DNA from: Balneolales bacterium
Lineage (GTDB): Bacteria; Bacteroidota; Rhodothermia; Balneolales; Natronogracilivirgulaceae
DNA length: 64,000 nt
Assembly (NCBI GenBank): GCA_007132975.1
Contig: SLNO01000050.1
Span: forward strand, 1 to 64,000
Reading direction: 5' to 3'
Shown: in pieces, positions 1-64,000 of the stretch
How the letters are laid out: each line of letters starts with the position of its first letter
Position numbering within the stretch: position 1 is the first letter of the stretch
Notes under the pieces: model-generated
Told to the model about the DNA's origin: nothing
What the model saw: only the letters and a program-made list of their open reading frames with translations
Database searches by the model: none
Position numbers and translations under genes: made by a program

Positions 1-349
1 ATTCTTCAATGTGGGGATTATTCACAAGAGTACGGTAGTTGTTGTGTCCGTAAATCCCGGTTGTTGACGGACGCAAACCACTCAGTATGGTTGCGCGCGT
101 GGGCCCGCACAATGGAGCTGCGGCATGAGCATTGGTGAAGACCGTGCCCTGATCCGCCAGGCGGTCCAGGTTCGGTGTCATGGCTTGCGGATGGACATTC
201 ATGTACCCCACCCAGTCATTCAGGTCGTCCACAACGATCATCAGAATATTCGGCCTGTTTTTTTCAAGCGCAAATGTCTTCAGGGCACTCAAGAGCATCA
301 CAAATAACAGAATGCCTGTAAAGCGGATTGTGAATATTCGGTTTGTCAT
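1..349 (-). CDS. Sulfatase (N-terminal part, truncated by window edge), Cys-type formylglycine-dependent
   Basis: Reverse-strand translation from ATG at 349: MTNRIFTIRFTGILLFVMLLSALKTFALEKNRPNILMIVVDDLNDWVGYMNVHPQAMTPNLDRLADQGTVFTNAHAAAPLCGPTRATILSGLRPSTTGIYGHNNYR; signal peptide, metal-binding DD, and CxPxR signature (CGPTR). Not in the ORF track because it runs off the edge. Confidence 0.93.
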   Translation of the reverse strand, partial: MTNRIFTIRFTGILLFVMLLSALKTFALEKNRPNILMIVVDDLNDWVGYMNVHPQAMTPNLDRLADQGTVFTNAHAAAPLCGPTRATILSGLRPSTTGIYGHNNYRTLVNNPHIEE

Positions 350-382
350 GGTAAACCCTCTGCTATATAAAGAGTGAGCACT

Positions 383-784
383 TCACTTTTTATCGGCATT
401 TGGCATCATTGGCACACCCCTTTTGCAGAATTGAATCGGAAATCCCCATGGATCACGCAGCATCAGCAGGTGGGAACCGTCATCCAGATGTATTTCATCT
501 GCCAGCTTCGCTCCCGCCTCTAGCAGTCGTTTTTTGTCCACGGATGGATCCTCCGACACAAAGGCCAGGTGCACGATCAGCGGGTCCATATTGCGATAAT
601 CAGGGACGGCATCGGCCGGATTATTATAGAATTCAATCATGACCTGACCGCTACCGTCCGCCAGGAAGGTCGTGTATGGCGGTTGCTCGTCGCTGCGGAC
701 AACGGTCATACCAAGGTTGGTTACATACCATCGGGACATCCCGACAGGATCCTCAACGTTGAAGGCAAAGTGCTCAATCTTCAT
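383..784 (-). CDS. VOC family (glyoxalase/bleomycin resistance-like) protein
   Basis: MKIEHFAFNVEDPVGMSRWYVTNLGMTVVRS...LLMLRDPWGFPIQFCKR; typical VOC beta-alpha-beta-beta-beta pattern. Confidence 0.85.
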   Translation of the reverse strand: MKIEHFAFNVEDPVGMSRWYVTNLGMTVVRSDEQPPYTTFLADGSGQVMIEFYNNPADAVPDYRNMDPLIVHLAFVSEDPSVDKKRLLEAGAKLADEIHLDDGSHLLMLRDPWGFPIQFCKRGVPMMPNADKK

Positions 785-932
785 ATGTGAAAATTTTGAT
801 TCATCAAGTCACACGTAAAGCCATGACAGGCATTTTACTTACAATTAAATGCAAGCAAAACTGCTCCGTCATGGATATTTCTTCAAATTTCATTCTGAAA
901 TCCGGTGAAAGCTTTTCTTCAGGAAGTACGCA

Positions 933-2213
933 TCAGCGACTTTCCAGTCTTTCTTTACGCAGGGCGGCTTCGATAAAGTAGTAATCCGAGTAAATGAGCG
1001 GTGTGTCTATTTCATAGCCATGGGGATGGTGCCCGGTGCTGTGACCCAGCACAAATCCCAGATTCCCGCCATCCGGAGAACGGAAATTGTTGTACAGACT
1101 TGCAAGCATGTCATCAGCCATTTGCTTGTAATATGCGCTTTTGTCATTTACCATGGTACTCAACTCATATAGAGCCGAAGCAGTAATGGAAGCGGCGGAG
1201 GCATCCCTTGCTACATCAGGTATATCGGGAGCATCGAAATCCCAGTAAGGTACCAGATCTTCCGGAAGGCGGGGATGATCAAGTATGAACTCGGCGATCT
1301 TCTCGGCCTGCTCAAGAAACTCCGGCAGTCCGGTAAAACGATACGACATTACAAAACCGTAAAGCCCCCAAGCCTGTCCCCTTGCCCATGCAGACTCATG
1401 AGCATAGCCCTGATGGGTGTGCCGCTGCATGACCTCCCCTGTTTCGGGATTGAAGCCTATTACGTGATACGAGCTGTTATCCTCACGAAAATGCTCCGCA
1501 ATGGTGGTGCGCGCATGCTGTACCGCAATGTCATAGTATACCGAATCACCCGTCATTTCTGTGGCCCGGAAAAGCATCTCCAGGTTCATCATATTGTCGA
1601 TGATTACCGGAAAATCCCATCGGTCCCGATTGTGATCCCACGAACGGATGGCTCCGACCGTTGGATTATAACGCGTTATGAGGGTATTTGAAGCTTCTAT
1701 GATCACATCACGATAGTGAGGTTCCGCGGTGAGCCGGTAGCCGTTGCCAAAGCTGCAGTAGATTTTAAAGCCCATGTCATGGGTAGTAGCGTTGGTTTTT
1801 TCGCGTTCGATGGGCGCGGTGTACCTGCGGGCTTCTCCCAGCCAGTGGTCATCACCTGTGTACTCATACATGTACCATAGCATACCGGGCATGAATCCGC
1901 TGGTCCAGTCGCGTGATGAGATCAAAAACAGACTGTCAGCACGGATGCCCCGGCTGTTTACGCGTGGTCCGCGGCGCCCTTCCGGATTCCGCTCAATGGC
2001 GGCGTCCGTTTCACTGACAAGCAGTCTCACCTGATCGTCAACAAAATCCATGATTTCATCGGTGGTAACATTTCCGGAGTTGACGGAATCTGTTTCCGTA
2101 CATGAGGCGGTAAGCACGGCAGCACCGAGCAGCAACACCATGGCGGAGTAATGAGAAATGTTGATTCCGGCAAACCGGAACAAGCGAAAGCTTTTAAGAA
2201 TTTTTTTTTCCAT
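933..2213 (-). CDS. Glycoside hydrolase family 88 protein (unsaturated glucuronyl hydrolase-like), lipoprotein
   Basis: Start chosen at MEKKILKSF (ORF extends to 2267); lipobox LTASC; DWTSGFMPGMLWYMYEYTGD, HDMGFKIYCSFGNGYRLT, YAHESAWARGQAWGLYGFVMSYRFT, RDASAASITASALYEL are GH88-like. Confidence 0.9.
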   Translation of the reverse strand: MEKKILKSFRLFRFAGINISHYSAMVLLLGAAVLTASCTETDSVNSGNVTTDEIMDFVDDQVRLLVSETDAAIERNPEGRRGPRVNSRGIRADSLFLISSRDWTSGFMPGMLWYMYEYTGDDHWLGEARRYTAPIEREKTNATTHDMGFKIYCSFGNGYRLTAEPHYRDVIIEASNTLITRYNPTVGAIRSWDHNRDRWDFPVIIDNMMNLEMLFRATEMTGDSVYYDIAVQHARTTIAEHFREDNSSYHVIGFNPETGEVMQRHTHQGYAHESAWARGQAWGLYGFVMSYRFTGLPEFLEQAEKIAEFILDHPRLPEDLVPYWDFDAPDIPDVARDASAASITASALYELSTMVNDKSAYYKQMADDMLASLYNNFRSPDGGNLGFVLGHSTGHHPHGYEIDTPLIYSDYYFIEAALRKERLESR

Positions 2214-2572
2214 ATGTTTTTTACAGATTGATGTAAAACTGTGTTTTTTGGGGAGCCAAACAGGCATACCCGAAACAGACCGAAAATCAGACTTGTAATT
2301 AAGGGTATTTGCAGTTTGAATCGTTTTGTTATCAGTATCCAGACGGCATTTTCTGTGATACTTCCGATTCTTCGGAAAATCGTCACCTGATTTCTTTATT
2401 CAATCGCTTGGTTCCAACATCTCAGATCACCCATATCTGCGTCGGAGGGTAGAGGCAAAGTCAATTAAATCAACGTATCTGACAAATGATATTTTCATAA
2501 GTACCAGAACAGCCAACAGTTAAAACCTACAAGAATAAATTATAACTCGCAAATTTATTTTTGTATTTTAGC

Positions 2573-2582
2573 CATGTACATG
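2573..2582. promoter_or_regulatory. Perfect 10-bp palindrome CATGTACATG in the divergent GH88/kduI intergenic region; candidate operator
   Basis: Sequence catgtacatg about 60 bp upstream of kduI; preceded by tatttttg (2556-2563), which fits the Bacteroidota -7 consensus TAnnTTTG. Confidence 0.3.
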
Positions 2583-2642
2583 TTTTTGCACGTACCTTGA
2601 AATTTCTTTGACTATTAAACAGACATAAAAAAGATTTTACTT

Positions 2643-3470
2643 ATGATTATCAGGAACGCGATTGGACCAGTCGAAACCAAAAAAATGGACACTCAGAGTC
2701 TCAGGGATCATTTTCTGGTGGAGGATGTGATGCAGAGTGGCAAAATATCCATGACCTACACCCACTATGACAGGCTAATAATCGGCGGGGCTGTCCCGGA
2801 CGGCAAACCACTTCCTCTTGAAACAGATGATGCCTTGAAATCCGATTACTTTCTGGAGCGCAGGGAAATAGGGATCATACTTGTCTCGGGAGAGGGAACG
2901 GTTGAGGTGGACGGCGAAAAGTATCCTCTGATTGCCAAAGAATGCCTGTATATCGGAAAAGGTGTCAAGAATGTATCCTTTGCCAAAACGGGCAGTGATC
3001 CTGCACTTTTTTATTTTACGTCTGCTCCGGCCCATGCTCCCTATCCAACACGAAAAATGAGCTTCGACGAAGCGGAGCCGCAGCACCTGGGTTCCGTGGA
3101 AAAAGCCAATGAGCGGACCATTTACAAGTACATCCATCCGGACGGCATAAAAAGCTGCCAGCTTGTGATGGGCTTTACCGAGTTGAAGACGGGAAGTATC
3201 TGGAATACCATGCCGCCTCATTTGCATGACCGGCGTATGGAAGCCTATTTCTACTTCAACCTTCCCAAAGAGGACAGAGTCTGGCATTTCATGGGAGAAA
3301 AAGACGAAACCCGACACATGGTGGTAGCCAACAACCAGGCCATTATCTCCCCGCCGTGGTCCATTCATTCCGGTGCCGGAACATCAAACTATGCTTTTGT
3401 CTGGGCCATGGCCGGAGAAAACCAGAGCTTTGCCGACATGGACCAGGTTCCCCTGACAACGGTGAAATGA
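2643..3470 (+). CDS. kduI: 5-dehydro-4-deoxy-D-glucuronate isomerase (4-deoxy-L-threo-5-hexosulose-uronate ketol-isomerase)
   Basis: MDTQSLRDHFLVEDVMQSGKISMTYTHYDRLIIGGAVP...MPPHLHDRRMEAYFYFNLPKEDRVWHFMGEKDETRHMVV; characteristic KduI sequence. Confidence 0.95.
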   Translation: MIIRNAIGPVETKKMDTQSLRDHFLVEDVMQSGKISMTYTHYDRLIIGGAVPDGKPLPLETDDALKSDYFLERREIGIILVSGEGTVEVDGEKYPLIAKECLYIGKGVKNVSFAKTGSDPALFYFTSAPAHAPYPTRKMSFDEAEPQHLGSVEKANERTIYKYIHPDGIKSCQLVMGFTELKTGSIWNTMPPHLHDRRMEAYFYFNLPKEDRVWHFMGEKDETRHMVVANNQAIISPPWSIHSGAGTSNYAFVWAMAGENQSFADMDQVPLTTVK

Positions 3471-3514
3471 TCCCGTCAGGCCCTCGCGGCTCCGCAAATG
3501 GGCAGCCCCGATAA

Positions 3515-3531
3515 AATGGGGTACTCCCATT
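3515..3531. other. Short hairpin AATGGG-GTACT-CCCATT between kduI and kduD
   Basis: aatggggtactcccatt; 6-bp perfect stem, no T-tract. Confidence 0.25.
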
Positions 3532-3617
3532 AAGAATGCGTATAACGTCGGACCTGACTTGCCGACCGTTTGCGCCAAAACTCAACGAGCAATCCGATTT
3601 AACATACCTGATTCATT

Positions 3618-4382
3618 ATGACATCGAATCCCTTTTCACTTGAAGGAAAAACAGCACTTGTCACAGGCGCCAGCCGGGGCCTCGGAAGGGCCATTGCCCT
3701 GGCACTTGCCGAATCCGGCGCTGACGTTGTTTGTGCCGGATCACGGCCCGGAAGCGCGGACGAAACGGCCGCTCTGGTGCGGGAAACCGGCAGGCAAAGC
3801 TGGGCCGTCCACGCCGACCTTGCCTCTGAGGATGGTGCCGACAAACTGGCCAAAGACACTCTGGAATGCACCCCGCACATTGATATCCTGGTAAACAACG
3901 CCGGAACCATCGAACGGTATCCCGCTGTGGAATATCCCGACGATGCCTGGAACCGGGTCATCCAGACAAACCTCAATTCCATCTTCTCCCTGTGCCGGTT
4001 TTTCGGCAGCAAAATGGTGGAACGCAAAGAGGGAAAGATCATCAACATAGCCTCATTGCTGTCATTTTCGGGCGGGATCACTGTCCCCTCTTACGCAGCT
4101 TCAAAACATGCGGTAGCCGGGCTAACAAAGGCTTTGGCCAATGAATGGGCGGCGTCCAACATCCAGATAAACGCCGTGGCTCCAGGGTACTTCAAGACAG
4201 ATAATACCCAGGCGCTGCAGGACAATGAGAAGCGTTTCGCAGAGATCTCCGCGCGCATTCCTGCCGGACGCTGGGGCGAGCCCCGGGATCTGGGCGGAGC
4301 CGTGGTTTTTCTGGCATCAAGGGCCGCTGATTACGTCAACGGACATATTCTTACGGTCGACGGTGGCTGGATGGCCAGGTAG
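3618..4382 (+). CDS. kduD: 2-dehydro-3-deoxy-D-gluconate 5-dehydrogenase (SDR family)
   Basis: LEGKTALVTGASRGLGRAIALALAESGAD (Rossmann GxxxGxG), NNAGTIER, YAASKHAVAGLTKALANEWA, VNGHILTVDGGWMAR; adjacent to kduI. Confidence 0.9.
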   Translation: MTSNPFSLEGKTALVTGASRGLGRAIALALAESGADVVCAGSRPGSADETAALVRETGRQSWAVHADLASEDGADKLAKDTLECTPHIDILVNNAGTIERYPAVEYPDDAWNRVIQTNLNSIFSLCRFFGSKMVERKEGKIINIASLLSFSGGITVPSYAASKHAVAGLTKALANEWAASNIQINAVAPGYFKTDNTQALQDNEKRFAEISARIPAGRWGEPRDLGGAVVFLASRAADYVNGHILTVDGGWMAR

Positions 4383-4696
4383 CTATCCCGCGCCATCATC
4401 AAACATAATTGCTTCTCGATCGCAGACAGGAGAACATCTTGATTTCTGGTGGAGGGGGTTGCGGTGTGTCGCTGCACATCGTCCCGCCACATACAACATG
4501 ACATTGCTTTGGGGCTTTGGGGCTTTGGGGCAAACTATTTTTCAGGAATCATTCTTGCTGGGAAAAGAGCTAGTGTTCATATTATACTGCCAATTCGCTA
4601 CCTTCCAGATAGTTTTGTTCACTCATCAAGCCCGGTGCAGCGTTTTATATCAGACCATGCCGGGATTCTCACAAGAAATTGAAGACCCCTGAAATC

Positions 4697-5761
4697 ATGA
4701 ACATCCTCGTCATCGGCGGAGCCGGATATATCGGATCTCACATTGTATACGAACTCAACGATGCGGGCCACAAGGTCACCATCCTCGATAATTTTTCCAC
4801 CGGTCTGCGTGAAAACGTGGACGCCCGCGCCATGCTGGTCGAGGGCGACATGCAGGATCTTGTTCTCCTGGACCGGCTGCTCGGTGGAAACGGCGCAACC
4901 AGAAGTACCGGTGGGACAAAGGCGAATGACGGGACTGGAGTGGCCGCCGGTGATATCGGCCCGGCCAGCGCCGAGCGATTCGACTCCGTCTTCCATTTTG
5001 CGGCGCTCAAGGCCGCCGGCGAGTCGATGGAAAAGCCGGAGAAATACACCAGTGCAAATACCATATCCACCCTGAACCTGCTCAACCTTATGGTGAAGAA
5101 TGGTATCCGGAATTTCGTCTTCTCCTCCTCAGCAGCCACCTATGGCGAGCCGGAGTACCTGCCCATCGACGAAAAACATCCACAAAATCCCATCAACTAT
5201 TACGGCTACACCAAGCTGGCCATTGAGCAGGCCATGCGATGGTACAGCCAGCTGAAAGGGCTGCGTTACGCAGCCTTGCGCTATTTCAACGCCGCCGGCT
5301 ACGACGTGCAGGGACGCATCATGGGCAAGGAGCAGAACCCCGCCAACCTGCTGCCTATCGTTATGGAAGTGGCCGCCGGTACGCGTCCCAAAATGCAGGT
5401 TTTCGGCGACGATTATCCGACCCGGGACGGCACCTGTATCCGTGACTACATCCACGTCAACGACCTGGCAACGGCCCATGTGAAAGCTATGGAGTACCTG
5501 GCATCAGAGGACCGCGACCTGGAGCTGAACCTGGCCACCGGGGAGGGTTACACCGTGCTGGAAGTCATCCAGGAGGCCGAAAAAGTTTGCGACAAGCCCA
5601 TCCCGCACGATATTACCGGACGCCGCGCGGGCGATCCTGCCGAGCTGGTGGCCACATCCTCCCAGGCTTTGGAAACCATCGGTTGGAAAGCGCATCATTC
5701 CAGTCTTCGGACGCTTATCGAAAGCACATGGAATGTGTACCGCGATGATTCGGCCAGCTGA
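4697..5761 (+). CDS. galE: UDP-glucose 4-epimerase
   Basis: MNILVIGGAGYIGSHIVYELNDAGHKVTILDNFSTG...YYGYTKLAIEQAMRWY...LRYFNAAGYD...GDDYPTRDGTCIRDYIHVNDLA; extra Gly/Thr-rich segment after DMQDLVLLDRLL. Confidence 0.93.
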   Translation: MNILVIGGAGYIGSHIVYELNDAGHKVTILDNFSTGLRENVDARAMLVEGDMQDLVLLDRLLGGNGATRSTGGTKANDGTGVAAGDIGPASAERFDSVFHFAALKAAGESMEKPEKYTSANTISTLNLLNLMVKNGIRNFVFSSSAATYGEPEYLPIDEKHPQNPINYYGYTKLAIEQAMRWYSQLKGLRYAALRYFNAAGYDVQGRIMGKEQNPANLLPIVMEVAAGTRPKMQVFGDDYPTRDGTCIRDYIHVNDLATAHVKAMEYLASEDRDLELNLATGEGYTVLEVIQEAEKVCDKPIPHDITGRRAGDPAELVATSSQALETIGWKAHHSSLRTLIESTWNVYRDDSAS

Positions 5762-5912
5762 GCAGGAGTGGCAGCCAGCTGAAAAAGAGCAGCGGCCGGC
5801 TGAGCAGGAGTTGCAGCCAGCTGAAAAAGAGCAGCGGCCGGCTGAGCAGGAGTTGCAGCATACTGAGCAAGAATACCAGCGAGCTAAACCAGATCGCAAG
5901 CCGGCTTGTTAA
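5745..5912 (+). CDS. Putative 55-aa ORF of PAExExx heptad repeats overlapping the 3' end of galE (different frame)
   Basis: ATG at 5745 in a different frame from galE: MIRPAEQEWQPAEKEQRPAEQELQPAEKEQRPAEQELQHTEQEYQRAKPDRKPAC, stop 5910-5912. Below the length cutoff of the ORF track. Confidence 0.35.
   Translation: MIRPAEQEWQPAEKEQRPAEQELQPAEKEQRPAEQELQHTEQEYQRAKPDRKPAC
5754..5879. repeat. 42-bp tandem repeat (about 3 copies; each made of two 21-bp half units)
   Basis: Units at 5754-5795, 5796-5837 and degenerate from 5838: ccRgctgagcaggagtKgcagccagctgaaaaagagcagcgg. Confidence 0.9.
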
Positions 5913-5923
5913 TTCCGTGCCGA

Positions 5924-7099
5924 TCAGCTGCCCTTTATCATCTTGTAATCGCTCGCGGGCCGACCCATCTCAATGCAACGTGCCATTTTTTTGAACACAG
6001 GCACAGTGTGGGCGTAGAATTTCTTGTACCCCTGGCACAGATAATTGAGTCCCGGCTCGCCGTCCGGCGTTTCGATGAAGCGGTCTTTGGGACAACCGCC
6101 GTTGCAGATGGACAAGAACTCGCACTCCCGGCAAAATTGTGGCAGCCGGTCGCGCTTGTCCATGCCGAACTTCTCCTGGCGCTCGCTTTCGTGCATCTCT
6201 TTCATGCGCTGGTCCATGATATTCCCAAGCTTGTACTCGGGAAAGACAAAATGGTCGCAGCTGAACAGATCCCCATTGTGCTCGATGGCCAGGGCGTGTC
6301 CGCAAGTCTCGGCGTGGATGCAAATTGGCGATGGATTGCCGAATACCAAATTCAGGGCGACATCAAAATCCTGCACAAAAATGCGCCCGACATCACCCTG
6401 TCGCAGCCATTCGTTGAACACCCCGTTCAAAAAAGCGCCGTACTTTTGCGGATGCACGGTGCGGTAACTGACACTGCCATCCGGCATGGGCTCCACAATG
6501 GGAATGAACTGCAAGTGGGTGGAGCCAATATCCTTCAGAAACCGGTATATCTTGACCGGGTAGGATGAATTGTCTGACTGGACACAGGTCAGCGTGTTGA
6601 AGCGCACATTATGCTTTTTCAGGAACTCGAGACCCTCCATGACCTGCCGGAAAGACCCCTCGCCCTTTTTGTCGGGACGGAAATAGTCGTGCATGTCTTC
6701 GGGCCCGTCGATACTGATACCCACAAGCACATCATGCTCACGAAAAAATTCTGCCCAGTCATCGTTCAGACGTGTACCGTTGGTCTGGAAGGAATTGACA
6801 ATATTCATGCCCGGACGCGCATATTTCTGCTGAAGAGCAAACGCCTTGCGGAAAAACCCCAGCCCCATGAGCGTCGGCTCCCCTCCCTGCCAGACAAAAT
6901 TCACCTCGGCAGTATCCGCCGGCTGCGAATAAATGTACTGCCGGACATAGGAGTCCAGCACCTCTTCTGACATCTTGAATGATTTTGTTCCAGGGTAGAG
7001 GTCCTCTTTCTCCAGGTAGTAGCAATACTCGCAATCCAGATTGCAAATGGCTCCGGTTGGTTTGGCGATGACATTGTAAGGAGAAGTGAAATTGCTCAT
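5924..7099 (-). CDS. Anaerobic sulfatase-maturating enzyme (radical SAM/SPASM)
   Basis: KPTGAICNLDCEYCYYLEKEDLYP (CxxxCxxC), VNFVWQGGEPTLMGLGFF, GISIDGPEDMHDYFRPDKKGEGSF, C-terminal CGHALAIEHNGDLFSCDHFVFPEYKLGNI...CRECEFLSICNGGCPKDR SPASM cysteines. Confidence 0.93.
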   Translation of the reverse strand: MSNFTSPYNVIAKPTGAICNLDCEYCYYLEKEDLYPGTKSFKMSEEVLDSYVRQYIYSQPADTAEVNFVWQGGEPTLMGLGFFRKAFALQQKYARPGMNIVNSFQTNGTRLNDDWAEFFREHDVLVGISIDGPEDMHDYFRPDKKGEGSFRQVMEGLEFLKKHNVRFNTLTCVQSDNSSYPVKIYRFLKDIGSTHLQFIPIVEPMPDGSVSYRTVHPQKYGAFLNGVFNEWLRQGDVGRIFVQDFDVALNLVFGNPSPICIHAETCGHALAIEHNGDLFSCDHFVFPEYKLGNIMDQRMKEMHESERQEKFGMDKRDRLPQFCRECEFLSICNGGCPKDRFIETPDGEPGLNYLCQGYKKFYAHTVPVFKKMARCIEMGRPASDYKMIKGS

Positions 7100-7466
7100 G
7101 AGGATAATTTTCTGAATGCCAAAGGAGCCGCGCTGCGACAGCGATCTGCGCCGAAAGCCGAAAGGGGGCTGCAGCTGAAAGGGGCTGCATTGTATTTAAA
7201 ATGCTAAAAATAACAATAAATTAACTAAAAACTGAGGAGAATCAGTACACTTGTTTCTTGTCTGCTTAACGTATCTTCAGGCAAATTGACTGTTTCAGCG
7301 GAGGACATTTGTATCCGCCGGCACTTTGACAGCACACATCAGGTTCACGGTTATCGTTTGGGATGCATCACCACTTCTGCCTATATTTCCCCCACTGAAA
7401 ACATAACAGGGAACAGATCTTCCAGTTGATTCGAAAAGGCCGATCCCAAAGCTGATCTTAGAAATA

Positions 7467-8138
7467 ATGCAGGACCCGAACGCACAAAATGAACGCATTT
7501 TCAACAAGCGCCGCAAAGTACTTGTGGAGGAGCTTGTTTCGCGTGGAATCCGAGACGATCGTGTCCTCACAGCATTCGAAGCCGTGCCGCGACATCTGTT
7601 CATCGACACTGCCCTGAGCCATCGGGCCTACGAAGACACCGCCCTGCCCATCGAAATGGGCCAGACCATATCCCAGCCTTTCACGGTTGCCAAGCAGACC
7701 GAACTCATGGAGGTGGAACCTGGCGACAAAATCCTGGAAATCGGCACCGGCTCGGGCTACCAGGCGGCCATTCTGTGTGAAATGGGCGCCAAGGTCTTCA
7801 GTGTCGAGCGCCACCACCAGCTCTATGACCGGTCGCGCGAGATACTGAACAAGCTGGGATACCGGCCCACCCTGAAATGCGGGGACGGCACGGTGGGATG
7901 GTCCGCCTATGCCCCCTACATGGGCATTGTGGTAACCGCGGGCGCTCCTGTCATTCCCGAAAGCCTGAAAAGGCAGCTCGATGTTGGTGGACGTCTGGTG
8001 GTTCCGGTCGGGGACGAAGAAAAACAGGTCATGTACCGCATAACCCGGAAGGGTGAGGGTGAGGATGATTTTGAAGAGGAGAAATTTTCTATCTTCAAAT
8101 TTGTACCGCTTATCGGCCGCCAAGGCTGGAGCAAGTAA
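7467..8138 (+). CDS. pcm: Protein-L-isoaspartate O-methyltransferase
   Basis: VPRHLFIDTALSHRAYEDTALPIEMGQTISQPFTVAKQTELMEVEPGDKILEIGTGSGYQAAILCEMG; typical PCMT. Confidence 0.93.
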   Translation: MQDPNAQNERIFNKRRKVLVEELVSRGIRDDRVLTAFEAVPRHLFIDTALSHRAYEDTALPIEMGQTISQPFTVAKQTELMEVEPGDKILEIGTGSGYQAAILCEMGAKVFSVERHHQLYDRSREILNKLGYRPTLKCGDGTVGWSAYAPYMGIVVTAGAPVIPESLKRQLDVGGRLVVPVGDEEKQVMYRITRKGEGEDDFEEEKFSIFKFVPLIGRQGWSK

Positions 8139-8159
8139 CCTCTTTCGTTTTTCGCCGCT

Positions 8160-9347
8160 TTGAATACATCATCCGGACACCACAATCCTGGAGAGCCGGG
8201 AAAACCTGATCAGACTCCTCCGGAGAACAGTACGGGCAACACCGCTGAACCTGCCGGGGACACATCCACCAGATCGGCTTCCGGCACACCTGCGGGCAAA
8301 CCCCATGGCCCTGCTTCGGGCATAGGCCCCGGTCCTGCTTCGGGCATGGGCCCCGGTCCTGATCCCGGCAAAGCCGCCCCGCGAAGAAAACTGATCACGA
8401 AGCGCCGGCTATTGCCCCTGATCGGCCTGACCCTTTTCGTGCTCGCCATCTACATCCTGCAGAACGAAATCCAGCAGTTCAGCTGGAGCACGTTCAAAGG
8501 CCATGTCCGCCTGATCCCCAACCTCCAACTCCTGCTTGCCCTGGCGGCAACCATAGCCGGCTACCTGATCCTCACTTTTTACGACAAGCTGGCGCTCATC
8601 CACTCCGGTATTCGGCTTCCCTGGCTCAGAATCGCAAAAGCCTCCTTCCTGGGTTTTGCTTTCAGCCACAATATCACCCCTTCCCTGCTGGTGGGCGGCA
8701 CCATACGCTACCGTGTCTACTCCTCTTACGGCATCAGCGGATTCAATGTCACAAAAGTGGTGGGCTTCTGCGCCATAACGCTCTGGCTCGGCTTCATGGC
8801 CCTTGGAGGTGTGGTATTCGCGACAACCTCTGTGCGGCTGCCGGGGTCGATAGACTGGCCCCTGCCCAATCTGCAGATACTTGGGTGGATATTTCTCCTG
8901 CTGACAGCCGTCTACCTTATACTATGCCGCAACATCAGGGCTACCATCGCATTCCGCGGCAAGATCTTCCAGCTTCCCACCCCGCCCGTTGCGGCCGGAC
9001 AACTGGTCGTATCCTCCATGGATCTTATCGCCTCCTCGCTGGTGCTCTACCTGCTGCTCCCACCCATCCCCGGGCTCACCTATCCCCTGTTCCTGGCCAT
9101 CTACATGGTCGGTTTCATGGGCGGGATCATCAGCCAGGTCCCCGGCGGCCTTGGCGTCATAGAGACCATCCTGGTGCTCATGCTCGGGTCGTTCATCGAC
9201 TCCGGACAGATCCTCAGCGCCGTGCTGGTCTACCGGCTTTATTATTTCATAGCCCCGCTCCTGCTGGCAGCCATGCTGCTGGCAGTCCATGAAATCCGTC
9301 AAAGACGCCGGGCGCGGCACGCTTCAATTCAGCCCCCGGATGAATAA
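8160..9347 (+). CDS. Lysylphosphatidylglycerol synthase TM-region/UPF0104-like integral membrane protein with Pro/Gly-rich N-terminal extension
   Basis: TTG start; multi-TM protein with SFLGFAFSHNITPSLLVGGTIRYRVYSSYGI and VPGGLGVIETILVLML motifs. Confidence 0.75.
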   Translation: MNTSSGHHNPGEPGKPDQTPPENSTGNTAEPAGDTSTRSASGTPAGKPHGPASGIGPGPASGMGPGPDPGKAAPRRKLITKRRLLPLIGLTLFVLAIYILQNEIQQFSWSTFKGHVRLIPNLQLLLALAATIAGYLILTFYDKLALIHSGIRLPWLRIAKASFLGFAFSHNITPSLLVGGTIRYRVYSSYGISGFNVTKVVGFCAITLWLGFMALGGVVFATTSVRLPGSIDWPLPNLQILGWIFLLLTAVYLILCRNIRATIAFRGKIFQLPTPPVAAGQLVVSSMDLIASSLVLYLLLPPIPGLTYPLFLAIYMVGFMGGIISQVPGGLGVIETILVLMLGSFIDSGQILSAVLVYRLYYFIAPLLLAAMLLAVHEIRQRRRARHASIQPPDE

Positions 9348-9415
9348 GCGGATTAAACATCTGGCGACAGTCAAAATTGAGTTGCCGTCATAAAGCTGGC
9401 GGCACAAATGGGTGG

Positions 9416-9498
9416 ATGCGGGATGGACCCCATCAAAATGCGGAATGACCCCATCAGGAAGAAGGAAGAAGGATGCAGGATGCGGAATGGCCGCATCA
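9416..9498. repeat. Three imperfect ~20-bp direct repeats (ATGCGGRATGRCCcCATCA), the last forming a hairpin
   Basis: Copies at 9416-9435, 9438-9456, 9480-9498; ATGCGG-AATGG-CCGCAT hairpin at 9480-9496, between two convergent genes. Confidence 0.7.
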
Positions 9499-9512
9499 CA
9501 CCGAAAGACATC

Positions 9513-10406
9513 TCACCGCTGCAGGCGCTCGTATTCGGAAATCCGGCTGTCGTCGATGGTGATGAGCATGTTGTAGGCCTCAAGCCGCCGTTCTGTGTCG
9601 GCATCCATGAAGACGGCGCGGAACTCACGGTGTTTGGCGGAGAAGAGCAGATCGAAGGGGTACCGGGCCGTGGTGCGGCGCTGCGACTGGTGGATCATCT
9701 GGAATGCCTCCAAAATATTGTCACGGGAGCGGTCCGGATCCTGGGTGAAGAGATCCAGCCCATGGCGATGATATTGGTACAGCGCTTTGCGGAAATCGGC
9801 ATAATCCGGATTGAGCAGCTGGGAAATCAGGTCGCTGCGGCTGCGGCGTGAACCGGCCGTAGTCCAACCGGAACCGGTACTTTCACCCAAATCGGCGATC
9901 CGGCGGGCATTGCGGAAAAATTCCTCGCCGCCAAGCTCGGAAAAAGTGTCGTAGTCGTATCCAAGGATCAGGTTGGCATAGAAATCAAGAACCGAAGCGA
10001 TTGGGTCGTACTGAAAGGCATCAAACAGCAGATTGTGGTTGGGCCCGAATTCAAAAATCCAATTGTTGTCGGTGATGATCAGCACCGGAGTGACCTGCAA
10101 GGTGTTGTAGATCGGACGCTCCGATGAGAGCAGCATGGTTGTGGTGAATAACCGCTCATCCACCGAATTGATGACGATCTGCATGTTGACCCTGATCCGC
10201 TCCATCTCGCCGAACCGGTCTTCGGTCCAGGTGTTTGACTCCAGATACTCCTTGATCATGGGGCCCAGTTGTTCGAGGTACTCGTAGTCGGTTGTGCTGA
10301 TCTGCGCCGTGTTGATATCGACCGAAACCTCAAAAATCTGGACGGACAAGGCCCTTCCTGGGAGCATCAGGATGATGAGCGACAAAATGACGATAAAAAA
10401 ACGCAT
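9513..10406 (-). CDS. DUF4835 family / PorD-like protein (type IX secretion-associated)
   Basis: Signal peptide then IFEVSVDINTAQISTTDYEYLEQLGPMIKEYLESNTWTEDRFGEMERIRVNMQIVINSV...LSSERPIYN...FAYDYDTF-like region LILGYDYDTFSELGGEEFFRNARRI. Confidence 0.8.
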   Translation of the reverse strand: MRFFIVILSLIILMLPGRALSVQIFEVSVDINTAQISTTDYEYLEQLGPMIKEYLESNTWTEDRFGEMERIRVNMQIVINSVDERLFTTTMLLSSERPIYNTLQVTPVLIITDNNWIFEFGPNHNLLFDAFQYDPIASVLDFYANLILGYDYDTFSELGGEEFFRNARRIADLGESTGSGWTTAGSRRSRSDLISQLLNPDYADFRKALYQYHRHGLDLFTQDPDRSRDNILEAFQMIHQSQRRTTARYPFDLLFSAKHREFRAVFMDADTERRLEAYNMLITIDDSRISEYERLQR

Positions 10407-10433
10407 GAATTGTTCGCCGGTTTGTGAGGTCTG

Positions 10434-11447
10434 TTGAAAGGATTCCGGTCTGACCCGGTCTTTATGGTATCTGTGGATAGCGGCGGCCCGGTTTCCGGAA
10501 GGATGCCGTCATCTGCACAATATAACGCCTGTTCTGGCAAAATCGCATGGAAAAAATCACACGGAGAGATGCTGGTCGATCCTACATACCATACCCGGTG
10601 TTGCCGGTCCTTATCTGCTAAATCCATTTTTCTGATGCTCCTTGCATGGATGCTGGCAGGGAGAACGGCTCCGGCGTGTGCCCAGTGGACCATGGGCGCG
10701 CGTGCCATTGCCCTGGGTCAGGCGCATACGGCGCTCGCGGATGACTCATGGGCCGTGTTCCACAACCCCGCAGCACTGCCCGGAGAGGATGTCATTGTCA
10801 GTTTCTTTTCGATCCGCTATTACGGGATGCGTGAATTGGAGGACCATGCTGCTGCCGTCACCGTTCCGGGTCCGCCGTTCCTCCGATCGGACACTCGCAG
10901 AGTTGCCTTTGGCGCCGGCGTTCACACTTATGGATTTGAACTCTTCCGGGAGACCCGCGCCCGGCTGGCTGTCGCGGCGGGTTTTGACCGGCTGCGCGCA
11001 GGATTCAGCGCCAGTTACGTGCACATCCGCATCCAGGACTACGGTTCTCGGGGCTCGCCTGTCTTCGATGCAGGGGTTGTCGCCAACCTTACCGATTCAT
11101 TCCAGGTCGGGTACCGGATTGCACATCTGCTTCAATCCGCAGACGATGAGTCGGAAACGGATCTGCATCCAGCAGAAATGGCCGGCGGAATATCGTGGAA
11201 CGGCATACGCGGCCTGCTGGTCACCGCCGACCTGGTGAAGGACAGCCTCCACCCTCTGACTTTGCGGTCAGGGTTGGAAATGGAGCTCCCCGGCCGTCTG
11301 TTCCTTCGGGGTGGATGGACCTCGAGGCCTTTTACGTGGGCTGCCGGCGCGGGATTCGGGCTGGACAGGATACGCGGCAACCTGGCTGTGCAGAAACATG
11401 AAGTCCTGGGGCTCAGCCCCGGCTTCGACATTCAGATTGTCCTATGA
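10434..11447 (+). CDS. Outer-membrane protein, PorV/PorQ/UPF0164-like (start uncertain; 10569 or 10635 possible)
   Basis: LLAWMLAGRTAPACAQWTMGARAIALGQAHTALADDSWAVFHNPAALPG (signal peptide, then GARAxALGxAxxALADDxxAxxxNPAxL). Confidence 0.65.
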   Translation: MKGFRSDPVFMVSVDSGGPVSGRMPSSAQYNACSGKIAWKKSHGEMLVDPTYHTRCCRSLSAKSIFLMLLAWMLAGRTAPACAQWTMGARAIALGQAHTALADDSWAVFHNPAALPGEDVIVSFFSIRYYGMRELEDHAAAVTVPGPPFLRSDTRRVAFGAGVHTYGFELFRETRARLAVAAGFDRLRAGFSASYVHIRIQDYGSRGSPVFDAGVVANLTDSFQVGYRIAHLLQSADDESETDLHPAEMAGGISWNGIRGLLVTADLVKDSLHPLTLRSGLEMELPGRLFLRGGWTSRPFTWAAGAGFGLDRIRGNLAVQKHEVLGLSPGFDIQIVL

Positions 11448-13537
11448 AGATGATCCTGACATTGAGCATTGCCGCGATGGTTTTGACAGGCCCGATCCGG
11501 TCCGCCTACCCGCAAACTACCGGCCAAGAAACCATGCAGGATAACGCCGAGCTTATTCAGCATTTTTCGCAATCGCTGGACCCGGATGACTTTGAGAATC
11601 CGGAAGACCGGGAAGCATACATCCAGGAATTGATGGATCTTTTTCCGGTGGATCTGAATAGTGCTCTCAGGAGCGACCTTTTGCTGGTGCCGGGCATGAC
11701 AAGCCGGCTGGCAGACGCTATCATTACATTCCGATCCGGGCAGCGATTCCGCAGCGTAGAGGACCTTGCCGAGGTGCCGGGAATCGGTTCTGCAACCGTT
11801 GAGATGCTCAGCCCCTGGGTGACCGTGCGCGGTTCACGGTACCACCTTAGCGGCTGGACCAGGAACATTGGTGTCCAGCAATTCTTCCGCTACCAGCAAT
11901 CCTTCCCCATGGCAGCGGGATATGCACAATCAGGAGATGAATCACCGCATTACATCGGATCACCCGCAAGGATATACCACAGGCAAACAATAACAAGTGA
12001 GGTCCTTTCAGCAAACCTGACCCAGGTCAAGCTGCCTGGGGAGCCCTACGCCGCCCCTTACGGATTTGATTTCACTTCGGCCCATCTTGGGTATCAGGGG
12101 TCGGGGATCGTAAGACGGCTTGTCATCGGAGACTACAGCGCGCGATTCGGACAAGGTCTTGTACTATGGAGCAGTGCCGCTTTTGGTAAGGGCGGACCGA
12201 CGCATACGGCTCCGTATCGCCGCTCACATGGGATAAGACCTTACAGCTCATCCGGACAAATCCGTTTTTTTCGCGGTGCGGCAGTTGAGGCGGCACTGCC
12301 AGTTCCAAATCGATTGGGAAGCAGCGGCCATGAAATAGTTGTATCGGTTTTACACTCCGCCCGGCGACGCTCTGCAGCTGAAGTAAGCGGCGATACCGTA
12401 AGGCCACCCTCTGCAAGCCCTTTCCATCGAACCGAAGCGGAGCGGGAGAGGCGCAACAACATCAGGGAGAGTGTCCAGGGAGCAAACATCATGTGGAGAC
12501 ATCCGAATTTCGGACTCGGACTCACCTGGGTCAACTTCGGCCTGGACCGTCCGGTTGCACCCCATCCCGTTTCGTCACCACTGGGAGGAAGCACCCACCA
12601 GGCATGGGGTGTGGATGCTTCAATGCATTATGGCAGCTTACGGATATTCGGTGAACATGCATGGCGCCGGGATAACGAGCTGGCAAAGAATTGGCCTGGC
12701 AGGACCGCCTGGATTGCTGGAATCATGGGCTCCTACCCGGAAGGAACAGACTGGGTATTCGCAATGCGAAGATATCAACCCGGGTATCGGACGGAATTCG
12801 CCAGCGGATTTGGAGAAGGAAGCGGTGTGCCTGCCAATCAGTCAGGGTGGTATGCAGGGATGCGGCTGAGACCTGCGGATGGCCTGCAGATATCCGGCTT
12901 TCTTGACAGATTCCAATTTCCCGTACCGGCACGCAATCATCTGCGGCCCGGGGAGGGCTGGGAAACCTCGCTCATGGTGCAATACCGGTTACGGCCCGGA
13001 CTGGAGTATCTGACTGCCATACGCTTCAAACTGCGCAGCATCGAATATGAGCTACTTGATGACTTTAACCGCAGGCAGCGCTTGTCCGGAACGTCAGAAA
13101 GATTGCATGCACGCTTTCAGAAAAACTGGCGGGCCCACAAGCGCTTCTTCCTGCGTTCCCGATTTGATACCTCGGTAACGTCTTCCACAGGCGGCATTAA
13201 AAGCAGGGGAACGGCCGTGAGCAAATCCGTCCGATGGCACCCAGTCAGACTATTTCGGGTCGACATCGGCTGGTCTTTTTTTGACACCGACGATTTCAGC
13301 TCACGGCTTTACCAGTATGAGTTCGATCTTACCATGGTGATGACTTCCCGGATGCTGCACGGGCTAGGCCGCACCTCTTATGCCGTTATACGGTGGCAAC
13401 CCTTTTCATGGGCTCTTTTGGAATTCAAATATGCAAGGATGAGGTATTTTGACCGGGCCGTCGTGGGATCAGGACATGATCAAACACCGGGACCCGTGCG
13501 TTCGGAAACAGGTTTGCAGCTGCGAGTTTCATATTGA
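11444..13537 (+). CDS. Helix-hairpin-helix (ComEA-like) domain protein with large predicted beta-barrel C-terminal region
   Basis: Start overlaps previous stop (ATGA at 11444). N-terminal DLNSALRSDLLLVPGMTSRLADAIITFRSGQRFRSVEDLAEVPGIGSATVEML (HhH), followed by about 560 aa rich in alternating aromatic/polar beta-strands, ending in RSETGLQLRVSY. Confidence 0.7.
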   Translation: MKMILTLSIAAMVLTGPIRSAYPQTTGQETMQDNAELIQHFSQSLDPDDFENPEDREAYIQELMDLFPVDLNSALRSDLLLVPGMTSRLADAIITFRSGQRFRSVEDLAEVPGIGSATVEMLSPWVTVRGSRYHLSGWTRNIGVQQFFRYQQSFPMAAGYAQSGDESPHYIGSPARIYHRQTITSEVLSANLTQVKLPGEPYAAPYGFDFTSAHLGYQGSGIVRRLVIGDYSARFGQGLVLWSSAAFGKGGPTHTAPYRRSHGIRPYSSSGQIRFFRGAAVEAALPVPNRLGSSGHEIVVSVLHSARRRSAAEVSGDTVRPPSASPFHRTEAERERRNNIRESVQGANIMWRHPNFGLGLTWVNFGLDRPVAPHPVSSPLGGSTHQAWGVDASMHYGSLRIFGEHAWRRDNELAKNWPGRTAWIAGIMGSYPEGTDWVFAMRRYQPGYRTEFASGFGEGSGVPANQSGWYAGMRLRPADGLQISGFLDRFQFPVPARNHLRPGEGWETSLMVQYRLRPGLEYLTAIRFKLRSIEYELLDDFNRRQRLSGTSERLHARFQKNWRAHKRFFLRSRFDTSVTSSTGGIKSRGTAVSKSVRWHPVRLFRVDIGWSFFDTDDFSSRLYQYEFDLTMVMTSRMLHGLGRTSYAVIRWQPFSWALLEFKYARMRYFDRAVVGSGHDQTPGPVRSETGLQLRVSY

Positions 13538-14035
13538 TCCTGAAGAGTGTTCTTTCAATGAAAAGAATAGGATGGCAAACGATGCAGCAAGAACTAGGTG
13601 CTGTTGAAACAGCGGAATCAGATGCAATATCAGCTCGCTTGTATGTCCGGCAATGGCTGCTGCCAATAAAGCGGCAATGAAAGCGCCCAGATGCAGTGCA
13701 AGGAGCATGACGTAGAAGCGAGAGTGCGATGCTGCAAGCAGCAACAGGATTAGAAATCCAAAAAAAACCTGTCCAAAAGGAAATGCCATGACTACCATCA
13801 GTCCCGATTCATCATGTTGCATAAGGGCTCCCGTTCCAGCGATATCGGGCTCTACCGCCAGGTCTCCACGGTAGAGCATTCTTGCAATCGGAACAAGGAT
13901 GTGTTCGTTCAGCAGGACACGAAGCGGCCGGATCATAAAAAGATAGAATGGAACCATGCCCACTGCTCCCGCCGGATAAAACCAGCGATAGCGTTTACTG
14001 AGGCCTGCAGCAATGTTCCTTAAACTGTTACTCAA
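13529..14035 (-). CDS. Exosortase-system-associated membrane protein (putative)
   Basis: Multi-TM 168-aa protein immediately downstream of the exosortase, same strand, 15-bp gap; MVPFYLFMIRPLRVLLNEHILVPIARML. Confidence 0.5.
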   Translation of the reverse strand: MSNSLRNIAAGLSKRYRWFYPAGAVGMVPFYLFMIRPLRVLLNEHILVPIARMLYRGDLAVEPDIAGTGALMQHDESGLMVVMAFPFGQVFFGFLILLLLAASHSRFYVMLLALHLGAFIAALLAAAIAGHTSELILHLIPLFQQHLVLAASFAILFFSLKEHSSGSI

Positions 14036-14050
14036 ACGGTCTCCGTAAGT

Positions 14051-14674
14051 TCAGCTCTTGTCCGGTGTCTCGTCCGTGTCTTGAGTATCTGTGTCTTCGG
14101 TATCTGTGTCTTCTGCAGCCTGCGAATTGGCTTCAGAGACGCCATCTGTCTCGCTGGTCAGGAGCGGCTTGCTATCCCCGTACACAGCCCAAATGGCCCA
14201 GAGCGCAAATACTACAAGATAGAAAATCAGATTGAACGTGTAGTCATGGATTACCTGGAATCCTGAATACCAGTGGTACTGTACGATAGCAAGGAAATAT
14301 ATGCGCACTACATTTGCGAGGTAGATCACCAGAATACCCGTTGGTATGAACAACCAGCGCTTGATATCAACTCCCGGGTATGCAATCACAAATCCAACAA
14401 ATAGACCAATGGTTTCGATGCCGTTGCACCCGTCAATAATCTCAAGCCCGTTCGCCAGTCCGATCCCCACAACCCGGTCGAAAGCGAACACATCAAAGCC
14501 CGTAATGCGGAGCAAGGAACTTGTTACTGCAACTATGTTTTTAGATATCACCTCATCAAGGCGGCCATTAGGCAGCAGCCAAAAATGATACAGTACATAC
14601 CATGCCACATAGACCAGTGTGAGTTTTACTACAAAAATCGCGATTTCCCGATTTTTCCCGTTGATAGCACTCAT
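14051..14674 (-). CDS. Archaeosortase/exosortase family transpeptidase
   Basis: Multi-TM with conserved Cys (GLEIIDGCNGIETIGLF), Arg (IYLANVVRIYFLA) and His (VIHDYTFNLIFYLVVFALW), the exosortase catalytic triad; acidic TDTEDTDTQDTDETPDKS tail. Confidence 0.85.
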   Translation of the reverse strand: MSAINGKNREIAIFVVKLTLVYVAWYVLYHFWLLPNGRLDEVISKNIVAVTSSLLRITGFDVFAFDRVVGIGLANGLEIIDGCNGIETIGLFVGFVIAYPGVDIKRWLFIPTGILVIYLANVVRIYFLAIVQYHWYSGFQVIHDYTFNLIFYLVVFALWAIWAVYGDSKPLLTSETDGVSEANSQAAEDTDTEDTDTQDTDETPDKS

Positions 14675-14709
14675 GAATTATCTTTTTTTTTCTGACCGGA
14701 ACCAGGTTG

Positions 14710-15219
14710 CTACTGTGTCCCGGAATTGATTTTTTCAACATAGGCAGCCGGAACTTCCACCAGCAGAACCTGATGGAGCTGCTCCAGTTCGAGGCATACC
14801 CTCTTTTTCCCTCTCCAGTTGATCCACCTGCCCTCATTGCCTTTCAATGGTCCCTGAACTACGCGGACCAAGTCGCCTTTGACATAGTTTCTCTCACGTA
14901 CATCAAAAGCGTCCGGACCTATAAGTATCTTCCTTATCAACTCAATCTGTTCGTCACGAATAACGGCAGGCTGGCCATTGAAATAGACCGTTCGTGCCAC
15001 ACCGTCGGTTTGCACGGCACGGTATAGGTCCGCCTGTCCCGCATGAATGAACACATAGCTGCTGAACAACGGAACATCCACTTTCTTCCTCCGATCACTC
15101 CACTGCCTGACAACAGTCTGCATCGGCAACCATACTTCAAGCCCGGCTTTTTCAAGCCTTTCCGCCACTTTTTTTTCAAATCTTGGCCGGGTGTAAAGTG
15201 CGTACCAGTTGCAGCTCAT
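14710..15219 (-). CDS. UpxY/NusG-like transcription antiterminator
   Basis: Start chosen at MSCNWYALYTRPRFEKKVAERLEKAGLEVWLPMQTVVRQWSDRRKKVDVPLFSSYVFI; NGN domain and KOW-like DLVRVVQGPLKGNEGRWI. Confidence 0.88.
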   Translation of the reverse strand: MSCNWYALYTRPRFEKKVAERLEKAGLEVWLPMQTVVRQWSDRRKKVDVPLFSSYVFIHAGQADLYRAVQTDGVARTVYFNGQPAVIRDEQIELIRKILIGPDAFDVRERNYVKGDLVRVVQGPLKGNEGRWINWRGKKRVCLELEQLHQVLLVEVPAAYVEKINSGTQ

Positions 15220-15457
15220 AAATAGCCGTGAGTTGATTATTGATGATTTATACCGTCCTGGACAGAAGGTCCAGACTGTGTAAATATCTAAAGTTGACTG
15301 CAAAGATACCAGACCGCATTCATCCATAAACAATATTTATGCAAAGTCCGCTCAAGAATCAATAGAGTTGTTTCATATTGGCTTGCAATGACGTATCTTA
15401 AAAAGATTAATAAAAGTCCTGTCAATCGTAATTTAAAGCAAGTTCCCGTCATAACTT

Positions 15458-17485
15458 ATGGGTAAACGAACCCTGGTGACCTCCGCCCTGCCGTATGCCA
15501 ACGGACCTATCCATCTCGGGCACCTGGCTGGTGCCTATTTGCCGGCTGATTTTTATGTACGGTACAAGCGGATGCGCAGCGAGGATATTGTTTTCATCTG
15601 CGGTTCGGACGAGCACGGAGTGCCCATCACCATTGCCGCTGACAAGGAAGGTGTCACGCCTCAGGACATCGTGGACCGTTTCCACGAAATGAATAAAAAG
15701 ACATTTGAAGAATTCGGAATCTCATTTGACTACTTCGGCCGAACCAGCTCCGCTGTCCATCACAAAACTTCCCAGGAATTCTTCAGCGAACTGAACAGGA
15801 AAGGCATTTTCAAGCAGAAGGCCGAGACTCAGCTTTACGATGAGAAAGCAGGTATGTTCCTGCCCGATCGCTACGTCAAGGGCACCTGTCCGCACTGCGG
15901 GTATGCGGAGGCGTTCGGCGACCAGTGCGAAAAATGCGGTACCTCGCTTTCCCCGTCCGACCTCATCGAGCCCAGAAGTATGGTCACCGGGGAAAAGCCC
16001 GTCTATAAAGAGACCGAGCACTGGTTCCTTCCGCTTGGAGATTTCCAGAAGGACCTGCAGGCATGGCTAAATAAAACCGAAAACTGGAAATCCAATGTCA
16101 TGGGCCAGATCAAAAGCTGGCTGAACCAGGGGCTGGGCGACCGGGCCGTGACCCGCGACCTCACCTGGGGCGTACCCGTACCCGTTGACGGCTCCGAGGG
16201 AAAGGTACTCTATGTCTGGTTCGATGCCCCCATAGGCTACATTTCGGCCACCAAGGAGTGGGCCGATAGCAAGGGGCAGCCTGCGCTATGGGAAAGGTAC
16301 TGGCGGGATAAAGACTGCGATCTCATCCACTTCATCGGCAAGGACAACATTGTCTTCCACTGCATTATGTTCCCGGCCGTGCTGATGTCCTGCGACGGCT
16401 ACATCCTCCCGAAAAATGTGCCTGCCAACGAGTTTCTCAACCTGGAGGGACAAAAACTCTCCACTTCGCGCGGCTGGGCGGTTTGGGTCAATGAGTACCT
16501 GAAGGATTTCGAGCCGGACCTGCTCCGCTATGTGCTGGGCACCGGGCTGCCGGAAACAAAAGACGCCGACTTTTCATGGAAATACTTCCAGGATCATGTT
16601 AACGGCGAACTGGCTGATATTTTTGGCAATTTCGTATACCGGACCTTGTCGTTTACCGGCAAAAATTTCGACAACAAAATCCCCGACGCCGGGGAGCTGA
16701 CTGACGAAGACCGCGCCGTACTTGGGGAAATCACCCGCCTCAAGTTGGAAGTCGCTGAATGCTACGAGACGTTTCGCTTCCGGGAAGCCATCCAGAAGAG
16801 CATGAACCTGGCGCGTGCCGGCAACAAGTACTTCACGGAAATGGAACCATGGCACCTTCGAAAGAACAATCCCGCGCGCTGCGCCACGGTATTGAATGTT
16901 TGCTGCCAGATCACGGCCGCACTTTCAGTGCTTTTCGACCCCGTAACCCCCAATGCCTGCCGCAAACTTCGGGATACACTCGGTATCAGCAGGGCCGGGT
17001 GGGATGATCTCACCGAGCAGACACTGGAAGCGGGGAGCCCGTTCAAAAAAGGTGACATACTTTTCAAAAAAATTGAGGATGAAGCCATAGAAGCTCAGAG
17101 ATTGAAACTCGAGGAGCAGACCCGGACCAGGGAGGCGGAGCAAACGACCATGGAGCCGCTGAAAAATACCATAAGCTACGAGAATTTCATCAAGCTCGAC
17201 ATGCGCGTAGGCGAGATACTCACCGCCGAGCGGGTCCCGAAATCCGACAAGCTGCTCAAGCTAACCGTGGACATCGGCTTGGAAAAACGCACTATCATGG
17301 CCGGCATAGCGCAGCATGCCGATCCCGAAGAACTGCCCGGGAAAAAAGTAACTGTGGTTGCCAATCTCAAACCCCGTAAAATGATGGGCGTACCGAGTGA
17401 AGGCATGATACTCATGGCAGAAACGCCTGAGGGACAATTCAGGTTTATAACATCTGATGCCGATAACGGAAGCACCGTTTCCTGA
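15458..17485 (+). CDS. metG: Methionyl-tRNA synthetase with C-terminal tRNA-binding domain
   Basis: TSALPYANGPIHLGHLAGAYLPADFYVRY (HIGH), CPHCGYAEAFGDQCEKCG zinc knuckle, KLSTSRGWAVWV, C-terminal LDMRVGEILTAERVPKSDKLLKLTVDIG. Confidence 0.97.
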   Translation: MGKRTLVTSALPYANGPIHLGHLAGAYLPADFYVRYKRMRSEDIVFICGSDEHGVPITIAADKEGVTPQDIVDRFHEMNKKTFEEFGISFDYFGRTSSAVHHKTSQEFFSELNRKGIFKQKAETQLYDEKAGMFLPDRYVKGTCPHCGYAEAFGDQCEKCGTSLSPSDLIEPRSMVTGEKPVYKETEHWFLPLGDFQKDLQAWLNKTENWKSNVMGQIKSWLNQGLGDRAVTRDLTWGVPVPVDGSEGKVLYVWFDAPIGYISATKEWADSKGQPALWERYWRDKDCDLIHFIGKDNIVFHCIMFPAVLMSCDGYILPKNVPANEFLNLEGQKLSTSRGWAVWVNEYLKDFEPDLLRYVLGTGLPETKDADFSWKYFQDHVNGELADIFGNFVYRTLSFTGKNFDNKIPDAGELTDEDRAVLGEITRLKLEVAECYETFRFREAIQKSMNLARAGNKYFTEMEPWHLRKNNPARCATVLNVCCQITAALSVLFDPVTPNACRKLRDTLGISRAGWDDLTEQTLEAGSPFKKGDILFKKIEDEAIEAQRLKLEEQTRTREAEQTTMEPLKNTISYENFIKLDMRVGEILTAERVPKSDKLLKLTVDIGLEKRTIMAGIAQHADPEELPGKKVTVVANLKPRKMMGVPSEGMILMAETPEGQFRFITSDADNGSTVS

Positions 17486-17535
17486 CGGCCAGGACGAACA
17501 GGAAGTTTATCACACAGAAAGCAGGAGTTTTACAA

Positions 17536-19554
17536 GTGTTTCGCAACGGAGATAGAGAAACCGGTTACTTATCCACAACAGTACAACCATGGGGTGTACG
17601 CCAGGAGGACGGCGGATGCACATTTCGACTGTTTTGTCCTAAGGCCAGACGCGTTGAGCTTGTGCTTTTTGACAGCTATCGGCAGCTCAAGGGGCAGCAT
17701 CATCCCATGGACAAGCTCCCTGATGGAAGCTGGATGCTCGAACTTCCCGGCGACCACACCGGAAAATATTACGGATACCGCGTGGAACATCACGCAGATG
17801 ACACCGGACAGCTCAAACCGCCTCCGCTGCTGGCCGATCCATGGTCCACACAAATCACATCCGTCAACCACTATCAGCATCTCCCAAAAAGCAGGATTGC
17901 CGGTCCCGACAGCTTTGACTGGCAGGGCGATACTTTTGTGATCCCTCCCGAACAGCGTGACCTTGTCATTTACGAGGTACATGTCAAAGACATGACCGCT
18001 CATCCGTCCGCCGGAGCCCGCAACCCCGGCACATATATCGGATTCGCAGAGAAGGATATAAAGGGTGGAATAGCCCATTTGAAGCGCTTGGGGGTAAACG
18101 CAGTCGAGTTGCTCCCGATCCAGAAATTCGCCGGATTCGAACCCCCGTTCGAACTCGAAACACCGGAAGGCATCCGCAATACCTGGAATCCTTACAGCCG
18201 CAACTACTGGGGCTACATGACCAGCTTTTTCTTCGCTGCGGAAACCATGTACGCATCCAACGGCAGCAACAAAGCTGGTGTCTTTACCGGTGACCCGGTC
18301 ACGGCTTCCCGCGAGCTGAAATACATGATCCGCGAATTGCACCACGAGGGGATTGCCGTGATCATGGACGTGGTCTACAACCATGTCTCGCAGTACGATC
18401 AGAATCCCTTGATGTATCTGGACCGTACCGAATTTTTCCGCACCGACGAAGAGGGCCAGCTTACCAACCACAGCGGCTGCGGCAACGACCTTCGCACGGA
18501 ATCGCCGCACATCCGGGAGCTGATCATCTCATCCGTGAAATGGTGGATGCAGGAGTACCACATCGATGGATTCCGCTTCGATCTGGCAAATCTCATTGAC
18601 CGCCAGACCATCTCGAAAATCCGCTCCGAGGCACGCAAAGTCAACCCGAACGTGCTTTTGATCGCCGAGCCCTGGGGCGGCGGATATGACCCCACCGGCT
18701 TTTCTGGACATGGGTGGAGCGCCTGGAACGACCAGATCAGGAACGGAGTGAAGGGCATCGACCCCATCCACACACCCGGATTCATTTTTGGCAAATGGCA
18801 CTATGAATCAAATCGCGAGTCGCTTGAAAACTACATCCGGGGCACCCTTCTGCATCAATCCAACGGACGATTCCACCATCAGGAGCATGCACTCAACTAT
18901 CTGGAGTCGCACGATGGTTACACCCTCGGCGACTTCATCCGCATTGCCCTCGACAATGAAAAGGTAAATACCCGTTTCAAGAGCAAGAAGCCGCTCATCA
19001 AGCTGGCGGAACAGGAATTGAAGTGTGCCAGGCTTGCCGCGCTTTTCCTCCTTACGGCCCAGGGAATCCCAATGATCCATTCCGGACAGGAGTGGGGCCG
19101 ATCAAAGTGGATTGTGCCTGAGAACCCGCGCGACGAGAACACCGGAAAGATGGATCACAACAGCTACGAAAAAGACAATGCCACGAACTACCTGGATTTC
19201 TCCGAGATTGAAGCCAATGCAGGTCTTTTCGAATATTACCGCAACCTGATCCGGCTGCGCAAGGAAAACCCGCAGCTGCGCCTGGCCGAACCGCACGAAA
19301 TCCATTTCCATTCGTTTGAGGATGCGCTGCATATTACGTTCGAAATCCACAGTCAGCACCAGCCGGGACAACGAATGCTCGTGAGCCTCAACGGCCATTC
19401 CGAAAACGAATTTACCGTTACCCTTCCGGATGGGCGATGGGAACAGGTCGCAGACGCCACCGCTGTGTACCCGGACAATCCCAGACCTGTCAGCGGAACT
19501 GAAATAACCGTCCCGCCTACTTCCGGAATCATTCTGAAGCAGTTCCTGTCCTGA
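17536..19554 (+). CDS. Isoamylase/GlgX-type GH13 debranching enzyme
   Basis: GVNAVELLPIQKF, VIMDVVYNHVSQYD, IDGFRFDLANLID, VLLIAEPWGGG, LNYLESHDGYTLGD; N-terminal CBM48-like domain. Confidence 0.85.
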   Translation: MFRNGDRETGYLSTTVQPWGVRQEDGGCTFRLFCPKARRVELVLFDSYRQLKGQHHPMDKLPDGSWMLELPGDHTGKYYGYRVEHHADDTGQLKPPPLLADPWSTQITSVNHYQHLPKSRIAGPDSFDWQGDTFVIPPEQRDLVIYEVHVKDMTAHPSAGARNPGTYIGFAEKDIKGGIAHLKRLGVNAVELLPIQKFAGFEPPFELETPEGIRNTWNPYSRNYWGYMTSFFFAAETMYASNGSNKAGVFTGDPVTASRELKYMIRELHHEGIAVIMDVVYNHVSQYDQNPLMYLDRTEFFRTDEEGQLTNHSGCGNDLRTESPHIRELIISSVKWWMQEYHIDGFRFDLANLIDRQTISKIRSEARKVNPNVLLIAEPWGGGYDPTGFSGHGWSAWNDQIRNGVKGIDPIHTPGFIFGKWHYESNRESLENYIRGTLLHQSNGRFHHQEHALNYLESHDGYTLGDFIRIALDNEKVNTRFKSKKPLIKLAEQELKCARLAALFLLTAQGIPMIHSGQEWGRSKWIVPENPRDENTGKMDHNSYEKDNATNYLDFSEIEANAGLFEYYRNLIRLRKENPQLRLAEPHEIHFHSFEDALHITFEIHSQHQPGQRMLVSLNGHSENEFTVTLPDGRWEQVADATAVYPDNPRPVSGTEITVPPTSGIILKQFLS

Positions 19555-19669
19555 CTCAGGCAGTTTTTTTCAGGTTGCTCTTATCCCCGTGTTGCAGTAT
19601 ACTCAGTGCTTACCTCGGTTACCTTCCTGACGGCAAGGACATTACAGGACGTAAACGGAGAAACAAACA

Positions 19670-21028
19670 TTGGCAGAACATAGGACTGAAAGAGGTAACT
19701 GGAATTCCAGATTGGGGTTTGTACTGGCTGCGGCCGGATCGGCCGTAGGCCTGGGCAACATCTGGGGTTTTCCTACACAGGTTGCCGACAATGGCGGGGC
19801 ATCGTTCATCCTAATCTACTTGATTTGCTGTCTGGTAGTAGGGCTCCCCGTGATGATCGCCGAATTCACCATTGGGCGCCATACACGTCGCAACCCGGTC
19901 GGCGCCTTCAAAAAGCTTGGCAGCGGCTGGTTTCCGCCGCTCATCGGGCTCTGGGGCGTCATGTGCGGGGTGATGATCCTCTCGTTCTACCTGGTGGTTG
20001 CCGGCTGGACCTTCGGTTACGTTTTTGAGGAGATCTTCTATTTCGCCGGCCTCACCGCCGCTTCGGAATGGGTGGCTGATCTTGGCAATGGCTTCAAAAA
20101 CGCCTTGTTCGCGGTTCTGTTCATGGCAGCCACCATTGCCATAATCACCGGTGGTGTCAGCAATGGCATCGAACGGGCCACGAAAACCATGATGCCTATC
20201 CTGATCGTGGTGCTAGTCATCATGATCATTTACGTTTTCACATTGCAGGGAAGCATGGACGGGCTGCGGCTGTATCTGCTGCCCGATTTCACTGCCATCA
20301 ACACCAACCTTGTGTTCTCGGCTCTCGGGCAGGCCTTCTTTTCGCTATCCCTGGGCATGGGTGCGCTGCTGACCTACGGTTCCTACCTCAAAAAGAACCA
20401 GAACATTGTGGAATCGGCTGTCTATGTGACGCTTGCCGATGTCGGAATCGCCTTCCTGGCGGGACTTCTGATCATCCCGGCCATGTTCGTGGCACAGTAC
20501 AGCGGCATCACCATCATGGGTGAGGATGGTCGCCTTTTCGCCAGTACCACTCTTGTATTCGACGTGCTCCCCAACCTGTTCAAGTCGATGGGCGGTGCCT
20601 TCGGCTTGCTATTCGGCACCTCATTCTTCATACTGTTAAGCATGGCGGCTCTCACATCCACCATATCACTGCTGGAAGTCCCCGTCTCATACATCATCGA
20701 TGAACACAAGGTTCCGCGCAAAAAAGCGGCAATTGGCGTGGGTGGGGTCGTGATGATTTTCGCCATTATCGTTGCCTTGAACATCAGCCTCATCGACGTT
20801 CTGGTAACCATATTCAACAACGTGGGACTTCCATTGGGCGGTCTCATGCTATGTGTCTTCCTTGCATGGTTCTGGAAATCGGAAAACGCCATGGATGAGA
20901 TCCGGCACGGATACGACAACATGGATCAGGGCCTTTTCCCGAAAATCTGGCCCTTTTTCGTTACATACATCTGCCCGCTGCTGATTGCCGTGGTACTCGG
21001 CACTACACTCTACAATCTGCTGAGCTGA
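19670..21028 (+). CDS. Neurotransmitter:sodium symporter (SNF/NSS) family transporter
   Basis: NSRLGFVLAAAGSAVGLGNIWGFPTQVADNGGASFILIYLICCLVVGLPVMIAEFTIGR; ~12 TM. Confidence 0.92.
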   Translation: MAEHRTERGNWNSRLGFVLAAAGSAVGLGNIWGFPTQVADNGGASFILIYLICCLVVGLPVMIAEFTIGRHTRRNPVGAFKKLGSGWFPPLIGLWGVMCGVMILSFYLVVAGWTFGYVFEEIFYFAGLTAASEWVADLGNGFKNALFAVLFMAATIAIITGGVSNGIERATKTMMPILIVVLVIMIIYVFTLQGSMDGLRLYLLPDFTAINTNLVFSALGQAFFSLSLGMGALLTYGSYLKKNQNIVESAVYVTLADVGIAFLAGLLIIPAMFVAQYSGITIMGEDGRLFASTTLVFDVLPNLFKSMGGAFGLLFGTSFFILLSMAALTSTISLLEVPVSYIIDEHKVPRKKAAIGVGGVVMIFAIIVALNISLIDVLVTIFNNVGLPLGGLMLCVFLAWFWKSENAMDEIRHGYDNMDQGLFPKIWPFFVTYICPLLIAVVLGTTLYNLLS

Positions 21029-21150
21029 CGCTTACGGTGGCACCCTCATCCAACTGATGAATGGGCAGCAGTTCCACCAAGAAATTTGTCTGAAAGCTGC
21101 AACAGTGGTATTTTTGGTTTTTATATCATAACCAATTGTTCCAAATCCAT

Positions 21151-21723
21151 ATGCCAAAGGTAAACACATCCGATTTTCGAAACGGACTCACCATTATGAT
21201 CAATGGTGACATCTACAGTATCACCGAGTTCCTTCATGTCAAACCCGGCAAGGGCGGCGCGTTTGTCCGCACGAAGCTCAAGGGCGTTGTCAACGGAAAG
21301 GTACTCGACAAAACATTCCGTGCCGGCGAATCGGTGGAAACAGTTCGCGTGGAACGCCGTCCTTACCAGTATTTGTACCGCGAAGACGATATTTACCATT
21401 TCATGCACAGAGAGACCTACGAACAGATCCCGATTGCCAGGGAAAAGCTGGACCGTCCTGATTTCATGAAAGAAAACCAGGATATTCAGGTTGCCGTGCA
21501 GGCAGAAACCGAGGAAATATTGTTCACGGAGCTTCCTGACCACGTGGTCCTTGAAGTAACGGAAACCGAACCGGGCGTGAAAGGTGATACAGCCCAGGGT
21601 GGATCAAAACCAGCCACTCTTGAAACCGGCGCCACCATTCAGGTGCCGCTGTTTATCAACCAGGGCGATCTTGTCAAGGTAAACTCCAGGGAAGGAACCT
21701 ACCTGGAACGAGTCAAACTCTAA
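21151..21723 (+). CDS. efp: Elongation factor P
   Basis: Start chosen at [46 protein letters not shown]...[20 protein letters not shown]...[24 protein letters not shown]. Confidence 0.96.
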
Positions 21724-21736
21724 ATCTGGAGGCAGC

Positions 21737-22243
21737 ATGGATTTAAAAACCATAAGAAACCTTCTCAAGTTAATTGCTGAAAACGAGGTCAATGAAGTAG
21801 AAATAGAAGAAGGGGATTTCAAGATCAGGGTTAAGAAACAACCCGATACGATCATGAAAGAAGGGTCTGGCTCTGCGTATATGGGGAATCCTCGTTCAGC
21901 GGAGTACCACATCCCGGCAAACCCTTCATCAGTCTCGCAGGCAGCTGTTGCGCCGGAGTCCGCCGCCGCACCTTCTGCCGGGCCAGCACCGGCTGAAGAG
22001 AAGCACCTGACCGTGCGCTCACCCATTGTGGGAACATTTTACCGCTCTCCGTCACCCGAATCGGAATCTTTTGTCAATGTTGGTGACACCATCTCAAAGG
22101 GCGACGTGCTCTGTATTGTAGAGGCCATGAAAATCATGAATGAGATCGAGTCGGAACATTCCGGCAAAATCGTGAAGATACTGGTCGATAACTCCCAGCC
22201 AGTGGAGTTTGACCAGCCGCTCTTTCTCATCGATCCATCCTGA
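21737..22243 (+). CDS. accB: Acetyl-CoA carboxylase biotin carboxyl carrier protein
   Basis: Biotinylation motif [12 protein letters not shown]; Ala/Pro linker; followed by accC. Confidence 0.96.
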
Positions 22244-22258
22244 CCTGCACCCTGCACC

Positions 22259-23608
22259 ATGTTTGACAAAATCCTGATCGCCAACCGGGGCGAAATCGCG
22301 CTGCGCGTCATCCGGACTTGCCGTGAAATGGGCATCAAGACGGTCGCCGTCTATTCTACTGCAGACAAGAACAGTCTGCACGTCAAGTTTGCCGATGAGG
22401 CGGTCTGTATCGGTCCGCCCATTGCCCGCGACAGCTACCTGAAAATACCCCGAATCATTGCTGCGGCGGAGATAACCGATGCCAAGGCCATCCACCCCGG
22501 ATACGGCTTCCTGGCCGAAAATGCCGAATTTTCCCGCATCTGCGAGGAGCACAATATCAAGTTCATCGGTCCCTCTCCAAAGATGATCGATACCATGGGC
22601 AACAAGGCCATGGCCCGTGAGAACATCGTAAAGTTCGGCGTGCCCACCATCCCGGGCAGCCCAAGCGTGATCCGGTCGGCCGATGAGGCAAAGCGAATCG
22701 CTGCCGACATCGGCTATCCCGTCATTTTCAAGGCATCCGCCGGAGGGGGCGGACGCGGAATGCGGATCGTCATGGATGAGTCGGAGATCGACAAGCAACT
22801 GGTGGCCGCCCGCAACGAGGCTGTTGCATGCTTCGGAGACGGTGACATCTACATGGAGAAATTCATCGTTGAACCGCGCCATGTCGAGATCCAGATCGTC
22901 GGCGACCGCCACGGCCTGGTGAACCATTACGGCGAGCGCGACTGCTCCATGCAGCGCCGCTACCAGAAAATGGTGGAAGAGGCCCCCTGCCCCGTCATGA
23001 CACCCGAGCTGCGCGAACGCATGGGCCAGGCGGCCATTGCCGCGGCCGAATCCATCCAGTATGAGGGCGCCGGCACTATCGAGTTCCTGCTCGACAAAGA
23101 CCACAACTTCTACTTCATGGAGATGAACACCCGTATCCAGGTGGAACATCCTGTCACCGAAGAGGTCACCAACGAAGACCTCATCCAGCGGCAGATCGAA
23201 GTCGCTGCCGGACTCCCGCTCGACAAAAAACCCCTTAAAATGCGCGGGCACTGCATCGAATGCCGGATCAATGCCGAAGACCCGGCACACAATTTCCGCC
23301 CATCCGCCGGCAAGATCCAGACGTTCCACCTGCCGGGCGGACACAGTGTCAGGGTGGATACGCACGCCTACGCCGGCTACACCGTCCCGCCCAACTACGA
23401 TTCCATGATAGCCAAGCTGATTGTCAGCGCACCCGACCGCAGTCAGGCTATCGAGCGCATGAAAAGATCCCTCAGCGAATTTGTAATTGAGGGGATCAAG
23501 ACCAATATTCCCTATCAGCTGCAGCTCATGAACGACCCAGGCTTCGTGAGCGGTCATTTCGACACCAAATACCTTGAAAATCATTTCAAATTCAATCCGG
23601 ATTTATAA
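22259..23608 (+). CDS. accC: Acetyl-CoA carboxylase biotin carboxylase subunit
   Basis: [37 protein letters not shown]..., [32 protein letters not shown]. Confidence 0.97.
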
Positions 23609-23620
23609 ACCACTACCATT

Positions 23621-24001
23621 ATGAACCATCCCAAAGAACTCAAGTACACACGAGAGCATGAGTGGATCCGTGACAACGGAGACGGTACCCTTACCGTCGG
23701 CATCACCGACTTTGCCCAGTCAGAACTCGGCGATATCGTATTTGTCGAAATCGACAAGGTTGGTGAGTCCGTCGACAAAGACGATACATTCGGCACCGTG
23801 GAAGCCGTTAAAACCGTATCCGAACTCTACATGCCCGTGAGCGGCGAAATCCTGGAGTGGAACGAAGCGCTGGAAGATGAGCCGGAACTGATCAATGAGG
23901 ACCCCTACGGAAAAGGGTGGATGATCAAGATCAAAATGAGCGACTCGTCCCAGCTCGACGAATTGCTATCGGTGGATGATTACAAGGAAATCATTGCCTG
24001 A
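23621..24001 (+). CDS. gcvH: Glycine cleavage system H protein
   Basis: KYTREHEWIRDNGDGTLTVGITDFAQSELGDIVFVEIDKVGESV...FGTVEAVKTVSELYMPVSGEI (lipoyl Lys motif). Confidence 0.96.
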   Translation: MNHPKELKYTREHEWIRDNGDGTLTVGITDFAQSELGDIVFVEIDKVGESVDKDDTFGTVEAVKTVSELYMPVSGEILEWNEALEDEPELINEDPYGKGWMIKIKMSDSSQLDELLSVDDYKEIIA

Positions 24002-24037
24002 CCATAACAACCTTTCCGGCCTGAGGGGCACCGCCGA

Positions 24038-25588
24038 ATGATCAAACCAGAAAATGAGTGGATCCTGATACTGGATTACGGCTCCCAGTACAATCAACTG
24101 ATTGCCCGCCGGGTACGCGAAAGCCAGGTCTACTGTGAAATTCACCCGTTCAACGTCGACCTGAAGACATTTGAATCACGTCCCCCTTCCGGCGTGATCC
24201 TCTCGGGCGGACCGATGAGCGTCAACGAGCCGGGAGCACCGGAACTCAACCCGGCCATTTTCGATCTGGATGTGCCGGTACTCGGTATCTGCTACGGACT
24301 GCAGGTCATGACGCACACCATATCGCCCGGATCCGTGGCCAACGCGGACAAGCGCGAGTTTGGCCGGGCCAGGATATCCGTGCTCAAGCGCAATGAGCTG
24401 TTTTCCGGCCTGCCTGACAACAGCATTGTGTGGATGAGCCACGGCGACCACATCGTCAACCTGCCGGACCGTTTCGAAGTCATCGCCAGCACCGACAATG
24501 CGCCGATAGCCGCCGTCAAGGAGGCAACACGTCCCGTATATGGCGTACAATTCCACCCCGAGGTGGTCCACACCGAGCACGGACGTGAAATGCTGCACAA
24601 CTTCGTCCGGAATATCTGCGGGCTCAAGGGAATCTGGACGCCCGGATCCTTCATCGAAAGTACCGTGGAGCAGATCCGCGAAACCGTGGGCAACGGCTAC
24701 GTCGTTTGCGGGCTTTCAGGAGGTGTGGATTCCACCGTGGCCGCCACGCTGATCCACAAGGCCATCGGCGACCGCCTGCTCTGCGTGTTTGTCAACAACG
24801 GCGTACTCAGGAAAAACGAATTTGAGGATGTGCAGCGCCTCTATACCGAAAAACTCAAGCTGCCTGTCAAGGCGGTGGACGCATCCTCCCAGTTCCTTGA
24901 CCTCCTGGAAGGCGTCAGCGACCCGGAGAAGAAGCGGAAAATCATTGGCAACACCTTCATCGAGGTGTTCGACGAGGCCATATCGGGCGACGACCGGTTC
25001 ACACATCTGGCGCAGGGCACGCTCTACCCGGATGTGATCGAAAGCGTGTCGTTCCGCGGACCGTCGGTCACCATCAAATCGCACCACAATGTGGGCGGCC
25101 TCCCCGAGAAAATGAACCTGAAGCTGCTCGAGCCGTTGCGCGAACTGTTCAAGGATGAGGTCCGCAGCGTGGGCCTGGCCCTTGATATCCCCAAGGATTT
25201 CATCGGGCGGCATCCATTCCCGGGGCCGGGGCTCTCCATCCGCATCCTCTCCGACGTCACAAGGGAGAAAGTGCGGCTGCTGCAGGAAGCCGACGCCATT
25301 TTTATTGAGGAACTGCGCACGCAAAATCTTTACGACTCGGTATGGCAGGCGTTCGTGGTGCTGCTGCCGGTCCAGAGCGTGGGCGTGATGGGCGACGAAC
25401 GGACCTATGAGCATGTGGTGGGGCTGCGTGCCGTCACCAGTGTGGATGGCATGACGGCCGACTGGGCCCATCTTCCCTACGAGTTCCTGGCCGGCGTCTC
25501 CAACCGGATCATCAACGAAGTCAAGGGCATCAACCGTGTGGTCTACGATATCAGCTCAAAACCGCCGGCCACTATCGAATGGGAATAG
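24038..25588 (+). CDS. guaA: GMP synthase (glutamine-hydrolysing)
   Basis: [86 protein letters not shown]-terminal KPPATIEWE. Confidence 0.98.
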
Positions 25589-25666
25589 GCATCCATGGCA
25601 AAACTGTTGTATTACATGAGTACATGACGCCGACGCAACCTGACAGCCACGTGAAATAAACCACAG

Positions 25667-27595
25667 ATGAACGCAAACTCAAGCTACCTTTCCATCCGAA
25701 TTATTGCAGCCTTCACCGTCGCACTGGTCTTCCTGTTTGTTTCTGGTGGATGGACGGGCTCTGCGGCCATATCTAAAGGTGACGTGCCCGACCAAGTTTT
25801 GACTGATCAGGACAGCATTTCTAATGACGATCTGTTCGACAAGGCGCTCGGCTTCTACAGGGAGGCCCGCTATGACTCGGCGGCGCTGCTTTTCTCCCGG
25901 ATCGACACCCCGGAAGCCCGGCTTTTGGCAGGCAACAGCTTTTTTGCGATCAGCAACTATCCGCTGGCACGCAACAGCCTGCGCAAACTGACGCGAAGCG
26001 ACGATCCGCGCCTTTATGACGAGGCTCGCTATACACTGGCGCTCACGTTGTTCCAGACACGCCAGTTCGGCAGCAGCCTTGACCTGCTCTTCAACCTGAA
26101 ATCGCGTCCCGCCTATCAGAACCTGCATCGCGATGCTGACCGCATGTATCAGCAGATCATGGGATACATGACAACCGAGCAGCGCAAACTGGCTTTCCAT
26201 CAGAGTGATAATCCCAGGGTGCAGCTCGATCTGCTCCGCTTTGGCCTCGACCATATGGGGCGCGCCGAAGCCCGTCAGCTTTTTGACGCCCTCTATCCCT
26301 TTTTCGAAGCAACGGTGGACACCAACATCCTGGCTGCGGTAAACCGGCGCATTCAGAGCCTGCCAACACGCAGCGGCAGCGCGTTCGGTCAAGCCCCGGC
26401 CGGCATCGTTTACAACATCGGCGTGCTTCTGCCGGCGGCCGAAACCGGTTCACGCGAATGGCAGGTCTCCCGTTCCCTTTACAACGGATATTTGCTTGCA
26501 GCCGAAGAGTTCAACCGGGCCCAGAACGACAAACGCATCCGACTGCTCCACATGGAGACCTCGGACACCTCGCTGACGCTGGAGGCCGCAATGGCCCGGC
26601 TGGCCTGGCAGCACCACGCCGATGCCGTGATCGGTCCCCTTTTCTCTGACGACGCCTATCGTATCCGCGAGCTGGCCGAGTACTACCAGATACCGGTGAT
26701 CCCGCCGCTGGCCAATGCCGACACCATCAATATCAGCAACCCCTTCCTGTACCAGATCAACCCGACATTTGAAGCGCGCGGACGTGCCATGGCCAATTTT
26801 GCCGTCCGGCAGCTTAAACTGGACACCCTGGCGGTCATTACCCAGAGCAACCAGCCGGTGGCGCGTGAGGCCCGCGAGTTCCGCAATGAAGCCGAACGTC
26901 TCGGCGCAACCGTCATCCACTATTTCAGTGAGGATTTCGAAGCACGCGCATTCGAGGTCGGCCACATTACCCCGCTGTTTGCAGGAAACCGCCGTCTTGT
27001 GGAGCGGTATTTTGACGATGAGGACTTTGAACTCACCCCCATAAAGGGCCTCTACATCTCCGTTACAGGTGGTGGCGCTGAACAGCTGGTCGACCTGATC
27101 CTCAACGACCTCCAGGCCTTCCGCAGCGATGCCGTAATCCTCGGCAATGAGGAGATGGCACACATCGACCTCGGCGATGCCCGCCGCCGTCAGTTTGACA
27201 TCTATTACAGCAGTTTCTTCCACCGTGATGACGACAACAGGGACACCTACCACTTCCGGAACAATTACCAGTCACTGGCAGGTTACCGTCCCGACAACTT
27301 CGCGCATCTTGGATACGATGTGGCCACTTTCCTGTTCCGCTCCATTGGCGATCTTCAGAACCCGGCACGCATCAAGCAGAAGCTGCGCACCCGCCCCAGG
27401 TACGATGGCGTGATCACCAGCATCGATTTCCGCGGCACCCACATCAATCAGCACCTGCATTTCCTGCATATCGAGCGCGATGGCACCGTACTGTTCGAGT
27501 TTGCCGAGGAGGAGTTGGATTTCGACGAGATGGATGCGGACGAGTCCGAAACCGAGGCAGGGATTGAGTTGGGGGTGGATGTGGATACGGACTAA
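25667..27595 (+). CDS. Secreted TPR-like + periplasmic-binding-protein type 1 protein (LppC/LpoA-like or ABC substrate-binding)
   Basis: N-terminal signal, TPR-like repeats (ALGFYREARYDSAALLFSRI...), then IGVLLPAAETGSREWQVSRSLYNGYLLAAEEFNRAQNDKRIRLL...DAVIGPLFSDDAYRIRELAEYYQIPVIPPLAN. Confidence 0.75.
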   Translation: MNANSSYLSIRIIAAFTVALVFLFVSGGWTGSAAISKGDVPDQVLTDQDSISNDDLFDKALGFYREARYDSAALLFSRIDTPEARLLAGNSFFAISNYPLARNSLRKLTRSDDPRLYDEARYTLALTLFQTRQFGSSLDLLFNLKSRPAYQNLHRDADRMYQQIMGYMTTEQRKLAFHQSDNPRVQLDLLRFGLDHMGRAEARQLFDALYPFFEATVDTNILAAVNRRIQSLPTRSGSAFGQAPAGIVYNIGVLLPAAETGSREWQVSRSLYNGYLLAAEEFNRAQNDKRIRLLHMETSDTSLTLEAAMARLAWQHHADAVIGPLFSDDAYRIRELAEYYQIPVIPPLANADTINISNPFLYQINPTFEARGRAMANFAVRQLKLDTLAVITQSNQPVAREAREFRNEAERLGATVIHYFSEDFEARAFEVGHITPLFAGNRRLVERYFDDEDFELTPIKGLYISVTGGGAEQLVDLILNDLQAFRSDAVILGNEEMAHIDLGDARRRQFDIYYSSFFHRDDDNRDTYHFRNNYQSLAGYRPDNFAHLGYDVATFLFRSIGDLQNPARIKQKLRTRPRYDGVITSIDFRGTHINQHLHFLHIERDGTVLFEFAEEELDFDEMDADESETEAGIELGVDVDTD

Positions 27596-27669
27596 CGGGA
27601 GCAGGACCTGAAACGCCGGTAAATCACACTGATCCAACGGTAAACAGGACTGTTCCGCACTGCGCCTGC

Positions 27670-28260
27670 CTATTTTCGTTTGAGCGGCAGCCTTGAGAAC
27701 AGCCCCAGGTTCTTCTGAGGAAAGAATCCTTCATTGACCGATCGCACATCCTCAACAGATATGAATGCCTTGGGCATCTTTTCTCTGATGACCTGGATCA
27801 AGCGAGGGAGATCCTTGCGCTTGATGACGCTCAGGATCAGCCGTACCTGTCCGCTTACACCGCTGGCCGATATCGATGTGACCCCGAAGTCATTCTCCTT
27901 GAGATACTCGATGAGTTCGGTGGCATCCTCGGCGGTAATGGTGCGAACCACCTGCAGCCCCATGGCCAGCTTGCCTTCCAGATAGATCCCCATATAGTTG
28001 CCGGCCGCAAATCCCGCGGCGTAGGCAATGTAAAGTACCGGGTTGGTAAGGTGCTGGAAAATCTGCCCGACGGCCAGGAGCCAGATGAGCGCCTCTACAA
28101 AACCGATGGCAGGCGCCAGCAGTCTCATACTGCGGGATACGAATATGATACGCAGTGTGCCCAGCGTAACATCCACCACACGGGCGGCAAAGATCATGAG
28201 CGGAAGGATCAGGTAGTTGAACCAGTCGACATCAGCTGAAATGAACTCAAGGAGTGCCAT
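27670..28260 (-). CDS. DUF2179/UPF0316 (DUF5698) family membrane protein
   Basis: LPLMIFAARVVDVTLGTLRIIFVSRSMRLLAPAIGFVEALIWLLAVGQIFQHLTNPVLYIAYAAGFAAGNYMGIYLEGKLAMG; C-terminal DUF2179-like RKDLPRLIQVIREKMPKAFISVEDVRSVNEG. Confidence 0.88.
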   Translation of the reverse strand: MALLEFISADVDWFNYLILPLMIFAARVVDVTLGTLRIIFVSRSMRLLAPAIGFVEALIWLLAVGQIFQHLTNPVLYIAYAAGFAAGNYMGIYLEGKLAMGLQVVRTITAEDATELIEYLKENDFGVTSISASGVSGQVRLILSVIKRKDLPRLIQVIREKMPKAFISVEDVRSVNEGFFPQKNLGLFSRLPLKRK

Positions 28261-28440
28261 TTTTCACCAACCAAATAGATTATAATTACAGTGTCCCAAA
28301 ATTATCCTTAATTCTTGAAGGAATTGCGAATTTACCAGACAGAGAAGAAATAATTGTTGCGATATCCGATGCTTCCATGCCGCAGACCGACCCTCAGCCT
28401 TTCCAATAATCCACGTTGCTTCTCAACAGCGCACCGATGT

Positions 28441-29553
28441 TTACGGATTGCTGCTGTCCCCGGTTTCATTCTGCTGCGAACTCTGGCGCAATGCCTCCTC
28501 CCTTTCCATTTCAGCACGGATGCGACGCTGCTCCCTGAGCCAGTCGGTCCACTCCCTGCTCTTCCGCCGATGCTCGGCATAAGTCCTCGAAAAGGCATGT
28601 CTGCCGTCCGGCGTCGCCACCATGTACATATAGTTGTGGTCTTCGGGAAAAAGAGCCGCACGAATGGATGAAAGGGACGGATTGTTTATTGGTCCGGGCG
28701 GAAGGCCGTGGATCCAGTACGTGTTGTACGGGTGATCGATGCGGTAGTCGGCAAATACCAGCCGGCTGCGCTCGCCTTTGGCGTAGTTGACGGTGGGATC
28801 GGCCTGCAGGCGCCAGCGGCGGTTCAGGCGGTTCCAGTACAGACCGCTGATAGCCGGTTTTTCATCATCAAACCGTGCTTCCCATTCAATGATGGATGCG
28901 AGCGTGGTGATCTCATCCACAGAACGTCCCAGCTCCTGCATCCGGGCGGCATACGGCTGTGTGACCCGCGCGTCAAACTCCGAAAGCAGCCGCTCGATCA
29001 GACGGTGCGGAGAGGACGTCCAGAACACCTCATAGGAATCCGGGAGGATGCGGCCATAGAGCTGGTGCGCCTCGATACCGTGCCGGTTGAGCAGGCTGGT
29101 GTCACGCATGGCCTCGGCAAGTTCATCGGCTTCAAATTGCATTTGGGCGGCAATGCGCTGTTTCAGTGCCTCCTTGCTTGCACCCGGCGGTATACGGATC
29201 ATCATTGGGTCCTGGAGCCCCAGCGCCAGTTTGGAGAAGAAGTCCGGATATCCCACCGGATCGCTGAACTCATACCGCCCCTGGTTGAAACGCCTCCACC
29301 CCAGAATGCCCGAAGCCCATCGCAGCTCGTCAGGATTGAAATCAAAACCGTGCTCCTCCATAAGTGCCGCAAGTTCATCGAGGCCAATGGTCTCGTGGAT
29401 CAGCAGGACCGTTCCAGGGGGTGCGGTGATCGCAGAATCGCCTTCAAGCCGCCATGTCCTGGAAACATAGACCAAAAGAAACGATAAGAGCAGCACCAAA
29501 GCGGCGATGCCCCACTCTTTTATTCGCAAGTGGTTGATATTGCTGATACTCAT
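28441..29553 (-). CDS. mltG: Endolytic murein transglycosylase MltG
   Basis: ITTLASIIEWEARFDDEKPAISGLYWNRLNRRWRLQADPTVNYAKG...YNTYWIHGLPPGPINNPSLSSIRAALFPEDHNYMYMVATPDGRHAFSRTYAEH. Confidence 0.95.
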   Translation of the reverse strand: MSISNINHLRIKEWGIAALVLLLSFLLVYVSRTWRLEGDSAITAPPGTVLLIHETIGLDELAALMEEHGFDFNPDELRWASGILGWRRFNQGRYEFSDPVGYPDFFSKLALGLQDPMMIRIPPGASKEALKQRIAAQMQFEADELAEAMRDTSLLNRHGIEAHQLYGRILPDSYEVFWTSSPHRLIERLLSEFDARVTQPYAARMQELGRSVDEITTLASIIEWEARFDDEKPAISGLYWNRLNRRWRLQADPTVNYAKGERSRLVFADYRIDHPYNTYWIHGLPPGPINNPSLSSIRAALFPEDHNYMYMVATPDGRHAFSRTYAEHRRKSREWTDWLREQRRIRAEMEREEALRQSSQQNETGDSSNP

Positions 29554-29580
29554 GTATTGTAAGGGGAGGTAAAGCCGTAG

Positions 29581-30045
29581 TTAGTACACTTCGATGATTT
29601 CCTTGTCCTTTTTTCTCGACTGGAAAAGGGCGACGATGGAGGTAATGCCATAAAGCAGCAGGAACGCCGCCACGATGAACGAGATGATATCGGGAAAGGC
29701 CAGCAGCATCCCCGCCGCCAGCAGCGGGATCAGAGCAAGGCCAAAACCGCCGCTAAGCAGCGACCCTAGTCCTATCACCAGAAGAAAAAAAGCAAAGAAG
29801 TAGGGTATGAACGATGGATAGATGAAAATGAATACGCCGGTAACGATTGCGGCGGCCACAAGGAATGACGGAGCCCGGAATACCAGGGACATGATGCCGG
29901 TGGCAATCAGGTAACTCCCGAGGATGTAGTAGAGGGCATCGGGCCAGAGCAGGATCAGGATGCCGGTCAGAATGGCCAGAATGGAATGGAACACCCGGCG
30001 CTTTCCCGGGTTGTTGTTCATGATAACATGTATGTGAGTGGCCAT
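29581..30045 (-). CDS. Small multi-TM protein (DUF308/HdeD-like)
   Basis: Hydrophobic 154-aa protein with repeated TM segments and DALYYILGSYLIATGIMSLVF. Confidence 0.55.
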   Translation of the reverse strand: MATHIHVIMNNNPGKRRVFHSILAILTGILILLWPDALYYILGSYLIATGIMSLVFRAPSFLVAAAIVTGVFIFIYPSFIPYFFAFFLLVIGLGSLLSGGFGLALIPLLAAGMLLAFPDIISFIVAAFLLLYGITSIVALFQSRKKDKEIIEVY

Positions 30046-30106
30046 TGTTGAGTTGCCTTCGATCTGGTTCCTTTGGCTATCCGTTTTCCTTGGCGATCCT
30101 GTTCCT

Positions 30107-31051
30107 TCAGGGAGTCAAACTCCAAAAATACAAAGAACTGCCTGTCAATAGAAACACCCGGTTGCTGTCGCCGGCCACATCGTACAACGGACCCGCGACC
30201 CCTTCGGGTTTGAGGTTGCCGATGTGCTCTCCCGACATGCTGAAAAGGTGGGCGACGCCCCCGGAAAGTACCCAAATGACATTGTCGATGATGCGCACGC
30301 GTGAGAGTTCTGGAAACGTACCGATGGCGGCCAGTTTCCTGCCGGTATCCGTGAGCACAATAAGCTTGCCGCTTCCCGGATCGGATATGAAAAGGGATTC
30401 GCTATGGTAGACCAGCCGCCCGGGGGTATCCAAGTCGCCAAGCTCCAAATGCTGCAAAAAGGCCCCGTTGGCATTGAAATGGTAGACACGCCGCTGGCCT
30501 CCATCCAAAATGAAGAGTTCCCCGAATTCATTTGCGGTTACGTCTGATGGATGGAAATCGGAGGCGCCGGGAGCCCACGAAGGGACCGAGACGCTGCGCA
30601 TGTACGTCAGATCCTCATCCAGCAGGATCACGTCACCGGATCCCCGGCTGACCACTGCCGTGTACGTGTCCATGACTATTGCCAATCCATCAGGGATCTC
30701 GAGACCTGGCACCAGCGCATCCGGAGTTACTGTGGCGCTGTCAACCCGGAAAGTGTAGAGATTGCCGGAACCTGCATCGGTGATGAAGAGGGCTCCATCT
30801 GACCGGAAATCGGCCGAGCGGGCATCCTGAAATTCCCACTGGAGCTGCCGTGAAGGCACCAGCAGCGTGTCGAACGCATCCACACGCTCTGCGACTGCAA
30901 ACGTATCGGCATGTGGCAACGTGTACCGGGAGGATTGCGCTGCTGCTTGCTGACCGTGCAATCCTTTTGCGGATGTGGCCAAAAAATCAGTGGCGGCTGG
31001 CGTTAACAAAAACGCGGCCAACAAAATGACGACAAGTCTGATCACTCCCAT
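30107..31051 (-). CDS. Secreted NHL/beta-propeller-like protein
   Basis: Signal peptide; repeated ...FITDAGSGNLYTFRVDS, ...ELFILDGGQRRVYHFNANGAFLQHLELG, ...LFISDPGSGKLIVLTDTG blades. Start overlaps the preceding gene. Confidence 0.7.
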   Translation of the reverse strand: MGVIRLVVILLAAFLLTPAATDFLATSAKGLHGQQAAAQSSRYTLPHADTFAVAERVDAFDTLLVPSRQLQWEFQDARSADFRSDGALFITDAGSGNLYTFRVDSATVTPDALVPGLEIPDGLAIVMDTYTAVVSRGSGDVILLDEDLTYMRSVSVPSWAPGASDFHPSDVTANEFGELFILDGGQRRVYHFNANGAFLQHLELGDLDTPGRLVYHSESLFISDPGSGKLIVLTDTGRKLAAIGTFPELSRVRIIDNVIWVLSGGVAHLFSMSGEHIGNLKPEGVAGPLYDVAGDSNRVFLLTGSSLYFWSLTP

Positions 31052-32676
31052 TCCACATAGACCTGGCCGGTCAGCCCCCGCTCAACCGGCACGTTTCTCT
31101 GGATAAAATAGTGGGCCGGCGCCCGGAACGGGTCCACCCTTCCCGGATCCCATTCCCGTGTGCCCTCACGCAGTTCGTACACAATGAGCACATAACGCCC
31201 GGAGGGTACTCCCGTGAATTCCGTTTCACCCTGAAAAACCCGATCGCGGATGGTCTCACCCTGCTGGTCGATCAGCCGGGAGCGGTATTGGGTTGTGTCG
31301 GTGCGCGGCGATTCCACCAAGACCTCAATGCCACCCAATTCATCCTCGAACAGTATCCGGGGCTGTATGGTCACGTGCTCCATGCGGTTCTCGTCCCACA
31401 CACGTATTTCGTAATTTTCTCCGCGCTGCCATTCGCCATCCGGGCTTACCAGCAGGAAATTGTCGCGCACCCTGGCGTACGGCCACGGTTCGTGAACCAG
31501 CTCACTTTCCACAAGGATAAGCGAATCCAGCACCATCGGGGAATCATCAAGCAGTTTGGCATATCGGATTACAATCGGCTCATCGGGAGCCACGCCGAGA
31601 TAGCTCTCATTCGAAATGTAGCGCGCCCATGTGGTATCAGGTTCATCGGAGCCGGGAAACGGGTCGATGTCGAATTCGGCAGGATTTCCGGCGGCGTCGG
31701 TGATACCGGTCAGCTCCAGATGGTAGACCGCGCCGTCGGGAAGCGGGTCGCGCGCCTCGGCAAAAAGGATGTTGGAATTCTGTGTGTCCACGAACAAGGG
31801 CACCGCTTCCGTCGCCCGGGTGCGATCTTCATGGAATACGGTGATGGCGGCATCCTCACCGATCACCACCCCTTCATTGAATCGGAGCCGCAGCCGCACT
31901 TCCGAGAGCATGCCGACGGCCTCGAGTACGGGCGCCGTGGTATCGGCCCGGATGATGAACACCCTGCCCAGATCCGCCTCCCCGCCCCTGTCAAGCACCA
32001 GGGTATCGGTCGAAAACGGCTGCGCCGCTTCACGTTCACGGTCCCAGCGCCGGTTGCGGTTGCGGTCGTCCAGCCAGAAGGCCTTGTACTTGCCCTCTCG
32101 CAGGTACTGGAACTGAACCACACCGGCGGTGTCCGACTCGCCCACGTAATTGGCACCGACGGACAGATCCACCGGATAGCGATACAGCACAATGCGCTCC
32201 CCTTCGCGGCCCCTGCCGGTTTTGGCATCACGCACGCGCGCGCTTATGCGCCCTTCGTCGATATCAGGACCTGTGGATACGGCCAGCTGGAATGGCGAGG
32301 GGATGCGGTTGTTACGCGTATCGGCCAGATCGGTCCCGAGAGTGAAGATGATGGTGGTGGTATCGGGCAGCGGATCCTCGAAACGGACGGTGGCCGTGCG
32401 CCGGCGCCAGCTGATGTCGTAGCGTATGTTCAGGTCGGGCTCCATCTGGAACGCAGTCTGAAAGCTGTTGCGGTTTATGTATTTGGAGAAGTGGAACCGG
32501 ATTCGGTCCCCGTCGAACATGGTGGTGCCCGTGGCGGGTTCGGTCAGCTCAATCTCCGGGGGGGTGCGGTCGGCCGGTCCGCCGGTCGGCTGCGTGGGCG
32601 TAGCGCACTGGTACACCAGGATCATCAGGATCAGCACGGCGGCAAATGGTGCCCAGCGGGAAATATTCGAATGCAT
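31042..32676 (-). CDS. Ig-like (SbsA Ig-like) domain lipoprotein
   Basis: Lipobox LVYQCATPTQPTGGPADRTPPEIELTEPATGTTMFDGDRIRFHFSKYINRNSF; typical Bacteroidota Ig-like domain-containing lipoprotein. Confidence 0.8.
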   Translation of the reverse strand: MHSNISRWAPFAAVLILMILVYQCATPTQPTGGPADRTPPEIELTEPATGTTMFDGDRIRFHFSKYINRNSFQTAFQMEPDLNIRYDISWRRRTATVRFEDPLPDTTTIIFTLGTDLADTRNNRIPSPFQLAVSTGPDIDEGRISARVRDAKTGRGREGERIVLYRYPVDLSVGANYVGESDTAGVVQFQYLREGKYKAFWLDDRNRNRRWDREREAAQPFSTDTLVLDRGGEADLGRVFIIRADTTAPVLEAVGMLSEVRLRLRFNEGVVIGEDAAITVFHEDRTRATEAVPLFVDTQNSNILFAEARDPLPDGAVYHLELTGITDAAGNPAEFDIDPFPGSDEPDTTWARYISNESYLGVAPDEPIVIRYAKLLDDSPMVLDSLILVESELVHEPWPYARVRDNFLLVSPDGEWQRGENYEIRVWDENRMEHVTIQPRILFEDELGGIEVLVESPRTDTTQYRSRLIDQQGETIRDRVFQGETEFTGVPSGRYVLIVYELREGTREWDPGRVDPFRAPAHYFIQRNVPVERGLTGQVYVEWE

Positions 32677-33344
32677 CAGCTGCGGACGTTGTATAGCAGA
32701 TAAATGGTAACGGCAATGGCCCCTGTGATCACGGCCGGCTCGGCAACTCGCCGGATGAAAGAGCGCCGGCCTCTCTCCCTGGTTTGCTGAAACGCGGCCG
32801 GCGGCCAGGTGCCACTTGCCTGCGTGACCAGGTCCGAGGGGATCTCGTCTTCACGGGAAAACGAAGAATCCCACGTCTTTTGTATCTCCCTGCCCTCATC
32901 CAGCCATGAAAAGTAGAGTTTGGAGGTCAGGGTCCGCCGGCTCACACCACCGCGCAGCTCTTCGAGCACATTTTCGGGTTCCCATTGAATTCGTATCGCA
33001 TGGCTGCCCTCAGGATCCGCCGCCACCCTGATCCCGCCAGAGATAAGACCCTGGTGGATGCGCGCCCGGACACCCGGCGGCACGGCCATGTCAAGATGCA
33101 GCGGTTGGGGGATCGCCTCCGTACCGGGTCCGGCCGGACGCACGGCACCGTCCGCATCCACCCATTCCAGGATAATCCGCACCGTCTCGTCAGCGGCGAT
33201 CGCCTCGTTGGGGACAACCTCCTGCGCTCCTGCCGATGCGGCTTCCATTACGGATGCGGTTGCCGTCACGCCCTTGCCCGCCGTCTGCACTGCCAGTGCT
33301 AAAACCAGTACATATACTTTCAATATCAATGATTTACATATCAT
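32676..33344 (-). CDS. Hypothetical secreted protein with C-terminal hydrophobic segment
   Basis: N-terminal signal-like segment, C-terminal AVITGAIAVTIYLLYNVRS; 1-nt overlap with next gene. Confidence 0.6.
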   Translation of the reverse strand: MICKSLILKVYVLVLALAVQTAGKGVTATASVMEAASAGAQEVVPNEAIAADETVRIILEWVDADGAVRPAGPGTEAIPQPLHLDMAVPPGVRARIHQGLISGGIRVAADPEGSHAIRIQWEPENVLEELRGGVSRRTLTSKLYFSWLDEGREIQKTWDSSFSREDEIPSDLVTQASGTWPPAAFQQTRERGRRSFIRRVAEPAVITGAIAVTIYLLYNVRS

Positions 33345-33503
33345 GTCACGATTTCTTCGGAATCTTTTCGAAAACTTTTACAATATAGGCCAAGATGTTT
33401 TGAATTACGAACGTCCCGGCATATGTTACAGGGGATGAACCGAAACTGCAAAAAAGCTTTCATATGGCCCTGGCGGCATATGAATCATCTGTGACCGGCT
33501 CCC

Positions 33504-34925
33504 ATGAGTTTGCATGAAATTCCGACCCCGGCGACCTACACCGACCTGTACCAGCTCACCATGAGCCAGGGGTATTTCCGGACCGGGATGTACGGGAAGC
33601 GCGCCAGTTTTGATTTTTTCTTCCGGAAAGCACCATTTTCCGGCCAATTCGTGATTTTTGCAGGTCTGGACGATCTCCTTTCCGTGCTGGAACATTACCG
33701 CTTCAACGATGATGAGATTGCCTGGCTGCGGGAAAAGGGATTTGAGGATGCGTTTTGCGATAAGCTCGCCGGTTTTCGCTTTGATGGCAGCATCCGGTCG
33801 GTTCGCGAGGGCGAGGTGGTCTTCCCGGGCGAGCCGGTACTCACGGTAACGGGGTCATTGATCTCCTGCCAGCTGGTGGAAACCCTTCTGCTGAACATCC
33901 TCAACTTCCAGTCGCTCATCGCCACCAAGGCACGCCGGCTCCGTCTTGTTGCCGGGGAACGCAAACTGGTGGATTTCGGGCTGCGCCGGGCGCAGGGGGC
34001 CGGATCCGTGGCCGCCAGCCGAGCCGCCGCCATCGGGGGTTTTGACGCCACATCGAACGTATTGGCCGGTAAACGGTACGGCATTCCCGTGTCCGGCACC
34101 ATGGCCCACTCGTGGATCCAGTGTTTCGGCGACGAGCTGGAGGCGTTCCGTACCTATGCGAGGCTCTACCCTGATTCCTCCATTCTGCTGGTGGACACCT
34201 ACGACACGATCGGCTCCGGACTGCCGAATGCCATTACCGTTGCCAGAGAGCTTGAGCAGCAGGGACACCGCCTGGTGGGCATCCGCCTGGACAGCGGCAA
34301 TCCGCTTACCCTGTCGAGAAAGGCGCGCGCCATGCTAGACGACGCCGACCTGGATTATGTTGCCATCGCCGTATCGGACCAGCTCGACGAAGAGCGAATA
34401 GCCGGGCTTCTCGAAAAAAACGCGCCCATTGATGTTTTTGGCGTCGGGACACGGCTTGTGACCGGCTACCCTGACGCGGCGTTGGGCGGCGTCTACAAAA
34501 TGTGCGACCTGGACGGGCAGCCGTCCATGAAACAAACGGATGAAGAGTCCAAGCGAAGCCTTCCGGGATTGAAAGAGATCTACAGAGAGTCAGGGGAAAA
34601 CGGCCTTTTTGTAAGGGACGTGATCCGGCTTAACAGCGATGCGGGCGTTTCCAGCTGGCTTGATGCTGCCACCACTGGCTTCGGAGATGCAGCTGCTGAA
34701 GGAGCCAAAACCGGCAAAGGGACTTCATATACATGCATCCGTGAGGTTGTGATGGAAAACGGGAAAGCAGGAAAACGGATTGCCGATGTAGCCGGGATAG
34801 CCCGGTTCAGCGCTTCCAGGGTCGCCAGCCTCCCAGGTTCCGTCCGGCGTCTTGCGCAGCCGGATGCCTACGAGGTCTTGCTTGACAAGCCCTTGATATC
34901 ACTTATGGAGCAGCTAAAACCTTGA
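33504..34925 (+). CDS. pncB: Nicotinate phosphoribosyltransferase
   Basis: ATYTDLYQLTMSQGYFRTGMYGKRASFDFFFRKAPF, FGLRRAQGAGSVAASRAAAIGGFDATSNVLAGKRYGIPVSGTMAHSWIQCF, VGIRLDSGNPLTLSRKARAMLDDA. Confidence 0.93.
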   Translation: MSLHEIPTPATYTDLYQLTMSQGYFRTGMYGKRASFDFFFRKAPFSGQFVIFAGLDDLLSVLEHYRFNDDEIAWLREKGFEDAFCDKLAGFRFDGSIRSVREGEVVFPGEPVLTVTGSLISCQLVETLLLNILNFQSLIATKARRLRLVAGERKLVDFGLRRAQGAGSVAASRAAAIGGFDATSNVLAGKRYGIPVSGTMAHSWIQCFGDELEAFRTYARLYPDSSILLVDTYDTIGSGLPNAITVARELEQQGHRLVGIRLDSGNPLTLSRKARAMLDDADLDYVAIAVSDQLDEERIAGLLEKNAPIDVFGVGTRLVTGYPDAALGGVYKMCDLDGQPSMKQTDEESKRSLPGLKEIYRESGENGLFVRDVIRLNSDAGVSSWLDAATTGFGDAAAEGAKTGKGTSYTCIREVVMENGKAGKRIADVAGIARFSASRVASLPGSVRRLAQPDAYEVLLDKPLISLMEQLKP

Positions 34926-35027
34926 TTCAATAAGAATTCATCTTTACTATGTATCCTTGCCAAAGCGAATAAAGCACTGATGAGCCTGGATAACAGGATC
35001 TGAATTACGGAACTAATCGAAAAAGTC

Positions 35028-35648
35028 ATGGATGCATTACTGGTGGTAGACGTTCAAAATGATTTTTGTCCGGGAGGCTCGCTTGCCGTTCCTGACGGCG
35101 ATCACGTTGTACCCGTGATCAACCGGCTTTCCAGCCTGTTTGAAGTGGTGTTGCACACCCAGGACTGGCATCCGGCGGGACATTTATCCTTCGCCAGCTC
35201 TCACAAGGGCAAGAATGCCTACGATGTGGTAGCGCTGGATTACGGCAAGCAGGTGCTCTGGCCGGATCATTGCGTACAGGGAACTGATGGCGCGGCTTTT
35301 CACCCTGACCTTGATCTGAAAAGGAGCCAATTGGTGCTACGCAAAGGATTCAGGCGAAAAATCGACTCCTACTCCGCATTTTACGAAAACGACCAGAAGA
35401 CCGTGACCGGACTGAGAGGCTATCTTGAAAACCGGGGTATCAGTACGCTTTATGTGACTGGATTGGCAGCAGATTTTTGTGTAAAATGGACTGTTTTGGA
35501 TGCCATGAAGGAAGGCTTTCAGGTCAATGTGGTTGAAGATGCCGTCCGTGGCATCGATTTGGACGGCTCCCTGGAGCAAGCTTGGCAGGAAATGGTCGGA
35601 GCAGGTGCCCGGAAGATCTCCTCCGATACCCTGCTGCATCAATTGTAA
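35028..35648 (+). CDS. pncA: Nicotinamidase
   Basis: LLVVDVQNDFCPGGSLAVPDGD, HTQDWHPAGHLSFASSH, LRKGFRRKIDSYSAFYEND, YVTGLAADFCVKWTVLDA; intact D/K/C triad. Confidence 0.93.
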   Translation: MDALLVVDVQNDFCPGGSLAVPDGDHVVPVINRLSSLFEVVLHTQDWHPAGHLSFASSHKGKNAYDVVALDYGKQVLWPDHCVQGTDGAAFHPDLDLKRSQLVLRKGFRRKIDSYSAFYENDQKTVTGLRGYLENRGISTLYVTGLAADFCVKWTVLDAMKEGFQVNVVEDAVRGIDLDGSLEQAWQEMVGAGARKISSDTLLHQL

Positions 35649-35653
35649 TACCA

Positions 35654-35680
35654 ATCGGGAGCATACGGCGCGCTCCCGAT
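35654..35680. terminator. Perfect 9-bp hairpin directly after pncA stop (no T-tract; weak terminator candidate)
   Basis: ATCGGGAGC-atacggcgc-GCTCCCGAT. Confidence 0.35.
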
Positions 35681-35729
35681 GGATCACCCGGATTTGTAGA
35701 TGAGATTTCAGGATCTGTAAAAAAAAAGC

Positions 35730-36872
35730 ATGAAAATATTTGATGTCATCATTGCAGGCGGTGGACTGGCCGGACTGGCAACAGCAGCACAACTTGTTGA
35801 GAAGAATAAAAACCTTAAGGTTCTGGTGTACGAGGCTAACCAGATAGGCGGAGGTGCTTCCGGAGTTCCAGCGGGCATGGTCAATCCTGCAACCGGCCAG
35901 CGCGCTCGCATGGTCTGGAATGCCGAAGCCTGTTTCAGAATGCTGGAAAAACGCCTGGAACAGCTGTCTGGCATATCCAACACCATACTCAGGCTCCAAA
36001 ACGGTGTACTCCGTCCGGCAGTGGATGAAAACCTCGCAAAAAACTTCAAACAGTCACTTAAAAATACCCGCTGGCCCAAGGGATGGATTGAGTGGCTTGA
36101 TTCTGACCAGGTCCGGAAACTGATGCCTCACCTGAAAGAAAGTTCCGGTGGCATATTCATCAGCAAGGGGAAGGTAGTTCGGACGCCGGACTATCTTGAA
36201 GCATACACCCGCTATCTTAAGGATGCCGGTGTCACATTCCTTTTTGGCGGGCCCTATTCCCTGGAAAACAATGGTGGATGGACCCTTAAAAATCGCAAGG
36301 ATGCGTTCATTGCCCCCAAGCTGGTCCTTACAGCAGGTTACAAAACCAAGGAAAGTAAGTACTGGTCTGATTTGCCACTGAATTCCGTAAAGGGCCAGCT
36401 CGCCATTTATCATTGCGATGAAAAAATCAGGCAACTTCCTGCGGTCTCAGCCTACGGTTATATTGCCCCTGTAGACGACCACCAGCTTGCTGTTGGCAGC
36501 ACATATGAACACCATTTCCATGACGAAAATCCGGATGTGCAAGGCGCCGGCCAGCTGGACCAGAAACTGCGGGAAATGATACCTGACCTGTATCCAAAAT
36601 GCCAGCGAATCGGACAGTGGTCGGGTATTCGCGCTACCACACCGGACCGGCTTCCCGTTGCCGGAGAGCATTATGAGAAGAAAGGCCTTTACATCTATGC
36701 GGGCCTCGGGTCCAAAGGACTTCTCTATTCGGAGTTCATCGCTTCTTTGCTGGCAACGCATATCACGGAAAAGAAAGACCTTCCATACGAAATATCCCTG
36801 TACCGCTTTTCCCGCATGGAAGAACTTCGTGACAAAGCCCGGGAAGATGGTGATACGTCTGACCAGGATTAA
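35730..36872 (+). CDS. FAD-dependent oxidoreductase (DAO family)
   Basis: FDVIIAGGGLAGLATAAQLVEKNKNLKVLVYEANQIGGGASGVPAGMVNPATGQRARMVWNAE...GIRATTPDRLPVAGEHYEKKGLYIYAGLGSKGLLYSEFIASLLA. Confidence 0.85.
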   Translation: MKIFDVIIAGGGLAGLATAAQLVEKNKNLKVLVYEANQIGGGASGVPAGMVNPATGQRARMVWNAEACFRMLEKRLEQLSGISNTILRLQNGVLRPAVDENLAKNFKQSLKNTRWPKGWIEWLDSDQVRKLMPHLKESSGGIFISKGKVVRTPDYLEAYTRYLKDAGVTFLFGGPYSLENNGGWTLKNRKDAFIAPKLVLTAGYKTKESKYWSDLPLNSVKGQLAIYHCDEKIRQLPAVSAYGYIAPVDDHQLAVGSTYEHHFHDENPDVQGAGQLDQKLREMIPDLYPKCQRIGQWSGIRATTPDRLPVAGEHYEKKGLYIYAGLGSKGLLYSEFIASLLATHITEKKDLPYEISLYRFSRMEELRDKAREDGDTSDQD

Positions 36873-36892
36873 AGCTGAAAAGGCCAGCTCTG

Positions 36893-38446
36893 TCAAAAGC
36901 GAAAGACCAGGCCGCTCCACGCCGCAGACAGGTTCATGCCACCTCGGGATGAAGAGGGCGTGGTCATGACCCCCAATGAGAACTCAAAGTTCTTGAAATC
37001 AAGCCCGGTCCCGGTGGCAAGGTTGACCCCGGAATGACCACCAGCCCTGATTCCAAATCGCAAGGGCCATGCGCGAAGGACACGATATTCAGTTCCCAAT
37101 GCGGTGTAAAACCGGCGGCTGCTGACACCCCGGTTATTGATGCCTTTGCCCACATCCAACATTACCCCGAGCCGGCCCATGGTGAGCGACCCGCCGAAAT
37201 GGAACATGGGAGTGAGTCCAACCCGGTGATTGCGCACATCCCGGGGAGAAAAATTACCATATATATCACTGCCTATACTGTCTTCGAGCACATAGTCCAG
37301 GTAACTGGAAACGTCACCGTCAAATTCCTCGTCTATGTACTCGAAATCAACGGTAAGGCCTTCCCAGAAAAAAGTGTCATGCGCGCGGAATTCGCCCGGG
37401 TTTTTGCGGAAGTTGATGCCGCCAATATCCGTAATGGCAAGCGAAGCGCGCAGTATCTGCGGACCAGTACCGATGACTGGAATGGATACATCCTGCATAT
37501 ACCATTCGAATGTTGCGCCAAGGTCCAGTCCAAACCCGGCGCCCTTCCTGCTAGCGAGATCGGAAAAAGTGTCATCGTCCAGAAAGTCGTCCAGGACCGC
37601 GTCTTTGTTTCCACTGACCCGTCGCTCCTGGTAGAAGGCCGTCAGGTTATCGGTGAAGTTTCCGGTCGTAATGATATAGTACTCAAAATCATGGACCACA
37701 GTGGATTCTACACCCCTGCCGGTGACCTGAAGCTGTGATTCCAGACCCATTTTTGCGTAGTCATAGCCAAAGAGGATCTTTGGCGCGGCTCCGGCAAAGA
37801 CGCGCATCGAGCCGGGGGCATCGGATGTGTTGTTTCGCCACACTTCCATGGCAAACCCAAAAGACAATTCCCATAACCCCAGCATCTCAGTGGAGAAGTT
37901 CACCTTTTTGGGATCCTGAAAAACTTCGGTGTTGAGACCGGTCAGAGCCAGTTCAAACATTCCTTTGCTCATACCGACATGGCCCAGGGTACGTACCCTT
38001 GCCGCGACACTGAACGCCATGTCATCACGGCGATAGCTTGCTCCAAGCGGGATCACATCCACCCCGAAACCCGCGCGTGAGCCTGACCGGGGGTTTGTGC
38101 CGAACCAATCGTCTGATATCTGAAGTGCCCTTTGGGTGTCGATGGTATGGCCTTGGGTGAAATGTTTGTTGTACAGACCAATGTTGACCAGTCTGCCACC
38201 AGCTGAGGAGTGGACACCACCGATAACGCCGACATTGATCCTGGTGTTTCTGTCGGATATCATCAGGTTTGCCGGATTCACAAAATTTGCGTGATAGCCG
38301 GTTACATAAGCGCTGCCGCCACCGCCAAGCGCAGTGGATACAGACGTATTGTGATGAGCCTGGGCCATCAGGTTGCCAGCCGCTGCAAACACCATCAAAA
38401 GTGATATGAAAACAGGGGAAAGGTTAATAGTTTTCGAATAACTCAT
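36893..38446 (-). CDS. DUF5723-like outer-membrane beta-barrel protein
   Basis: Signal peptide (AAAGNLMAQAHHN), NPANLMISDRNTRINVGVIGGVHSSAGGRLVNIGLYNKHFTQG; C-terminal GMNLSAAWSGLVFRF. Confidence 0.7.
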   Translation of the reverse strand: MSYSKTINLSPVFISLLMVFAAAGNLMAQAHHNTSVSTALGGGGSAYVTGYHANFVNPANLMISDRNTRINVGVIGGVHSSAGGRLVNIGLYNKHFTQGHTIDTQRALQISDDWFGTNPRSGSRAGFGVDVIPLGASYRRDDMAFSVAARVRTLGHVGMSKGMFELALTGLNTEVFQDPKKVNFSTEMLGLWELSFGFAMEVWRNNTSDAPGSMRVFAGAAPKILFGYDYAKMGLESQLQVTGRGVESTVVHDFEYYIITTGNFTDNLTAFYQERRVSGNKDAVLDDFLDDDTFSDLASRKGAGFGLDLGATFEWYMQDVSIPVIGTGPQILRASLAITDIGGINFRKNPGEFRAHDTFFWEGLTVDFEYIDEEFDGDVSSYLDYVLEDSIGSDIYGNFSPRDVRNHRVGLTPMFHFGGSLTMGRLGVMLDVGKGINNRGVSSRRFYTALGTEYRVLRAWPLRFGIRAGGHSGVNLATGTGLDFKNFEFSLGVMTTPSSSRGGMNLSAAWSGLVFRF

Positions 38447-38464
38447 GAATTCATCATTTGCAAC

Positions 38465-40513
38465 TTAATTCACTTTGAGATCGGTTTTGAAACTCGCATT
38501 CACCCTCAGGCCGATATGATCATCGACCCTGACTTTCACTTCCCCGGACATCTGGTCGCGGCTTGTTTCCAGTTCGCCGAGCAGCCGGATGCTGCGCGTT
38601 TTATGGATGTTGTCCAGTTGTTTGGAGGTCAACCTGATTTCCAGGACATCACTGATAGGCCTGTCGACGAATCGGGTTTCGGGCTCAACGGCAGCCGCTT
38701 TGATCTGAAACGCTACCGGTTCAACCTTTTCTCCCCGTGCCGATGTTATCACCTGGTCGTTGGCGTCCAGAAATGTGAGTGTTGTCGCAGAAGAAAATGG
38801 CAGGCCGTTTTCGTAGGAAATGAACAGCATAGCTTCGCTGATCCTCAGATCATCTTCCGGTTCAGGCAGGGCGGAAAGGTCGGCTGAGAAAGTCTCTTCG
38901 AAGGACGCCGGCTGCCCCTCTGCCGTCGAGAGATTAATGGGGATATCTATTCCCATGCCGGCATCAAATAGGACCGGATTGACGATAAATCCTTCCTCTC
39001 CTCCCGGGTTGGCAATAACATTGCCGATAAAACGGACTTCGACAGGCAGGTTGCTTAAAAAATCTTCGACATTTGAGGTTTTCGAGTCGAAACGCACCAC
39101 CTGATTGCGAATGGCCTCCCCGATATCCTGTGCAGGTTCCACCTTGAAACTTATCAGGTCCGTGCGTGGAATCGGTGTTCCGCGCATGTAAAGGTTGCCG
39201 AAGTCATTGTCCGGATCCACTTCCCGACCGGTTCCGGGTTTCCCGGAAAGAAACACTTCCTCACCCTTATCGTTTATTCCCAGGATGGCTCCGATGATAG
39301 TGCTTCTCACCCCGAGATTAGTATCGTATATCAGATCAAACGTTGGGTTGATCAGCCGCAATCCGGAAAGTCTTGTGGATAGTTCTTCCAGATCTTCAAT
39401 TTTTGTTACTTCCGCTTCATTGTTATTGAAGATATCGACAATCTCGTTGCCAGCTTCATCCTCTGTCAGGAGTTCTACACGCTCTCGGGCTTCCCCGAAA
39501 GCCGACCGAACAGTTTGAATCTCAATCTCCAGCGATGCAAGAAAGCTATCATCGGCGCTGATTGTCCGCACTGTATCTGCTCCAATGGCGCTTCTGGTAT
39601 CTTCTGTGACTGCCCAAACATGGTATATCAGCCGGTTATCCAGCGCGTATATCCGGGCATTTTGCAGGGATGTGCTGAATTGCGGCTGCGGTGCCGGGTC
39701 CGAGCTTCTGCGGATGCGATTAGTGCCTGTGAATATGGCCCATAATGAATCTTGTGGCAGATATTGGCCGCTTCCGTCCTGATCCATCAAAATACCGGGA
39801 AAGGAGACGATCAGCGTATCGATGTCCAGGTCGATTTCATTTATGACATCATGGAACCGGAGCAGACCACTTTCTATTTCTACATAGTGTTCTTCGCGGG
39901 TCATTTGAAAGTCGGTGCCATCCACTTCAATATCTCCTGTTACGGTGAAACGCTGTGGGCCAAGCACCGATGTTACCTGGCTCATCATAGACGACCCGTA
40001 CACAGTGGTCAGCCGGAAATCCGCTGAGTGTGTGGCGGGCGTCTGCGAGCTATTTGGAGAGGAAGCCGAACCAGAGTTGGAAATCTGGCTGGTGACATCA
40101 GCAACTTCCACACCCTGTGCATTCATGATATGTGTCACAGTACTGATTTCACCGTCTTCCGGTTCAATAATGGAATTGAAGTCGCCAATTTCGAGCTGCC
40201 CGAGTTTACCTTCCACAACGGTCCGGGAAGTCTGTATTTCAGGAATTATGTCATCTAAAGAACCGATTTCAAAATCCACTGCTGTTGACAGAAACACCAT
40301 ACCATCAGGCGCCACTTGCAAAAGATCTTTGAAATTTTCGTTCGTTGTATCAATTATGGACCCCCTGCCCTCACCAATGAACCGATAGTTGGAGTCTTTT
40401 ATGATCGGAATATCAAAAGACTGCCGAAGGTTGAAATCCGGGCTGGACGGGCGTTCGCACGATAGAACAGCCAGCAGGAGCGCAACTGTTGCTGCCATCC
40501 AATAATTCTTCAT
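38465..40513 (-). CDS. Hypothetical lipoprotein, co-oriented with the DUF5723-like gene
   Basis: Start chosen at MKNYWMAATVALLLAVLSCERPSSPDFNLRQSFDIPI (lipobox LSC). Confidence 0.7.
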   Translation of the reverse strand: MKNYWMAATVALLLAVLSCERPSSPDFNLRQSFDIPIIKDSNYRFIGEGRGSIIDTTNENFKDLLQVAPDGMVFLSTAVDFEIGSLDDIIPEIQTSRTVVEGKLGQLEIGDFNSIIEPEDGEISTVTHIMNAQGVEVADVTSQISNSGSASSPNSSQTPATHSADFRLTTVYGSSMMSQVTSVLGPQRFTVTGDIEVDGTDFQMTREEHYVEIESGLLRFHDVINEIDLDIDTLIVSFPGILMDQDGSGQYLPQDSLWAIFTGTNRIRRSSDPAPQPQFSTSLQNARIYALDNRLIYHVWAVTEDTRSAIGADTVRTISADDSFLASLEIEIQTVRSAFGEARERVELLTEDEAGNEIVDIFNNNEAEVTKIEDLEELSTRLSGLRLINPTFDLIYDTNLGVRSTIIGAILGINDKGEEVFLSGKPGTGREVDPDNDFGNLYMRGTPIPRTDLISFKVEPAQDIGEAIRNQVVRFDSKTSNVEDFLSNLPVEVRFIGNVIANPGGEEGFIVNPVLFDAGMGIDIPINLSTAEGQPASFEETFSADLSALPEPEDDLRISEAMLFISYENGLPFSSATTLTFLDANDQVITSARGEKVEPVAFQIKAAAVEPETRFVDRPISDVLEIRLTSKQLDNIHKTRSIRLLGELETSRDQMSGEVKVRVDDHIGLRVNASFKTDLKVN

Positions 40514-40800
40514 ACCATGGGGGTGTAGATGAAAAACTGTAAAAAATATCAGCAGGGCAGGCTGGCAATGTGTCATCATCTTCTAAACAGATGATGTCAG
40601 AAACCTGATTTCGAATAAAAACTGCCAAAGACTTAACGGGGAGCCGGTCAATTCTCACCCGGGAATTTACATTCTGTAGATAGAATCTATGGGAATGTAA
40701 TGTTTTTCTTTAAGTAAAAACATTAGAGATTTTAAATATATAATCTAAAATCAAACGGGGGCCCGTAATTATAATATGTTGAGACAGCACGTGTATGGAG

Positions 40801-40888
40801 CGGAGAGAGAGGGATTCGAACCCTCGGTACCCGGTTAGGGCACACTCGCTTTCCAGGCGAGCCCGTTCGACCACTCCGGCATCTCTCC
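40801..40888 (-). tRNA. tRNA-Ser (GGA anticodon)
   Basis: Reverse strand: GGAGAGATGCCGGAGTGGTCGAACGGGCTCGCCTGGAAAGCGAGTGTGCCCTAACCGGGTACCGAGGGTTCGAATCCCTCTCTCTCCG; acceptor stem GGAGAGA/TCTCTCC, GGTTCGAATCC T-arm, long variable arm, anticodon GGA. Confidence 0.97.
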
Positions 40889-41168
40889 GTTACGTGTCAG
40901 CCCTGGCAAAACAGGGTAGCTAATATATGACAAATCACAGGCCGTAGCAACATGAATCGGCGGTCATTCTTGGTCTGATTACAGGGGGAACCCATAAATG
41001 CAATGGATGGAAAAAGCCTTGCAAGTTTATGTTTTATTATTTGGGCATCTCCAGCGCAAAGCATAATATGACAAACTCCTTATTATTGTTTTTTAGCTAT
41101 TTATAGAAATATTTTTTGCTTTAAACTATCTCATGATTTAGATTGATTCGTGAGTATCCAAATTAGTG

Positions 41169-44100
41169 ATGGCTGTTGCGTGTAAATTATGGAGTGATTT
41201 GAAACGTTCACTGCTCAATTTGGTAAGTATTCGTAGCCGGTCAAGAGGCCAGGCGTCAGGGAATAACATCCCCGCTGAAATTCTCAGCACCGAAGGGAGC
41301 TTCCGCCTGACACGTCGCGACATGATTACGGCGATGACTTTGATCGGCTCCATTCCCCTGCTACGGTCCTTCGGGACAACCTGGCTCGGCAGCATCCGTC
41401 TTGAAAGATCCAAAGGTTGTGCCATTTTCCATTTCAGGGGAAAGGAAAGATGGGTGATAGACGAGAAGAGGTTTGCCGGAAGGCCAAAGCTTGATATCGT
41501 GCACAATAAAAAGGAAATCGAGATTCGTTTGCGCGACGCACTATACCCCGGCACGCTCGTTCCAGCCGGTTTTACATGCCTGCTCAGACCTACTTTAAGC
41601 GGCTGGCGGATGAGTATGACCACCGAAACGGGGATCAATACCACCGTTTCTTTTGAACAGTGGCTGCTGGGTTTGAGCCGGTTGTCAGGAACACTTCCCA
41701 AAAATATTGATGTTACCCATCCGGCAAACTCCTTCCAGGCCAGCATCCCGGCCGGGTCTGTCCACTCACTTTCTGCCGGATGGCTGCACACATTCGGAAA
41801 TGGCATCAAACTCTCCATTGTCCTGGCTGGATTCGGCCTCGTCTCCAACGGCATAACCATCAGGCCGCCGCCGGACGGAGCACTCTCTTTTTTCCTCCAT
41901 CCGCCCACCCGCCGCTCCGTCATAACTTTCAACAACGCCGAAGCGCTCCTTCGCATCGCCACCAATCCGTCAAGAGAACGTCAGGGATTCTCCATTCCTG
42001 AAACCGGATTCCGCCAAATAACCGTTGAACTGGGAGAAAGCACGCGCAAAACCCAAAGAACGGCATTTCTGGCCAAAGCGGACCTCAGTGACAACCCGGT
42101 GCCTGTCCGCCCGTCCCCCGACCTAAGGGACGCCTCCGGCGACACGCTGAAATTTTCGGCCAGCAAACTCTCTTATGCCGCCGAATTCAATGGTGCGGGA
42201 AGTCACGAAGTGGTGTTGGCGACAGCATCCGAGCAGATTCACTGGACCTACTGCGGAGAAGAGGGAATGATGCTGGGTTGCAGCGGATACGGCGATGACA
42301 TGGAATTTGAGATCCGGGACAGACAGCTGGTGCGCACAAGTTGCAAGGCCATGCTGCTGGGAACCATGCTGCCTCCGGCCGGAACCCGGGTCATCACCCA
42401 GCCGGTGCTGCTCCCTGAACCCGTTCCGATCACCGTTTCCCTTGAGCACACAGAAAAACCAAGACGTGGTGCAACACGTGGAAATGAGATCCGAATGGCG
42501 GCCCGAGGCGAGAATCCGCCCGTGCTGCGGCTGGACAATCCCTCCGTTGAACTGATCCGTCCCGACGACCTTGTTGTCCAGAGATTTGAATTTGTGAACA
42601 TGGCGTTCCGCGGGGAGGGGCCGGACCGCGTCATGACAACCACTACCGGCACGCCCTACATGATCGTCTGGCATCAGCCGCAGAACATCGGCGAAGAGGC
42701 CTTTTACGAGCATGCCCCCAACCTGGATTTGAGCGATGCCAACCCCGAAGATCCGGACCTTTCCAACAATGTCGACAAAACCCTGCCCTATCCGCCCCCC
42801 GTCAAGGCGCGTTATTCCGGCCCCAGCCGCGTGGTATACAAGGTACCGCCTGGCACCACCATCCCCTACCGGCTTGAGGATCTGCTGGAAGCCTGCCGCA
42901 CATTTGAGATGAACGTGGCGCCCACGGCGCTGCCGCCTCCCGTCCAGGCGGCCGGATTTCATTTCATCGGTGAGATCGCACCTTCCGTGGCGGTTCCGGT
43001 GATCGATCAGATGCGGGATGCCCGCCGTGCTCCACGACAGCCGAGAGAGTCCAACTTTGATTTTGTGTCACGACTAATGGAGAGTCCGGCGCTCAGGGGT
43101 GCCGTCAGCGCCACGGAAGGCATCAAAACCGTACCGCCACCGGGTGAGCGGCGTATGGAGGCGGCGCAGCTTATCCGGGCGCAGCGGGATATAACCGTGT
43201 CCCGAAACTCCATGATCACGTCCGCAGCGGTGCAGCCGTTATCCGAGATCGGCCAGATCACAACCCTACTGGCCCCTAAACCCGCCCCGCCCGGGCCGCA
43301 CGATACGGCCATCGAAGCACCCTACCGTCTGATCGTTTCCCCCAACCGCCTGAATGGATGGGCGCATCGCATGGATCCCGGGCAATCGGACAAGACCGGA
43401 CGCATCGAGCTCTGGCACTCCCGGCTGGGGATGCGGAGGCAGGACGGCACCGTCGATGAAAATCAGCGTTGGGGAAGGACCATCCGCGCCATCTGGTACA
43501 CCGATCCGAAGACGGACGATTTCAAAAGCAACTCCCAGAGCCAGCTGGCCCACGAGCACGACCCGTTCCGGATGTCACTTGACTGGTTCGACCGCCATAA
43601 CCTGGTGCACCTGACCTCCAACTTCCAGCTCAGCAACCCGAACGGTGGCAATTACGTACCGCGTCCGGTGGATGTAAACCAGTTCATGCTAAGCTCCCTC
43701 GGCGCATGGATGAACGTGCGCGGTGCATGGGATGTGCTGCCGTCAAACCTCACGGTCGAGGAGTGGCTGCACCGGGGCACGCTGGGGCGCGACCACTACG
43801 TCAAGGTGGTATACGCCGGTCACCTTTTCCCCTTCGGACACCGGGCCTCACTGATCAAAGTAACAGAGCGCAAGTTTGAACCCATGCCGGGACGGCCCTC
43901 TGTAAAGGTGGCCTATCTGCGGCAGCGCATGTTCATAATCGTCCGCGAACCCGTAATTGTACAGGCACTGGGCAACTCCCCCGATGACCGGAAAATGCCC
44001 TTCAAGAGCATCCGGATCACCACCCGGGCCACACCCATCCTCGACGATCCCGGCGGCAGCGACTACGACGGCAAAAAGCAGTCCCTGTTCTGGCCAATGG

Positions 44101-46286
44101 TGAGCACCAAAGATTTCCATTTCAATCTGGTCATGGAGGATGTGGAAGGCGGCCTTCATGAAGTGAGCATGCCCCTGGCGTTTGTCGGAAAGGAGATCCT
44201 CGATGCCGAAGAAAACCAGGCCCAGTCGCCGTTGCCCGAACTAATCGCCGACTTCAATCAAGGTGATAACAAATCCCGCCGTGAACGTCCGTTCGGCGGA
44301 CAAATGGTGGCGTTTGCCCCGGCAACGACCCCCGGCGACACCGCCTTTGAAACGGCGATGGTGGAATTCCATGCCGTTAAAAAGACCGCACACCCCTACT
44401 TTGTGCCTGTTCTGAATTCGGCCAGCATCGACGCCCCGGCCGTTTCACAGCTCACGGGAAGCGAGCTCACAAATGTGAAGATCAGTGACTACTACCTGTC
44501 GAACGGATTCACTTCCGGTGGCGCCAATGCCGGCGAGATATTTCTGGACCTGGTTTCGGCCCGGGATTTCAACGTGGAGGGCGAAGGCGACAAATCCGGG
44601 GCTCTGGTGCAGCCGAACATGAGCATCACCGCCTTTTCACGCAAGTCGGGAACCGTGGGCGGCGATCCGGACACCTTCGCAGGTGGAAATTTCGACCCTG
44701 TGAAATATTTCGGCGGCGACGATGACACACCGATAGACCTCAAAAGCGCGTTCTCCCCGAAACTCTTCGGAGTGATCGATCTCTGGAACATCATTGTTGC
44801 GGCCGGGGTGGACTTGCCCGGCAAATCGCCCCGCTTTGTCACGGAAGCCCTGAATGTCATTGAAAAGCTGATCAATGAAACCGGCAGACTCAACCAGCTC
44901 GCACAAACCATACCGGCCGGTTCCATTGCCGCCCTGAACGACCTGCAAAACACAACCGATCAGCTTCTCGCCACGTTTCAGTCCGCCATCAACAACCCGG
45001 CAACTTTTTCGGCGGCAACTCTGCAAAACCAGCTTCAGTCGGCCGCGTCGATTCTGGACAGCGTTGAATCACAGCTTGCCACCGCCACTGCCCTGAACGA
45101 AAGTCTCCGTCGCGAAGCAGGCTTCGCCGTTTCCGCCGTTAAACAGCTGCTCGACGTCCCGGCCAAGATATCCACCATCCTTGAAGAGTTTCAGAACTTC
45201 ATCCAGGCCATTGAAATGGCCAGGGAGATGCGGGTCCGGCTGGAATGGAAACCAGACATCACACATTGGCCCCAGACCAACCCGGTCTTCATCCCGTCCA
45301 TTCAGGATGTCGGAGACGGCTCTTTCGTGCTGGCCGTGGAACTGAATGCCAACCAGGGCAGCAGCAATGGCTCCGGGGGACAATCCTTCGAAGTGCTGTG
45401 CTGTCTTGACAATTTCACCATCAACCTGATCGGCAGCAAGACATTTGTCAAGGTCTACTTCAACAAAATGGCCTTCTCGGTCCGCACGGGCAAGAAACCC
45501 GCCATCGATATCGATTTCCGCGGACTCGAATTCGGCGGACCTCTGGCCTTCGTGGAGCGGCTCAGGGCCTTGATCCCCCTGGATGGCTTCAGTGATCCAC
45601 CTTATGTGAACGTGGATGCCGGAGGTATTGAAGCCGGCTTTACTTTTGAGATTCCCACCGTGGGCCTTGGTATCATCACCTTGCAGAACGTAGTCCTCGG
45701 GGCAAAAACCAACATCCCGTTCATAGGGGAACCGCTGAGTATCGGGTTCCACTTCAACACGCGCGAGACGCCGTGCACCATCACGGTCTATGGCATCGGC
45801 GGTGGTGCATTCGTAGGCGTGGCTGTGAACATGAACGGCCTTCAGATTGTGGAGGCGGCCCTCGAATTCGGCGGATCGGTGGCCTTCAACGTGGCGGTAG
45901 CCAGCGGCAGTGTGCACATCATGGCCGGCATCTATTTCAAGATGGAGCTGACCGGCGGGGTCACCGAGGTCACGCTCACCGGCTATCTGCGCATTGGCGG
46001 CAAGGTCACGGTGATCGCCCTCATTGGAATCTCCATAGAGCTGAGAATGGAGCTCTCCTATATCACTACTGGTGACTTTGGCAAAGTGCGGGGCAAGGCG
46101 TCGCTCGAAGTCAAAGTGAAAGTCGTCTTTTTCTCCATTGGTGTGACCATCACTGTTGAAAGGCAGTTTGCCGCAACCAACAACGATCCGACCTTCCTTG
46201 ACGCCATGGGTCATCCGTACGTCGACCCCTTCCTGCTTGAGGAAGTGGATCCCTGGGAACAATACTGCATCGCCTACTCGGAATAA
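41169..46286 (+). CDS. Giant hypothetical protein 1 (~1705 aa), Tat-like N-terminal signal, coiled-coil and beta-rich C-terminal domain
   Basis: Uninterrupted ORF (GTG 41166 or ATG 41169). SFRLTRRDMITAMTLIGSIPLLRSFG; APYRLIVSPNRLNGWAHRMDPGQSDKTGRIELWHSRLG; C-terminal alternating-strand segment. Confidence 0.9.
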   Translation: MAVACKLWSDLKRSLLNLVSIRSRSRGQASGNNIPAEILSTEGSFRLTRRDMITAMTLIGSIPLLRSFGTTWLGSIRLERSKGCAIFHFRGKERWVIDEKRFAGRPKLDIVHNKKEIEIRLRDALYPGTLVPAGFTCLLRPTLSGWRMSMTTETGINTTVSFEQWLLGLSRLSGTLPKNIDVTHPANSFQASIPAGSVHSLSAGWLHTFGNGIKLSIVLAGFGLVSNGITIRPPPDGALSFFLHPPTRRSVITFNNAEALLRIATNPSRERQGFSIPETGFRQITVELGESTRKTQRTAFLAKADLSDNPVPVRPSPDLRDASGDTLKFSASKLSYAAEFNGAGSHEVVLATASEQIHWTYCGEEGMMLGCSGYGDDMEFEIRDRQLVRTSCKAMLLGTMLPPAGTRVITQPVLLPEPVPITVSLEHTEKPRRGATRGNEIRMAARGENPPVLRLDNPSVELIRPDDLVVQRFEFVNMAFRGEGPDRVMTTTTGTPYMIVWHQPQNIGEEAFYEHAPNLDLSDANPEDPDLSNNVDKTLPYPPPVKARYSGPSRVVYKVPPGTTIPYRLEDLLEACRTFEMNVAPTALPPPVQAAGFHFIGEIAPSVAVPVIDQMRDARRAPRQPRESNFDFVSRLMESPALRGAVSATEGIKTVPPPGERRMEAAQLIRAQRDITVSRNSMITSAAVQPLSEIGQITTLLAPKPAPPGPHDTAIEAPYRLIVSPNRLNGWAHRMDPGQSDKTGRIELWHSRLGMRRQDGTVDENQRWGRTIRAIWYTDPKTDDFKSNSQSQLAHEHDPFRMSLDWFDRHNLVHLTSNFQLSNPNGGNYVPRPVDVNQFMLSSLGAWMNVRGAWDVLPSNLTVEEWLHRGTLGRDHYVKVVYAGHLFPFGHRASLIKVTERKFEPMPGRPSVKVAYLRQRMFIIVREPVIVQALGNSPDDRKMPFKSIRITTRATPILDDPGGSDYDGKKQSLFWPMVSTKDFHFNLVMEDVEGGLHEVSMPLAFVGKEILDAEENQAQSPLPELIADFNQGDNKSRRERPFGGQMVAFAPATTPGDTAFETAMVEFHAVKKTAHPYFVPVLNSASIDAPAVSQLTGSELTNVKISDYYLSNGFTSGGANAGEIFLDLVSARDFNVEGEGDKSGALVQPNMSITAFSRKSGTVGGDPDTFAGGNFDPVKYFGGDDDTPIDLKSAFSPKLFGVIDLWNIIVAAGVDLPGKSPRFVTEALNVIEKLINETGRLNQLAQTIPAGSIAALNDLQNTTDQLLATFQSAINNPATFSAATLQNQLQSAASILDSVESQLATATALNESLRREAGFAVSAVKQLLDVPAKISTILEEFQNFIQAIEMAREMRVRLEWKPDITHWPQTNPVFIPSIQDVGDGSFVLAVELNANQGSSNGSGGQSFEVLCCLDNFTINLIGSKTFVKVYFNKMAFSVRTGKKPAIDIDFRGLEFGGPLAFVERLRALIPLDGFSDPPYVNVDAGGIEAGFTFEIPTVGLGIITLQNVVLGAKTNIPFIGEPLSIGFHFNTRETPCTITVYGIGGGAFVGVAVNMNGLQIVEAALEFGGSVAFNVAVASGSVHIMAGIYFKMELTGGVTEVTLTGYLRIGGKVTVIALIGISIELRMELSYITTGDFGKVRGKASLEVKVKVVFFSIGVTITVERQFAATNNDPTFLDAMGHPYVDPFLLEEVDPWEQYCIAYSE

Positions 46287-46304
46287 ACCAGCCCGGAGTG
46301 CCTC

Positions 46305-49300
46305 TTGCCATCGCAACGATTCTTACTGACTGCACTGCCGAAGACACCGGAAAACTGGATCGCCGGTGACGGCCTCCATGTGTCCGCCCATTTCGCCCCC
46401 CGGCTAAGCAATGGAACGCAACTGGGGCAGTTTGCCGGATTCACCGCCGGAGGAATATCCTGGCCCGAAACGGTTTCCGGCCTGTCATTCACGGTGGACC
46501 TCAACGGAACCGCCTATCCCGCCGAAGTGGTCTCCGACCCCGATCCGTCCTTGTGGAACCATCTTTTCCGCGACACCACCCCGGTGCACTCCCATGACTT
46601 CCCCGACAGAAAGGAACTGCGCATACGCTCTTTCCCCATTATCCAACTGTACGACCAGCTCAAGGAACTCTACGAATTTGCGGCGGAGGAATCGCCCGAG
46701 TCCTTCATCCCGGTCCGCCACCACCACTTCCCCCGAAAAGAATTCGACACGCGCTCATCCACCCTGCTCGACAACCTGGTAAACAGTGCCGGCGTCCTGG
46801 CCGATGACACCACCTACCGTCGGCTGGATGGAATTGTAACCGAGCTGATGTCCGGCACAGAACCATACATCACACCGCAAAAAATAAACCAGATCGCCCA
46901 GGCGGCAGCCGTTAGCCCGATCGCCGTCCAGTTCCACATGCTCCAGCGGTTCTACAAGCGTCCGCACCTGCAGATATCCCCGCCGCCGCAACTGCCCGAA
47001 ATCGATTTCCACACCATGCTGGGCATACTCGAAGACTACCCGGTGCTTATGCGCAGGCTAGGAATCGTGGTGGATTTGAGGATCGACCCCGGCGCCCATC
47101 CACCCTCTGACGGCGCGGTGTCGGTAAGTGTCGCCGGGGATCCGGGCGGACCCGTAACCTCTCTGCAGACACGGTACGAATATGACGCATCCGCATCCAT
47201 TTTCATAAGCCGGGGCAAGGACGGCAATGTCGCGGACGTGCGCGCCGGACGGCTTCGACTGGACAACCCCGAGCGCTACCGCCTGGTCCAGGTTGATGCC
47301 GACAGCATGGCCCTTAAAACCGTGCACCTTCTGGGCAACCTCTGGCTGCGGAACAGCCATCACGTGGGAAGAAACTACGCCTCCCCGCAGTCCGAGAGCC
47401 TACCTGCCCTCCGGACCGCAGGACTTGCCGTGATCAAGCCCATGAACGTAATGGCGATCCACCAGTCATTCCTGACGGCTTTCAACATGAACACGATGTA
47501 CCTGGCCAACCAGCCTCCGGAGGCATTCCAGCACCTGCGCTTCGAGGATGTGCTGCAAGGGTATATTGTGGATGTATTCGATGAAGATCGCCAGACCTGG
47601 TATTCGCTGTGCCGTCGACAGGGCCGGTACCGGCTCGGGGCGCCGCCGGTTGACGTTGTGGAAGAGGACGAGGGTTTCGTTGCCGATTCTGTTATCGCCA
47701 AGAATGCCGACGGACTCGAAGACGATCTCTATGTGCATGATGCGGTTTTTCAGTGGGATGGATGGAGCCTGGTAGCCGAAAAACCGGGCAATACCATCAT
47801 CCCCGAGGAGGTGGCCGGCGACGCTGAGCCAGGATCGCTGTCGCACGGATACGAGCGGTCGGGAAGGGTGCAGCAGAAGCCGCCGGACGATTTTCCGCTG
47901 GAGGCGCATTTCCTCCCGCAAAGGGGGTCGCTGCCCAAACTGCGGTATGGACGGCGCTACCGCATCCGTGCGCGCGCGGTGGATATTGCCGGAAACGCCA
48001 TCCCGCTCCGGCCGGATTCCGGCGAAATGTCGCATGCATCCAATCTGGTACGGTTCGGGCGCTTCGAGCCCGTGCTGCCCCCTGCCATTCTGTTGCGCAC
48101 CCGGGTCACGGAGGGCGAATCGGTCGAGCGCATGGTCATACGCAGCAATTACAACATGACCGCGCAGGAGTACGGCAGCGATCCGGACGTGCAGCAGGCC
48201 ATTTCCGCTTACGGACACGCCTACCTGCCCGACAACCAGCGCCACATCGCACCGGCAAAAACGGCCCAGATCACCGCCGAGATGCACGGTGAGTTTGACG
48301 AGGCCATCGGCGGCGGCCAGAACATCCAGGCATGGTTCCGGATAGCCGTCAAGGAGCGCGGCACCTTCCACGATACCATGATCGTGGATACCAGCACGGG
48401 GCAGGCCACCATCCCGGCCGAGGGGCTGGAGCTGATCACCCCGGACAACCTCCCGCCGGATATCGAACCGGTGCAGAGCCTGGAGGATCTGAACCCGGGT
48501 GACTCGCTGGCCACGGGGCAATACGTGCTCCACAATACCAACCAGGTGCGCCTGCCCTACCTGCCCGATCCGCTGGCCGGCACCGCGGCCTTCCGGGGCC
48601 TTCCGGGCGCCGGCGACGACTCCTTTTTTGTCTCTTTCAACCTGGAATTCCCGGAGGCTGAGCCGTTCCGCGTCGTTGTCATGGAAGGTGAAGGTCCGCC
48701 GCAATTCCAGGCCAGCGACCCCGATTTCGGCCCCAGAGTGCTCCGGGTCTACCTGAAAAAAGCCGAGATCGTCACGGTGCGGTTGAGCGTATCGCTGAGG
48801 GAGGAGGATCTGGAAAAATTGGGGATCTGGCATTGGCTCATTGATAAAGGCCTGCCCGCCAATACATTGAATCAACTGCGGAGCCTGATCCTGCGTGGCC
48901 GCCACTGGATGTTCACCCCTTCACGGGAGCTGGTACTGGTCCATGCCGTGCAGCAGCCGCTTGAAACGGCCGGGTACAATTCGATCACGGCATCGAAACA
49001 GCAGATCGGTGACACCCTTGCCCGGCTTTCCGGCAGTTTCAACTTCCATTGCAAAAGCACCGGGCGTGTCGACTTCCTGGCCGAGTGGGACGAGCCGTTC
49101 GACGACCCGACCCGACCCCTGCCGCAAGACGGCGTCGACGGCAGGGAGATCATCCACAAGGAAGGCCGCGTCCTTGAAATGCCCATTGAGCCGTTTTACG
49201 AGGATCTCGACACCATCAATTTCCCGGTGAACCTGAACGCCGTTCCAAACTACCCCTACCCGAAGCAGGCTCAGTCCGCTTTCTACGAGCATGATTTCGG

Positions 49301-50531
49301 GGACACCAAACACCGACGTGTACGCTATCTGCTCAATGCAACCACCCGGTTCCGGGATTACTTCCCGCCGGAGATCTATGAAAAATCCGAGCTGATCAGC
49401 CGCAGAGGACCCCACAGAGAAATCAGCGTGCCCAACTCCGCCCGTCCCGACGCCCCCAGGGTGCTCTACGTGATCCCGACATTCGGCTGGGAACGCGAGC
49501 ATGTGGCCGGTGGAAACGTGAGCCGGCGCTGCGGCGGCGGACTGCGCGTGTATCTGGACCGGCCCTGGTACTCATCCGGAGAAGGCGAACTACTTGGCGT
49601 GGTCATGGCCGGTTCGGCGCCATCGCCGGGTCCGAGTCTCGCAGCGCCAACGATTCCAACGGTGCCCCAACCCGCGAGGCTTCAGTTTACCGCTCCGGGC
49701 TTCACCCCAGACAACCCGCTTCGGCTGCTCACCACCCAGTGCGGCGTTGATCCCATCTGGAAAAGCGAGGATACACCCGCCAACCTGACCCCGATCCATT
49801 TTCCGGAAGCGGCCGCGACCCGTAACGGCCTGACGTTCGAGGAAGTGGACGGCCTGTACGCCTCGGTGGCCGGTCATGAGGTCCATTTTGACACGGAGCG
49901 CGGACTCTGGTACAGCGATATCGTGGTCGACCTCGGCCAGACCTACTACCCGTTCATCCGGCTGGCACTGGCCCGCTATCAGCCCGAGTCCATCGCCAAC
50001 GCGCATCTCTCGCGGGTCGTCCTGGCGGACTTCATCCAGCCCGCACCCGACCGCACCGCTGCCGTCATGCGTCCGACCAAGTCCGAAATCCGCGTCATGG
50101 TCTCGGGTGGATTCGGGCTGAACACCATATCCACAAGTATCGGCCAGAACCCGATCGGACAGCAGGGCCAGGACCCGATCCGGTTCACCCACCGGGTGGT
50201 GGCGACCCTGGAACAGCGTAACCTCGGCTCCTCGGATGCCTGGCTTCCGGCCGCCGATCAGTTCACGGAGGTGGAACTGCCGCCCGTCCAGCAGTATGGT
50301 GGAAGGATGCTGTGGATGACCACGTTCACGCTTGACGAACCTGACAAGGAAGACACCATCATCGCGGCACCGGTTACCGAAAAAGAGTACCGGGTGGTGG
50401 TCAAAGAGTACGAAATGCTCCCGGTGGATCAGCCGCAGCACTCGCTGACAGCAACCACCATCGGCGCCAACATTGGCAAACGGATCGTCTATGCCGATGC
50501 CCTGGAAGTTCCGCCGGCCCAGCAACCCTGA
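46305..50531 (+). CDS. Giant hypothetical protein 2 (~1408 aa), no obvious signal peptide
   Basis: TTG start at 46305 with GGAG at 46295-46298; GRRYRIRARAVDIAGNAIPL, HWMFTPSRELVLVHAVQQPLE, TGRVDFLAEWDEPFDDPTRP, FGDTKHRRVRYLLNATTRFRDYFPP. Confidence 0.9.
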   Translation: MPSQRFLLTALPKTPENWIAGDGLHVSAHFAPRLSNGTQLGQFAGFTAGGISWPETVSGLSFTVDLNGTAYPAEVVSDPDPSLWNHLFRDTTPVHSHDFPDRKELRIRSFPIIQLYDQLKELYEFAAEESPESFIPVRHHHFPRKEFDTRSSTLLDNLVNSAGVLADDTTYRRLDGIVTELMSGTEPYITPQKINQIAQAAAVSPIAVQFHMLQRFYKRPHLQISPPPQLPEIDFHTMLGILEDYPVLMRRLGIVVDLRIDPGAHPPSDGAVSVSVAGDPGGPVTSLQTRYEYDASASIFISRGKDGNVADVRAGRLRLDNPERYRLVQVDADSMALKTVHLLGNLWLRNSHHVGRNYASPQSESLPALRTAGLAVIKPMNVMAIHQSFLTAFNMNTMYLANQPPEAFQHLRFEDVLQGYIVDVFDEDRQTWYSLCRRQGRYRLGAPPVDVVEEDEGFVADSVIAKNADGLEDDLYVHDAVFQWDGWSLVAEKPGNTIIPEEVAGDAEPGSLSHGYERSGRVQQKPPDDFPLEAHFLPQRGSLPKLRYGRRYRIRARAVDIAGNAIPLRPDSGEMSHASNLVRFGRFEPVLPPAILLRTRVTEGESVERMVIRSNYNMTAQEYGSDPDVQQAISAYGHAYLPDNQRHIAPAKTAQITAEMHGEFDEAIGGGQNIQAWFRIAVKERGTFHDTMIVDTSTGQATIPAEGLELITPDNLPPDIEPVQSLEDLNPGDSLATGQYVLHNTNQVRLPYLPDPLAGTAAFRGLPGAGDDSFFVSFNLEFPEAEPFRVVVMEGEGPPQFQASDPDFGPRVLRVYLKKAEIVTVRLSVSLREEDLEKLGIWHWLIDKGLPANTLNQLRSLILRGRHWMFTPSRELVLVHAVQQPLETAGYNSITASKQQIGDTLARLSGSFNFHCKSTGRVDFLAEWDEPFDDPTRPLPQDGVDGREIIHKEGRVLEMPIEPFYEDLDTINFPVNLNAVPNYPYPKQAQSAFYEHDFGDTKHRRVRYLLNATTRFRDYFPPEIYEKSELISRRGPHREISVPNSARPDAPRVLYVIPTFGWEREHVAGGNVSRRCGGGLRVYLDRPWYSSGEGELLGVVMAGSAPSPGPSLAAPTIPTVPQPARLQFTAPGFTPDNPLRLLTTQCGVDPIWKSEDTPANLTPIHFPEAAATRNGLTFEEVDGLYASVAGHEVHFDTERGLWYSDIVVDLGQTYYPFIRLALARYQPESIANAHLSRVVLADFIQPAPDRTAAVMRPTKSEIRVMVSGGFGLNTISTSIGQNPIGQQGQDPIRFTHRVVATLEQRNLGSSDAWLPAADQFTEVELPPVQQYGGRMLWMTTFTLDEPDKEDTIIAAPVTEKEYRVVVKEYEMLPVDQPQHSLTATTIGANIGKRIVYADALEVPPAQQP

Positions 50532-50611
50532 TCGCCAAAACTGATTAACAAGCCTGACCTGCAAAGATGATGAATAGATCTGATCAAAAGACCTGATCAA
50601 CCAGCCCTGAC

Positions 50612-52564
50612 ATGGCTCGCAAGTCCACATATCGGCAACACATCCAAACCGCTCTTCTTGCGGCCGGCAGCCCGTCTATGGCAGGCTGCATACTCATGGC
50701 CGGTTTCCTGATCCTGGCCGGGTCAGCCCATGCCCAGCCGGACCAGCGCGCAACCCGCCCCGTGCAACTGATCTATGGCGGTTACCACAAGATGCACTTC
50801 GAGACGGCGAACCGACAGCATTTCGGTTCCGAACACCCGCTCACACTGTTTCGCTGGGAGCTCCAGCCAACCGTAAGCGCCTACGGCATACCCTTATCCA
50901 TGAGCCTGTTCTACACCACCGAAGACAACAATCCGGGCGGGAACGCCAGCCGGTTCCAGTTCGGGCTCAGCCTCAGCAGCGACCAGCTTGAGCAAACCCT
51001 CCGCGACCGCCTGCAGAACGAAATGCACCAATCCACACGGGAACTGATGGATCTGGAACCGTCATTGGCAACGGAGGCAGATCGCTCACAGATAACCGAC
51101 CGTGTGGACCAGCTGGCCGACCTCCAGCACAACCTGGATGTATCGTCGCGGCGCCTGGACCAGATGCAAAGTCTTGGTTTGCTCAGTTCCACCGAAAGAT
51201 TGGCCATGCGTTTCCCGATGCTGGGCATCGGTGCGGCCTATCCCCACTACTCCCGGTTTGTGATGCAAGGTATCACGGTGAGCGGGTTTCACCTTGAAGT
51301 GCTGCCCGGAAGGGCGTTCCTCGGGACCAATATCGGCAATGTGAGGAATCCCGCCGGAACACCGGGGTTTTCCCGGTTCGGCGTCTTTGAAAACGACCGG
51401 AGGATCTATGCCGGTCGGGTTGGATACGGACGTCCCTTTGGAAGGCATGTGCACCTCATGGGGGTGTACGTGGATGAGTCCCCCGATGATCCGCTGCGTG
51501 ACAATATGGAGGGGCCTGGGCCGCATCCACAAATGAAAAATTTCATCACCGGCCTGAAATTCCGGATGGGTGCCATCCGCGACCAGCTTGACCTGCAGGG
51601 CGAACTGGCGGCGTCATTCCTGACCAGGGATGCCGGTGCGCCGGATATCGCCAACGACGACCTTGCGAGCATTCCCGTTATTTCACCACTGATCGATCCC
51701 AACCTGAGCAGCTCGGCGGATGTTTCCGGCATGGTGGATGCGGCCCTGCGCCTGCCGGGTCCGGGCACAAGACTGCGAGCCGGAATGCAGTACGTGGGTC
51801 CCGGCTACATCAACCTGGCATCCCCTGCCCTTCGCAACGACCTGATCGAGCATATGGGTGGAATTGAGCAATCGTTTGTTCGCCGGCAGGTAACCATCAG
51901 CGCAAACTACAGGGCCGAACGCAACAACATCGACAATCTTAAAAATTTCACTCGGACATCCACCCGGTACGACCTGCAGCTGGCCTTGAATTTCCGTGAA
52001 CTGCCCTGGGTCAGGTTTCAGTACATACCCGTCATCCAGAAAAACAGGGCTCGGGATCTGCCTGCCGGAACGCCCGGCGAATACACCTACAATACCAGGG
52101 TCGTGAATGTCATAAGCGGGTACTCGGTGCCGATCGGGACAGTGGTGAGCACTACCACGGTCAACGTATCCGGACAGTTCGTCAGCACCGACCTTACGAA
52201 TGCGGATGCCACATCCTTGCTGATTGGCCTGAACCAGCATGTGGCGTTTGGCAATGCCACGGTTCACGGCGGATACCAGCGGTTGTCCTTTACCCGGATG
52301 CAATCGACCTCGGTTCGGAATGACTTCACCCTGGGGGGATCCCTGCGCATCCTGGGCATGTGGATGCATGAAGCCGGCTTTCGGAACTCATCCGGGCAAG
52401 ACCAGGTGCGTGTAACCGGTCTTTGGTACCGGAGTTCTGTTCCAATCAGGTACCTGGGGGTATTTGAAGTCATGGTTGACCAAAGCTGGTTCTCAGGCTC
52501 TTTTTTCACTGAGGGCACCTTCAACCAGACACAATTCTCGGCCTCGCTAACCCGGTCATGGTGA
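50612..52564 (+). CDS. Predicted outer-membrane beta-barrel protein with coiled-coil insert
   Basis: Signal peptide ...GFLILAGSAHAQPDQ; LEQTLRDRLQNEMHQSTRELMDLEPSLATEADRSQITDRVDQLADLQHNLDVSSRRLDQM; beta-strand-rich C-terminal half ending in SLTRSW. Confidence 0.7.
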   Translation: MARKSTYRQHIQTALLAAGSPSMAGCILMAGFLILAGSAHAQPDQRATRPVQLIYGGYHKMHFETANRQHFGSEHPLTLFRWELQPTVSAYGIPLSMSLFYTTEDNNPGGNASRFQFGLSLSSDQLEQTLRDRLQNEMHQSTRELMDLEPSLATEADRSQITDRVDQLADLQHNLDVSSRRLDQMQSLGLLSSTERLAMRFPMLGIGAAYPHYSRFVMQGITVSGFHLEVLPGRAFLGTNIGNVRNPAGTPGFSRFGVFENDRRIYAGRVGYGRPFGRHVHLMGVYVDESPDDPLRDNMEGPGPHPQMKNFITGLKFRMGAIRDQLDLQGELAASFLTRDAGAPDIANDDLASIPVISPLIDPNLSSSADVSGMVDAALRLPGPGTRLRAGMQYVGPGYINLASPALRNDLIEHMGGIEQSFVRRQVTISANYRAERNNIDNLKNFTRTSTRYDLQLALNFRELPWVRFQYIPVIQKNRARDLPAGTPGEYTYNTRVVNVISGYSVPIGTVVSTTTVNVSGQFVSTDLTNADATSLLIGLNQHVAFGNATVHGGYQRLSFTRMQSTSVRNDFTLGGSLRILGMWMHEAGFRNSSGQDQVRVTGLWYRSSVPIRYLGVFEVMVDQSWFSGSFFTEGTFNQTQFSASLTRSW

Positions 52565-53553
52565 CCAACTCCTGGAAAATGAAAAAGTACCATACACATA
52601 GTAGAGCCGGGCTTCCATTGAATGTGGAGCCATGGATGATTCTGTGCCTTATCTCCGTGATGCTGCTGCTACCTGCCGCGATGGTAAAATCGCAGGATGT
52701 TGTGGTAGTGCGGATAACGCCGCCTCCCCACAGTCAGCTTAGTGTAGCGGATCTCTGGCGGATTGAGCTGACCAACCTATCACGTCAGCCCCTGAATATT
52801 TACATGATTGGAACTGTGGAGCGCGAAGGCTCGGGGCTGATACTTGAGGCGCGTTCGGCCGCTTTTCAGATAATGACGGGGCTGAATCGTTTGACCGGCA
52901 GTGAAGTGCAGCCGGTGAGGGTGAGTTATGCCGATAATCGGTACCGTGATGCGATTTTTCGCACAGGAAACGTGCCCGCAGGAGATTACTTGCTTTGCGT
53001 CACTGCTTTTGATGTCAACGACGGGCGGGAATTGGGGCGTGATTGCCTGATGCACTCCGTGCAGCCCTTCTCACCACCCAGTCTTGTGGCGCCTGTCGGC
53101 GATATGGTCATTCATCAGCCCTATCCGGTGTTTACCTGGACTCCCCTTGCGCCTATGCCACGGGACGGACTCGTCAGGTATCGGCTCAGGGTGGTGAAGC
53201 TGCATCGTGGACAGCCGCCGGAAGTGGGCCTTCAAACCAACATATCATGGTTCGAAGATCCACAGGTGCTGCAAACATCCTATCCCTATCCGGTCGAAGC
53301 CCGACCCTTTGAAGCGGGCAGCTACGCATGGTTCGTGGAAGCGGTGGATCCGCGAACCGGAAACCTTCTTGCAAGAAGCGAAGCAGACGTATTTCGGTGG
53401 GAGCCTTTCCAGGTGCCATCCATTGCGGATATTACCGCCATCATCACTCCACATGGCATCCCATCCGACCTGTTCGAGGCAATTATGAGGCCCTGTTATG
53501 GGACTCCGGATCCTTTCATGCCGGGCACGGTCCTGGAGTCCTGGCACGAATAA
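52558..53553 (+). CDS. Secreted FN3/TANFOR-like protein
   Basis: 7-bp overlap with the upstream gene; signal peptide; LVAPVGDMVIHQPYPVFTWTPLAPMPRDGLVRYRLRVVKLHRGQPPEVG...AGSYAWFVEAVDPRTGN. Confidence 0.6.
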   Translation: MVTNSWKMKKYHTHSRAGLPLNVEPWMILCLISVMLLLPAAMVKSQDVVVVRITPPPHSQLSVADLWRIELTNLSRQPLNIYMIGTVEREGSGLILEARSAAFQIMTGLNRLTGSEVQPVRVSYADNRYRDAIFRTGNVPAGDYLLCVTAFDVNDGRELGRDCLMHSVQPFSPPSLVAPVGDMVIHQPYPVFTWTPLAPMPRDGLVRYRLRVVKLHRGQPPEVGLQTNISWFEDPQVLQTSYPYPVEARPFEAGSYAWFVEAVDPRTGNLLARSEADVFRWEPFQVPSIADITAIITPHGIPSDLFEAIMRPCYGTPDPFMPGTVLESWHE

Positions 53554-53649
53554 GTCCGGGGGTGCTTGCTGCGGGCGATATGCTTCAGGGCGTCCGGGGC
53601 TAACCCAGATTCAATGGGCATTCTTTTCAAATTTTGCCGGAAAGGACCA

Positions 53650-54333
53650 TCAGCTTCCGAATGTAAATCTGTGACGCGCCGTGGAACGCACGGCCTGTCC
53701 CTGATGCTCGGCGGGATGGAAAAGCCACTGCCTCGCAGCTTCCAGAGTGATCTCCCGGAACCCGTATCCGGCATCGGAGACCACTTCAAATTGTCCGGTT
53801 TGCTGGTTGAACAACCGGATTTCGTCAATTTCGGCTTCTTCGACCTCACCGCGCTCGGAAACCACATAACGGACCACCACTTCCACACGTACTCCGTCCC
53901 GACGTGCCTGCTGCGGGGTGACCGGCTCCACAATGCGCCGCACGTTGGGTGGACGGTCCGGCTGTTCCACAATTTCGCCGGGACCTTCCGGCATTGGTAT
54001 GGGGCCCAACTCCGCATCCTCGTCTATACCTGCAATCTCAAGGTCGTATTCCACATCCACCACTTCCTCATCAGGAATCACAAGCTGGGGACGTGGAACG
54101 AGGGGCGCCACTCGTTCGACTGCTGCCTGCTGTCTTGTTTCGATAAAATCCGGCATGAACAGCGGATCTTCATCGAATCGACCATCAAGCGGCCGGTCCA
54201 CACCCGTACCAGCCGGCCAAAGCCGGAACAGCGCAATGAACAGCAGCAGACTACAGATGACAGCGATCTGCATCCTTTTTAAATAGGCGCTGTTCTTACC
54301 GTCAATTACGTGCAATTGCCTCACATCCACCAA
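53650..54333 (-). CDS. Energy transducer TonB family protein
   Basis: Single N-terminal TM (MQIAVICSLLLFIALFRLW), Pro-rich middle, C-terminal VRYVVSERGEVEEAEIDEIRLF...ITLEAARQWLFHPAEHQGQAVRSTARHRFTF. Confidence 0.9.
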   Translation of the reverse strand: MVDVRQLHVIDGKNSAYLKRMQIAVICSLLLFIALFRLWPAGTGVDRPLDGRFDEDPLFMPDFIETRQQAAVERVAPLVPRPQLVIPDEEVVDVEYDLEIAGIDEDAELGPIPMPEGPGEIVEQPDRPPNVRRIVEPVTPQQARRDGVRVEVVVRYVVSERGEVEEAEIDEIRLFNQQTGQFEVVSDAGYGFREITLEAARQWLFHPAEHQGQAVRSTARHRFTFGS

Positions 54334-54382
54334 AACTGATTTGAGCCGGAGGCCAACTATTCACGATCAGCGCCCGACGGGT

Positions 54383-55318
54383 TTATTTCTTTTCGTAGGA
54401 TTGCAGCGCGGCGCGGATGAAACCGTTATGTGCTTCCAGTTGCTTTTCGGCTTCTTCACGACTGATATTTGCCAGTCCCATCAGCAGCGCAACTTTGACT
54501 TTCCCGCCGGATTCCATCATGAGCTTTGATGCTTCGTCATAGTCGACATCGGTGAACATGCTTATTATCCGCCGGGAGCGTTCCACCAGCTTCTTGTTGG
54601 TCAGCATCAGGTCCACCATCACATTTTCGTACACCTTGCCGAGGCGGACCATGGCTCCGGTGGAGATCATGTTGCAGACCATTTTCTGAGCCGTGGCGCT
54701 TTTGAGCCGGGTGCTGCCCATGATTACTTCGGGTCCCACCGGGACATCGATCATCACGTCGGGCTGCTGCTCAAGTTTTACGCGCTCGGCCGATACGCAG
54801 CAGACCATAATGGTGCGAGCGCCGCGGCGCTTGGCTTCGTCAAGTGTTCCAAGAACGTACGGTGTTCTTCCGCTGGCTGCCAATCCGCAAACGACATCCT
54901 TTTCACTAACGTTCAGATGGGCGATATCTTTTTCACCGTCTTCTGGCAGGTCTTCCGACCCCTCCTGGGCAACGAACATGGCCTCGCGCCCGCCGGCAAT
55001 AAGACCTATGACCTGGTCGGGGCGGGTGCCGAACGTAGGCGGGCACTCGGCGGCATCCAGCACCCCGAGGCGGCCGCTGGTACCGGCGCCAGTGTAAATA
55101 AGCCTGCCACCCTGTGCCAGCGCTTCATGGGCGTAGGCCACAGCCTGGGCAATTTGCTCCTTCCTGCTGCTCACATATTCGGCCACCAGCTTATCCTGCT
55201 CGTTCATCAGCCGCACTATCTCAAGCGGATCCGCCAGGTCGATGTGCATGGTGTCGGGGTTCCTCTGCTCGGTCTCCAGCTTCTTGAGCTGGTTGTAGAG
55301 TTCTTGCTTGTCAGACAA
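54383..55318 (-). CDS. murQ: N-acetylmuramic acid 6-phosphate etherase
   Basis: LTEQRNP-like EQRNPDTMHIDL, GGRLIYTGAGTSGRLGVLDAAECPPTFGT, VCGLAASGRTPYVLGTLDEAKRRGA, GSTRLKSATAQKMVCNMISTGAMVRLGKVYENVMVD. Confidence 0.96.
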   Translation of the reverse strand: MSDKQELYNQLKKLETEQRNPDTMHIDLADPLEIVRLMNEQDKLVAEYVSSRKEQIAQAVAYAHEALAQGGRLIYTGAGTSGRLGVLDAAECPPTFGTRPDQVIGLIAGGREAMFVAQEGSEDLPEDGEKDIAHLNVSEKDVVCGLAASGRTPYVLGTLDEAKRRGARTIMVCCVSAERVKLEQQPDVMIDVPVGPEVIMGSTRLKSATAQKMVCNMISTGAMVRLGKVYENVMVDLMLTNKKLVERSRRIISMFTDVDYDEASKLMMESGGKVKVALLMGLANISREEAEKQLEAHNGFIRAALQSYEKK

Positions 55319-55557
55319 AATGAATACTCCTTTTTTCGTGATTTTTCAGTAACAGATAATATTTATGTCCCAAGTATTCAATATACGCAAGTTGTATGAA
55401 GGCGTTTTAAAAAATCCGGCAACATTTGCTTTCCCCACCCCGGAATGTTACGGCTGCTTCAGGTGTAGTGCCTGAGCATTTCAGCGGGCGTTACCAGAGG
55501 GTTGCGAGTTCGTGCCGCCAGAGGGTTGCGGCAGGCGGCGGCGATGGGTTAGAGGCG

Positions 55558-56271
55558 TTACGGCACGTGCCTCTGGAGGATATCTCCGCGGATCTTCCAG
55601 GGATTATCCCCTGTTTCGATCCAGTAATCGAATATGTGTTCAATTGCTTTGGATCGCAAAATGTCACTGAGCATGTAATTCAGCTCCAGATTGGGATCAT
55701 CGGGGGTAACTGCCAGGCGGATGTCGGTGCTCTTGATATCATCCAGCAGGCGCACATCATCAAGATTGGGAAGGTACTCCACCGGGTTGCAGTAGTATAC
55801 ATTGTCATCAAAGTAATCATCCATGAATGGACGAATCTGGAATAATCCGCCAATGGAAATGGCTTTCTGAATCCTGCCGGGATGCTTGAGAAGGAGATTG
55901 ACGGCGTGATATCCACCCAACCCCACTCCTGCTGTCATAACAAAAAGTTCGTCAGACGATTTTGCGATGAAAGGCAGCACTTCTTCAATGATGTAGTGTT
56001 CGAACTGCCGGTGGCGGTTGATCCTCACCCTGGGTGCGACATCCTTGTTGAGCAAGCTTTCCCTGTCATACGAGTCGATGCAGTAAACGCGGTTGTGACC
56101 ATTTTCCAGCTGAAATGCAAGCGAGTCGATGAGCCCGTTTTTCTCCCATTCGGTGCGCGTGCCGCCATTATCCGGGAAGGCGATGATTGGCGTGCCCTCG
56201 GCACCGTATACCGTAATGGTTGTCTTTCTTCCTAAACTGGGACTTTGCCAGCTGTGATTCTTTTTTTCCAT
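55558..56271 (-). CDS. Alpha/beta-hydrolase-fold esterase-family protein, apparently lacking the nucleophile Ser
   Basis: VYCIDSYDRESLLNKDVAPRVRINRHRQFEHYIIEEVLPFI...VMTAGVGLGGYHAVNLLLKHPGRIQKAISIGGLFQIRPFMDDYFDDNVYYCNPVEYLPN. Confidence 0.75.
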   Translation of the reverse strand: MEKKNHSWQSPSLGRKTTITVYGAEGTPIIAFPDNGGTRTEWEKNGLIDSLAFQLENGHNRVYCIDSYDRESLLNKDVAPRVRINRHRQFEHYIIEEVLPFIAKSSDELFVMTAGVGLGGYHAVNLLLKHPGRIQKAISIGGLFQIRPFMDDYFDDNVYYCNPVEYLPNLDDVRLLDDIKSTDIRLAVTPDDPNLELNYMLSDILRSKAIEHIFDYWIETGDNPWKIRGDILQRHVP

Positions 56272-56408
56272 CGCAGAGGGATTTGGGATAGAACGGAGTT
56301 CGCGAAAAAGCGGATGCTCAGTTATTCACACCGCTTATGGAAAGCTAAAGGATAGCCGGATATTTTAAAAGCTTTTTCCCACTAGTTTTCGGGTGGCCCT
56401 GACAGGCT

Positions 56409-57374
56409 TCAGGACCATCTGGTGTGCCACCATACCCTTGGCAGGATAGCCATTTTCTGTGTAAATGAGAGGTAGGCGCGGCGTGTGTAAACCTGGTAAC
56501 CGTTGGATTCGATCTGGTCCAGGATGCGGGCATAATTGTGGCGGGCAAGGCGAACCGGTACCTGGCTGTCCGGTGAAAGCATCGGAATGCCCTTGTCAGC
56601 ACTGTCGTAATATCTGCGGGCGCGGTCAATCTGAAACTTCATCAGTTCACGGAACGAATCCGTGAGGCGGTGCTCAAAAAGATCTTCCTCAGTAACGTTA
56701 AAAGTTCTGAGATCCTCGGCCGGAAGGTAGATGCGGTCGCGACCAAGGTCCTCCCCCACATCCCTGAGAATATTCGTCAACTGCATTGCTATCCCCAAAT
56801 CCACGGCATGCTGCAGTGCCGATTCATCCTCATAGCCAAAAACCTCACTGATCATGAGCCCAACCACTGACGCCACCTTGTACGAATATTCATAAAGCTC
56901 ATCAAAAGTCTCGTACCGGTTTTTCGTGAGGTCCATGGCAACCCCGTCGATAAGTTCGAAGGGCAACGTTATGGATATGTGGTGGCGCCGAAGCACATCG
57001 GAGAAGGCATAGAGGATCGGGTTGTCACTCGGATTGCCGGCATAGGTTTTCTGGAGTTTTTCCTTCCAGTCCATGAGCGTTTGCTCCACCTCGGACATCT
57101 GAAGCTGATTGCCGGCAACCAGCTCTTCGGCCTCATCGACGACATTGTCCAGGAAGCGGCAGAGTCCATAGATCGCAAAAATGCTTCGCTGTTTGTCGTG
57201 GGGCAAAAACCGGGTGGCCAGATAGAACGTCTTGGCATATTCGCGGGTGATATTGCGGCAATGCACATATGCGCTGCGCAGTTCGGGCTCCGCAATCTCC
57301 TCTGTGACACTCCTGTGCAAAGAGGTTCGCTCGTAAACGGATCTGAAGGACCAGGATGCCAAGGCCTTTGTCAT
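56409..57374 (-). CDS. Phytoene/squalene synthase family protein
   Basis: FAIYGLCRFLDNVVDEAEE and TNILRDVGEDLGRDRIYLPAEDL (two Asp-rich motifs intact). Confidence 0.92.
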   Translation of the reverse strand: MTKALASWSFRSVYERTSLHRSVTEEIAEPELRSAYVHCRNITREYAKTFYLATRFLPHDKQRSIFAIYGLCRFLDNVVDEAEELVAGNQLQMSEVEQTLMDWKEKLQKTYAGNPSDNPILYAFSDVLRRHHISITLPFELIDGVAMDLTKNRYETFDELYEYSYKVASVVGLMISEVFGYEDESALQHAVDLGIAMQLTNILRDVGEDLGRDRIYLPAEDLRTFNVTEEDLFEHRLTDSFRELMKFQIDRARRYYDSADKGIPMLSPDSQVPVRLARHNYARILDQIESNGYQVYTRRAYLSFTQKMAILPRVWWHTRWS

Positions 57375-57804
57375 TTTGTTCCAGATTGGGTTTCAAAAAT
57401 AACAAAAGATGATTTTGCCGGATTTCGTTCCCCCGCAATGGATTTGTTATTTACAGCTGCCAGCTGACAGAAAAACCTTGTTGGCAGAATGAACTCACCT
57501 GGCTGGATTTGATCCAGCCCCTGTCTGTCAGCCAGAGACTGCAATGTTCGTTTCATGGATATATGAACAAGTTGCATATAATTTTTCAGTAAAAATCACT
57601 ATTATTCACAATTAAGTTGAACTTTATTTTGTTGCATATTTAATAAGGGAGGGTGTTGTACGGTCAGCACAATGAATGGGTGAACCGGTGACCTCCCGAT
57701 ATTGTTGCTAAATGCACGACCGACCTGCGATCCATAAATAAATATCGGTTCCTAACATTTACTGATTATTATTACAATCAGTCACTCAAGTCAAAAACTT
57801 ACAC

Positions 57805-58815
57805 ATGGCAAAAAAGCACACCATCTATGATGTTGCCCGGGTTGCAAACGTGGCTATTTCAACCGTTTCCCGAGTTCTCAACGGCTCTCCTTACGTATCC
57901 GAAGAGACTAAAAAAAGGGTTCAAAATGCCATAAATGAACTGGATTTCCGTCCGCAGGTGAACGCCAGGAAACTGGCGCGCCGTGAAGCACAGATCATTG
58001 CCGTGGCACTGCCCAGTTTCACAACGCCTTTTTTCAATGAAGTCCTCAAGGGAATCAAGGACCGGCTGAAGGACACTGACCTCGACTTCATCATTTACAA
58101 TACCGGTTCTGCCAATCCCGAAGAAACTCTTAAAACATTTCTGGATCGCGGCATACCTGACGCACTGCTCATTCTCTCAATTGCCCTGGACGATGAGATC
58201 AGCAAGCGACTCAAAAGTGCCGGCATACCGGTTGTGCTTGTCGGCGCCAAGCATGATGACTTCAATTATTTTTTCTGGAACAACTACAAGGGCGGATACC
58301 TCGCCGGGGAACACCTGATCAAACGGGGATACAAGAAGATCGGCATGGTCCGTTCACACAGCAGATCACTTGTTGCCGATCAGCGGGAAAAAGGATTCCG
58401 GGATGTCCTTGAAACCTACAACCTTCCCATGGAGGACAAGTTTTTTGTCAAGGGGATCACTCGCAAGCACTCGGGTTACAGCGAGGAAGCCGGCTACGAA
58501 GCCATACAGATCATGAAAGAACGCGGGGACCTCCCCGAGGCCATTTTCTGCACGAATGACGCCCAGGCCATTGGGGTGATGCACGCCCTCCGCGAGGAAA
58601 AAATGCGCATCCCGGAAGATATCGGCCTGATGGGATACGACAACATCAAATTCGCCCACTACATGGGACTTTCCACCATCGATCAGAAAATGTACGATGT
58701 GGGCATGATGTCCATCGACCGCCTTACCACCATGATCAAGGAGAAGGACACATCCATCATCCAGAAAGAGATAGAACCCAAACTTGTATTCCGTAACACC
58801 ACCAGGCGCCCGTGA
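57805..58815 (+). CDS. LacI family transcriptional regulator
   Basis: TIYDVARVANVAISTVSRVLNGSPYVSEETKKRVQNAINELDFRPQVNARKLA HTH; periplasmic-binding-like effector domain. Confidence 0.95.
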   Translation: MAKKHTIYDVARVANVAISTVSRVLNGSPYVSEETKKRVQNAINELDFRPQVNARKLARREAQIIAVALPSFTTPFFNEVLKGIKDRLKDTDLDFIIYNTGSANPEETLKTFLDRGIPDALLILSIALDDEISKRLKSAGIPVVLVGAKHDDFNYFFWNNYKGGYLAGEHLIKRGYKKIGMVRSHSRSLVADQREKGFRDVLETYNLPMEDKFFVKGITRKHSGYSEEAGYEAIQIMKERGDLPEAIFCTNDAQAIGVMHALREEKMRIPEDIGLMGYDNIKFAHYMGLSTIDQKMYDVGMMSIDRLTTMIKEKDTSIIQKEIEPKLVFRNTTRRP

Positions 58816-59780
58816 AATCCAAGGCCGACCGTTCGAAGCTGCTCGAACATAGCATCACCGAAACATCCGTGCCCGGACGACCCGCCGATTACAGGGGCAA
58901 GGTGCGGGACATCTATTTCCTGGACGACGACCGCATGGCCATCGTGGCCACCGACCGCATCTCCGCCTTTGACCATATCTTCAACGAACCCATACCCTAC
59001 AAGGGACAGCTTCTCAACCAGCTTGCCTGGTATGGGTTCCGGAACGTGGACGACCTGTGCACCCACCACGTTATTGATGTCCCCCACCCCAATATCACCA
59101 TTGCACGCAGATGCCGGGCGCTTCCTGTTGAGGTGGTTGTAAGGGGGTACCTGGCGGGACACGCCTGGCGTGTCTATAAGGAAGGCGGCCGGGTTCTCTG
59201 CGGAGCGGCCATGCCAGACGGCCTTCGGCAGAACGAGGCTTTTCCCCAGCCGCTGCTCACACCCACAACCAAGGCAACAGAAGGCCACGACGAGGATATC
59301 CCGGAAGCGGAAATCCTATCACAAGGCATTGTTGCAGAACCGCTTTGGAACCAGATCCGCCAGACGGCCATGAATCTCTACCGGCGCGGACACGAAGTTG
59401 CCCGGCGCAAAGGCCTGATACTGGTCGACACCAAATACGAATTCGGACTCTCCGGCGACGAATTGGTGCTCATCGATGAAGTGCACACCGCCGACTCTTC
59501 CCGTTATTTCTATGCGGATGGATACGGGGAGCGCCTCTCCCGCGGCGAACCCCAGAAACAACTCTCAAAGGAGTTCCTGCGTGAGTGGCTGATCGAAAGC
59601 GGCCATCACGCCACGCTGGATCAGAAATTGCCGGTGTTACCGGATGAGGTGCGCATCGCCATCTACGAGCGGTACCGGGAGCTGTACGAAAAACTGACAG
59701 GCGAGCCGTTCCAGCCCGTGTCAACCGGGGGCTTCAATCAGGAGCTGGAAACGCTTCTGAAAAAACTCTCCGCATCCTGA
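58812..59780 (+). CDS. purC: Phosphoribosylaminoimidazole-succinocarboxamide synthase
   Basis: GTG start overlapping the LacI stop (GTGA); YRGKVRDIYFLDDDRMAIVATDRISAFDHIFNEPIPYKGQLLNQLA...RRCRALPVEVVVRGYLAGHAWRVY...LVDTKYEFGL. Confidence 0.95.
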   Translation: MKSKADRSKLLEHSITETSVPGRPADYRGKVRDIYFLDDDRMAIVATDRISAFDHIFNEPIPYKGQLLNQLAWYGFRNVDDLCTHHVIDVPHPNITIARRCRALPVEVVVRGYLAGHAWRVYKEGGRVLCGAAMPDGLRQNEAFPQPLLTPTTKATEGHDEDIPEAEILSQGIVAEPLWNQIRQTAMNLYRRGHEVARRKGLILVDTKYEFGLSGDELVLIDEVHTADSSRYFYADGYGERLSRGEPQKQLSKEFLREWLIESGHHATLDQKLPVLPDEVRIAIYERYRELYEKLTGEPFQPVSTGGFNQELETLLKKLSAS

Positions 59781-59929
59781 TGCACGTGCCGGCTTCATAG
59801 CAGCGTACCAATTCCATATCTGACACTAGCCCTCCCGACACCGCCTCATGGCTCCTCTTCCGTGCGTATCTTAAGGAAAGGCACGGTCAAACGGAATTAG
59901 TCAGCCCGAGCCACCGAGGCAGCTGTGCT

Positions 59930-60664
59930 TCAAGGCACATTCAGGTACTTGTGAGTCTGCAGGCTGATCGTCCACACGGGATGCGCCTTGACATGCTCCA
60001 CGATCAGGGGTATGGATTCGGGCGTGTCCCACTCCGGCTGCAGCATTTTGCGGGTGCCATCCGGACAGCGCGCTGCGTTCTTTTCGGCATACTGCAGATC
60101 CTTGCGGGTGAGGACTACTACCTTGAGCTCATCCACCAGCGGAAAAATCTGATCCAGTGGCTCCTTGAACCGTTTCGGCGACAGCGTGACCCAGTCAATG
60201 TCACCACTCATGGGCGAGGAACCGCTTGTTTCCAGGTGGATGCACAATCCTGCTTCATGCAGACCCTCGCAAAGGGCGGTCAAATCGTGCAGAAGCGGCT
60301 CGCCACCGGTGATCACCGCAAACGCGGCACCGGAATCCGCAGCCGCCCGCACCAGCTCTTCCGTGGCGATTCTCGGGTGGATGGATTCGTCCCAGCTCTC
60401 CTTCACGTCGCACCACCAGCACCCCACATCACATCCCGCCAACCGGATGAAGTAGGCTGCCTGACCGGTATGCACCCCTTCTCCCTGGATGGTGTAAAAA
60501 TGCTCCATCACGGGATAATCCGTCTCTTTCCAGTGCGGCTGCTGTTTGGAGCGGCCGCCTCTTTGGGCACGGCCCGGTGGCACGGATGCGGGTGACGCGG
60601 ACCCGGGGTTCAGAGATTTTCGGTCTGTTTCGGCCAATGTGTTATTTGATGCTGGTTTGCTCAT
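59930..60664 (-). CDS. queE: 7-carboxy-7-deazaguanine synthase
   Basis: Start chosen at MSKPASNN; DYPVMEHFYTIQGEGVHTGQAAYFIRLAGCDVGCWWCDVKESWD...VITGGEPLLHDL...LETSGSSP. Confidence 0.9.
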   Translation of the reverse strand: MSKPASNNTLAETDRKSLNPGSASPASVPPGRAQRGGRSKQQPHWKETDYPVMEHFYTIQGEGVHTGQAAYFIRLAGCDVGCWWCDVKESWDESIHPRIATEELVRAAADSGAAFAVITGGEPLLHDLTALCEGLHEAGLCIHLETSGSSPMSGDIDWVTLSPKRFKEPLDQIFPLVDELKVVVLTRKDLQYAEKNAARCPDGTRKMLQPEWDTPESIPLIVEHVKAHPVWTISLQTHKYLNVP

Positions 60665-60767
60665 GTTAATTGATTTGCGCTTACAGAACGAAGCGGCAGT
60701 CATTTCTGGTTCCAAAGATACGAATATTTGCCTCTAGTGCCGACTGCAGCTGCCAACTCACTGTCAG

Positions 60768-60956
60768 GGACTTTCGTACTACAGGCTGCTTAATCCGTTT
60801 TCTGTGACTCTCGTACCACGAACTGCCCAATTCGTTTTCAGGGACTCTCGTACCACGAACTGCCCCAATCCATTTTCAGGGACTCTCGTACCACGAACTG
60901 CCCCAATCCATTTTCAGAGACTCTCGTACCACGAACTGCCCCAATCCATTTTCAGG
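60768..60956. repeat. 38-bp tandem (minisatellite-like) repeats, four good copies plus a degenerate 5' copy
   Basis: GACTCTCGTACCACGAACTGCCCCAATCCATTTTCAGG at 60806, 60843, 60881, 60919 (period 37-38); degenerate copy at ~60768-60805. Confidence 0.95.
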
Positions 60957-61299
60957 GCTCCCAAAGGTGCACCGACATCTTCACGCGGCCTTGCTTGTCG
61001 AATGTTACGCCCTCAGAGCGCAGGAGCTGTTCCATGATGTCACCACCGAACCATGCCTTGCCCGTCAATTCACCATTACGGTTGACCACACGGTGGCATG
61101 GCAGCAGGGATCTGTCACCGGCAAGTGTTTTGTTAAGCGCCCACCCAACCAACCTGGCACTTCCCCCGGTTCCCAGATGGCGGGCAATGGCACCATAGGT
61201 GGTCACCCTGCCTTCCGGAATGCGGGCCACAATGTCATAAACTCGTTCAAAAAAGTCTCGTTCTTCGCGTTTTTTGGAAGTTTTCAGGTTATTCGCCAT
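60952..61299 (-). CDS. MGMT/Ogt-family protein (short, DNA-binding domain with PCHR motif)
   Basis: Start chosen at MANNLKTSKK; YDIVARIPEGRVTTYGAIARHLGTGGSARLVGWALNKTLAGDRSLLPCHRVVNRNGELTGKAWFGG. Confidence 0.88.
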   Translation of the reverse strand: MANNLKTSKKREERDFFERVYDIVARIPEGRVTTYGAIARHLGTGGSARLVGWALNKTLAGDRSLLPCHRVVNRNGELTGKAWFGGDIMEQLLRSEGVTFDKQGRVKMSVHLWEP

Positions 61300-61337
61300 G
61301 GTGTCAGACAAAAATTTACGATTGTGCAGCAATCCGG

Positions 61338-62228
61338 TCACTCCGTATCAGAGAACCTTTTTAACATTTCATCATCGTTGGATTGGTCCCTCGTTTCCAG
61401 TGTCCGGGCGAGTTCCAGCGTGGCCTTGCCGAGCATGCGGTATAGCGGAAGCAAGTCGGGCGAGTCCGCAAGCACCTCCAAATGCCGGTCGATGGTGCCG
61501 GTATCACCTCTGACGACAGGTCCGGTAAGCACTTCCGCAGGTGGATGGCTGAGCAGCCCTTCCATGGCCTGCCTGACCATCGGACCGAAAATATCCCGCG
61601 CACGCACCTCCATACCGTTGTTCCGCAACAGATTCTGTGATGCGGAAAACAATGGAGCCATATAGTTGCACACATAGACCGCAGCCAGATGTATCGCCGT
61701 TTTCTGCCGGCTGTCCACTAGCAGCGGCCTGGCTCCGATAGCCTCTACCATTTTCTTCAGCTTGCCGCACAGCTCCGGGTCGCCCTGCAGAGTCACAAAA
61801 CACTGGTTGAAAGCCGTATCCCGGTTTTTGATGGTGAACGTCTGCACGGGGTGCATGGCCGCGATGCCCGTCCCGGACGGAGACAGAGGCAGCAGCACTT
61901 CGGCCGGTGTGGCCCCGGATGTGTGGACCCAGGCTGGGCCATCTTTCACCGGTCCCATTTTGTTCACAAAAGCACCGATTTGATCGTCCGGCAAGCAAAG
62001 GAAAACCACATCCCCCAAATCCTCCGGGCGCGCGGGAAACGTACCGTGAATGTCCGTTCCCGTGAGAGATGCCATACGCACGCAGGATTCAAGCGTGCGG
62101 TTGTAGAGACTTCTGACGTGATAGCCTTTGCTGTGAAGCCTCAGCGCCAGCGACGAACCCAGCCGACCTGTCCCTATAATGGTGAACCCGCGCGGAAACT
62201 GCTGCCTGCTCGACTCGGAAGGTGTCAT
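61338..62228 (-). CDS. Rossmann-like/DUF2520 domain protein
   Basis: GFTIIGTGRLGSSLALRLHSKGYHVRSLYNRT...VVFLCLPDDQIGAFVNKMG...WVHTSGATPAEVLLPLSPSGTGIAAMHPVQTF...KTAIHLAAVYVCNYMAPLFSAS. Confidence 0.88.
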   Translation of the reverse strand: MTPSESSRQQFPRGFTIIGTGRLGSSLALRLHSKGYHVRSLYNRTLESCVRMASLTGTDIHGTFPARPEDLGDVVFLCLPDDQIGAFVNKMGPVKDGPAWVHTSGATPAEVLLPLSPSGTGIAAMHPVQTFTIKNRDTAFNQCFVTLQGDPELCGKLKKMVEAIGARPLLVDSRQKTAIHLAAVYVCNYMAPLFSASQNLLRNNGMEVRARDIFGPMVRQAMEGLLSHPPAEVLTGPVVRGDTGTIDRHLEVLADSPDLLPLYRMLGKATLELARTLETRDQSNDDEMLKRFSDTE

Positions 62229-62339
62229 GAGATCCGGGATTTGGAGGTTTTGGGGATATTGGGTGGATGATTCCTGAATGTTGCAGCGGGGCCGTTTTAC
62301 ACGTGTGGAGTGCGTGTGAAAAAGGGTGAAGAAAGCCGG

Positions 62340-63128
62340 TCATCGGTCCGGGAAGCCCGCGTGGGCGGCAAGCAGATTATCGTCCGGATCCAATTTCCCG
62401 GATACCTGATCGCGATAGTAGCGGATTTCGCGTTCCCTGTCCCGGGCCGTCATCAGGCCGGCAAGAAATATGCCAGCGCCTTTTATGAGTGACTCACCAC
62501 TGTAAATGAGGTTCAAAAGACGGGTATCGTTACCCTCACGGATCAGTTGCTGCAATGTCAGGAACAACTCATGGTGCCTTGCCGGAAGCTCGCAGCAGAA
62601 AATGGCCACGGCATTCTTGAACGGGAGGATCTCTTTCAGTACGTAAATCAGCTCATTGACCAGCGACGGCGATTCCTCAAGCAACTGAAGCCCGATGACT
62701 TCAATGTCATTGTGGAATAGCTGCAGCATGGAAACATGGTCAAAAAAACCAAGATGACTGAAATCATCTTTATCACGTATGAAAAAATCATCCTCCTCAT
62801 CGCAAAAATCGTCCCGAAGCCTTTCTTCCATGCGTAATGTCCCGAATTCTGTTTTCACTGAGTTGCCGGGAAGTATCGGGATCTTCCGGACCGACTCGAA
62901 ACTGTCCTGCTCAACGATCACGGCAACGTCATAACCAGTGTCCTGGATCTGCCTGTAGACGTAGGCAAACTGATCCACGTTGTCAGATGTAAGCCTGGGT
63001 GGCAGGAACATCATTCGGATCCCATCTTGCCCGGCATATAGTTGCTCGTTGATCTTTTCAAGCAAATCCTCCCTGCTGAATGGCAAAGACCGGGTGCAGT
63101 GAAGTTCTTCCTGTATCATGTGCGGCAT
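62340..63128 (-). CDS. Hypothetical protein (possibly a divergent MEMO-like fold)
   Basis: Start chosen at MPHMIQEELHCTRS downstream of the PPTase gene; FGTLRMEERLRDDF, FDHVSMLQLFHNDIEVIGLQL, NAVAIFCCELPARHHELF. Confidence 0.6.
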   Translation of the reverse strand: MPHMIQEELHCTRSLPFSREDLLEKINEQLYAGQDGIRMMFLPPRLTSDNVDQFAYVYRQIQDTGYDVAVIVEQDSFESVRKIPILPGNSVKTEFGTLRMEERLRDDFCDEEDDFFIRDKDDFSHLGFFDHVSMLQLFHNDIEVIGLQLLEESPSLVNELIYVLKEILPFKNAVAIFCCELPARHHELFLTLQQLIREGNDTRLLNLIYSGESLIKGAGIFLAGLMTARDREREIRYYRDQVSGKLDPDDNLLAAHAGFPDR

Positions 63129-63141
63129 AGTTTGTTTTTTG

Positions 63142-63693
63142 TCATTTTGTAGCAACGGCGATCCAGTGCCGCCGGAATGGAAACGATGCAATGGCAATGC
63201 GCTCTGTGTCAGTGTAGGCGAGGAACTGATGCTCACCGGTCATCTCTAGCCGGATCCTGTTCATGGCCATGCGCAGCCCCGTACCCTTGTACTTGAGCGC
63301 GGCCTCCTTGATGGTCCACATGCGGATGCAGCACAGGTCCTCTGGCAGTGCAGATTGTTCTTCGGGATGGCATATGCGCTCCAATAGGCGCGGATGCACT
63401 TTGCGCTTGTCCGGCTCCACATCGATCCCTATCTCTCCTGCCACATGGAGCCCGCATACCAGCAGACTCCGGCAGTGTGAAATGCTGACACCCACGGTAC
63501 GGTCCCCGATCACCCCGAACGGTTTTCCGGTTTCCTCTTTCCGCAGCTCGAAAAGGTCCGCATCCAGCCCCTGGTTTGCCACCAGCTTCCTGAGCATAGG
63601 CAACGCGGCGGCCTGTTCCACCTGCTCATCAGCAAGCAGCGAGCAGCCTTCCGGGAGCACAGCGGGAACATATGTATCCAGCATCCAATGCAA
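63142..63693 (-). CDS. Sfp-type 4'-phosphopantetheinyl transferase
   Basis: GVSISHCRSLLVCGLHVAGEIGIDVEPDKRKVHPRLLERICHPEE...CIRMWTIKEAALKYKGTGLRMAMNRI. Confidence 0.9.
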   Translation of the reverse strand: MHWMLDTYVPAVLPEGCSLLADEQVEQAAALPMLRKLVANQGLDADLFELRKEETGKPFGVIGDRTVGVSISHCRSLLVCGLHVAGEIGIDVEPDKRKVHPRLLERICHPEEQSALPEDLCCIRMWTIKEAALKYKGTGLRMAMNRIRLEMTGEHQFLAYTDTERIAIASFPFRRHWIAVATK

Positions 63694-63900
63694 TGTGGCA
63701 CCTTGACTTTATCAGAGACATTTCACTTCCAATCCTGAATATACAAAAACTGTGGCCCGCATGTCACCGAAGCGCGCATCCGGCCTTTCCAGAGGACGAA
63801 TTAATCCCTATATCTTTCCCGTCAATTCCTTAATTTTATCGATTGTCTGAAACCTGGACGGCCACGTCCATATGCATCACGAATCAATTGTACACTGCAC

Positions 63901-64000
63901 ATGAATGAACCCGAACTCAGCCTTTCCGAACAGGCGCGTTTTCGCCGCGAGAAGCTCGAGGAAATCCGCCGGATGGGCGTGAACCCCTATCCATACGACT
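63901..64000 (+). CDS. lysS: Lysyl-tRNA synthetase (class II), N-terminus only
   Basis: MNEPELSLSEQARFRREKLEEIRRMGVNPYPYD, truncated by window end. Confidence 0.8.
   Translation, partial: MNEPELSLSEQARFRREKLEEIRRMGVNPYPYD

Follow-up and report, generated by a model that had tools for sequence, protein, structure and literature searches.

Heteromeric hitchhiking through the Tat pathway is an established mechanism, described for smaller complexes (PMC4273604, PMC10924467). In Bacteroidetes, the TANFOR family has been described, and TANFOR proteins have been proposed as T9SS substrates (PMC7073777). Literature searches returned papers on both subjects and nothing on the gene pair reported here, i.e. 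two adjacent giant genes, A and B, which are followed by genes C and D in the window (the whole stretch of 64,000 nucleotides analysed, contig C65 of a 3.24-Mb draft genome). The nearest named relatives of the window are Balneolales MAGs. Taken together, the data suggest an as yet undescribed machine made of two proteins, A and B, which is probably exported and forms a large complex at the cell surface.

The features of the locus are collected in Table 1. All four genes lie on the + strand, with a gap of 18 nt between A and B and an overlap of 7 bp between C and D. A terminator scan revealed no site between A, B, C and D, and fewer sites than in shuffled sequence. Comparison with the orthologues of genome G009 gave dN values of 0.124 (A), 0.096 (B) and 0.159 (C) at a dS of ~1.2–1.5, corresponding to dN/dS ~0.10, ~0.07 and ~0.11, respectively. 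Because the orthologues are full length and dN/dS is low, the ORFs are not due to chance; all four are intact and real, and purifying selection, computed for A, B and C, is strong. The intact giant ORFs and the tight, co-directional layout described in the earlier note are thus borne out. Upstream of A, a divergent pair (window:36893-40579) comprises a 704-aa lipoprotein-like ORF, for which no Pfam match was obtained, and a DUF5723 protein (E 3e-21).

Table 1 Coordinates of the genes and protein features of the locus (positions in the window)
Feature	Position	Strand	Description
Gene A, giant protein 1	41166-46286	+	1706 aa; GTG start by mechanical rule; ORF call
Tat-type signal within A, TRRDMITAMTLIGSIPLLRSF	41310-41390	+	twin arginine and hydrophobic stretch
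Conserved A core, from [LV]RPDDL to YC.A(F/Y) tail	42531-46283	+	alignment A3, n = 68
C-terminal amphipathic antiparallel beta-meander of A	45288-46283 (window boundaries approximate)	+	placed from the secondary structure of the modelled relative
Gene B, giant protein 2	46305-50531	+	1408 aa; TTG start; ORF call
Gene C	50612-52564	+	650 aa; signal peptide; predicted outer-membrane beta-barrel-like protein; lineage-specific partner
Gene D	52558-53553	+	331 aa; TANFOR-like/FN3-like, secreted; lineage-specific partner

Relatives of B were collected by a pattern scan over one genome per species (85,488 species), and the best 80 of the 327 relatives obtained were examined. Among these, the A–B pair occurs in at least 15 named phyla, including bacteria without an outer membrane; as the examination covered the best 80, the figures on distribution are lower bounds. 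A is located directly upstream of B, on the same strand, at 73 out of 73 loci with upstream DNA, mostly within a distance of ~30 bp; at the remaining 7 of the 80 loci, B is a fragment truncated by the start of the contig. The mean identity is 38–42% over >1000 aligned columns for each of the two proteins. A tblastn search of plasmid records retrieved A in 22 and B in 19, with carriers that include Rhizobium, Bacillus, Cupriavidus, Diaphorobacter and Streptomyces, and adjacent giant A–B genes were present at every A site inspected among these records. In each of 30 whole genomes from diverse phyla, the count of A equals the count of B. Genome-wide co-occurrence, which the earlier note had proposed as a check, was addressed within the window's phylum: of 398 genomes, 18 have a strong A, and these same 18 and no others have a strong B (18/18 carriers). 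The chance of this co-occurrence is ~1.5e-31 before kinship is considered, a nominal value that is optimistic as the genomes are related.

Pairwise distances of A and B across 67 loci correlate with r = 0.96 (0/2000 permutations). The two trees have 46 of 64 splits in common, and 4 of the 51 supported A splits conflict with B. Moreover, the A–B gene tree mixes phyla. An Oscillospiraceae member is nested in alphaproteobacteria, Holophagaceae groups with a betaproteobacterium, Silvibacterium with Bradyrhizobium, and one Armatimonadota member falls with the Bacteroidota group. The correlated distances, the common splits and the mixture of phyla in the tree show that A–B is inherited and transferred as a unit, i.e. 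as an obligate, co-transferred giant gene pair. The adjacency, the co-occurrence and the correlation of distances strongly support the proposed functional partnership of the two giants, and the pairing across distant genomes that would speak for it extends over at least 15 phyla (best 80 of 327 relatives). A pair of ~9 kb that has stayed linked despite numerous transfers among at least 15 phyla must have a selectable role. Linkage is not absolute, since one of the 30 whole genomes, G063 (Armatimonadetes), carries a second A and a second B on separate contigs, not near the contig ends (L149:1590-6653 on G063:C3 and L150:3354-7604 on G063:C20); this is the sole clear break of pairing seen.

In most lineages A–B is found alone, without C and D. 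Apart from C and D in the FCB clade, neighbouring genes are shared only between closely related A–B loci. Phospholipase genes lie near two A–B copies, once each. Phospholipase or protease neighbours were considered as a clue to function and dropped, being too sporadic beside single copies. Long A forms of 2277–3311 aa occur on alphaproteobacterial plasmids. In Agrobacterium vitis and S. meliloti, the long-form pairs (L176:1-3668 and L178:1-8929) adjoin defence-type genes, namely dpdE/dpdF as well as an N-6 methylase, a UvrD helicase and a PD-(D/E)XK nuclease. A more distant branch is represented by G157 and G227, two genomes from the window's phylum in which B gave no more than a weak match. 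Their giant ORFs follow the A–B order, with lengths of 1760 + 1401 aa and 1759 + 1385 aa and a spacing of 20 and 45 bp. Similarity to this branch is limited to short blocks: in profile comparison, the region of the YxFRVRxxDISGG / YRxRARxVDLAGN block of B reached E ~1e-5 and the C-terminal meander of A E 7e-5. In the distant A–B-like pairs (~1760 + 1400 aa) at L167:5849-15357 and L169:5868-15350, the layout is kept and sequence similarity is almost gone. We refer to the distant pairs as a second family.

At E up to 1, searches of Pfam, PHROGs, NCBIfam and PADLOC gave no match for either A or B, and comparison with PDB sequences, singly and as profiles, gave nothing meaningful. In 11-sequence alignments of A and of B, no member has a credible Pfam match. 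A Tc/ABC toxin complex was rejected, as TcA, SpvB/TcB and RHS are absent from A, B and alignments A1 and A2 (Pfam). A contractile injection system or phage tail was likewise rejected for want of a PHROGs match or a phage or viral-contig relative; a phage or prophage origin was dropped with phage and viral collections devoid of relatives, and a known anti-phage defence system with no PADLOC model matched. The absence of recognisable enzymatic, toxin, phage or CIS motifs stated in the earlier note therefore holds, A and B being without a match in Pfam, PHROGs, PADLOC and PDB sequences and C without a family match. A characterised family covering the giants, which would have argued against novelty, was not found in Pfam, NCBIfam, PHROGs, PADLOC or PDB. 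Set against these five collections, A–B is provisionally novel at the level of the protein pair.

The core family region of A spans residues ~456–1706 of 1706. A complete A relative of 1018 aa was modelled with AlphaFold at a pLDDT of 82.6 (alignment A3, 68 A cores), resulting in a mixed beta core followed by ~14 C-terminal antiparallel strands. The last seven strands display a hydrophobic and a polar face, with a hydropathy difference of 2.2–4.7 compared to roughly 0–2 for most core strands. A Foldseek search of the PDB returned weak porin and FhaC matches (TM <0.3), OrfX/P47 (E 1.3e-3, prob 0.30, TM 0.06–0.10) and further weak fold matches to LBP, MTP and ApoB; no convincing match was obtained among viral structures. 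On these values, assignment of A as a porin or as an OrfX/P47 TULIP protein was rejected. In the A homologues of Bacillus pseudomycoides (L015:9116-12403) and of a Chloroflexota MAG (L087:2444-6406), propeller-like N-terminal repeats, recognised by eye and without a Pfam match, seem to replace the Tat region. The AlphaFold model of B reached a pLDDT of 88.2 (alignment A4, 77 B). B is predicted to form an array of Ig/FN3-like beta-sandwiches and has no signal peptide; the modelled relative contains a helical segment near residues 114–242. Among PDB folds, B matches only generic arrays of the Ig, FN3, complement and A2M kind, at a global TM of ~0.1.

Homologues of C adjoin A–B in Balneolota, Rhodothermota, Chlorobiota, Ignavibacteriota, Kapaibacteria and the genome G310. 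Homologues of D occur in these C-bearing lineages, in further genomes of the Bacteroidota phylum and in one Armatimonadota genome, whose member has D only and is located inside the Bacteroidota-group clade. Across the FCB clade, D is found up- or downstream of A–B in either orientation. At A–B loci outside the FCB-group clade, C and D homologues were not found. The idea of a four-gene system, put forward in the earlier note, is thus not borne out: C and D are lineage-specific, most lineages have A–B only, and the position of D varies. C has no family match in Pfam or NCBIfam, and its sequence, read by eye, is that of a predicted outer-membrane beta-barrel-like protein. A resemblance to TANFOR (TIGR02542) was detected in two D relatives only, and was sub-threshold (E 0.05–0.08; best 13.4 bits vs. 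a cut-off of 67), while D of the window has no TIGR02542 match in NCBIfam. At the C-terminus, D-family proteins carry an RCC1 propeller or nothing, and no toxin domain with a downstream immunity gene was seen. Assignment of D as a TANFOR polymorphic toxin was rejected on the score, which is under the cut-off, and the lack of a Pfam toxin domain. The fusions, in which the RCC1 beta-propeller is C-terminal (L071:1985-4240, L172:2392-4545 and L175:17012-19000), are found in Kapaibacteria and other Bacteroidota-group genomes. The window's genome encodes the T9SS translocon component SprA; a T9SS sorting domain (Por_Secre_tail or type B CTD) was found on none of A–D by Pfam and NCBIfam. C and D could plausibly serve as an outer-membrane anchor or receptor.

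The N-terminus of A contains a twin-arginine motif, TRRDM, and a hydrophobic stretch, a feature absent from the earlier note. Tat-type signals were scored near the N-terminus as S/T-R-R-x-[FLM] with a hydrophobic stretch behind it, using a regular expression and hydropathy and not a trained predictor. By this measure the signal is present in A of the window and of all FCB homologues scanned, as well as at every scanned Armatimonadota, Aminicenantes, WS1 and Myxococcota locus, in 4/6 Chloroflexota, on one Streptomyces plasmid and in the long alphaproteobacterial forms. Canonical SRRxFL signals are found on A in deeply separated phyla. The motif occurs in 23 of 491 background ORFs, and in none of the 88 B proteins scanned; a match in L092 (PRRRAGRR) looks spurious and was discarded. 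As A has no such motif in most Pseudomonadota, all Bacillota and chromosomal Actinomycetota (most Actinomycetota members), Tat export of A–B cannot be general. TatC is encoded in the window's genome. On plasmid pC of Sinorhizobium meliloti, tatA is located 50 bp downstream of B (L027:24856-25023), directly after the giant pair and near a conjugation type IV secretion cluster; in other long forms, small secreted proteins or proteases occupy the same slot. With regard to the "secretion system" of the earlier note, the Tat-type signals on A suggest export of A–B and not a secretion machine.

How can these observations be combined? From the pairing, the signals and the partner genes we infer a physical A–B complex, its co-export, a surface location and a binding role. 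The reading we prefer, to which we assign a rough probability of 0.4, is that A and B are obligate subunits of one horizontally mobile complex that is co-exported by Tat, placed at the surface via C/D and binds a ligand or cells. B would form a rod-like beta-sandwich array without an export signal, and A a multidomain beta protein ending in an amphipathic beta-meander. On the most likely route, the two would come together in the cytoplasm and then be translocated across the inner membrane by Tat, already folded and as one unit. B would be carried along by A, which bears the twin-arginine signal in the window's lineage and many others. In the Bacteroidota group, the predicted outer-membrane protein C and the secreted, adhesin-like D may then place or extend A–B at the cell surface, where it would bind a ligand or another cell. 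Surface placement is suggested because C and D recur with A–B through the FCB clade, some D with RCC1 propellers. With a mass of >300 kDa, an A–B complex would be an unusually large cargo for Tat, which counts against the predicted co-export. More tentatively, the pair may represent an undescribed class of two-subunit giant machine, widely traded among phyla and co-exported in the folded state via Tat (with its own TatA on one plasmid), that employs C, D or propellers as lineage-specific surface modules and acts on other cells or surface lipids.

The amphipathic strands of A also allow for a rather unlikely alternative, in which A–B is soluble, consists of two components and acts on membranes or binds lipids; it would be released by export in some lineages and by lysis elsewhere. 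The meander of A would insert into a target membrane or carry lipid from it, and B would act as receptor-binding or scaffold arm. Suggestive in this regard are the last seven strands, where hydrophobic and polar faces alternate strongly, the weak fold matches of A (porins, FhaC, the tubular lipid-binding OrfX/P47, LBP, MTP and ApoB) and the phospholipase genes near two A–B copies; moreover, since A–B also occurs in bacteria without an outer membrane, the meander cannot be explained simply as a barrel of that membrane. However, the fold matches stay at TM <0.35 with E-values of 1e-3 or worse, the model of A superposes poorly on closed barrels (rmsd mostly 16–40 Å), and no recurring immunity gene or toxin domain was found, the phospholipase neighbours being seen once each.

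Canonical SRRxFL signals in deeply separated phyla, tatA next to the pair in S. meliloti, and the exported appearance of C and D all make it unlikely, slightly more so than the preceding alternative, that A–B works inside the cell, be it as a structural or storage complex or as a conflict module borne by mobile elements, with the Tat-like motifs as a lineage-specific addition. PADLOC did not return a match either. Still, A without a signal in most Pseudomonadota, Bacillota and Actinomycetota would agree with an intracellular role, and so would the occurrence of A–B on plasmids, in some cases next to defence-type genes such as dpdE/dpdF or those for an N-6 methylase, a nuclease and a helicase. 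We regard it as improbable that all four genes form a surface/secretion system with A–B as substrate, C as outer-membrane channel and D as surface receptor, possibly linked to T9SS. C and D do recur with A–B in the FCB clade, SprA is encoded in the genome, and TANFOR proteins have been proposed as T9SS substrates (PMC7073777); conversely, A–B exists without C and D in most lineages, a T9SS C-terminal domain was not found on A, B and D, and the order and orientation of D vary.

The preferred reading, a mobile complex co-exported by Tat and displayed at the surface, concerns a ~9-kb pair that none of the searched family libraries or structure collections describes and that has cultured, tractable carriers in Rhizobium, Paenibacillus and Streptomyces. 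If co-export is true, A–B would be far larger than the familiar Tat hitchhikers and would probe the size limit of Tat.

Compared with known systems, the likeness is partial in each case. D resembles the TANFOR polymorphic toxins of Bacteroidetes (TIGR02542; PMC7073777) in being secreted and beta-rich, with a weak TANFOR-like block, an FN3-like region and a similar Bacteroidota-group distribution, but differs in its score (13 bits vs. 67) and in lacking a C-terminal toxin domain, and A and B are unrelated. A shares long antiparallel amphipathic beta structure with OrfX/P47 and other TULIP or large lipid-transfer proteins, albeit with no sequence similarity, a Foldseek E of ~1e-3 and a TM of ~0.1. 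Its amphipathic beta-meander, of comparable strand length, is reminiscent of outer-membrane porins and FhaC-type barrels, from which A is distinguished by TM <0.3, its occurrence in monoderm bacteria and a Tat instead of a Sec signal. B is a string of beta-sandwich domains like the bacterial alpha-2-macroglobulin and complement-like proteins; assignment as alpha-2-macroglobulin-like was rejected, as the whole-chain TM is ~0.1 and Pfam A2M or MG domains were not matched. The Tat hitchhiker complexes, such as PaoABC and hydrogenase subunits, are much smaller than A–B and belong to known families of cofactor enzymes, whereas A–B has no enzymatic signature; what they have in common with A–B is one subunit with a twin-arginine signal, an unsignalled partner and adjacent genes.
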